34,181 bases of DNA from Alphaproteobacteria bacterium. Lineage in GTDB: Bacteria > Pseudomonadota > Alphaproteobacteria > UBA9219. Shown here one piece after another: positions 1-34,181 of the stretch. Under the pieces are notes generated by a model. The model was not told where the DNA came from and did no database searches. It worked only from the letters and a program-made list of their open reading frames with translations. The stretch is from the NCBI GenBank assembly GCA_031291435.1, contig JARLJC010000031.1, positions 1 to 34,181 of the forward strand. The letters run 5' to 3'. The position numbers and the translations under genes are program-made. How positions within the stretch are numbered: the stretch's first letter is position 1; each line of letters starts with the position of its first letter.

Positions 1-2
1 AG

Positions 3-974
<972 letters not shown>

Positions 975-994
975 GAACATCCGGAACTAAAAAA

Positions 995-1033
995 GGGCGG
1001 CGGGAACATTCCTGCCGCCCTTTTTGTTTTTGT
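995..1033 (+). terminator. Intrinsic terminator after atpA
   Basis: An 11-bp GC-rich stem (gggcggcggga at 995-1005 against tcctgccgccc at 1010-1020, one G-U pair) has a 4-base loop and is followed by a T-rich run (1021-1034). An A-rich stretch lies upstream of the stem, so it can also serve the convergent leftward gene that ends at 1041. Confidence 0.9.
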
Positions 1034-1040
1034 TCTTTTA

Positions 1041-2639
1041 TCAGCTGCGTTTTTTCTGCGAGGGAAGATCAGGGCTTTCGCTCCCTTCGGCATAGGTGTA
1101 GCGCGCCATGTCGGCTTCGATGATGGCGGCGTAATCGGAAACATATTCCTGCTGCTGCGGTGGCATCTCAGCCTGCCGCACCACCGGCGTGTGGTTCTGG
1201 ATGAAAGCGCGCACAGCTTCCCATGCGCTGACGGCGTTTTGCACCGGCGTTGAGACAGCCTCAACAACCGGCGCGGGCGGCGGCGATTCCGGGGCGGCGG
1301 CTTCCGTTATGAAAGGTTCTTCCTCCGCTTCGGCCTGCGGCTGCGGCGCGGGCTGGGGCGCCGGTTGCGGCTGGTAATGCAATTGCGGCGGGGCCGCGCG
1401 GCGCGGCAAAGCGGGGCGGTCGTAACGTGAACGCGGCATGGCATGCGGCACGAAATGCGGCAGGCTGCCGCTTTGTTCGATCAGCGCCAGCCGGGGCAGG
1501 ATTTCGTCGATATGCCGCACGAGGGTTTCGAGGGCGTGCTTTTTCGGCGTGTCATGCGCGACGCCGGTGGGGCTGTAGAAGGAGGCATAATCGCTGGCCT
1601 GCCCATAGATCGAGGTCACCTGCCGCGCCAGTTCCGCGCCCAGCAACCCGATGCGTCCGACATAAGCCTGATACAAAGTAGCGCGGATGCGCGGCCAGGT
1701 CGAAGCGCGGTCGTCTTCTTCGCTTTCGATATTCTTGATGCGACCGATGCAGACGCCGCGCGCCGCCATCAATTCGCCGCGCAAGGCGGCGGCAAGGCTC
1801 CGATGTTCGTCGATTTTCTCGCTGCGTTTGCGCGCCCACATCGCACCGATGACCGACAGCGCCGTGGCCAGCATCAAACAGGTCGCAAGCAGCAATTGGT
1901 AGCGTTCGAAGAAACCCAGATCGTTCGCGGGCGCGATATCTTCGTTGCTGGCGGCCTCGGCCCGTTGATTGACGATATCTGCGGCGACCTTGGCCTGCGT
2001 TTCCTCGGCGGAAGGCTTGGCAATCGGTTTGTCGTCTTTCTTGACGTCGGCCACCGGGGCGGGCGCAGGCGTCTCAACCTTGGCGGCGGGGGCAGGGGCG
2101 GCGACATTGGCGGCCAGCGGTACCGCGACCGACCACAGTCCCAGTTTCTGATTCTGCGCCGCCAGTTCGGCGGAAAGATAAGGCCCGGCGAGATCGGTGC
2201 CCGCGATCGATCCGCGCGCGGTCACGGCAAGTCCGCGTTTCAGCAGTTCGAGCGCCATATCGTTGCCTTTGGCGGAATTGCAGGTCGCCAGCAAACGTCC
2301 GTCGCGATCGCGGTCGCGGATATGGCAGGTGACGGAATCTCCATTCGCCATCTGGTCGAGCGCCGCGCGCGCCTGCGGGCCGAAACTTGCCGCCAGTTGC
2401 GGCGGCACGATGCCGAACAGGCGTAGATCGAATGCGCCGATATGCAGTTTTTCGCCGTCGATGATCGAGGCGGGGCCTTTGACTTCGCGCGAGGCGGGGA
2501 TGGCTTCGTGATTGATCTCGACGCTCTGGCGCGCGACCGGGATGCGCGGCATCTTGCGCGGCGGCGGCGCCATCTGCGCTTCGGCGGGCAGGGCGAACAG
2601 GCAGGCCAGAGCCGTGCAGGCGAGGATGAGTTTCTTCAT
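1041..2639 (-). CDS. Membrane-anchored thermonuclease (SNase)-like protein, probably catalytically inactive
   Basis: This 532-residue protein has an N-terminal signal peptide (residues 1-22, cleavage near AEA-QM). A staphylococcal-nuclease-like domain follows at about 53-172, recognisable from GPASIIDGEKLHIG, LRLFGI, DRDGRLLATC and the closing LGLWS. After it come an Ala/Pro/Lys-rich linker, one membrane segment at about 248-268 and a long cytoplasmic part with a Pro/Gln/Ala-rich tail. The catalytic set of active SNases is incomplete. The usual DGDT reads DGEK, and the usual I-D-x-P-E reads I-V-P-P-Q, so the metal-binding Asp and catalytic Glu are missing, although the two arginines are kept. 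Nuclease activity is therefore doubtful and a binding or scaffold role is more likely (inference). A good ribosome site (ggag) lies about 9 bases before the start. It is the second gene of a pair, 17 bases after the GPP34 gene. Confidence 0.75.
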   Translation of the reverse strand: MKKLILACTALACLFALPAEAQMAPPPRKMPRIPVARQSVEINHEAIPASREVKGPASIIDGEKLHIGAFDLRLFGIVPPQLAASFGPQARAALDQMANGDSVTCHIRDRDRDGRLLATCNSAKGNDMALELLKRGLAVTARGSIAGTDLAGPYLSAELAAQNQKLGLWSVAVPLAANVAAPAPAAKVETPAPAPVADVKKDDKPIAKPSAEETQAKVAADIVNQRAEAASNEDIAPANDLGFFERYQLLLATCLMLATALSVIGAMWARKRSEKIDEHRSLAAALRGELMAARGVCIGRIKNIESEEDDRASTWPRIRATLYQAYVGRIGLLGAELARQVTSIYGQASDYASFYSPTGVAHDTPKKHALETLVRHIDEILPRLALIEQSGSLPHFVPHAMPRSRYDRPALPRRAAPPQLHYQPQPAPQPAPQPQAEAEEEPFITEAAAPESPPPAPVVEAVSTPVQNAVSAWEAVRAFIQNHTPVVRQAEMPPQQQEYVSDYAAIIEADMARYTYAEGSESPDLPSQKKRS

Positions 2640-2656
2640 GTCGTAAACTCCGATTC

Positions 2657-3340
2657 TTATCTGTAGCCGGACGCCATGGCGATGGCCGCTTCGATTTCGG
2701 TCACGCCCTTGGCGACCGCCTGGCCGATCAGATCCATGCGCGCCACCTGGGCGATGCGGGCGCTGGCGGCTTCGGCCTCGTGGGCGCTGAGGATATAACG
2801 GAACAGGCCGCAGGATTCGGCGAGGCCCGTCAGCATCACATCGTGGGGCGAGGGAATCTCTTCGCCCAGAACGACGGCGAGAATGCGCAATTTAACTTCG
2901 CGCACTTCCTTATCCTCAATCAGGGGATAGCGGCGGCTTCCGAAAACCCACAATATCTTTTTATCCTGACGGCTGATGATTCCGCGTTTTTCGAGGCGGC
3001 GCAGGGCTTTTTCGCGCAAAGCCTCGCCTTCGTCGGCCATTTGGCGCAGCCAGTAGGCGATAGGGTGCGGCGTCAGAACCGGGGCCAGCGACATCAATTG
3101 CAAAACCGGGTCGAGCAGATCGTCGCCGGTTGGCGTGGCGTCGACCACGAACATATCGCGCAGATCGTTGTCGATGCGGTTGCGCAGGGTCAGATCCATT
3201 AAAACAGCGCCCGCTGCGGCGCAATCGAGCGTGCTGCGCGCCAGCGGGTGCAATTGCCCGGTCTGGTCGTCGAGCGCCAGCAGCAAAAACTCCTCAAGCA
3301 GCGTCAGGCGAAGCATCGGGGGGATCGGTTTTTCGTCCAT
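2657..3340 (-). CDS. GPP34 (GOLPH3/VPS74-like) family protein
   Basis: This 227-residue soluble protein has the look of the GPP34 family: an N-terminal LLEEFLLLALDDQTGQL, then a helical AAAGAVLMDLTLRNRI segment, then DATPTGDDLLDPVLQLM, and a C-terminal all-helical part. In eukaryotes this family (GOLPH3/Vps74) binds phosphatidylinositol-4-phosphate and retains glycosyltransferases at the Golgi. Bacterial members are mostly uncharacterised. It is translated just upstream of the membrane-anchored SNase-like gene (17-base gap), so the two are likely co-transcribed and may work together at the membrane (inference). The start is not strongly supported by a ribosome site; the next Met, nine codons in, is an alternative. 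Family assignment is by sequence pattern. Confidence 0.75.
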   Translation of the reverse strand: MDEKPIPPMLRLTLLEEFLLLALDDQTGQLHPLARSTLDCAAAGAVLMDLTLRNRIDNDLRDMFVVDATPTGDDLLDPVLQLMSLAPVLTPHPIAYWLRQMADEGEALREKALRRLEKRGIISRQDKKILWVFGSRRYPLIEDKEVREVKLRILAVVLGEEIPSPHDVMLTGLAESCGLFRYILSAHEAEAASARIAQVARMDLIGQAVAKGVTEIEAAIAMASGYR

Positions 3341-3533
3341 GCGCCAAGGGTATCAAAAGCGGCGGCGCGGTAAAAGGGTTAATTAACGATGTTGCGCATG
3401 TGGAATCTTTCCCGGAATGCCGATGGGGCAAGGATATAAAGGCGCTTTCGCGACCCGCTAACTGAATATTAAAGGACGGCGGCTAGCCTCGAAAAGAGTA
3501 ATCTGCCCGCTTTGCGCCAGCCTGTAAGGTTTC

Positions 3534-4625
3534 ATGCTTTCTGTCCTTGTCGTCTCGCCCGATCCCGCCGTGCCCGGCGGCGTTTCGGTTTTCGTCGAAA
3601 GCATGAAGCGTCATGCCGCGCAAAGCCGCATGACCTCTTTTTATATCGGCAGCATGGGCCGCCCCGGCGAACCGCATTGGAGGGTGGCGTGGCGGCTGCT
3701 CAGCGCCCCGGCGCGGCTGGCCTGGCATGTCCTTACGCACCCTTATGACGTCGTTCATCTCAATCCGACTTTCGACGCCAAATCGCTGATCCGCGACGGG
3801 CTGTTGCTGCTCAAACTGCGCGGGATTTTTTATCGCCGCACTCTGGTCTATTTCCATGGCTGGGATTTTGCCGTGCAGGAGCGTATCGCGGGTCATAAGG
3901 GCCTGCGCTGGCTCACCGGCTGGATGCTGAATGGGGCCGGGCTTATCACGGTGCTGGGCGATGAATTCCGCGAAGGGCTTATCGCCCTCGGCGTCGCGCC
4001 CAACCGCGTTATCGTCACCCGCACGATGTTCGACGGCGCGGGTCTGCATGCCGTTCAGAACGAAGCCCCGGCATCCTCGCGGCCTTTCATTCTTTATATG
4101 TCGCGTTTCGACCGCGAAAAAGGCGGCCGCGAATTGCTGCAGGCTTTCGCAAGCTTGCAGCGCCCCGATATCGATCTCGTGATGGCGGGCGAGGGCGAGG
4201 ATGCGGATTTTCTGCGCGGCGAGGCGGCGCGTCTCGGCCTCGCGGCGCAGGTGCGCTTCACCGGCTATGTCACCGGGGCCGATAAATGGCGGCTGCTGCG
4301 CGATTGTATCTTGTTCGCGCTGCCGACTTATTACCGCAGCGAAGGCATGCCGGTCGTGGTGCTGGAAGCGATGGGGGCGGGCAAACCCCTGCTGGTCGGC
4401 TCGGCGGGCGCGTTGAAATCGGTCGTGCGCGACGGCGAAAACGGCGTGGTGTTGGGCGAGATCAATCCCCGCAATGTGGAAACAGGCTTGCGCCTTCTGC
4501 TCGACGACGAAATGTTCGCCAGCGCCGCCGGCAAGCGCAACGCCGAACTGGCCTGGAGCCAATATGAAGCGGGCCGCGTGACCAACGATATCGAAAATCT
4601 TTATGCGTGGGTCGCGCGATGCTAG
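3534..4625 (+). CDS. Glycosyltransferase family 4 (GT-B fold)
   Basis: A 363-residue retaining glycosyltransferase that probably adds one sugar to the lipid-linked EPS repeat unit on the cytoplasmic face of the inner membrane. The N-terminal half has the GT-B start (LSVLVVSPDPAVPGGVSVF) and a DVVHLNPTFDAKS segment. The C-terminal half has ILYMSRFDREKGGREL, the nucleotide-sugar-binding region and the EX7E motif (E270 and E278 in SEGMPVVVLEAM). It has no membrane segment. AAGG lies four bases before the ATG. Its stop overlaps the start of the downstream flippase fusion, so the two are translationally coupled. The donor and acceptor sugars cannot be told from sequence. Confidence 0.92.
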   Translation: MLSVLVVSPDPAVPGGVSVFVESMKRHAAQSRMTSFYIGSMGRPGEPHWRVAWRLLSAPARLAWHVLTHPYDVVHLNPTFDAKSLIRDGLLLLKLRGIFYRRTLVYFHGWDFAVQERIAGHKGLRWLTGWMLNGAGLITVLGDEFREGLIALGVAPNRVIVTRTMFDGAGLHAVQNEAPASSRPFILYMSRFDREKGGRELLQAFASLQRPDIDLVMAGEGEDADFLRGEAARLGLAAQVRFTGYVTGADKWRLLRDCILFALPTYYRSEGMPVVVLEAMGAGKPLLVGSAGALKSVVRDGENGVVLGEINPRNVETGLRLLLDDEMFASAAGKRNAELAWSQYEAGRVTNDIENLYAWVARC

Positions 4626-7129
4626 GCCGCCATATGCTCGGTTACGCGCCGTCGCTGGTCGTGACCGGCATCGTTTCGCTGGCCAGCCTGTCGCTGTTCA
4701 CCGATTTTCTCACCCGCGCCCAGTTCGGTCAGTACGCCCTCGCCATCACCGCGATGACGATGCTGGTCGGCGTGTTTTTTTCGTGGTCGCAAAGCGCCGC
4801 CTCGCGCCTCACCCCGCAGGCGGTGCGCGAAGGAACGGAAGCCAAGCTCTATGCCACGCTCTATGCCGCGTCGGCGGCCTGCGCGCTCGGCGTGCTGGCG
4901 GTGGCGGCCTTTCTCATCGCGTTTTTCCCGCTTGGCGACTGGCATCTGGCGGCATGGTTCGCGCCGCCGCTGGCGATTTTGCGCGCGTTCCTCAATATCA
5001 ACCAGTCGATCCACCGCAATTTCATCCGCATCACGCGCTATAACATCATCGAGATCGGCCAGTCGCTGGTCGGCCTCGGCACCGCGTTGGCGCTGATTAT
5101 CCTGCTGCATCGCGGGGCGTCGGGGCCGGTCTTGGGCATGCTGATCGGCCTTGCCTTGATGACCTTGTTCGACTGGCGCATGTTCACGCGCATTCATTGG
5201 CGCGACTTCGACCGCAAGATGTTCGGTGAAGTGGCGCATTTCGGCCTGCCTTTCGTCGCCAATTACGCGTTCAGCTTTATCCTCGCCGGTTCCGACAGAT
5301 TCATCATCGAATTGCAGCGCGGCTCCGATCAGGTCGGCATCTACAGCGCCGGTTACGCTTTCCCCGACCGCATCGGCCAGTATCTGTTCATGGCGGTGGC
5401 GACCGCCTCGCTGCCGCTGACTGTGCGGCGGCTGGAGCAGGAAGGCGTCGAGGCCGCCCGCGACCAGACTTACACCAACGGCATCGCTGTGCTGGCGCTG
5501 GCGGTGCCCGCCTGCATCGGCATGCTGCTGGTCAACCGGCAGATCGCGGCGACTTTCATCGGCGAAGCCTTCCGCGACGGCGCCATTCAGGTGATGCCGT
5601 GGATCACCTGCGCCGCCATTCTCAACGGCATCGCCGCCCATTATTTCGATCATGCTTTTCTGCTCGCCAAAAAAACGCGTCTGTTCTTTTACACGTTGGG
5701 CCCGGCGGCGCTGCTCAATCTTGGCGTCAACTGGTTCTGGGCGATTCCGCATTTCGGCTATATGGGCGCGGCTTACACCACGCTGGCTTCCTATGCCTTG
5801 TATCTGTTTCTCAGCATCGTGATCGGGCGGCGCGCGTTTCCCATCAAGTTTCCGTTCAAACCGGCGCTGCAGATCGCTTTTTCCGCCGGGCTGATGGCGT
5901 TCATTTTATCGGCGTTCGACTTTCCCGAAAGCTGGCTCGGCCTCGGGCTGATGATTGCCATAGGCGCCGCGGTCTATGGCGCGGGCCTGCTGGCCTTCGA
6001 CGTCATGGGCATGCGCAGTTTGATCGAGGCGCGGCTTCTGGGCCTTGCGCCGAAGGCGGAATTCGAAACGCTCTCCAATTTCGCGCAAGTCGAAGCCATC
6101 GCCCCGGAATGGCGGGCTTTGTATGAACGCGCCGGGCATGGCGTTTTCGGCCGCTTCGAATGGTTCCGCATCTGGTGGGATCATCTCGGCCAATCCGGCA
6201 AAGGCGAATTGCGCATTGTCATCGCGCGCAAGGACGGCAAGCTGGTAGGGGTGCTGCCGCTGGCGGTGCGGCGCGGCGGCGTGTTGCGTTTCGTCGAATA
6301 TGCCGGGCATGAAGTTTTCGATTACGGCGATGTGCTGGCCGAAAATGCCGATGTCGCCGCCGCGCTGTGGATTTATGCGCGGCAGGCGGTGGCGCACGAT
6401 ATCGTCCTTATCAAGGATGTGCATGAAGGCGCTTTGTCGCTGGGTCTGCTGCGCGGCATTTTGCAGCAGCGCGATTCCCGCAAGAATTATTTCCTGCGTT
6501 TCGACTGCCCCTCGGGCGAAGCATGGCTGGCGGCGCAGTCGCGCAAATTGCGCGGCGACGCCCGCCGCAAGACCGAAAAAATGCAGGCGCGCGGCCCGGT
6601 CACGCTCCATGTCTACAAAAACGGCGACCCGGTGCCCGGGCAGGTAATCGACGCGCTTTACGCGCAGAAAGCCGCCTGGTTCAAGGCGCGCGGCGCGTCG
6701 GGCGTATTTTCCTGTCCCGCGGTGAAGGGATTTCTGCACGGCCTCGCGCAGGATGCGGCTTCGCGCGGCATGCTCTATCTGGCGTGGATGAGTTGCGGCG
6801 ATACGATTGTCGCCTGCCACATGGGCTTTATCCGCAGCAGGGTTCTGCACCTTTATCACACCACATACGACGCCGATTTCGGCGCGTTTTCGCCGGGCAA
6901 CAGCATGATGATCGAAACCATCAAGAGTGCGATCGATGCGGGCCTTATCGAACTCGATTTCATGCGCGGCGACGAAAGTTATAAACAGCGTTTCGCCAGC
7001 GGCACGCGTGCCCTCGCGGTTTTTGTCGCGGGCGGATCGTTGCTGGGCCGGGCGGCGGTATGGGGTGCGGGTTTGCATGCTGCGAAAACGCCGGAAGCCG
7101 AAGCGCCCGAAGAATCCTCCGAAGCCTAA
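4619..7129 (+). CDS. Fusion protein: Wzx-type polysaccharide flippase plus GNAT (FemAB/CelD-like) acyltransferase
   Basis: One uninterrupted frame of 836 residues joins two normally separate proteins. Residues 1 to about 460 are a MOP-superfamily polysaccharide flippase with about 12-14 membrane segments, the type that moves lipid-linked repeat units across the inner membrane. Residues about 480-825 are a GNAT-fold domain of the FemAB/CelD (BcsL-like) type: an aromatic FGRFEWFRIWWDHL entry, GVLPLAVRR, the KLRGDARRK basic stretch and the closing ELDFMRGDESYKQRF signature. The GNAT part should be cytoplasmic and could acylate the sugar unit before or during flipping (inference). The ATG at 4619 overlaps the preceding gene by 7 bases and is preferred over a GTG at 4607; ribosome sites are weak for both. 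The stop codon overlaps that of the convergent heparinase-like gene by 4 bases. Confidence 0.88.
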   Translation: MLGRHMLGYAPSLVVTGIVSLASLSLFTDFLTRAQFGQYALAITAMTMLVGVFFSWSQSAASRLTPQAVREGTEAKLYATLYAASAACALGVLAVAAFLIAFFPLGDWHLAAWFAPPLAILRAFLNINQSIHRNFIRITRYNIIEIGQSLVGLGTALALIILLHRGASGPVLGMLIGLALMTLFDWRMFTRIHWRDFDRKMFGEVAHFGLPFVANYAFSFILAGSDRFIIELQRGSDQVGIYSAGYAFPDRIGQYLFMAVATASLPLTVRRLEQEGVEAARDQTYTNGIAVLALAVPACIGMLLVNRQIAATFIGEAFRDGAIQVMPWITCAAILNGIAAHYFDHAFLLAKKTRLFFYTLGPAALLNLGVNWFWAIPHFGYMGAAYTTLASYALYLFLSIVIGRRAFPIKFPFKPALQIAFSAGLMAFILSAFDFPESWLGLGLMIAIGAAVYGAGLLAFDVMGMRSLIEARLLGLAPKAEFETLSNFAQVEAIAPEWRALYERAGHGVFGRFEWFRIWWDHLGQSGKGELRIVIARKDGKLVGVLPLAVRRGGVLRFVEYAGHEVFDYGDVLAENADVAAALWIYARQAVAHDIVLIKDVHEGALSLGLLRGILQQRDSRKNYFLRFDCPSGEAWLAAQSRKLRGDARRKTEKMQARGPVTLHVYKNGDPVPGQVIDALYAQKAAWFKARGASGVFSCPAVKGFLHGLAQDAASRGMLYLAWMSCGDTIVACHMGFIRSRVLHLYHTTYDADFGAFSPGNSMMIETIKSAIDAGLIELDFMRGDESYKQRFASGTRALAVFVAGGSLLGRAAVWGAGLHAAKTPEAEAPEESSEA

Positions 7130-9069
7130 GCTACCCAGTAAATCCGCGTCACCGCCTTCTGATTGGGCGGCAGCGTGCCCGTAAAGGCAATACGCGTCGC
7201 GGGCTGCCGCGTGTCGAATTCCTGGGCATACCAGCCGCCTTCCGGTGTTCCCGGCAGGCCGATTTTGGCGGCGAGGGGGCTTTCATGGCGCAGGCGCACC
7301 ACCAGTTGCTCACCCTTCATAATCATCAAATCGGCGCCTTCCTGCCGCGCCGTCAGATCGGGATGCAGCAGGAACGCGATGTCGACGCGCCGCGCCGCCG
7401 TTGCCAGAACGGTATCCTCGATCACGGCCCCGGTGGCGGGTGCTACCGCCAATGCGCGGCGATGCACCGCGCCATATTTTTCTTCATAACCGTCATGCGA
7501 AGCGGTGGCATACCACGCGTCGCCTTCGTTCGAGAAATGATGCAAGGCGGGTGTCGCCTTGCGCGACCAGTTGAAATTGCCGGACATCGTGCTGGAATCC
7601 GCACCTTCCAGAGTCAGCGTATTATGCGCCGCGGTGCCGCGGAAATAAGCGCGCGCATTGTCGGGTGAGTGATAGATGTAAGTGCCGGCATCGACGAAAA
7701 CCGGCTGATCGCCGACATGCAGCCATACCGCAAGCGTATCGGCATGCCCGTGCGCCGCTATCGACAGATAACCCACCGGCCCGTGATCGAAGGCCAGAAG
7801 AATATCGCCGCGCGCGCTGGCATGGCGTCCGACCGTCATGCCGCCCTGCGGAAATGAACGCACGCCGTAAGGCATGAAATCAGGCGCGGGCGGCGCGCCG
7901 AACAAAGCCTGCCGCAGATGAGGGCGCCATCCGGGCGGCGTCAGATCGGCGCGGTTGGTCAAGGCGGCGATACAGCCCAGCACCGATGCGGCATAGGCAT
8001 CATTGCTGTGATAAACGCCGAACACGCAGGCATTGTCGTCGTCGCCGATGGCAGGCTGATGGCCGCCCGCATCGGTCAGCCAGCGCAGATATTCGCCGCC
8101 CAGCGTTAATTTGCGCACATAATAATCCGGCACATCCACGCCGCATCCTTGCGCGATTTTCAGACCCGCCAGCAATGTTTCCAGCAGCGAGGCGGCATAG
8201 CCGGTGGCCTGCTCCGCGCCCGCGCCGTCGGCAAGGATTTGCTTCTGCGCCGCGTCGCACAGAATAGCCCAGCCTTTTTGTTTCCATTCCCCGGATTCGG
8301 CGAAATAGGGGCACAAAGCGCCTATGGCGAACAGCCCCAGCCCTTCCGCCGTGCGGTGATTGTTGGCGGAACTGTAAAGCGACGGGTAACGCGCGATCCA
8401 CCGCGCATGGGTTTGCAGCGTCGCCCATATCTTGGCGCGGGCGGTGCGGGTGGCATGCTCGCCGACAAAAGTCACGACGGTCAGAATGCTGATCGCGCGC
8501 AACGCCAGTTCGATACCGGAATTCCAGTTCACGCCGAGGAAAGGCGGATTGCTGTCGATCCAGTTTTCGATTTCATCGAGACAGAAGGCCGCCAGTTCCT
8601 TGTCGTTGCGCTTGCGCGCCAAGGCCGCCACGGGCTGCAAATATTGCAGCCGGTTCAACTCCCACACGAATTTGATATCGCCGCGATCTCGTGCATGCCG
8701 GTAATCCACGGCGAAGCAGAACAGGCTGCGCGGCCACAAAGTTCCCGATAAAGGGTCGCGATGCCACATCAAGTCGCGCGGGCCGGTGATTTTCTGCCCG
8801 AAGATGACATGCTCGCCGGTCTGCGCCTGCCGCGCATCTTCCGCCCATTGCGCCAGCAAAGGCTCGGGAACGCGCCACGCATCGACCGCCTCGCGCAAAC
8901 CGGGAATCTGCGGCAACGCCCCGTAATCGCGCGGCGTCGCGATAAATTGCCGCGCGCCCGCCGCATCGGCTTTCTTGCGCAAGGCCTCACAGACGCGATG
9001 CGCCACCTCCGCCGCCGACATGGCGGCAAGGCGGTTTTTATACCAGCGCAGGCGGGTGGAAAAAGACAT
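7126..9069 (-). CDS. Heparinase II/III family polysaccharide lyase-like protein
   Basis: This 647-residue protein has an N-terminal all-helical toroid domain (roughly residues 1-360, with WNSGIELALRAISIL and NNHRTAEGLGLFAIG) followed by the beta-sheet heparinase II/III C-terminal domain. That domain carries the family core HGHAD (H440-H442-D444) and DAGTYIYH. Relatives cleave uronic-acid-containing polysaccharides by beta-elimination, including heparin and alginate. No clear signal peptide is seen (the N-terminus is MSFSTRLRWYKNRL), which is common for members encoded in EPS loci. It is the last gene of the leftward EPS operon, downstream of an AlgD-like dehydrogenase, which fits a lyase acting on a uronate-containing polymer (inference). 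It could trim, release or edit the polysaccharide. Confidence 0.88.
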   Translation of the reverse strand: MSFSTRLRWYKNRLAAMSAAEVAHRVCEALRKKADAAGARQFIATPRDYGALPQIPGLREAVDAWRVPEPLLAQWAEDARQAQTGEHVIFGQKITGPRDLMWHRDPLSGTLWPRSLFCFAVDYRHARDRGDIKFVWELNRLQYLQPVAALARKRNDKELAAFCLDEIENWIDSNPPFLGVNWNSGIELALRAISILTVVTFVGEHATRTARAKIWATLQTHARWIARYPSLYSSANNHRTAEGLGLFAIGALCPYFAESGEWKQKGWAILCDAAQKQILADGAGAEQATGYAASLLETLLAGLKIAQGCGVDVPDYYVRKLTLGGEYLRWLTDAGGHQPAIGDDDNACVFGVYHSNDAYAASVLGCIAALTNRADLTPPGWRPHLRQALFGAPPAPDFMPYGVRSFPQGGMTVGRHASARGDILLAFDHGPVGYLSIAAHGHADTLAVWLHVGDQPVFVDAGTYIYHSPDNARAYFRGTAAHNTLTLEGADSSTMSGNFNWSRKATPALHHFSNEGDAWYATASHDGYEEKYGAVHRRALAVAPATGAVIEDTVLATAARRVDIAFLLHPDLTARQEGADLMIMKGEQLVVRLRHESPLAAKIGLPGTPEGGWYAQEFDTRQPATRIAFTGTLPPNQKAVTRIYWVA

Positions 9070-9139
9070 GGGGGAAGGACTCGGGAACGGAACCTTCTAT
9101 GTACCGCGCCCGCCGCCGGAAGGGAACAGGCCGCAAGTT

Positions 9140-10390
9140 TTATTTATCCGCGAAAATCGCGTCATAGGCGGCCAGAAGCTTGGGCGCTTCATAAGGCCAC
9201 GCCAGTTCGCGCTCAACCCGCGCGCGCCCGAAGGCCCCCATGGATGCCCGTTTGGCGGGGTTATCGATCAGCTCGATGATCTTGTCGGCGAAGTCGAGCG
9301 CATCGTTGGCCTTGGCGTACAATGACGCCTCGCCCGCCGAGAACCGCCCTTCGGTGAGGTCGAACTGCACGATGGGTTTGCCCAGCGCCATATATTCGAC
9401 GATCTTGTTCATGGTCGATTTGTCGTTCATCGGATTGGCTTCGTCGGGATTGGCGCAGATATCGGCGGTGTTGAGAACTTCCAGCAAAGTCTGCTCGTCG
9501 GCGCGTCCGGTGAAAGTCATATAGTCACCCAGCTTCTTGGCCGCCGCCAAAGCCTTGAAATCTTCCAGCGCGGGCCCGCCGCCCACCAGAGTGAAATGAA
9601 TATCCGTGCGGCAAAGGTCATAAACAATGTGCCGCGCCGCTTCGATCAGATACTGGATGCCTTCCTGCTGGCCCATCACGCCGACATAGCCGACCAGAAA
9701 TTTCTTGCCCATGCGCAGGGCTTCCACCGGCGGAATGATTTTCAGCCGGTCGAGGCTGGGGCCGGAGCGCACGATGAAAACCTTGTCCACGGGCATGCGG
9801 CCGCGTTCGATGGCAATCTTGCGGTAACTCTGATTGGTGGCGATGGAAACGTCCGCCATGCGGAAGGTCAGTCTTTCCCAGAACAGCATGACCTTGTAGA
9901 AGAAATCGCGCCGCCCGAATTTGGCTTCGTAGAGTTCGGGTGAGATATCATGGTGATCGAACAGAAACTTCTTGCCGAACATGAATTTGAAAAAGCCGCC
10001 GATGATGAAGATATCGTCGGGCGGATTGCAGGCGTGAATGACGTCGAATCCGCGCCGCCCCATCACCCACAACGCCAGCATGAACTCCCACGCCAGACAC
10101 CAGGAATATTCCAGCAGATAGCCCAGCGCCCCCTTGGCTTCGTAAGGCAACGGGTGGCGATAGATATGAATGCCGTTCAGATATTCGTAAGTTCTTTCGT
10201 GCCCGCGCCCCTTGGGGCAGATGATGGAGACCTGATAGCCGTGCGCGGCCAGCTCGCTGGCTTCCTGCCACACGCGCCTGTCGAACGGCACCGGCAGATT
10301 CTGGACGATAATCAGCACGCGCCTGCCGTTCCGCGTCATGCGCAGGGGAGAGGCGGTGGAATGTGAAGCAAAATTCGTCATTTTATTCAT
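9140..10390 (-). CDS. Glycosyltransferase family 4 (GT-B fold)
   Basis: A 416-residue GT-B glycosyltransferase. After a non-conserved N-terminal 20 residues it starts with GRRVLIIVQNLPVPFDRRVWQEA, a pattern typical of GT4 enzymes in EPS clusters. The acceptor-side domain contains DVIHACNPPDDIFIIGG and LFDHHDISPELYEAKFG. The donor-side domain has VGYVGVMGQQEGIQYLIEA and NDKSTMNKIVEYMALGKPIV. The usual EX7E pair is reduced to a single Glu in the KIVEYMA position, as in a subgroup of GT4. It lies 7 bases after algD and 70 bases before the heparinase-like gene, in one leftward transcription unit. Substrate unknown; the adjacency to algD makes a uronic-acid transfer possible (inference). Confidence 0.9.
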   Translation of the reverse strand: MNKMTNFASHSTASPLRMTRNGRRVLIIVQNLPVPFDRRVWQEASELAAHGYQVSIICPKGRGHERTYEYLNGIHIYRHPLPYEAKGALGYLLEYSWCLAWEFMLALWVMGRRGFDVIHACNPPDDIFIIGGFFKFMFGKKFLFDHHDISPELYEAKFGRRDFFYKVMLFWERLTFRMADVSIATNQSYRKIAIERGRMPVDKVFIVRSGPSLDRLKIIPPVEALRMGKKFLVGYVGVMGQQEGIQYLIEAARHIVYDLCRTDIHFTLVGGGPALEDFKALAAAKKLGDYMTFTGRADEQTLLEVLNTADICANPDEANPMNDKSTMNKIVEYMALGKPIVQFDLTEGRFSAGEASLYAKANDALDFADKIIELIDNPAKRASMGAFGRARVERELAWPYEAPKLLAAYDAIFADK

Positions 10391-10397
10391 AACAAAA

Positions 10398-11711
10398 TTA
10401 CCAGCAGATACCGTCGTAATTCCGGTGTTCCTGCTCGATCTTCTTGATGCGCACGAGATCGATCACGCGCTGCTCGGGCTTGAGCCGCGCGGCCACCGCC
10501 GCGAATTCGGGGGCGTTGTTGCCGATCACGATAATTTCGGCATGTGCCAGAACATCTTCGATGCGATCGACCATCAAACGCTCGATATGGGGAATGATCT
10601 TGTAAATATACTCACGGTTGGCCCCGGTCAGGCGGGCCAGATTGACGTTACTGTCGTAAAGACGCAGATCGTAACCCTTGCCGATCAGCCGTTCGATCAC
10701 GTCGACCAGCGGGCTCTCGCGCAGATCGTCGGTCCCGGCCTTGAAACTGAATCCCAGAATGCCGATCGAACGTTTGCCGGTGCGCATGATCATCTCGATG
10801 CCGAGCTCGATCTGGTCGCGGTTGGACGGCAGCAACGACGACAGAAGCGGCGTCGAAACATCCATCGCCTGCGCCTTGTAAGTCAGCGCGCGCACGTCTT
10901 TCGGCAGGCACGACCCGCCGAAGGCGAAGCCGGGCCGCATGTAATAAGGCGACAGGTTTAGCTTGGTATCCTGACAGAAAATTTCCATCACTTTATGGCT
11001 GTCGATCTGCGCCGCCTTGCAGAATTTACCGATCTCATTGGCGAAGGCCACCTTGACCGCGTGCCAGGCGTTATCTGCATATTTGACCATCTCGCCGACT
11101 TCGATGCCGCAGCGGATCATGGGGCCGGGCAACCCCACATAAAGTTCCTGCACCAGATCGCCCGAATGCGGGTCGGTTTCGCCGATCACGGTTTTGGGCG
11201 GATTGCGGAAATCGTAAATCGCGGTGCCTTCGCGCAGAAATTCCGGATTGTTGCAGACGCCGAAATCCTTGCCGGCTTTTTTGCCGCTGTGTTTTTCAAG
11301 GCGGGGGATGACGATGCTTTTCATCGTGCCGGGCAGAATGGTCGAACGCACGACGACGACATGGAACGTATTTTTTTTGGCCAGCGCCGATCCTATTTCG
11401 TCGCACACTTTTTCCAGATGCACGAAATTCAGGCTGCCGTTGCGCTGGCTCGGCGTGCCGACGCAGATAAAGGTGAGGTCGGAACGGGCGATGGCCTGCG
11501 CGGCATCGGTGGTGGCGCTCATCAGGTTTTTGGCGACGGCATGCGCGGTCAGCTCGCCCAGTTCGGGCTCGACGATGGGGGCCTTGCCCGCATTCATCAG
11601 ATCGACTTTGGTCGGATTGGGATCGACGCCAATGACACTATGCCCGCGATCCGCGAGACAGGCGGCCGAGACGGATCCGACATAGCCAAGACCGAAAATA
11701 CTGATTTTCAT
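10398..11711 (-). CDS. algD: GDP-mannose 6-dehydrogenase (AlgD-like)
   Basis: It oxidises GDP-mannose to GDP-mannuronic acid with two NAD+, the committed step for mannuronate-containing polysaccharides. The 437 residues contain an N-terminal Rossmann fold (MKISIFGLGYVGSVSAACLA), a NPEFLREGTA segment, the central helical domain and the catalytic cysteine in GFAFGGSCLPKD, Cys268, the same number as in Pseudomonas AlgD as I recall it. The C-terminal domain has ILGFSFKAGTDDLRESPLV, and the protein ends in GICW, as AlgD does. Within the UDP-glucose/GDP-mannose dehydrogenase superfamily these features point to the AlgD branch rather than Ugd. A promoter-like pair lies just upstream (11735-11763). 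No other alginate-system gene (alg8, alg44) is seen, so the product is not necessarily alginate. Confidence 0.92.
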   Translation of the reverse strand: MKISIFGLGYVGSVSAACLADRGHSVIGVDPNPTKVDLMNAGKAPIVEPELGELTAHAVAKNLMSATTDAAQAIARSDLTFICVGTPSQRNGSLNFVHLEKVCDEIGSALAKKNTFHVVVVRSTILPGTMKSIVIPRLEKHSGKKAGKDFGVCNNPEFLREGTAIYDFRNPPKTVIGETDPHSGDLVQELYVGLPGPMIRCGIEVGEMVKYADNAWHAVKVAFANEIGKFCKAAQIDSHKVMEIFCQDTKLNLSPYYMRPGFAFGGSCLPKDVRALTYKAQAMDVSTPLLSSLLPSNRDQIELGIEMIMRTGKRSIGILGFSFKAGTDDLRESPLVDVIERLIGKGYDLRLYDSNVNLARLTGANREYIYKIIPHIERLMVDRIEDVLAHAEIIVIGNNAPEFAAVAARLKPEQRVIDLVRIKKIEQEHRNYDGICW

Positions 11712-11734
11712 GAATTTACCGCGCGTAGAAATAC

Positions 11735-11763
11735 ATTAAAGACCTGCGCAGTTTACCCCGCAA
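11735..11763 (-). promoter_or_regulatory. Possible internal sigma-70-type promoter for algD
   Basis: On the minus strand TTGCGG (11758-11763) is separated by exactly 17 bases from TTTAAT (11735-11740). It lies in the 56-base gap between the polymerase gene and algD. Five of six bases match at -10 and the TTG is kept at -35. It would let the last three genes of the operon be expressed independently. Confidence 0.4.
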
Positions 11764-11767
11764 CATG

Positions 11768-13099
11768 TTAAGGGCGGGTTTCGCGATGGTTAATATTCTC
11801 TAACTTTTGCAGGCGGTTGACGCATACCACGATGCCGCCAAGGAAGATGAGAATGGGGTCTTTGCGGGCAAAAGAGTTCGACGTGCTGGCGATACAGAAA
11901 TATTCGATAATCGCCAGCTGCAGCGCGGGCGACGACCCCGCCATCAGCCGCCACACGAACCCGGCCAGCCCCAGGAACCACAGCGTGAACATAAAGATGC
12001 CCAGAAACATGAACATCAGGATCCACGGATTCTCGATATCGGCGGGGTTGGCGAGGCCTTCCTGGCTGCTGATGGCGGTGATCTGGTCGCTGCTCATGCC
12101 GAACAGCAGATCGTGCGGCGACATGAAATCGATGACATGCAGCGCGACCAGCCGCGCGGTCGCGCTTTCGTCATGCAGCGAATCATAGGCCATCAGCCGC
12201 GCGCCCATCTCGCTATGCATCGCCGCGTAAATCAGCGCGACGCACAAAGCCGGAATCAGCATGACGCCGAGAACGATCAGCATCAAGCGCATCACCGTCA
12301 TGTTCTTCGACAGGAAAGATTTGCGGATGCCGATAAGGCCCAGCACCACGAGGCCCATCGCGGCAAAGCCCAGCGCCGACCGGCTGCCAAACCCGACCAG
12401 CGACACCAGCATCACCACAAAGGCGAAAGCCTTCAGCCCGGGCCGCAGCCGCAAACCCATCACGATGAACAGCGAAACGGCGGTAAAGCATGCATTGGTG
12501 AGCGGATGGCCGAGCAAAGCCGAGGCGCGGAAATAATCCTGCTGCAACACTTCCCATGACGGATCGAACGGAAAGATGCGGATATGGGTAAGCGACTCGA
12601 AAATGCCGATGACGCTGTTGACGATGGCGATCCCGGCATAGCTGTAAACAATCATCCGGCATTGCCGCAGCGTGGCATAGGAGAAAACGATGGCGCAGAT
12701 CGGTATCACGATGTGGGTGTCGATCAGCACGCCGATGCCCTCGGGGTTGCGCAGCGCCCAGTAGAAGATGATGAGGACATAGATCGCCAAGAAAATGAAG
12801 AACGCGGTTTGCCGCCGCGCAACGCGCAACAGTCCGTCGAGCGGATTGCCGCGGCTCAGAATGAGAACCAGCAGCGAGGCGATGATGAAGTAAGTGCCGG
12901 GGTGGATTTTGCCGATGGTCGGCGCGTCCTCGCTGCCGTAAGGGATGCCGATGATGTTCAGCACCGGCCCCGACAGAAGAATGCGCAGGAAAAAACCGAT
13001 GGCACAGACGATCACGGCAACCGGATAGACCTCGCCCGCCAGCGAGCGTTCCGCAGGCGGCGGGCGGTAGGAAACGACAAAGGGTTCGCGTGTATTCAT
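11768..13099 (-). CDS. EPS polymerase-like integral membrane protein (Wzy / O-antigen ligase type, possibly VpsF family)
   Basis: A 443-residue polytopic membrane protein with about 10-11 hydrophobic segments. It has the traits of the Wzy/O-antigen ligase group: an RASALLGHPLTNACF segment near residue 195, GSRSALGFAAMGLVV near 238, and a large hydrophilic loop after it. Such proteins polymerise flipped repeat units on the periplasmic face. I favour the VpsF-like branch because of the context, but cannot verify it. The start was set at 13099 because its ATG overlaps the TGA of the upstream GH5 gene by 4 bases; an open extension to 13429 is only the GH5 gene read out of frame. The N-terminus MNTREPFVVSYRPPP is then cytoplasmic. 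Confidence 0.8.
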   Translation of the reverse strand: MNTREPFVVSYRPPPAERSLAGEVYPVAVIVCAIGFFLRILLSGPVLNIIGIPYGSEDAPTIGKIHPGTYFIIASLLVLILSRGNPLDGLLRVARRQTAFFIFLAIYVLIIFYWALRNPEGIGVLIDTHIVIPICAIVFSYATLRQCRMIVYSYAGIAIVNSVIGIFESLTHIRIFPFDPSWEVLQQDYFRASALLGHPLTNACFTAVSLFIVMGLRLRPGLKAFAFVVMLVSLVGFGSRSALGFAAMGLVVLGLIGIRKSFLSKNMTVMRLMLIVLGVMLIPALCVALIYAAMHSEMGARLMAYDSLHDESATARLVALHVIDFMSPHDLLFGMSSDQITAISSQEGLANPADIENPWILMFMFLGIFMFTLWFLGLAGFVWRLMAGSSPALQLAIIEYFCIASTSNSFARKDPILIFLGGIVVCVNRLQKLENINHRETRP

Positions 13100-14265
13100 C
13101 GTGCCAGCCCCAGCGCGGTCAGCGCTTGTGGTTCGAACCGGCGCGACCCTTTTTCGGGATCGACCAGACGCACCGAACCATCGACCGGGTCGGTGCTGGT
13201 GGCGCCCACCGGCGGCGCGATGCCGCACAGATCGTCGTAATCCCACAATTCCCACGCAATGCCGTCGGCGTCGAAGGCGGCCCGCACGTCGTGAATCCAG
13301 CGATAACGCGAATCCGGATCGATATGGTTGCGCAGCACGCCGAATTCCCCGGCGATCACGCGCACATGATGGGCGTCGGCCCAGTCCTTGGCGATCTGAA
13401 TGCGCGCTTTGACATGATCGGCGTTCCACGGCGCCTGCAGATAATCGGCGAATTCGTTCTGCGCTTCGGCGAGATTGGGCGCATTGTGCAGATAGGCGGT
13501 TACCGGTTTATCGGCGAGATCGGAAGGATAGGGCAGGTTGCCGAAATAACGCACCGCTTTGCCGTCGAAGCCCATATGCACGCCCTGCAATGTGATGACG
13601 TAAGGCTCGTAAAAATGAAACGCATAGAGAATATGCGGGTCGTTGCCGGTCTCTGCGATCAGCGGTTCGAGATAAGGCAGCGCGTCGATATCCGAGCCGT
13701 GCGGCGCGCCCACGATCAGCACACGTTCGGGATCGGTGCCGTGAATAGCGGCGACGAGGCGCGAGGCCAGCCCCGTCCAGCCCGCCTCGGATTTATAATA
13801 TTGCGGCTCGTTGAGCAGTTCGAACAGCAACGCCGCATGCGAATGATCGCGGTAACGCTGATTGATGGCTTTCCATAAATCGATGAATTCGCGTTCCGCC
13901 CACGGGTAATTCTGAATCTTCGCCACGAATTCGTCACTGGGATGAATATCGAGAATGACGGGCAGTCCCGCCTGATCGGCCATCGCCAGCGCACGGTCGA
14001 GGGCGATGAAATCGATATGCGACGTGTCGCCCCCCTCCTGCGTCAGTTTGAATCCGTAATATTCGGGATTGAAAGGCAGCCGCACATGATCGAATCCCGC
14101 CGCCTTGATCTGCATGAAATCGCGGAGGAACAAAGGCTGGCGCGGCGCGTTGGCGATCCAGCCGGCAAGGTTGAGGCCGCGATGAAGAACCGGTTCCTGT
14201 TGCGCCTGTGCAGGCACAGGCAGCGCCAGCAGCAAAAGACCAACGAGCAGGCGTATGGGAAGCAT
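13096..14265 (-). CDS. Exported glycoside hydrolase family 5 (cellulase-like)
   Basis: A 389-residue periplasmic or secreted endoglycanase-like enzyme. It starts with a signal peptide (MLPIRLLVGLLLLALPVPAQA, cleavage near residue 22). The (beta/alpha)8 domain shows RGLNLAGW, DHVRLPFNPEYYG, LLFELLNEPQ with acid/base Glu153, and VIAGEFGV with nucleophile Glu307. The residues expected for a retaining GH5 are all present, so it should be active. It sits between an acyltransferase and the polymerase (15-base gap, then 4-base overlap). A hydrolase in that position usually trims the polymer or clears mis-localised chains in the periplasm, as BcsZ and AlgL do in their pathways (inference). It need not be a cellulase; the substrate is probably the polymer made here. 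Confidence 0.9.
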   Translation of the reverse strand: MLPIRLLVGLLLLALPVPAQAQQEPVLHRGLNLAGWIANAPRQPLFLRDFMQIKAAGFDHVRLPFNPEYYGFKLTQEGGDTSHIDFIALDRALAMADQAGLPVILDIHPSDEFVAKIQNYPWAEREFIDLWKAINQRYRDHSHAALLFELLNEPQYYKSEAGWTGLASRLVAAIHGTDPERVLIVGAPHGSDIDALPYLEPLIAETGNDPHILYAFHFYEPYVITLQGVHMGFDGKAVRYFGNLPYPSDLADKPVTAYLHNAPNLAEAQNEFADYLQAPWNADHVKARIQIAKDWADAHHVRVIAGEFGVLRNHIDPDSRYRWIHDVRAAFDADGIAWELWDYDDLCGIAPPVGATSTDPVDGSVRLVDPEKGSRRFEPQALTALGLAR

Positions 14266-14280
14266 CGGAATTCTCCGCCG

Positions 14281-15405
14281 TCACAATTCCTTGGGGTTGC
14301 GCAGGACGATAGCATGGGGATGGAAACGGCGCCGCACTTTCTGCAGCGGCTTTTCAAGGAAAATATGCGCGGCCCCGGCCAGCGCGAACGACCCCGCGAA
14401 GTAAATCGCCACATCCAGAGGCCCTTCCAGACCCTGCGCGTGGCCCTGCGTCCGCTCGATCAGCACCAGCACCAGATAATGGAACATATAAAGCGCATAG
14501 GACCATTGCCCGATCGTCAGTAGCAGGCGATGCTGCAAAATACGCTGGAAAAAAGCCTGCCTGCCGTAAACCAGATTGAGAAGAATGACGGCGATGCTGG
14601 CCGCCTGCAGCGTATAGCGCACCGTCTCGCGGAAATCCGGATCGCGCCATACCAGCGTGAACAGCAGCCCCGCGCCGCCAAGATAAAAGGCCACATTATT
14701 GACGAAATATTTCCGCACGAATGTGCCGCGCAGATGCAGCGCCAGCGACAGCAGCACGCCGAACAGGATGCAGTCGGCGATGCTGTCCGTCCCATGATAG
14801 ATGCGCATATCCAGCTGCGGCGTCACCCCGCATACGGCCCACGGCGCGGGCCCGTGCAGGCACAAAGCGTTGAGATGGAACCGCCACGCCAGAATGATCC
14901 CGGCCAGCGCGATCAATAGCCCCGCCAGCACTCCGAGATGCTTGCGCAACACCCAGATCAGGAACGGGAAGATAATGTAAAAATGCTCTTCGACCGCCAG
15001 CGACCAGAAAATCGGGAACGGGTTGTAGGACGGATATTCGATATAGATGTGATAATAGTTGGTCACATAAAACAGGACGCTCGCCACCTGCGCCGCCGTC
15101 ACCGTCACATTGAGCAGCAGAAGCGCCGGAATCGCCACCGCCATGAACAGCACCACGGTCGGCATCAGACGTAAAATACGGCGGATGTAAAACAGGCGGA
15201 TACTGAGATCGCCGGTGAGCTGCATTTCTTCGAGCATCAGCCGGGTGATAAGAAAGCCGCTGATGACGAAAAAGATCACCACGCCAAGCCCGCCCGGTAC
15301 GATATGCTGTAGCCCGGCATGCGAAAACAGCACCAGAAGGATGGAAACCGCCCGCATACCGTCGAGTACGGGCAGATTCCGGTCAAGTTTGGGGGAAGAG
15401 GTCAT
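14281..15405 (-). CDS. Acyltransferase 3 family protein (OafA/YrhL-like)
   Basis: A 374-residue multi-pass membrane acyltransferase with about ten membrane segments. The N-terminal DGMRAVSILLVLFSHAG has the family D-G-x-R and the catalytic His29. Then come GGLGVVIFFVISGFLIT and the FWSLAVEEHFYIIFPFL block, both hallmarks of the family. It most likely O-acetylates (or otherwise acylates) the polysaccharide, moving the acyl group from a cytoplasmic donor across the membrane. It is the first gene of the leftward six-gene EPS operon and is divergent from the export operon. The ATG at 15405 was chosen; a GTG three codons upstream (15414) is equally open. Confidence 0.92.
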   Translation of the reverse strand: MTSSPKLDRNLPVLDGMRAVSILLVLFSHAGLQHIVPGGLGVVIFFVISGFLITRLMLEEMQLTGDLSIRLFYIRRILRLMPTVVLFMAVAIPALLLLNVTVTAAQVASVLFYVTNYYHIYIEYPSYNPFPIFWSLAVEEHFYIIFPFLIWVLRKHLGVLAGLLIALAGIILAWRFHLNALCLHGPAPWAVCGVTPQLDMRIYHGTDSIADCILFGVLLSLALHLRGTFVRKYFVNNVAFYLGGAGLLFTLVWRDPDFRETVRYTLQAASIAVILLNLVYGRQAFFQRILQHRLLLTIGQWSYALYMFHYLVLVLIERTQGHAQGLEGPLDVAIYFAGSFALAGAAHIFLEKPLQKVRRRFHPHAIVLRNPKEL

Positions 15406-15482
15406 GACCTGCACTTTCTTACGAATAACGGCAATGTCCTGTAAAACCTCATCTTATCTTCATAATGGGAACAACAGTTTAA

Positions 15483-15511
15483 TTAACCATAAACTTTTTA
15501 ACGCCTATACT
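15483..15511 (+). promoter_or_regulatory. Sigma-70-type promoter of the EPS export operon
   Basis: TTAACC (15483-15488), a 17-base spacer and TATACT (15506-15511) give 4/6 and 5/6 matches to the consensus with ideal spacing. Transcription would begin near 15518 and give a leader of about 84 bases before the wza-like gene. An AT-rich TTAATTAAC (15479-15487) overlaps the -35 box and could be an operator. Confidence 0.6.
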
Positions 15512-15549
15512 GCGCTTCCACCTAGCACCATCCGTTGCTGAAACCAATT

Positions 15550-15590
15550 CCTGCCGATAGGATGCCCTACTTATAAAGTCCTGCGGCAGG
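15550..15590 (+). promoter_or_regulatory. Leader hairpin overlapping the ribosome-binding site of the wza-like gene
   Basis: CCTGCCG (15550-15556) pairs perfectly with CGGCAGG (15584-15590), with an inner AGGA/TCCT extension. The 3' arm runs into the purine-rich Shine-Dalgarno stretch aggggag (15588-15594). The fold could limit ribosome access. No known riboswitch class is recognised. Confidence 0.4.
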
Positions 15591-15601
15591 GGAGAATGTT
15601 C

Positions 15602-16339
15602 GTGAGCCAGTCTTTATCGAAAATCATCACGCTTCTTCTGGGTGGTCTGTGCCTCTGCGGGCTTGCGGCCTGCGCGCAGGATGATCGCAATTACACGCCG
15701 CTCGCCACCATTAAAGCCGATCCTCCCCCCTTGCAGATGCCAAAAACGGCTTACCGCATCGGCCCCGGCGACGAACTCGAAGTCAAATTTTTCTTCGCGC
15801 CCGAACTCAACGACAAGCTGACCGTGCGCCCCGACGGCAAGATTTCCATCATGTTCGCGCAGGATATTCAGGCCGCAGGCCTGACCGCCGACGAACTCGC
15901 CAGCGATATCCGCGCCGTGCTGGCGCCGCACGTCAAGCAGCTTGACCTCGTCGTCATCATCCGCAGCTTCGCCAGCCAGAAAGCCTATGTCGGCGGTGAA
16001 GTGTCGAAACCCGGCCCCATCGCTTTGACCGGCAACGAAACTTTGCTCGGTCTGCTGGCTTCCGCTGGCTGGGTCACGCCTGCGGGCTCCGATAAAATCG
16101 TGGTCGTGCGCCGCGACGGTTCCGGCGAAGAGAAAATTTACCCGGTCAGCCTCGCCGCACTCGAAAACGGCACCGACATGGCCCAGAATATTCCCGTGCA
16201 GGCGGGCGACCTGATCCTGGTGCCGCCTTCCTCGGCGGTGCAGTCGGATCGCTGGGTCGATCAGAATATCCGCCAGCTGATCCCGTTCTCGACCAGCGCG
16301 GGCGTTTCCTACAACTTCAACCGCACCCCGACCCAATAA
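15602..16339 (+). CDS. Polysaccharide export outer-membrane lipoprotein (Wza-like, Poly_export/SLBB)
   Basis: A 245-residue lipoprotein that should form the periplasm-to-outer-membrane export channel for the EPS. The GTG at 15602 is preferred because aggggag ends 7 bases upstream; an in-frame ATG at 15596 would leave only one base. From this start a lipoprotein signal ends in the lipobox LAAC (Cys24). The Poly_export domain begins at YRIGPGDELEVKFF (about residue 50) and has LTVRPDGKISIMFAQDI. An SLBB-type domain follows (KAYVGGEVSKPGPIAL, then LLGLLASAGWV and VQAGDLILVPPS). The C-terminal VDQNIRQLIPFSTSAGVSYNFN region is the membrane-spanning part in relatives. It is shorter than E. coli Wza (about 380). 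Its stop overlaps the next start by one base. Confidence 0.92.
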   Translation: MSQSLSKIITLLLGGLCLCGLAACAQDDRNYTPLATIKADPPPLQMPKTAYRIGPGDELEVKFFFAPELNDKLTVRPDGKISIMFAQDIQAAGLTADELASDIRAVLAPHVKQLDLVVIIRSFASQKAYVGGEVSKPGPIALTGNETLLGLLASAGWVTPAGSDKIVVVRRDGSGEEKIYPVSLAALENGTDMAQNIPVQAGDLILVPPSSAVQSDRWVDQNIRQLIPFSTSAGVSYNFNRTPTQ

Positions 16340-17592
16340 TGCGCCGCACCGCCAGCTTTGAGACGCCCAAACGCGAACTTCTGGTATTTTATTACAAATA
16401 TCGGATGCGGCTTGTGCTGGCTTTTTTGCTGCCGTTCCTGCTGAGCATCGGCATTTCCTTCGTGCCGACGCCGCGTTATGAGGCGGACAGCACTTTGGTC
16501 GTGCGTCTCGGTTCGGAATATGTCTATCAGCCTGAAATCGGCAGCACCAACAGCAGCAGCGCCTCGCCGATCCCCTTCGACCGCGACCAGATTTACAAGG
16601 CCGAAGTCGCCATCCTGAGCAGTTATGATCTGCATCAGCAGGTGATCGAAAGCGTCGGCCTCGACCACATGTATCCGCCCGGCAAACCAGGTCTTTTGCA
16701 CCGCATCGTGCAGCCGCTGCGCGGCTGGGCGCTCGATATGCTCAATAATATGGTCGATGACGATGCCGCGGAACCGGCCGCGAGTTTGCGCAAGATACTC
16801 GATACGTCCGACAGCGCCGGCAATCTCAGCGACGAGGAAAAAACCCGCCGCCGCCTCGCCATCGCCGTGCAGCTTTTCGAGCACGATCTCAATATCTCGC
16901 TGGGCAAGGAATCGTCGGTGATCAGCCTCGCTTTCCACCACAAAGATCGCGACGTCGCCGTGACCGCGCTCAACACGCTGATCGACCTCTATCTTGAAAA
17001 ACGCAAGCAGCTCTATCTCGATACCCGCAGTACGCTCGCCAAGGAACAGGCCGAATCCATCCGCAAGCGCGCCTCGGTAGCGCAGGCTGCCGTGGAAAAC
17101 TTCAAGCGCGAGCATCAGCTTTATTCGCTCGACGCCCAGCGCGCCCAGTTGCTGGCGCAGCGCGAAGACGTCCGCAAGCAGATGATGAACGTGTCCAACA
17201 GCGGCCTCGACGACAAGCTCGCCGACATCACGCGCCAGCTCGACGCGCTCGACGCCCTCGACCGCCAGTTCAGCATGCTGCAGCACGACGTGCAGATGAC
17301 CAACGACGAATATACGCTCTATACGCACAAGCTCGACGAGGCGCAGGCCTATGACAATCTCGAACGCGATCACGCCGGCAGCGTGCGCGTGATTCAGCCG
17401 CCTGCCGCCCCGCCCGAACCCAAGCGGCTGCAGCGCATGATCATCGTCGCCGGTTTTATGCTGTCGCTGGTTTTCACGGCGCTGGTCGCCGCTTTCACGG
17501 AATTTTCGCGCAGCGGTTTCCTCACGCCCGAACGGATGGAGCATAATCTTGGTCTGCCCATCCTTGCCGCCTTGCCCCTGCGCCGCAAGTGA
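16339..17592 (+). CDS. Chain-length determinant / polysaccharide copolymerase (Wzz/PCP type) without kinase domain
   Basis: A 417-residue inner-membrane protein that sets polymer length and bridges polymerase and export channel. Membrane segment 1 is at about 23-42 (LVLAFLLPFLLSIGISFV) and segment 2 at about 367-388 (MIIVAGFMLSLVFTALVAAF), the latter after the typical proline-rich PPAAPPEPKR. Between them lies a periplasmic region with the RYEADSTLVV start of the Wzz domain and a long coiled-coil stretch (roughly 215-330, KEQAESIRKRASVAQAAVENF). The protein ends shortly after segment 2, so the autophosphorylating kinase found in Wzc is absent. A separate CpsD-like gene lies at the end of the cluster on the other strand. 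It overlaps its neighbours by 1 base upstream and 4 bases downstream, indicating tight coupling. Confidence 0.88.
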   Translation: MRRTASFETPKRELLVFYYKYRMRLVLAFLLPFLLSIGISFVPTPRYEADSTLVVRLGSEYVYQPEIGSTNSSSASPIPFDRDQIYKAEVAILSSYDLHQQVIESVGLDHMYPPGKPGLLHRIVQPLRGWALDMLNNMVDDDAAEPAASLRKILDTSDSAGNLSDEEKTRRRLAIAVQLFEHDLNISLGKESSVISLAFHHKDRDVAVTALNTLIDLYLEKRKQLYLDTRSTLAKEQAESIRKRASVAQAAVENFKREHQLYSLDAQRAQLLAQREDVRKQMMNVSNSGLDDKLADITRQLDALDALDRQFSMLQHDVQMTNDEYTLYTHKLDEAQAYDNLERDHAGSVRVIQPPAAPPEPKRLQRMIIVAGFMLSLVFTALVAAFTEFSRSGFLTPERMEHNLGLPILAALPLRRK

Positions 17593-18680
17593 CCGGTTCC
17601 GTGGCGGGCGCGGACATTCTTTTCTTTCTTTGCCTTAACGATCGCGGCGGCGCGGAAATCTCGATGCTGCGCCTTGCCGAAGCTTTGCGTGCGCACGGGC
17701 GTGGCGTGACGGTGGCGGCCTATGGCGCGCATCCCGAACTGGCGCGCGAACTCGGCTTCGGCGGCGACATCATCGATCTTGGCGCGCGTCGCACATGGGC
17801 CGCGTTTTTTCCGCTGCGCCGCCTGTTGCGCCGTAAGAATTTCCCTGTCGTTATTTCCGCTTTGACCCACACCAATATTGTCGCCGCTCTCGCCGCGCCG
17901 CCTGCGATGCGCGTGATCGTCACCGAACATGGCATCGATGGCGTCGCGGCCTTGGCGTGCCGTCCGTTATTTGCCGCGCTGGTGCGCTATGCCTATGGAA
18001 GCGCCGCTCTTATCTGCGTCTCACACGCCTTGGCGGAGCAATGGCGCAAGGCCGCGCCGCGTCTCGATATAAACGCGATTTATAATCCGGTGGTGGCCGA
18101 TCAGCCCGCGCCCGTGCCGCCGCCCGCGCATGAATGGCTGAAGAATAAGAATGTCATTCTCGGCATCGGCCGGCTCAAAGAAGAAAAGAATTTCGCCCTG
18201 CTGCTGCGCGCTTTCGCCGCGGTCGCGCAGGGCAGGGATGTGCGCCTGGTCATTCTCGGCGAAGGGCCGCAGCGCGCTCTACTCGAAAATCTCGCGCGCG
18301 AACTCGGCGTCGCCGACCGCGTTTTGTTGCCGGGTTTTGCTGCCGAACCACGCGGCTGGCTTGCCTATGCGGCCTTGCTGGTGTGTCCCTCGAAGCGCGA
18401 AGGTTTCGGCAATGTTCTTGTCGAAGCCTTGGCCGAAGGGGTGCCGGTGGTGTCCGCCGATTGTCCCTATGGCCCCGCCGAAATTCTCGATCACGGGCGC
18501 TATGGCCGCCTTACGCCGGTTGACGATGTCGCCGCCATGGCCCGCGCCATGCGGGCCGCCCTCGACGAAGTGTCAGATGCGGCGGGTTTGCGCCTGCGTG
18601 CCGCCGCCTTTGGCGTTTCGCGTTGCCTTGAGGCCTATCTTGCGGTTATGGATAGTCCTTCCCGCGCGAGGCGTTCTTAA
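17589..18680 (+). CDS. Glycosyltransferase family 4 (GT-B fold)
   Basis: A 363-residue GT4 enzyme. The N-terminal domain has ILFFLCLNDRGGAEISMLRLAEAL, a donor/acceptor loop typical of GT4. The C-terminal domain has ILGIGRLKEEKNFALLLRAF, VILGEGPQR and the EX7E motif with Glu271 and Glu279 (KREGFGNVLVEAL), followed by GVPVVSADCPYGPAEIL. The last part resembles the N-acetylhexosamine- and galactosamine-transferring GT4 subgroup, but the substrate cannot be fixed. A GTG start gives a 4-base GTGA overlap with the copolymerase stop, and the TAA overlaps the next ATG by one base. It is the third gene of the export operon. Confidence 0.92.
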   Translation: MTGSVAGADILFFLCLNDRGGAEISMLRLAEALRAHGRGVTVAAYGAHPELARELGFGGDIIDLGARRTWAAFFPLRRLLRRKNFPVVISALTHTNIVAALAAPPAMRVIVTEHGIDGVAALACRPLFAALVRYAYGSAALICVSHALAEQWRKAAPRLDINAIYNPVVADQPAPVPPPAHEWLKNKNVILGIGRLKEEKNFALLLRAFAAVAQGRDVRLVILGEGPQRALLENLARELGVADRVLLPGFAAEPRGWLAYAALLVCPSKREGFGNVLVEALAEGVPVVSADCPYGPAEILDHGRYGRLTPVDDVAAMARAMRAALDEVSDAAGLRLRAAAFGVSRCLEAYLAVMDSPSRARRS

Positions 18681-19600
18681 TGGCCGTTGATTATTGTACC
18701 TCTTCTCCGCTGACGCGTTTCCGCCGCTGGCTGCGCAGCGTCCTTTTTTACGAACATTGGGTCGTAGGCTTTGTCGATCAGCCGATCGCGGCCTCGCTGG
18801 CATGGCAAGAAGCCCCGCCGGTGCAATGGCTGACGCCCTTCGACCGCAGCTGCTATTTCGCCGACCCGTTTCCGTGGCCAGGCCGCCCCGATATTGTGTT
18901 GTGCGAGGTATACGACATCGGCCGCCAGCAGGGCCGCATCGTCGCGCTGCAAGTGGGCGCGGGCCGCGTCGTCGGCATCGACCCCGTCGATTTTCCTCTC
19001 GCCGGTCATTTGTCCTTTCCGTTCACCTTCGCGCATGAAGGCGAGGTTTTCGCGATGCCGGAATCCTGCGCCGCCTCGCGCCTCGACATTTTCCGTTGGC
19101 AGGACGGTAAATGGCGGCATCACGCCACAGTATTCGACAACAAGCCGGTGGCCGACTCGGTTCTGTTCCGCAAGGATGGGCTGTTCTGGATTTTCTATAC
19201 CGACGTGACTCACGATCCGCACGACAATGTCAATCTGGTCTATGCGGAATCGCTGACCGGGCCGTGGAAGCCGCATCCTGCCAATCCGGTGCAGATTGGG
19301 CGCGACCGCTGCCGCGGCGCCGGAAACATTTTCGAAGCCGAAGGCAAGCTCTACCGCCCGGCGCAGGATTGCTCGGAAGTGTACGGCGGCGCGCTGCGCA
19401 TCATGGAAATCACCACCTGCACGGTGGATTCCTACGAAGAAAAAGAAGTCACTTATATGAAGCCGACCTCGCGCCGTTATCCCGACGGTTTTCACACAGT
19501 CACGGCATGGGGCGACAAATGCCTGGTCGACGGCATGCGCCTGACTTTTGCTCCGTCTCTTCTGTGGAGCAAAATCAAAAAGCGGCTTCACATATTCTGA
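18680..19600 (+). CDS. GINT1_N-like (glucosamine inositolphosphorylceramide transferase N-terminal) beta-propeller protein
   Basis: A 306-residue soluble protein whose motifs match the domain at the N-terminus of plant glucosamine inositolphosphorylceramide transferase and in many bacterial envelope clusters. Visible motifs are CYFADPFPWPG, CEVYDIGRQQGRIVAL, HLSFPFTFAHEGEVFAMPES, ADSVLFRKDGLFWIFYTD, YAESLTGPWKPHPANPV and KLYRPAQDCSEVYGGAL. The repeated short beta blades suggest a five-bladed propeller like those of GH43/GH32 enzymes. Activity is unknown: it could be a sugar-binding partner, an unusual transferase or a hydrolase. It overlaps the GT4 gene by one base, and its 3' end overlaps the convergent CpsD-like gene by 13 bases. 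Confidence 0.78.
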   Translation: MAVDYCTSSPLTRFRRWLRSVLFYEHWVVGFVDQPIAASLAWQEAPPVQWLTPFDRSCYFADPFPWPGRPDIVLCEVYDIGRQQGRIVALQVGAGRVVGIDPVDFPLAGHLSFPFTFAHEGEVFAMPESCAASRLDIFRWQDGKWRHHATVFDNKPVADSVLFRKDGLFWIFYTDVTHDPHDNVNLVYAESLTGPWKPHPANPVQIGRDRCRGAGNIFEAEGKLYRPAQDCSEVYGGALRIMEITTCTVDSYEEKEVTYMKPTSRRYPDGFHTVTAWGDKCLVDGMRLTFAPSLLWSKIKKRLHIF

Positions 19601-20223
19601 TAAACTTTGGCGGGGATGTAATAACGGCGCTTGTTCATCACAACGCCCGCGATTTTCGCGCCGCCCTGCGTCAGCGTGTCGCGCAAATTCTCGACCACGG
19701 GCTGGCGGGTTTTTTCGGCTTCGACCACCAGAACGGTGGCGTCGGCGCGCACGGCAAGGCCAATGCCGTCGGCGGATTCTTTCAAAGACGGCGCATCGAT
19801 CACCACCGCGCCGAAAGATTCATGCAGATTTTTCCAGAACGCGTCGTCATTGAGCAGTTTGGTCGCGGCGCTGCGCCCGCGTCCGGGCGACGACCAGCGC
19901 CCCAGCAGAACATGCGTGCCGATAGGATAGAGCGCATCGGCGAGGGGGCGACCCGCTGTCATAATATCGGCAATCGTTACCGTGGGGTCGGCCTGATGCG
20001 ACGCGAAATAATCTTCTTCGAGATTGCCCGCGTCGATCAGAAGGATTTTATGTTCGACCGTATCGGACAGAGCAAGGGCATAGTCGCGCGCCACGGTCGA
20101 AGTGCCCTCGCCGGGCCGGGCCGAGATAAAAGTGATGATTCGCGTGGCTGACGGGTCCATGGCCATATCGAGGCGCTGAACCAGATTGCTGATGCCGTCG
20201 TCTTTGTCGGGGCTTCGTGTCAT
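19588..20223 (-). CDS. CpsD/BY-kinase-like P-loop protein with altered Walker A
   Basis: A 211-residue soluble protein related to the cytoplasmic kinase half of Wzc/CpsD and to ParA/MinD ATPases. The order is ITFISARPGEGTST (residues 30-43), HKILLIDAG (59-66), FGAVVIDAPS (137-146) and a C-terminal AGVVMNKRRYYIPAKVY. The Walker A lysine expected in PGEGKST is Thr41, and the Walker A' region reads DAGNLE rather than DADLR. A true tyrosine cluster is absent, with only three tyrosines near the C-terminus. This argues against standard tyrosine autophosphorylation; the protein may bind nucleotide weakly or act as a regulator of the copolymerase (inference). It is convergent with the export operon and divergent from waaA. 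Confidence 0.78.
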   Translation of the reverse strand: MTRSPDKDDGISNLVQRLDMAMDPSATRIITFISARPGEGTSTVARDYALALSDTVEHKILLIDAGNLEEDYFASHQADPTVTIADIMTAGRPLADALYPIGTHVLLGRWSSPGRGRSAATKLLNDDAFWKNLHESFGAVVIDAPSLKESADGIGLAVRADATVLVVEAEKTRQPVVENLRDTLTQGGAKIAGVVMNKRRYYIPAKVYQNM

Positions 20224-20310
20224 GGCGTGCGATGGTGCTGTATTTCAGGTTTGAGTCCGGATAATAATGCCGATAATGTTGACAAATAGTGAACAGGTTT
20301 GGTCTTTGTA

Positions 20311-21573
20311 ATGTTATCAATCCTTTACCGTGTGCTCACCGATCTCGGCGCGCCTTTTATCCGGCTGTATCTATGGCGGCGGCTGGCGATCGGGCGCGAG
20401 GATGCGGCGCGCTTCACCGAAAGGCTGGGGCAACCGGGCCGCGAACGTCCCGAAGGCCGTCTGGTCTGGTGCCATGCCGCCAGCGTCGGCGAGTCGGTAT
20501 CGCTGCTCTTTCTCATCGAGAAAATGCATGACACCTATCCCGATCTGTCTTTTCTCGTCACCACCGGCACCGTCACCGCCGCGCGGCTGATGCAAACGCG
20601 CCTGCCGCCCTATGCCTTTCATCAATATGTGCCGGTCGACCGGGCCGCCTATGCCAAACGCTTTCTCGATTACTGGGATCCTGCGCTGGTTCTGTGGGTC
20701 GAATCCGAACTCTGGCCCAATCTTCTGGCCGGGCTGCGCGAACGCGATATTCCCGCCATTCTTCTCAACGCCCGCATGTCGGAAAAATCTTTCCGCAACT
20801 GGCGGCGCGTCAAAGGCTGGGTGCAGGAAATTCTTTCGACCTTCGTTCTGTGCCTGCCGCAGACCGAGGAAGACCGTTCGCGTCTCGTCGCGCTGGGCGC
20901 AAAGCCGGTCAAATATCTCGGCAATCTGAAATATGCGGCGATGCCCTTGCCGCATGACGAAGCCGCCTTGCAGAAACTGCGCGACGAAATCGGCGCGCGC
21001 CCCCTATGGGTAATGGCCTCGACCCATCGCGGCGAAGAAGATATGGCGGTGACGGCGCATAAAGGCCTGGCCGCGACGCGCCCCGATATCCTCACCGTGA
21101 TCGTGCCGCGCCATGCCTCGCGCGGCGATGAAATCACGGCTTTGCTGACCAATGCCGGACTTCGCGTCGCGCGACGCTCGAAAACCGAAGCGATTGCGCC
21201 TGAGACGCAGGTCTATCTCGCCGACACCATGGGCGAACTCGGCCTGTTCTACCGCCTGTGCCCCATCGTCGTGATGGGCGGCTCCTTCGTCCGTATCGGC
21301 GGGCACAACCCTATCGAACCGGCGCAACTGGGCGCCGCCATTCTGGTCGGCCCCTTTATGTTCAACTTCACCGAAATTGCCCGCGAATTTCTCGCCGAAG
21401 GTGCCGCCCTTCAATTGCAGCATGCCAACGAGATCGCCTTCGCGGTCGAACGGCTGATCGCCCAGCCCAATGACGCCGCCAAACTCAGCCAGTCCGCGCA
21501 TATGATCGCCGACCAGAAACGCCATATCCTCGATCAGATCATCGTCGAGATGGAACCCTGGTTACGCCAATGA
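20311..21573 (+). CDS. waaA: 3-deoxy-D-manno-octulosonic acid (Kdo) transferase
   Basis: This enzyme (KdtA) adds Kdo to the lipid A precursor at the inner membrane, using CMP-Kdo. The 420 residues begin with a membrane-anchoring segment (MLSILYRVLTDLGAPFIRLYLWRR). Then comes WCHAASVGES with the catalytic-base Glu61, then LVTTGTVTAARLM, LWVESELWPNLL and NARMSEKSFRNW. The donor domain has ASTHRGEE, VPRHASRG and the conserved GGSFVRIGGHNPIEPA. The ATG at 20311 was chosen over an in-frame TTG at 20299, which would sit right next to the only AGG. A perfect TTGACA at 20279-20284 lies upstream but lacks a good -10 at standard spacing. It overlaps lpxK by 4 bases. Confidence 0.96.
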   Translation: MLSILYRVLTDLGAPFIRLYLWRRLAIGREDAARFTERLGQPGRERPEGRLVWCHAASVGESVSLLFLIEKMHDTYPDLSFLVTTGTVTAARLMQTRLPPYAFHQYVPVDRAAYAKRFLDYWDPALVLWVESELWPNLLAGLRERDIPAILLNARMSEKSFRNWRRVKGWVQEILSTFVLCLPQTEEDRSRLVALGAKPVKYLGNLKYAAMPLPHDEAALQKLRDEIGARPLWVMASTHRGEEDMAVTAHKGLAATRPDILTVIVPRHASRGDEITALLTNAGLRVARRSKTEAIAPETQVYLADTMGELGLFYRLCPIVVMGGSFVRIGGHNPIEPAQLGAAILVGPFMFNFTEIAREFLAEGAALQLQHANEIAFAVERLIAQPNDAAKLSQSAHMIADQKRHILDQIIVEMEPWLRQ

Positions 21574-22556
21574 AAGCCCCGGCCTTCTGGTATCCGCGTG
21601 AAGGCGAAGATACCTCGCCGCTGATCCCCAACCTGTTGTCGTTCCTGTCGCCGGCATGGCGGGCGGGGGCCTTCCTGCGCCGCGCGGTGGCGCGGCCTTA
21701 TCGCGCCAAAGTTCCTCTTATATGTATAGGCAACGCGGTGGCTGGCGGAGCGGGCAAAACACCGACCGCGCTTGCCGTCGCTCGCATCCTGCAAAAAGCC
21801 GGACATAAACCCGCTTTCATCACGCGCGGCTATGGGGGCAGGGGGAACGTCACCCTTGTCGATCCCGCGCAGCACAGCGCCGCGGATGTCGGCGACGAAG
21901 CCCTGCTGCTGGCGGCGGTAGCGCCGACATGGGCGGGGTACTCCCGCGCCGCAGCCGCGCGGCAGGCGGAAAAATTCGCCAGCGTTATTCTTATGGATGA
22001 CGGTTTCCAGAATCCGCATATCGCGCCGACAGCCTCGCTGCTGGTATTCGACGGCCCCAGCGGCATCGGCAACGGCCTCGTGATTCCGGCGGGGCCCTTG
22101 CGCGAGCCTTTCGCCGAAGCCGTCGCCCGCGCCGATTTTCTGGTGATTATCGGCGAGGACAAACACAAACTCGCCGCGCGCGCGGGCAAACCCGCGCTGC
22201 ATGCGCATATACACCCCAATCCGTTGCCGCCGGGTTTCCCGCGCGAAGGCAAATTCGTGGCCTTCGCGGGTATCGCGCGTCCGGAAAAATTTTACGCCAC
22301 CATCCGCGAACTCGGCCTCGATCTCGCGGGCGTCGCCGATTTCCCCGATCATCATCCTTACACCGCTGCCGATCTCGATTACCTGCAGCTCCGCGCTGAA
22401 GAGCAGGGCGCGCGCCTGCTCACCACCGAAAAAGATGCGATGCGCCTACCGCCGGATTTCCTCGCCGACATTCTTACGTTGCCGGTGACGCTCGTGTTCG
22501 ACGAAGCCGATGCCGAATCGCGGCTTGTGAATTTATGTCGCAGTCCGTCTTTTTGA
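21570..22556 (+). CDS. lpxK: Tetraacyldisaccharide 4'-kinase
   Basis: It phosphorylates the 4' position of the lipid A disaccharide at the cytoplasmic face of the inner membrane, using ATP. The 328 residues have the usual N-terminus with APAFWYPREGEDTSPL, a membrane-associating helix and an LpxK-type P-loop (ICIGNAVAGGAGKTPTA, roughly residues 50-66). Then come ITRGYGGRG, VGDEALLLA, VILMDDGFQNP and VIPAGPLREPFAEAVARAD. The C-terminal half contains FAGIARPEKFYATIRELG, DHHPYTAADL and TTEKDAMRLP, the expected substrate-side motifs. Its ATG overlaps the waaA stop, so both Lipid A-Kdo steps are made together. Length is normal for the family. Confidence 0.96.
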   Translation: MKAPAFWYPREGEDTSPLIPNLLSFLSPAWRAGAFLRRAVARPYRAKVPLICIGNAVAGGAGKTPTALAVARILQKAGHKPAFITRGYGGRGNVTLVDPAQHSAADVGDEALLLAAVAPTWAGYSRAAAARQAEKFASVILMDDGFQNPHIAPTASLLVFDGPSGIGNGLVIPAGPLREPFAEAVARADFLVIIGEDKHKLAARAGKPALHAHIHPNPLPPGFPREGKFVAFAGIARPEKFYATIRELGLDLAGVADFPDHHPYTAADLDYLQLRAEEQGARLLTTEKDAMRLPPDFLADILTLPVTLVFDEADAESRLVNLCRSPSF

Positions 22557-22665
22557 GCGCGCATGGCCGGGGATAAAGGCCCTTTATGCTCATATCCTCT
22601 TGTGCTTTGGCGGGACGGGCCCTAGAACTGTAACTTGCTGATTCCCGATAGGTCGCGCCCCGCAC

Positions 22666-25600
22666 ATGTCTCTGCGTAAACTTTCCCCAGCTTTAGCCGC
22701 CGCGTTTTTGGCCTTCATTTTGTGCGCCGCGACCCAGGCGGATATTCCCGCCGCTCCCGATGCGCGCCTTGTGCCCGCCGTCCAGACCTATGCCGAGCAG
22801 GCGGTGCCGGTAGCGCCCCCGCCCGCGCAGTCTTATTATAATTCGCCATTGGCCGCCGGGACGCTGACGCTTCAGGACGTGCTCGAAGCCCATAAACCGG
22901 CCGAACCCGCGATGCTGCCGGTGATCGGCGCGCCCACCCCCTCGGCGACCACGACCGCGCCCATTCTCACGCCGCAGACGCAGGCCAGTTCGACCAGCCT
23001 GATGATGTCGCAGGGCATGAAGGACGTATTACAGAAGGTAGATAACGGCGCCGCACCGGTTCAGGTCGGCCCCGTGGTCGGGACGCAGGCTTTGCATGCG
23101 CCCACGCCGCTAGTTCCGGCGGAAACGTCCGCGCCGGTTGCCGGAATCCAGTATCAGCCCGGACAGGCCCCCAAAAATCTCGGTAATTTGCAGACAGGCA
23201 CGCCCGCTAGTTCCGCCGCGCCTGTCGCCGCCGGTTCGTCGGTTCCCGCTGCCACCGGTTCCTCGACTCCCGCCGCGCCGCCCGCGCTTGCCGGCGGCAA
23301 TTGCGACGAAAAAGTTCAGAAATGGGAAAAGACCTGCGGCGACGCCGGTTACCCCGCTAATTATCTCGGCCAGATCGTCGGCGAAACCCATACCGGCTGC
23401 GCCGACGGCGCTTTGCACGATATCTGGGTCAGCAACAGCTGCGTGCCGCCCGAAAACGCGACGGCGGACAGCCCCAAGGTCGATGCCGTCTGCGGCCCCG
23501 CTTCCAACAATGAATTCGATGCCACCCCCGCCGCCAATCTCTGCGCGCAGGGTATGGCCAGCGCCGTCAGCGGCGAAGGCCCGTGGACATGGGCCTGCTC
23601 CGGCGCTAACGGCGGCAACGCCGCCGCCTGCACCGCGCGTAAACGCGAACCGATCAGCAACGGCATCTGCGGCGGCGCCAACGGCGCGGCCACCGATACC
23701 GCACCCATCGACGATCTTTGCACCTCGGGCGCGCCGTCGGAAATCAGCGGTTCGGGCCCCTGGACATGGCAATGCAAGGGCCGCGGCAACGGCAGCAGCG
23801 AAAGCTGCATCGCGCCGCGCACCGCCGCCGCGATGGCGGCTGGCGCTGCCGCTGCGGTCGTGGCCGCCAATCCTGCACCTGCCGAAAGCAAACCTGTCGC
23901 CAGCAAGCCGGCTGTGGCCGAAAAAGCCGCCGTCGCGGCGACGCAAGCGCCTGCCGCTGCCCCTACCGAAAAGGGCGAATTGTGCGGCGAAGCGGCGGAA
24001 ACGCTGGCCTATCAGGCCCCCGAAAAAGATTTGTGCCGCGTCGGCAATGCCAGCGCCATCGACGGCGAAGGGCCGTGGACTTGGTCATGTACTGACAATG
24101 ATGGGCGCAGCTCGCATTGCCGTACGCTCTCTCTGACCGAAGGCAAGCCCGCCGCCGAAGAAGCCGCGCCGGTCAAGTCTGCCGCCGAAACCGCCGCAGC
24201 TTTGCCAGAACCCGAAGCCGCGCATGCCAGGGGCGGCCCGCGCGTCGATGCCGTGCCGCCGCCCGCGCCGGTTTCCACCGAACTCACTTGCGGCATCGCC
24301 GCCTCGCAGGGCACTTTGGTGCGCCCCGCCGCCGAACTCTGCGTCAACGGCAAAGCCAGTTCCGTGCGCGGCAGCGGCCCGTGGCGCTGGACCTGCACCA
24401 AGGGCAAACATAAAGTCGCCTGCGAAACGCCGAAGATCGTCGATGGCTCATGCGGCGCCGCCAACGGCACCGCGCTTAAATCCGCGCCTTTCGCCGGGTT
24501 GTGCTCGGCGGGAACGCCGACCGGCATCGAAGGCAACGGGCCCTGGACATGGAGCTGCGCCGGTACCGGCGGCGGCGTGAATGTCAGCTGCGCCGCCTCG
24601 CGTCAGGGCCGCGTCGACGGCACCTGCGGCTCCTCCGCCAATACCGTGCGCGAAAACGCACCGAGCGAAGGTCTGTGCTCGACCGGCACCGCCAGCGACG
24701 TCAACGGCGCCGGCCCCTGGACATGGTCATGCTCGGGTGCGGCGGGCGGCGGCGTCAGTTCCTGCGCGGCTACCAAAGTCGCCGCCACCGAACCGCCCGG
24801 CCCCAAAGTCGGCGGCCTTTGCGGCACCGCTAACGGCCTGATGGCAACCTCAGCACCTACCGAAGGCCTGTGCGCCAACGGCACCGTCACCCCCGTGGTC
24901 GGCGACGGCCCGTGGAACTGGAGCTGCCTCGGCGAAAATGGCGGTATGACCGTCAGCTGCACCGCGCCCATGCAGCCGCCTGCACCCATCGACGGCATCT
25001 GCGGTCAGGCCAGCGGCATCGAAACTCTGGTCAAACCCGAAGGTGGTCTCTGTGCCTCGGGCATCACCGGCACCGTCAGCGGGCGCGGCCCGTGGACATG
25101 GACTTGCTCCGGCGTCAATGGCGGCAGCCCTGTTTCCTGCGTCGCCCCCGTGGCGGGCCGCAGCAGCGCCACACCTTCGGTGACGACCGCCGGCTCGCCG
25201 CTCGACTCGACTGCCAACGACGCCAACGCCAAACCGATCACGCCGAAACATAACGGTCTGGTGACGCCGCATCTGCCCGCGCCAAAGGCCGCACCGGCCT
25301 ATGACGATCTGGCCTCACCTCCGGCGGCTTCGTCGCAAACGCTCGAAACGCCGAAACTCGCGGGCAAGGTAGCGGAATCCGATACCTCGACGCTCGAAGA
25401 TTCCGGCATGGTGTCGCCGCCGCTCGACGATTCCGCGATCAAGGAAACCGAAGGCGAACATGCCGCGCATATCGCGGGCAATCACCTGACGCTCGATCCG
25501 ACCATCTCGACGGTTCTGTTCACGCGCGGTTCGGGCAATATCGACGAAACGGTTCTCACCACGCTCGACAAGCTTTCCTCGGTGCTGACCTCGAATCCCG

Positions 25601-25806
25601 ATGTCCGCATCACCCTGCTTGCCTATGCCGACAATGCCGGGTCGAGCCCGCGCGACGCCCGCCGCCTCAGCCTGACAAGGGCGCTGGCGGTACGCGATTA
25701 CCTTGCCGCGCATGGGGTGGCGACCAGCCGCGTCGATGTCCGCGCCGAGGGGGCGAATACGACCTCCGGCTATATCGACCGGGTCGATGTGAAGGTTAAC
25801 GATTAG
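22666..25806 (+). CDS. Large exported protein with eight four-cysteine GPWxW modules and OmpA-like C-terminus
   Basis: A 1046-residue protein with a signal peptide (about residues 1-25, ending ATQA). An Ala/Pro/Thr-rich region to about 210 follows. A four-Cys segment (Cys213 to Cys259) precedes eight modules of about 47 residues between residues 276 and 825. After an Ala/Pro/Ser/Thr linker comes an OmpA-like peptidoglycan-binding domain at about 943-1046 (VRITLLAYADNAGSSPRDARRLSLTRA, VRDYLAAHGV). Each module follows C-G-x15-C, then G-x-GPWxW-x-C, then a GG-rich loop and a final Cys. Paired disulfides in the periplasm or at the surface are likely. The OmpA domain would tether it to the cell wall. 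I recognise no named family for the modules, though similar GPWxWxC repeats occur in other bacterial surface proteins. Role unknown: adhesion, wall integrity or carbohydrate binding are possible. Confidence 0.85.
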   Translation: MSLRKLSPALAAAFLAFILCAATQADIPAAPDARLVPAVQTYAEQAVPVAPPPAQSYYNSPLAAGTLTLQDVLEAHKPAEPAMLPVIGAPTPSATTTAPILTPQTQASSTSLMMSQGMKDVLQKVDNGAAPVQVGPVVGTQALHAPTPLVPAETSAPVAGIQYQPGQAPKNLGNLQTGTPASSAAPVAAGSSVPAATGSSTPAAPPALAGGNCDEKVQKWEKTCGDAGYPANYLGQIVGETHTGCADGALHDIWVSNSCVPPENATADSPKVDAVCGPASNNEFDATPAANLCAQGMASAVSGEGPWTWACSGANGGNAAACTARKREPISNGICGGANGAATDTAPIDDLCTSGAPSEISGSGPWTWQCKGRGNGSSESCIAPRTAAAMAAGAAAAVVAANPAPAESKPVASKPAVAEKAAVAATQAPAAAPTEKGELCGEAAETLAYQAPEKDLCRVGNASAIDGEGPWTWSCTDNDGRSSHCRTLSLTEGKPAAEEAAPVKSAAETAAALPEPEAAHARGGPRVDAVPPPAPVSTELTCGIAASQGTLVRPAAELCVNGKASSVRGSGPWRWTCTKGKHKVACETPKIVDGSCGAANGTALKSAPFAGLCSAGTPTGIEGNGPWTWSCAGTGGGVNVSCAASRQGRVDGTCGSSANTVRENAPSEGLCSTGTASDVNGAGPWTWSCSGAAGGGVSSCAATKVAATEPPGPKVGGLCGTANGLMATSAPTEGLCANGTVTPVVGDGPWNWSCLGENGGMTVSCTAPMQPPAPIDGICGQASGIETLVKPEGGLCASGITGTVSGRGPWTWTCSGVNGGSPVSCVAPVAGRSSATPSVTTAGSPLDSTANDANAKPITPKHNGLVTPHLPAPKAAPAYDDLASPPAASSQTLETPKLAGKVAESDTSTLEDSGMVSPPLDDSAIKETEGEHAAHIAGNHLTLDPTISTVLFTRGSGNIDETVLTTLDKLSSVLTSNPDVRITLLAYADNAGSSPRDARRLSLTRALAVRDYLAAHGVATSRVDVRAEGANTTSGYIDRVDVKVND
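23491..25140 (+). repeat. Eight coding repeats (four-Cys GPWxW modules)
   Basis: First-Cys to last-Cys spans are 23491-23631, 23668-23808, 23983-24120, 24289-24423, 24451-24591, 24625-24765, 24820-24960 and 25000-25140. Six are exactly 141 bases (47 codons); the third is 138 and the fourth 135. In the 47-residue copies the cysteine spacing is 17, 18 and 11 residues. Long Ala/Pro-rich linkers follow modules 2 and 3, while modules 4-8 are nearly contiguous. Confidence 0.9.
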
Positions 25807-26034
25807 GGCCAGCCGCGATACACCCGTACCCTTAAAATTGCGGCTTTTCCCCATTCCCCTTGCTTTTTCCTTGTTTCTTGTTTAGTGATGCCGGTGAGTT
25901 GAGGAGGTCCTCGTTCCGCAAGGGATGCTTTGGGACCGCCAGGAAGGCCCGAAACACGTTTTTCGGGGGATTGGCGCTAACTCGGCGCGGGTGTCGTGGT
26001 GATGCCGGCCAATGCTAGACTAAAGGATACGAAT
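25807..26034 (+). promoter_or_regulatory. Structured leader region of the cold-shock gene
   Basis: The 228 bases between the OmpA-like gene and the cold-shock start hold no open frame of note. A T/C-rich stretch (about 25846-25883) is followed by a likely transcribed leader with short hairpins. One is a perfect 7-bp stem, CCCGAAA (25948-25954) with TTTCGGG (25961-25967). A clean Shine-Dalgarno AAGGA lies at 26023-26027. Long leaders before csp genes commonly act as temperature-sensitive mRNA elements (known for E. coli cspA); the same role here is inference. The promoter itself is not clear. Confidence 0.45.
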
Positions 26035-26247
26035 ATGGCGACAGGTACAGTCAAGTGGTTCAACGGCACCAAGGGTTACGGATTCATTCAGCCGGATGCC
26101 GGTGGCGCGGACGTTTTCGTGCACATCAGCGCAGTTGAACGCGCCGGTTTGCGCGATCTGCGCGAAGGCCAGAAGCTCAGCTATGAGCTGGCGACCGAAA
26201 AGGGTAAAACCTCGGCCGCTAACCTCAAGGTTGTCGACGCTGCTTAA
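26035..26247 (+). CDS. Cold-shock domain protein (CspA family)
   Basis: A 70-residue single cold-shock domain with the OB fold that binds single-stranded nucleic acids and acts as an RNA chaperone or antiterminator. It has TGTVKWFNGTKGYGFIQPD (RNP1 within KGYGFI) and DVFVHISAVE (RNP2, VFVHI), and the usual C-terminal TSAANLKVVDA. The ATG at 26035 has AAGGA 7 bases upstream; a longer frame from 25996 has no ribosome site and adds non-conserved residues. It is a monocistronic gene with its own terminator, directly upstream of a DEAD-box helicase, a pairing that suits RNA remodelling in the cold. Confidence 0.95.
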   Translation: MATGTVKWFNGTKGYGFIQPDAGGADVFVHISAVERAGLRDLREGQKLSYELATEKGKTSAANLKVVDAA

Positions 26248-26276
26248 TAAGCGGTTTCGATCACAATGAATGGGCA

Positions 26277-26307
26277 GGGGCGTGGGCGGTTTTGCCGCTT
26301 ACGCCCC
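26277..26307 (+). terminator. Hairpin terminator of the cold-shock gene
   Basis: A 13-bp stem (26277-26289 with 26295-26307, two G-U pairs, otherwise complete) has a ttttg loop and lies 30 bases after the csp stop. The tail is tcctgttt, poor in T, so termination may be partial. The -35 box of the next promoter lies inside the stem. Confidence 0.65.
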
Positions 26308-26320
26308 TCCTGTTTAGAAT
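26292..26320 (+). promoter_or_regulatory. Predicted promoter of the DEAD-box helicase
   Basis: TTGCCG (26292-26297), a 17-base spacer and TAGAAT (26315-26320) give 4/6 and 5/6 matches. It overlaps the csp terminator stem. Transcription from about 26327 would give a leader of about 215 bases. Confidence 0.5.
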
Positions 26321-26326
26321 AAAACT

Positions 26327-26541
26327 TCTCTTCCTCGTGAAGAGAGTGAAGTCCGCGAAACGTAACTTCGAAACGTAAATCGGTGGACTCCCAGGCGCGC
26401 GGCGGCCCGTTTCCCGAAACGTATCCCGCCCGGCTTACATTGGTAGAGCCCGATCGTTTCTCTATTTCTGTTCAATGACCAAACGATCAGGCTCCGGGAA
26501 CGATCCCGGCCAGCCCTTTTTATGTTTTGAAAGTTAGATCA
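26327..26541 (+). promoter_or_regulatory. Structured leader of the DEAD-box helicase with attenuator-like hairpin
   Basis: This non-coding leader contains three copies of CGAAACGTA (26356-26364, 26369-26377, 26415-26423). It also holds a hairpin CTCTTC/GAAGAG near 26328-26346. A longer stem pairs GAGCC and GATCGTTT (26446-26459) with AAACGATC and GGCTC (26481-26494), with one mismatch. A perfect 6-bp stem CCGGGA/TCCCGG (26494-26509) is followed by ccagccc and five T (26517-26521), resembling an intrinsic terminator about 20 bases before the start codon. The two last stems share base 26494, so they may compete. It does not match a riboswitch I know; attenuation is inference. Confidence 0.5.
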
Positions 26542-28131
26542 ATGCCCCATAGCAGTTTCAATAATTACGGCCTGCCGGAAAAGCTCGCCCATGCCCTCAT
26601 GCGCATGAAATTCACGGTGCCGACGCCCGTGCAGGCGCAAACCATTCCGGTCGCGCTCAAAGGCCACGATGTTCTGGGTTCGGCCCAGACCGGCACCGGC
26701 AAAACCGGCGCCTTCGGCATTCCGGTGATTGCCGGCCTGATGAACAATCCCGAAGCCGCCGCTTTGATTATGACTCCGACCCGCGAACTCGCGAGTCAGG
26801 TGATGGCTGCGATGGAGCCAATGATCCCGACCGTCGATATCCGCACGGCGCTTCTGATCGGCGGCGACCCGATGCCGCGCCAGCTGCATCAATTGCGCTT
26901 CAACCCGCGTTTGATCGTGGGCACGCCCGGCCGCATCAACGACCATCTCGAACGCGGCAGCCTTAAACTGGGCAACGTGAAATTCCTGGTGCTCGACGAA
27001 ACCGACCGCATGCTCGATATGGGCTTCGGCATCCAGATCGAACGCATCCTGAAACATGTCTCAAGCGACCGTCAGACTCTGCTGTTCTCGGCGACCTTGC
27101 CGCACAACATCACCAAACTGTCGGGCAAATATATGAAAGACCCGGTGCGCGTCGCGGTGGGTTCGACTTCGGCGGCCCATGTCAACATCAAGCAGGAAGT
27201 CATCCCCGTCACCGACGCCGACAAATACGGCAAGTTGCTGGAGCAGCTCGATACCCGCAAAGGCTCGATCATCATTTTCGTAAAAACGAAATACGGCACC
27301 GAGAAACTCGCGGTCAAACTGAGCAAGGAAGACCATAAGGCCGAAGCCATCCATGGCGATCTGCAGCAGCGGCGTCGTGAAAGAGTCATCCAGAATTTCC
27401 GCGACAAGAAATTCCGCATCCTGGTGGCGACCGACGTCGCCGCGCGCGGCCTCGATATTCCGCATATCGCCCATGTCATCAATTACGACATGCCGCAGGC
27501 GCCGGAAGATTACATCCACCGTATCGGCCGCACCGCGCGTGCCGGGGCGGAAGGCGAGGCGATCAGCTTCCTGACGGGGGCCGACAATCAGAAATGGCGC
27601 GCCATTCAGCGTTTGATGGCGGGCGAAGATCCTAACGCGCCGCAGCCGCGCGGCCCGCGTTCGGGCGGCGGCGGTGGTGGCGCGCGTCGCGGCTTCGGCA
27701 GCGGCGGCGGACGCAAACCTTTCTGGAAAAAAGACGGCGACCGCCCGCAGGGAGATCGTCCGCGCAGCGACCGCCCCCATAGCGACCGTCCGCGTGAGGA
27801 CAGGCCTCATAGCGACAAGCCGCGCGGCGAGCGTCCCTATAGCGACAAGCCGCATAGCGACAGACCTCGGAGTGACCGTCCCCGTAGCGACAGGCCTCAT
27901 AGCGACCGCCCGCATAGCGACAAGCCGCGCACCGAACGCGCCTATACGCCCAAACCCTGGGGCGACAAGCCGCGCAGCGATAAACCCCGCAGCGACAAAC
28001 CGCGGGGCGACGGTGCTAAATCATCCGACCGTCCGCTGGGGGATCGTCCCCGTACCGGCAAACCGGGCGGCGGCAAGCCCTATCGTGGCGGCGGCAAGCC
28101 GTTCGGCCGCAAACCGCCGCGCGCGGGATAA
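26542..28131 (+). CDS. DEAD-box RNA helicase (RhlE-like) with long basic disordered tail
   Basis: A 529-residue ATP-dependent RNA helicase. The core holds the Q motif (FNNYGL, then PTPVQAQTIP, residues 6-36), motif I AQTGTGKT (48-55), Ia PTRELA, Ib TPGR, motif II, III SAT (183-185), V ATDVAARGLDIP and VI HRIGRTARAG. Motif II reads DETD (152-155) instead of DEAD. After about residue 365 comes a glycine/arginine-rich stretch and then about 20 degenerate pentapeptides of the form SDRPR/HSDKP, ending in a Gly/Lys/Arg-rich tail. Such tails give extra RNA contact. The ATG at 26542 is chosen; a TTG at 26527 is open but unlikely. Placed after csp, it probably helps ribosome assembly or mRNA turnover at low temperature (inference). 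Confidence 0.93.
   Translation: MPHSSFNNYGLPEKLAHALMRMKFTVPTPVQAQTIPVALKGHDVLGSAQTGTGKTGAFGIPVIAGLMNNPEAAALIMTPTRELASQVMAAMEPMIPTVDIRTALLIGGDPMPRQLHQLRFNPRLIVGTPGRINDHLERGSLKLGNVKFLVLDETDRMLDMGFGIQIERILKHVSSDRQTLLFSATLPHNITKLSGKYMKDPVRVAVGSTSAAHVNIKQEVIPVTDADKYGKLLEQLDTRKGSIIIFVKTKYGTEKLAVKLSKEDHKAEAIHGDLQQRRRERVIQNFRDKKFRILVATDVAARGLDIPHIAHVINYDMPQAPEDYIHRIGRTARAGAEGEAISFLTGADNQKWRAIQRLMAGEDPNAPQPRGPRSGGGGGGARRGFGSGGGRKPFWKKDGDRPQGDRPRSDRPHSDRPREDRPHSDKPRGERPYSDKPHSDRPRSDRPRSDRPHSDRPHSDKPRTERAYTPKPWGDKPRSDKPRSDKPRGDGAKSSDRPLGDRPRTGKPGGGKPYRGGGKPFGRKPPRAG
27736..28053 (+). repeat. Degenerate 15-bp coding repeat (S-D-R/K-P-x tail of the helicase)
   Basis: Roughly twenty in-frame units of 15 bases encode variants of S/G-D/E-R/K-P-R/H/Y/Q. 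The unit is best kept between 27760 and 27930. It encodes a strongly charged, proline-spaced disordered tail. It is a protein-coding repeat and not a CRISPR: units are contiguous without unique spacers. Confidence 0.85.
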
Positions 28132-28139
28132 AGCTCTGG

Positions 28140-28601
28140 TTATTTGGCCGGGATGGGCGCTGGCGGCTGATGCATGCCGCCGGCCTCGCCCGCGCCATGC
28201 TCTTCGCGGCGCTCCTCGCGCATTTCCTTGCGCACGCCTTCCAGTTTTTCATGCAGGGCTACGGCGCGGACATGCAGCTTCTCGCGCCGTTCATCGAGCC
28301 CCATTTTTTCCTGCTGGCAGGCATCGACGCTTTTGTCGCGGCTCTTGACGCATTCATCCCATAATTTGTCGCGCGCAGCTTCGACGTCGTCGTGCTCCTT
28401 GCGCACCTGCTCGATTTCCTCGCGCAGATCCTGACGGTCGAGATTTTCCTGCCCGCGCTCGCCGTCCTGATGCTCGCCTGCCCCCGCTATTTGCGGCGGC
28501 GCGGATTCCGGCGTGTTGTTTTGCGCCTGCGCCGAAAGGCAGAGCGCGAATGAAAACGCGGCAGCCGTCAAAGCGAGGCGGCGCGAAAGCGGGCGGATCA
28601 T
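28140..28601 (-). CDS. Small exported coiled-coil protein of unknown function
   Basis: A 153-residue protein with a signal peptide (MIRPLSRRLALTAAAFSFALCLSAQAQ, cleavage near residue 26). A short Gln/Pro/Ala-rich linker follows. The rest is a highly charged helical region (REEIEQVRKEHDDVEAARDKLWDEC to MREERREEH) with coiled-coil character, and two cysteines about 13 residues apart (DECVKSRDKSVDACQQ) that could form a disulfide. The start at 28601 has AAGGAG 6 bases upstream; an open extension to 28631 lacks one. It is convergent with the helicase (8 bases between stops). I do not recognise the family. Its composition resembles periplasmic chaperone-like or stress proteins, but that is only a resemblance. 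Confidence 0.7.
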   Translation of the reverse strand: MIRPLSRRLALTAAAFSFALCLSAQAQNNTPESAPPQIAGAGEHQDGERGQENLDRQDLREEIEQVRKEHDDVEAARDKLWDECVKSRDKSVDACQQEKMGLDERREKLHVRAVALHEKLEGVRKEMREERREEHGAGEAGGMHQPPAPIPAK

Positions 28602-28680
28602 GGAAGGCTCCTTCAGGGATATTTCTTGCACGAGGCAAAACGTGGCAGGAAAGCGTGTCGCTAGTGTGGCAAAGGGGACG

Positions 28681-29259
28681 TTAAAAAACGTTAAGTTCAG
28701 TCACGATTTTGTCGAGTTTGGCGTCATACGGCCCCACGGGCACAGCGGCCACTTCCTGCGCCGCGAAGGCAACCCCCACCGCCAGCAGGGGTTTCCGCGC
28801 CCGCAAATCGGTCAGAGTGCGATCATAAAAACCCGCCCCATAGCCGAGTCGGTTATAGGCGCGGTCGAACGCCAGCAACGGCACCAGAAACACATCTGGC
28901 TCGACCACAGGCGCGGATGGTAGCGGCTCCAGAATGCCCATAGCGTTGGCGGCAAGGGGATCGTCGGCTCCATGGAGGCGGAAGATCAAAGGCTGGCCCC
29001 TTTGCGTGACCACGGGCAGGGCGATAGGGTGTCTCGCCTGGCGCAGCGCTTCGATCAGCAAAGCGGGGTCCATCTCGCCGCGAAAGGCGCGGTATCCGGC
29101 CACCACCGCTCCCGGCTCAAGTGAAACATTCTCTCGAAAATGATCGGTCAAAGCTTTGAAAGCGGAGGTGTTTTCGTGTCCGATGCCCAGACGCGCGGCG
29201 CGCAGCGAGATGCGCAGGCGGCGTTTTTGTTCGGCTAAAGACATTGGCTCGGCCTGCAT
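28681..29259 (-). CDS. 5-formyltetrahydrofolate cyclo-ligase
   Basis: This enzyme (5-FCL/MTHFS, YgfA family) converts 5-formyl-THF to 5,10-methenyl-THF with ATP in the cytoplasm, returning stored folate to the active pool. The 192 residues include an N-terminal basic helix (AEQKRRLRISLRAARLG), VAGYRAFRGEMDP with the substrate-side Glu, and the family signature LVPLLAFDRAYNRLGYGAGFYDR. The C-terminus has PVGPYDAKLDKIVTE. The start is placed at 29259 (29244, MSLAEQ, is an alternative) because a longer frame to 29328 would read through the 3' part of the 6S RNA. Location directly after 6S RNA matches the ssrS-ygfA arrangement of many proteobacteria. Confidence 0.93.
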   Translation of the reverse strand: MQAEPMSLAEQKRRLRISLRAARLGIGHENTSAFKALTDHFRENVSLEPGAVVAGYRAFRGEMDPALLIEALRQARHPIALPVVTQRGQPLIFRLHGADDPLAANAMGILEPLPSAPVVEPDVFLVPLLAFDRAYNRLGYGAGFYDRTLTDLRARKPLLAVGVAFAAQEVAAVPVGPYDAKLDKIVTELNVF

Positions 29260-29280
29260 CTTATGCCCGGAAAAAAGGGT

Positions 29281-29444
29281 GGAAGACCCCACATCGACCG
29301 TTGGCGTGTATTCCTCCGTGGCCTGCATAAGCAGGTGGGCGCCGTGTATCCGGGACCACGATCCCGGTCAGTGACAGCTCCCTGGAGAATCTAGTTATCG
29401 GCCCCGGGGATATAGCTGCCTGTCGTATCGCGCAGATGTCTTCC
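29281..29444 (-). ncRNA. ssrS: 6S RNA
   Basis: This is the small RNA that mimics an open promoter and binds sigma-70 RNA polymerase. Its location between zapA and the 5-FCL gene is the classic one. On the minus strand the 5' end GGAAGACATC (29444-29435) pairs with the 3' GATG...TCTTCC (to 29281) to form the closing stem. Interior segments include the GC-rich block around 29330-29345 and a central region with several bulges. A T-run (plus-strand aaaaaa at 29271-29276) follows the 3' end. The length of about 164 bases fits. End positions are estimates from the closing stem. Confidence 0.85.
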
Positions 29445-29454
29445 AAGGCTGATT

Positions 29455-29781
29455 TTACGCCCTGCCGACCTGCGATGCAAGTTGCGCGACGCGTTGCTTA
29501 AGATGATCGACGGCGGCCACGAACAAATCTTCCTGTTTGCCCATTTCGACCGTGGCAAGGGCCCGCGCTTCCAGCAATTTATCGGCCAAAGACAAGCAGG
29601 TAAGCATCAAATGGCGGGGTTCGGTCTGATTGCCGATTTTGTCGGCGACGGCCTTCATTTCCTTCTGAACCATATCGGCGACCTGGCGCAGGCGGGTTTC
29701 TTCGCCGGGGCCGCAATTAACCACATATTCCCGGTTATTAAGGGTAATCGCGAGTTTGGTGGCCGTGGATTTGCTGCTCAT
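29455..29781 (-). CDS. zapA: Cell division protein ZapA
   Basis: A 108-residue FtsZ-binding protein that promotes bundling of FtsZ filaments at the division site. The N-terminal part (KLAITLNNREYVVNCGPGEETRLRQVADMV) is the globular ZapA domain with the usual ITLNxRxYxVxCxxGEE pattern. The C-terminal half is a coiled coil (AVDHLKQRVAQLASQVG). The gene lies 9 bases after the DUF4164 gene and just before 6S RNA. This order is typical of alphaproteobacteria. A small, clear member of its family. Confidence 0.94.
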   Translation of the reverse strand: MSSKSTATKLAITLNNREYVVNCGPGEETRLRQVADMVQKEMKAVADKIGNQTEPRHLMLTCLSLADKLLEARALATVEMGKQEDLFVAAVDHLKQRVAQLASQVGRA

Positions 29782-29790
29782 GATTTTTCC

Positions 29791-30015
29791 TTAATGGCGC
29801 AGAATGCGTTCGACATGCTCGATCGTGTGGTCGAGGCGGGCGGCGACTTTCTGCGTCATGGCGAGAACTTCGCCTTCGCGCACGCGGCTTTGCTTGGCGA
29901 TTTCCGACTGGCGCTTCAGCGCGTCGCGCTGGGTGGCGGCATCGAGGCTGACCTTATCCTCGAGCGCGAAAATCGCTTCATCGAGGTCTTCCAAAGCTTG
30001 TTTCAAACGTTCCAT
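29791..30015 (-). CDS. DUF4164-like coiled-coil protein
   Basis: A 74-residue all-helical protein (MERLKQALEDLDEAIFALEDKV to LDHTIEHVERILRH) with heptad-like spacing. The position immediately upstream of zapA, and the ALEDLDEAIxxLE start, match the DUF4164 proteins of alphaproteobacteria. Its function is not known; linkage to zapA suggests a role near the division ring (inference). It is the first gene of the leftward unit, 9 bases before zapA. The low-complexity coil makes the family call less certain than the gene itself. Confidence 0.75.
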   Translation of the reverse strand: MERLKQALEDLDEAIFALEDKVSLDAATQRDALKRQSEIAKQSRVREGEVLAMTQKVAARLDHTIEHVERILRH

Positions 30016-30114
30016 GCAGCGCCCCCGAATCTCTTACCTTCCAAGCCTATAACGGCTGAGGCTCAGGCGTCAATCGAAAGGGAAAGGCGCAAGACTGGCG
30101 CAGGGGGAGGACGG

Positions 30115-30358
30115 GCATAGCGGCTGGGTGTCCCTCTCCCGCATGGCGGGAGAGGGAGGGACCCAAACCTGCTTAGGTTTGGGAGGGTGAGGGCGCGGTT
30201 GCCATAACAAACGACACTTCATAACAGCAACCGCACCCTCACCCGCCTTGCGCAAGAAAGGGCGCAAGGCACCCGCGGAGCTGCAACTGCCGAACATATG
30301 GTAGTTGTGTCGTTCCGCGCCCGCCGAAGAGCGGGAGAGGGACACCCAGCCGCTATGC
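30115..30358. repeat. 244-bp composite palindromic element (MITE/BIME-like)
   Basis: The 396-base gap between the DUF4164 gene and the small gene upstream of dcd holds this element. Its ends are perfect 28-base inverted repeats (30115-30142 and 30331-30358). Inside are four further helices in series: CCCTCTCCCGC/GCGGGAGAGGG (30132-30156, 11 bp); CCCAAACCT/AGGTTTGGG (30162-30183, 9 bp); an 18-bp stem with one mismatch (30185-30202 with 30227-30244); and GCCTTGCGC/GCGCAAGGC (30245-30270, 9 bp). The 11-bp stem shares its sequence with the terminal repeat. No transposase frame is inside. It resembles the GGGAGAGGG/CCCTCACCC-type repeats common in proteobacteria. No clear target-site duplication is seen. 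It may also act as a terminator for either side. Confidence 0.88.
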
Positions 30359-30411
30359 TCGCCCTTTAATGTCCCCTAGCCTCCGCCCCTGAAAACGGAT
30401 AGACAGAAAGC

Positions 30412-30543
30412 ATGAAAGCGAAACCTGAAAACGATGCGTCAAGCCGCGAAGAGCGCGATGCCGCTGCTCTACGGGAAAATCTGCGGAAACGGAAGCAACA
30501 GCAGCAAATCCGCGACGCTGCCAACAAGAATGAGGACAGATAA
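30412..30543 (+). CDS. Small highly charged protein upstream of dcd (unrecognised)
   Basis: A 43-residue frame begins at ATG 30412 ([20 protein letters not shown]) and ends KNEDR. Its TAA overlaps the dcd ATG (TAATG, 1-base overlap), the same coupling used by other genes in this genome. It is rich in Arg, Lys, Glu and Gln, with no hydrophobic stretch, and should be a short helix. The ribosome site is weak (gaaag 3 bases upstream). I do not recognise a family. The overlap and the lack of any other use for the region argue for a real gene, but it could simply be a translated leader peptide for dcd. Confidence 0.55.
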
Positions 30544-31109
30544 TGCCGGTAATGCCCGACCATTGGATACGCAAGACTGCGCTCGAACAGGGCATGATCT
30601 CGCCTTTCGAGGAAAAATTGCAGCGCGACGGCGTGATTTCCTACGGGCTTTCCTCCTATGGTTATGACGCCCGTGTGTCGAACGATTTCAAAGTGTTCAC
30701 CAATGTCGATAATGCGCTGGTTGACCCGAAAAATTTTTCCGACGCCAGTTTCGTGACGCGTAAAACCGATGTCTGCATCATTCCGCCGAACTCGTTCGTG
30801 CTGGCGCATACGGTCGAATATTTCAAAATCCCGCGCGACATTCTGGTGATCTGCCTCGGCAAATCGACTTATGCGCGCTGCGGCCTCATCGTCAATGTCA
30901 CGCCGCTCGAACCCGAATGGGAAGGTCATGTGACGCTGGAAATCTCCAACACCACGCCGCTGCCCGCCAAAGTCTATGCCAATGAAGGCGTGTGCCAGTT
31001 TCTGTTCCTCAAGGCCGACAGCCTTTGCGAAACTTCCTATGCCGACCGCGGCGGCAAATATATGGGCCAGACCGGCGTGACTTTGCCGCGCATGGAAAAA
31101 CGGGCGTAA
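30543..31109 (+). CDS. dcd: dCTP deaminase
   Basis: It deaminates dCTP to dUTP, feeding dTTP synthesis, as a trimer in the cytoplasm. The 188 residues include [74 protein letters not shown] and [23 protein letters not shown], the conserved blocks for substrate and metal binding. A C-terminal [12 protein letters not shown] closes the active site. A second Met three codons in is an alternative start. It is coupled to a 43-codon frame upstream and followed by murA after 32 bases. Confidence 0.95.
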
Positions 31110-31141
31110 CCCAATTTTCGATTTCTAACAGGACATATCTT

Positions 31142-32428
31142 ATGGACAGCATACGCATTAAAGGCGGCAAGACACTCAAGGGCCGCATTCCCATTAGCGG
31201 GGCCAAGAATGCCGCGCTGCCTTTGCTGGCTTCATGCCTTTTGACGGAAGAAACTTTGACGCTCGGCAATGTGCCGCATCTGGCCGATATCATCACGATG
31301 TCGAATTTGCTGGGGCAGCTCGGCGTCGAAATCAGTTTGAACGGCACCGCGCCCGGCGGTTACACGGGCCGCGTGATGGAACTGAAAGCCGCCACCCTTT
31401 CCGGCATCACCGCACCTTATGATCTGGTGCGCAAGATGCGGGCCAGCATTCTGGTGCTGGGGCCGCTGCTCGCGCGCGCGGGCGAGGCCAAGGTTTCGCT
31501 GCCCGGCGGCTGCGCCATCGGTTCGCGCCCGGTCGATCTGCATGTCACGGCGCTGCAGAAACTCGGCGCGGAAATAACGCTCGATAATGGATACATCCAC
31601 GCCCGCGCGCCCAAAGGCCTGACCGGCGGCGAGATTATTTTCCCGATGGTGACGGTAACCGGCACCGAAAACGCGATGATGGCCGCGACACTCGCCAAAG
31701 GCGAAACCACGATCGTGAATGCCGCGCGCGAACCCGAAGTGGTCGATCTCGCGCATTGCCTGGTGGCGATGGGCGCGCAGATCGAAGGTATCGGCTCCGA
31801 TCGTTTGCGCATCACGGGCAAAGATAAATTGCACGCCGCCCGCCACAATGTAGTGCCTGACCGCATCGAAGCAGGCACCTTCGCGATGGCCGCCGCCATC
31901 ACCAACGGCGAGATGGAACTGATCGGCGCGAAACTCGAACATCTCAACAGCGTCGCCACCATTCTCGCCGAAGCCGGGGTCGATATCACCGAAACATCCG
32001 AAGGTTTGATGGTGCGCCGCCTCAACAGCCTCAACGGCGTCGATGTGATGACCGAACCCTATCCCGGTTTTCCCACCGATCTGCAGGCGCAGATGATGGC
32101 CTTGATGTGCGTTGCCAATGGCGCGTCGATGATTACGGAAACCATTTTCGAAAACCGCTTCATGCATGTGCCGGAACTGAAACGCATGGGGGCCAATATC
32201 ACCGTGCATAATTCATCGGCGCTGGTGCGCGGCGTGCCGTTGCTGACCGGCGCGCCGGTCATGGCGACCGATCTGCGCGCGTCGGTTTCGCTGGCGCTGG
32301 CGGGATTGGCCGCGCGCGGCGAAACCACGCTCAACCGCATTTATCATCTCGATCGCGGCTATGAACGGCTGGAGGAAAAACTCGCGGCCTGCGGCGCCGA
32401 TATCGAACGCATCAAAGAGGCCGCGTGA
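31142..32428 (+). CDS. murA: UDP-N-acetylglucosamine 1-carboxyvinyltransferase
   Basis: The first committed enzyme of peptidoglycan synthesis, transferring enolpyruvate from PEP to UDP-GlcNAc. The 428 residues show the N-terminal [31 protein letters not shown] with the catalytic Lys-Asn pair, and the loop Cys124 in [13 protein letters not shown], which reacts with PEP and is the fosfomycin target. Conserved blocks [30 protein letters not shown] and [16 protein letters not shown] follow. The start at 31142 matches the family; open sequence to 30992 is the dcd gene read out of frame. An AGGA lies about 8 bases upstream. It overlaps the DUF2948 gene by 1 base. Confidence 0.97.
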
Positions 32429-32847
32429 TGACCGATATGCTTAAACTCCGCGCCAAGGATGCCGAAGATTTGCAGGTGATTTCCGCCGTGCTGCAGGACG
32501 CCATCGTGCCGGTCTGCGATCTGGCTTTTGAGCCGGACAATCAGCGTTTCGTCATGGCGACCCAGCGCCTGCGCCGTGCCGACGACGACAAGCAACCCTG
32601 CGAGCGCATCTGCTGCGCGGTCAATCTGCGCGGCGTGACGGGGGCCGAAACCCACGGCATCGACCTCAAGAACCGCGAACAGATCCTCGAATTGCTGGCG
32701 ATTATGCTGGAAAAAGACCGCCTGACCTTCGTTTTCGCGGGCGATGCGCGCATTCGCCTGGCGCTCGGCGACTGGGTTTTGCTGATCGAGGATTTCGGCG
32801 AGGCGTGGCCCGCGCTGTGCAATCCCTGCCACGATTCCGCCGCCTGA
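32428..32847 (+). CDS. DUF2948 family protein
   Basis: A 139-residue cytoplasmic protein with the DUF2948 pattern: MLKLRAKDAEDLQVISAVLQDAIVPVCDLAFEPDNQRFVM, a CCAVNLRGV strand and the C-terminal FAGDARIRLALGDWVLLIEDFG. The family is found almost only in alphaproteobacteria, typically just after murA as here. Function is unknown; the constant linkage suggests a cell-wall or growth-related role (inference). The ATG at 32428 overlaps the murA stop (TGATG). Several cysteines in the middle (PCERICCAVN) and end (LCNPC) are worth noting, though a metal site is not established. Confidence 0.85.
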   Translation: MTDMLKLRAKDAEDLQVISAVLQDAIVPVCDLAFEPDNQRFVMATQRLRRADDDKQPCERICCAVNLRGVTGAETHGIDLKNREQILELLAIMLEKDRLTFVFAGDARIRLALGDWVLLIEDFGEAWPALCNPCHDSAA

Positions 32848-32918
32848 GCCTTGTGGCTTGACGAAACCATATAAAAGGGCCATTTTTCGGCCCCTAACAA
32901 AGAAAGACACCTGTTTGA

Positions 32919-33137
32919 ATGGCTAAAGAAGACCTCCTCGAATTCGAAGGCATCGTCAGCGAAATCCTTCCCAACGCGATGTTCCGCGTCAAGCTCGATA
33001 ACGGGCATGAAGTGCTGGCCCACACATCCGGCAAGATGCGCAAGAACCGCATCCGCGTTCTGACCGGCGACAAGGTCAATGTCGAAATGACGCCCTATGA
33101 TTTGACCAAGGGACGCATCACGTTCCGGCACAAGTGA
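32919..33137 (+). CDS. infA: Translation initiation factor IF-1
   Basis: A 72-residue single S1-type OB-fold protein that occupies the A site of the 30S subunit during initiation. It opens [24 protein letters not shown], continues [27 protein letters not shown] and closes with [14 protein letters not shown], a near-complete match to the IF-1 consensus. The 71-base gap before it contains TATAAA at 32870-32875 and a short GGGCC/GGCCC hairpin (about 32877-32893), but no -35 box at standard spacing, so a separate promoter is only possible. Its start is unambiguous. Confidence 0.98.
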
Positions 33138-33151
33138 CGAGCGAAGGCGTC

Positions 33152-33171
33152 ATCCCCGCGCAGGCGGGGAT
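33152..33171. repeat. Short REP-like hairpin between infA and maf
   Basis: ATCCCCGC (33152-33159), loop gcag and GCGGGGAT (33164-33171) form a perfect 8-bp stem in a GTCATCCCCGC-GGGGATCCA context. This exact kind of short palindrome is scattered in the intergenic regions of many proteobacteria. It lies in the 44-base gap between infA and maf and may stabilise or end the infA message. Confidence 0.7.
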
Positions 33172-33181
33172 CCATCTTTAA

Positions 33182-33769
33182 ATGATCATGCCCAAGCCGC
33201 TTTTCATCCTCGCTTCCTCCTCGCCGCGCCGCCTCGCGCTGCTGGCCGATATCGGCATCGCGCCCGATAAAGTCGTGGCCGCCGATATCGATGAATCTCC
33301 GCGCAAGGGCGAAACGCCGCGCGAACTCGCGCATCGCCTGTCTTTTCAGAAATTGCTCAAAGTGGCGCCCGAATGCGAAGAGGACGCCTTCATCCTCGCC
33401 GCCGATACGGTTGTTGGCGTCGGACGCCGCATATTGCCGAAGGCTGAAACCGCGCAGGATGTGCGCGAGTGTCTGCGCCTGATGTCCGGGCGGCGGCACC
33501 ATGTTTATACCGGCGTCGCTTTGCAAACGCCGCAAGGCAAAATCCATCGCCGTGTCGCCGACAGCACCGTGATTTTCCGGCAGCTCTCCGACGCCGATAT
33601 CGAAGCCTATGTCGCGGGCGGTGAGGGCATCGGCAAGGCAGGCGGCTATGCCATTCAGGGGCGCGCCGCGGCGCTCATCCGCTTCATCTCGGGCAGCCAG
33701 TCGAACATTGTCGGCCTGCCTTTGTTCGACGTCGCGCAGATGCTGCGCGGTGCGGGCTGGGAGGCATAG
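33182..33769 (+). CDS. Maf-family nucleoside triphosphate pyrophosphatase
   Basis: A 195-residue cytoplasmic pyrophosphatase that hydrolyses non-canonical or excess nucleoside triphosphates (dTTP/UTP and modified forms in the YhdE-type subgroup). It shows ILASSSPRRLALLADIGI with the SSSPRR loop, DESPRKGETPRELAHRLSFQK, ILAADTVVGVGRRILPK, VYTGVALQTP and GIGKAGGYAIQG, the complete motif set. The start could be 33182 (ATGATCATG) or the second Met at 33188; only two residues differ. It follows infA and is coupled to yacG (1-base gap), a common alphaproteobacterial order. Which Maf subfamily it belongs to is inferred only. Confidence 0.94.
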   Translation: MIMPKPLFILASSSPRRLALLADIGIAPDKVVAADIDESPRKGETPRELAHRLSFQKLLKVAPECEEDAFILAADTVVGVGRRILPKAETAQDVRECLRLMSGRRHHVYTGVALQTPQGKIHRRVADSTVIFRQLSDADIEAYVAGGEGIGKAGGYAIQGRAAALIRFISGSQSNIVGLPLFDVAQMLRGAGWEA

Positions 33770-33770
33770 C

Positions 33771-33950
33771 ATGCCGCAGTTTGGTAAATGCGCGATCTGC
33801 GGCAAGCAGGCGACCGAACAATTCAACCCGTTCTGCTCGAAACGCTGCGCTCAGGTCGATCTCGGGCGCTGGCTGGGCGAGGGCTACCGCATCGAAACGC
33901 CCGAACGACCCGGTGATTTTAACCCTGAAAACGATGAGGAAATGGGATAG
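33771..33950 (+). CDS. yacG: Zinc-finger DNA gyrase inhibitor YacG
   Basis: A 59-residue protein with four zinc-binding cysteines in the family spacing: C7-x2-C10 and C22-x3-C26 (GKCAICGKQ and FCSKRC), followed by QVDLGRWLGEGYRI. YacG in E. coli binds GyrB and inhibits gyrase. The acidic C-terminal tail (PENDEEMG) is typical. The start at 33771 is the first Met after the maf stop. The stop TAG at 33948-33950 forms part of the -35 box of the tRNA promoter. Confidence 0.93.
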   Translation: MPQFGKCAICGKQATEQFNPFCSKRCAQVDLGRWLGEGYRIETPERPGDFNPENDEEMG

Positions 33951-33976
33951 ACAAGCCCCCATTCCCTCCCTATAAA
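33948..33976 (+). promoter_or_regulatory. Promoter of the tRNA-Phe gene
   Basis: TAGACA (33948-33953), exactly 17 bases and TATAAA (33971-33976) give two 5/6 matches to the sigma-70 consensus. It lies 19 bases before the mature tRNA. The -35 box overlaps the yacG stop codon. This is the best promoter match in the window. Confidence 0.7.
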
Positions 33977-33995
33977 CACGGACTTCTGCCGTGTC

Positions 33996-34071
33996 GCCTG
34001 GGTAGCTCAGTTGGTAGAGCAGGGGATTGAAAATCCCCGTGTCGGCGGTTCAATTCCGTCCCCAGGCACCA
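33996..34071 (+). tRNA. tRNA-Phe (anticodon GAA)
   Basis: A 76-base cloverleaf. The acceptor stem GCCTGGG (33996-34002) pairs with CCCAGGC (34061-34067). The D arm contains agctcagttggtagagc, the anticodon stem GGGGA/TCCCC encloses the loop ttGAAaa with the GAA anticodon at 34029-34031, and the T arm has ggttcaattcc. The CCA end is encoded. The downstream 110 bases to the window end show no gene. Confidence 0.97.
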
Positions 34072-34181
34072 TTTATCGTTTCAGGCGCCTCAGGCAGTTC
34101 CAGAAACTCGGTTGCCCTTTGTTTTGCTGATTTTTTTGTATCACCCTATCTTTATCCTTCACGAGCATCCCATTCGATTTG

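Follow-up and report, generated by a model that had tools for sequence, protein, structure and literature searches.

An unnamed four-cysteine GPWxW module arrayed on an OmpA-domain protein of an alphaproteobacterial order

What is the eightfold cysteine-rich array that precedes the OmpA-like domain of a 1046-residue alphaproteobacterial protein, where in the cell might it work, and from what did it arise? The gene lies in a window of 34,181 nucleotides (the whole stretch of DNA analysed here), where it adjoins the LPS genes kdtA and lpxK, with glycosyltransferase genes near. The protein consists, in this order, of a signal peptide, a Pro/Ala-rich segment, an N-terminal four-cysteine domain, eight GPWxW modules, a low-complexity linker, and the OmpA-like domain (Table 1). 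Cleavage of the signal peptide, placed by eye, would follow ...ATQA; a lipobox scan found no lipobox, and the hydropathy profile has no hydrophobic stretch past the signal peptide. In searches of Pfam, NCBIfam, and PHROGs at E up to 1, the OmpA-like region was matched and otherwise only a module, by phrog_34142 (E 0.74); no barrel was found in the protein with these libraries.

Table 1. Coordinates of the features discussed (window positions, unless a locus is named)
Feature	Location	Strand	Basis or remark
Whole gene, 1046 aa	22666..25806	+	ORF call; relatives aligned; three parts share one frame
Predicted Sec signal peptide, residues 1-25	22666..22740	+	sequence, hydropathy, lipobox scan
Pro/Ala/Ser/Thr-rich segment, cysteine-free	22741..23280	+	composition, residues 31-205
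N-terminal four-Cys domain, Cys213-Cys259, spacing 11-21-14	23302..23442	+	
Module 1, 17-18-11, GPWTW	23491..23631	+	
Module 2, 17-18-11, GPWTW	23668..23808	+	
Module 3, 17-18-10, GPWTW	23983..24120	+	
Module 4, 17-18-9, GPWRW	24289..24423	+	
Module 5, 17-18-11, GPWTW	24451..24591	+	also AlphaFold model with module 6
Module 6, 17-18-11, GPWTW	24625..24765	+	also AlphaFold model with module 5
Module 7, 17-18-11, GPWNW	24820..24960	+	
Module 8, 17-18-11, GPWTW	25000..25140	+	
Ser/Thr/Ala/Pro-rich linker, cysteine-free	25141..25500	+	
OmpA-like domain (PF00691), D989 and R1005 present	25516..25761	+	residues 951-1032
f2 loci with the four-Cys domain after the modules	L111:6340-9582; L112:7292-10876; L113:124-3339; L147:1-1809; L149:1625-4060		
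efp, inositol monophosphatase, OmpA-domain protein, MotA/ExbB-like, MotB-like	L132:1018-5535; L136:1032-5515; L141:687-6012		

The initial annotation had placed eight four-cysteine GPWxW modules at 23491..25140, and the first and last cysteine codons of the array do begin and end there. The modules occupy residues 276-825, with the motif at residues 305, 364, 469, 571, 625, 683, 748, and 808, that is, in all eight; it reads GPWTW in six, and GPWRW and GPWNW once each. The cysteine spacing of 17-18-11, spanning 47 residues, holds in six of the eight exactly as annotated (17-18-10 and 17-18-9 occur once each), and 13 of 51 alignment columns are invariant among the eight copies. A profile search of the protein's own genome recovered exactly these eight modules, with E-values from 9.7e-23 (best) to 9.1e-20 (weakest), which are flattered because the profile was built from the same copies. 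The building of a profile and its use on other genomes, as the annotation had proposed, did bring up copies of the same spacing independent of the window. The fetched loci L017-L097 hold 424 modules in 90 ORFs, and 214 of the 394 with exactly four cysteines have the 17-18-11 spacing. Across 1591 distinct modules, a set selected for four cysteines, G2, P13, L17, G21, W32, and W34 are kept at 96-100%, and the variable positions are the x of GPWxW and the one after the second tryptophan.

The module had no name that the first reading recognised, and none has emerged from the libraries searched. The window's module pair has no match in Pfam or NCBIfam at E up to 0.1, no PDB sequence matches the module, and the Pfam family of known role that would have named it was not found. 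When 98 module pairs were run, in searches that give E-values and print no curated cut-offs, zf-CW was matched by one pair (0.001) and DERM by one (0.091), and four NCBIfam models were matched by one member each, the best at 0.059; the PHROGs matches are weak and belong nearly all to unnamed families. Structure prediction, also proposed at the outset, gave a confident AlphaFold model of modules 5-6 (mean pLDDT 93.2) in which everything is beta and each module forms a domain of about 57 residues; the relative placing of the two is uncertain, given a pTM of 0.57. In the model the two motif tryptophans and a cysteine alternate along one predicted strand, so that the three side chains should point to the same side, the core being the simplest choice. 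The GPWxW tryptophans thus look structural rather than like a ligand site.

This bears directly on the suggestion that the module binds carbohydrate, for which we found no support. The reading would have the tryptophans of each module bind a sugar, the array gaining avidity for peptidoglycan, LPS, or EPS, and it draws on the two near-invariant tryptophans per module, on the multivalent layout, and on the location of the gene next to kdtA and lpxK, with glycosyltransferase genes in the vicinity. Against it stand the alternation along one strand just described, the absence of any match to a carbohydrate-binding Pfam family among the 98 module pairs, and the gene neighbourhood in relatives: kdtA and lpxK lie upstream in only two of 27 other loci of the order (L098 and L099), both of the window's own genus, and at L100 and L101 the upstream genes are others. 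We regard a glycan-binding array as very unlikely.

The cysteines give the protein a regular design. Apart from Cys20 in the signal peptide, all of its 37 cysteines (36/36 past that peptide) sit in nine four-cysteine units: 32 in the modules and Cys213, Cys224, Cys245, and Cys259 in the N-terminal domain. A protein search found 397 relatives among 7992 candidates scored, and among the best 120 of the 397, the window's own protein included, 106 carry this N-terminal domain and are called family members below. In 100 of these 106 the cysteine count from residue 41 is a multiple of four, and a PF00691 domain is present on 114 of the 120. Those few of the 120 that bear organism names are mostly Alphaproteobacteria, with three Bdellovibrionales.

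Cys213-Cys259 had been read as a possibly diverged member of the array. The 47-residue span with a different spacing (11-21-14) stands; the kinship does not, as the stretch lacks GPWxW, is missed by the module profile, and aligns to it with an hhalign probability of 1.0 percent over 8 columns. It is a domain of its own, conserved in spacing (11-21-14 in 105 of the 106 and 12-21-14 in one) and order-specific in the samples searched. It occurs in 28 of 33 genomes of the window's order (20 of the 21 with completeness of 90% or more and contamination of 5% or less) and, in a class sample searched with at most 17 candidates scored per genome, in five of 385 genomes, all five of the order, and in none of the other 380. 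The order genomes that lack it are four incomplete ones (62-82%) and G011, 99% complete, with one module; two order genomes have a second, weak match. The domain, at least one module, and an OmpA domain share one frame in 26 of the 28 genomes, the window's included; of the two exceptions, one is cut by a contig end (L114) and the other stops 19 bases short of one (L142). In family f2, at all five loci, the domain lies between the modules and the OmpA domain, which weakens the idea that it forms the tip of the protein.

The attachment of an OmpA-like domain, as annotated, holds with a margin: residues 951-1032 score 50.5 bits against the PF00691 cut-off of 27.2. In an alignment with 6top, a solved OmpA-family protein, D989 and R1005 fall on an Asp and an Arg; we take this pair to be the DAP contacts in OmpA. 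Of 106 family members, 105 retain the Arg, as do all ten orthologues from the class, whereas 63 of the 106 and one of the ten retain the Asp, so that wall binding may be weak or absent. Judged by these residues, docking on the wall is plausible for the window protein and not a safe assumption for the family. The window protein and the class orthologues have in common the subfamily pattern ARRLSLxRALAVR...RIDVRA.G, and a lipobox-like pattern in the first 60 residues is found in three of the 106 relatives.

Within the order the protein is present in most genomes, with one to 12 modules. The 106 family members have eight (19 proteins), 11 (42), or 12 (45), in a search that admits only lengths of 0.55-1.75 times the query; loci of the window's genus have three, three, four, and eight. 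Such variation speaks against a measured ruler. It would also suit a neutral reading, in which a lineage-specific repeat merely lengthens a linker and has no partner, as would the fact that the class orthologues examined manage with a low-complexity linker. Yet among the longer relatives the modules keep their individual identities. In 18 eight-module relatives, seven window modules find their match at their own position in 17-18 of the 18 and module 6 in 13. Against the 11- and 12-module relatives, modules 3, 4, 5, 7, and 8 each have one predominant position (at least 28 of 45), and module 1 maps to one position in 31 of 42 and 25 of 45, respectively; modules 2 and 6 have no clean mapping. 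This position-specific identity, above all of modules 1, 3, 4, 5, 7, and 8, together with the near-constant spacing of the four-cysteine domain, makes a purely neutral filler quite unlikely.

The module was found in 30 of the 33 order genomes, the window's own included (21 of 21 at the completeness and contamination thresholds given above). Searches that scored at most 17 candidates per genome found it in five order genomes and one other of the class sample (that is, 1/380 outside the order), and in seven of 398 genomes of a phylum sample, five of them outside the class. A scan of named genomes yielded 92 relatives among 136 pattern stretches; 79 loci were kept, whose titles name Alpha-, Beta-, Gamma-, and Deltaproteobacteria, Myxococcota, Nitrospirae, Kiritimatiellae, a cyanobacterium, Patescibacteria groups, Micrarchaeota, and Woesearchaeota. 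Individual MAGs, the archaeal ones in particular, may contain binning errors. Two archaeal-titled loci (L048:5674-7281 and L065:5554-6729) carry modules on ORFs with a pilin-like N terminus, recognised in L048 by a class III signal just under the Pfam cut-off and in L065 by eye. Two IMG/VR contigs have one module each (L096:4641-5666 and L097:3582-5246). Within the window's genus, a 1.5 Mb genome (G004) is matched 46 times by the module at E 1e-6, with the matches spread over at least eight ORFs, and its OmpA-type protein (L143) bears three modules only.

Of 26 module proteins outside the window that were compared with Pfam, 18 have a match (L048 and L058 below the cut-off only) and eight have none. 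The partner domains include PKD, Laminin_G_3, NHL, SBBP, fn3, Calx-beta, Peptidase_S8, the N_methyl pilin domain, the class III signal sequence, beta-propeller domains, and, in P0116, OmpA. With partners so varied, the module appears to be a general extracytoplasmic building block and not an accessory of OmpA domains. Since the proteins that carry the module elsewhere look like surface proteins, the array could also lie outside the cell, as a surface adhesin that crosses the outer membrane and attaches to prey, to a host, or to minerals, with the OmpA-like domain as its inner anchor. The partners Laminin_G_3, PKD, fn3, Calx-beta, NHL, beta-propeller, and N_methyl and the archaeal class III signal fit such a role. 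So does the company of the window's order, which seems to include Micavibrio-labelled genomes and probably consists of relatives of Micavibrio, a group including predators of other bacteria; Micavibrio is described as feeding while attached to its prey (PMC3189940). Two Micavibrio sp.-titled loci have four and three adjacent ORFs with one to ten modules each (L042:3710-10761 and L051:5092-9859), and in the main text of the ARL-13 genome paper the word OmpA does not occur and adhesin occurs once. An adhesin sits badly with the lack of a barrel and a lipobox in the window protein, with the plain build of ten class orthologues (below), and with the presence of the protein in most genomes of the order, whatever their lifestyle. 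We consider it unlikely, although less so than a neutral filler.

The OmpA-like domain points to the origin of the protein. With a threshold of 1e-6 it is matched in 35 of 58 genomes of the class, its own included. Among the 34 apart from its own, 26 have the best match 1.4-3.8 kb downstream of efp on the same strand; in the other eight, the two genes are split between contigs six times and lie 100 kb apart once, and one genome lacks an efp match. In the reverse direction, ten efp-linked OmpA domains were tried, and all nine with a match picked the window locus over the other OmpA places of this genome (five in total). Reciprocal best matches and gene position in relatives thus indicate that the window's domain is probably that of a protein found across the Alphaproteobacteria, whose gene follows efp and one for an inositol monophosphatase. 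The orthology is claimed through relatives and the domain match because the window locus itself, like all eight other loci of its genus, is not at efp. The window genome's own efp locus is without the efp-linked protein, the OmpA domain there being that of a barrel protein.

Elsewhere in the order, 11 of 27 other loci with the four-cysteine domain are preceded on the same strand by efp and the inositol monophosphatase gene (six in family f1, three in f2, and two in f3), the neighbours being Pfam-checked in five of the 11; at L105 a 145-aa ORF intervenes. Among the 16 remaining loci, several are short or truncated at a contig end. The corresponding place in class genomes is often occupied by the gene of an OmpA-domain protein with a low-complexity linker, followed by MotA/ExbB-like and MotB-like genes. 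At the three class loci run against Pfam, MotA_ExbB was over the cut-off in one, below it in one, and absent in one, and OmpA was found in all three MotB-like proteins. No paper on, or published name for, this efp-linked OmpA/MotA/MotB locus was found in a literature search. The MotA-like gene, searched with one query from one class genome, is unmatched in 29 of 33 order genomes, remotely matched in three, and strongly matched in G015, an assembly with 9% contamination. In the order, the linker has apparently been replaced or invaded by one to 12 modules. As a separate observation, PPP occurs in 92 of the 106 family members, and efp is a frequent upstream neighbour in the order. The efp product helps ribosomes through poly-Pro, and a regulatory link between the two may exist.

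Taken together, the data lead us, tentatively and at somewhat less than an even chance, to a periplasmic, wall-associated modular arm, in which eight modules stand between an order-specific four-cysteine domain and an OmpA-like domain. The protein would be exported by Sec and its cysteines oxidised by the Dsb pathway; DsbB is found in 30 of the 33 order genomes, the window's own included. The OmpA-like domain would dock on peptidoglycan and hold the wall, while the modules, as predicted small beta domains braced by disulfides on which the GPWxW tryptophans pack as core residues, would form a stiff, protease-resistant spacer. The other four-cysteine domain, or position-specific faces of single modules, might then meet an envelope partner. 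The array would have taken the place of an ancestral low-complexity linker early in the order.

A wider synthesis is more doubtful. The module may be an undescribed inter-phylum extracytoplasmic domain of bacteria and archaea, among the smallest doubly disulfide-stapled Ig-like folds. This order would have inserted as many as twelve copies of it into an OmpA protein that had once been tied to a motor, and so have made a strut that links the wall with the outer envelope; the motor would then have been dropped, a loss seen for the MotA-like gene.

The domain is real and unnamed, the architecture that carries it is conserved and lineage-specific, and an arm of variable length is the best-supported reading. 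A many-copy domain with a rigid cysteine and tryptophan pattern, present in bacterial and archaeal-titled records, has had no name in Pfam or NCBIfam, and with a profile of it many surface proteins that are now unnamed could be annotated. The protein of this order is, moreover, a natural experiment in which a folded array has apparently taken over from the linker of an OmpA protein and a MotA-like gene has been lost, and it makes the alphaproteobacterial efp-linked OmpA/MotA/MotB locus testable.

Among known systems, the module is new to Pfam and NCBIfam, while the kind of protein, an OmpA domain with an extracytoplasmic array, is already known. With the family of OmpA, Pal, MotB, and YiaD the window protein shares its C-terminal PF00691 domain, which scores over the Pfam cut-off; it differs in that neither barrel nor lipobox was found in it, and its Asp is not kept family-wide. 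The class efp-linked OmpA protein has a reciprocal best OmpA domain with the window protein, and in three families of the order the genes occupy the same place. It differs in the rest: at ten loci viewed (three by Pfam) it has 205-843 aa and comprises an N-terminal stretch, a low-complexity and often Pro-rich linker, and the OmpA domain only, with no modules. With the adhesion proteins of Micavibrio and other predators, the common ground would be lineage only. G5-type domains of staphylococcal SasG/Aap resemble Cys213-Cys259 at a weak Z, with the following rows nearly tied; the likeness could reflect a common arrangement, and the four cysteines set the domain apart from them. Finally, like the Ig-like, cadherin, and Big/Rib domains of adhesins and S-layer proteins, the module is predicted to be a small beta domain; over 50-59 residues, single modules superpose at 2.3-3.4 A on SlpX, Big_2, Rib, N-cadherin, and Ig domains, a weak likeness.
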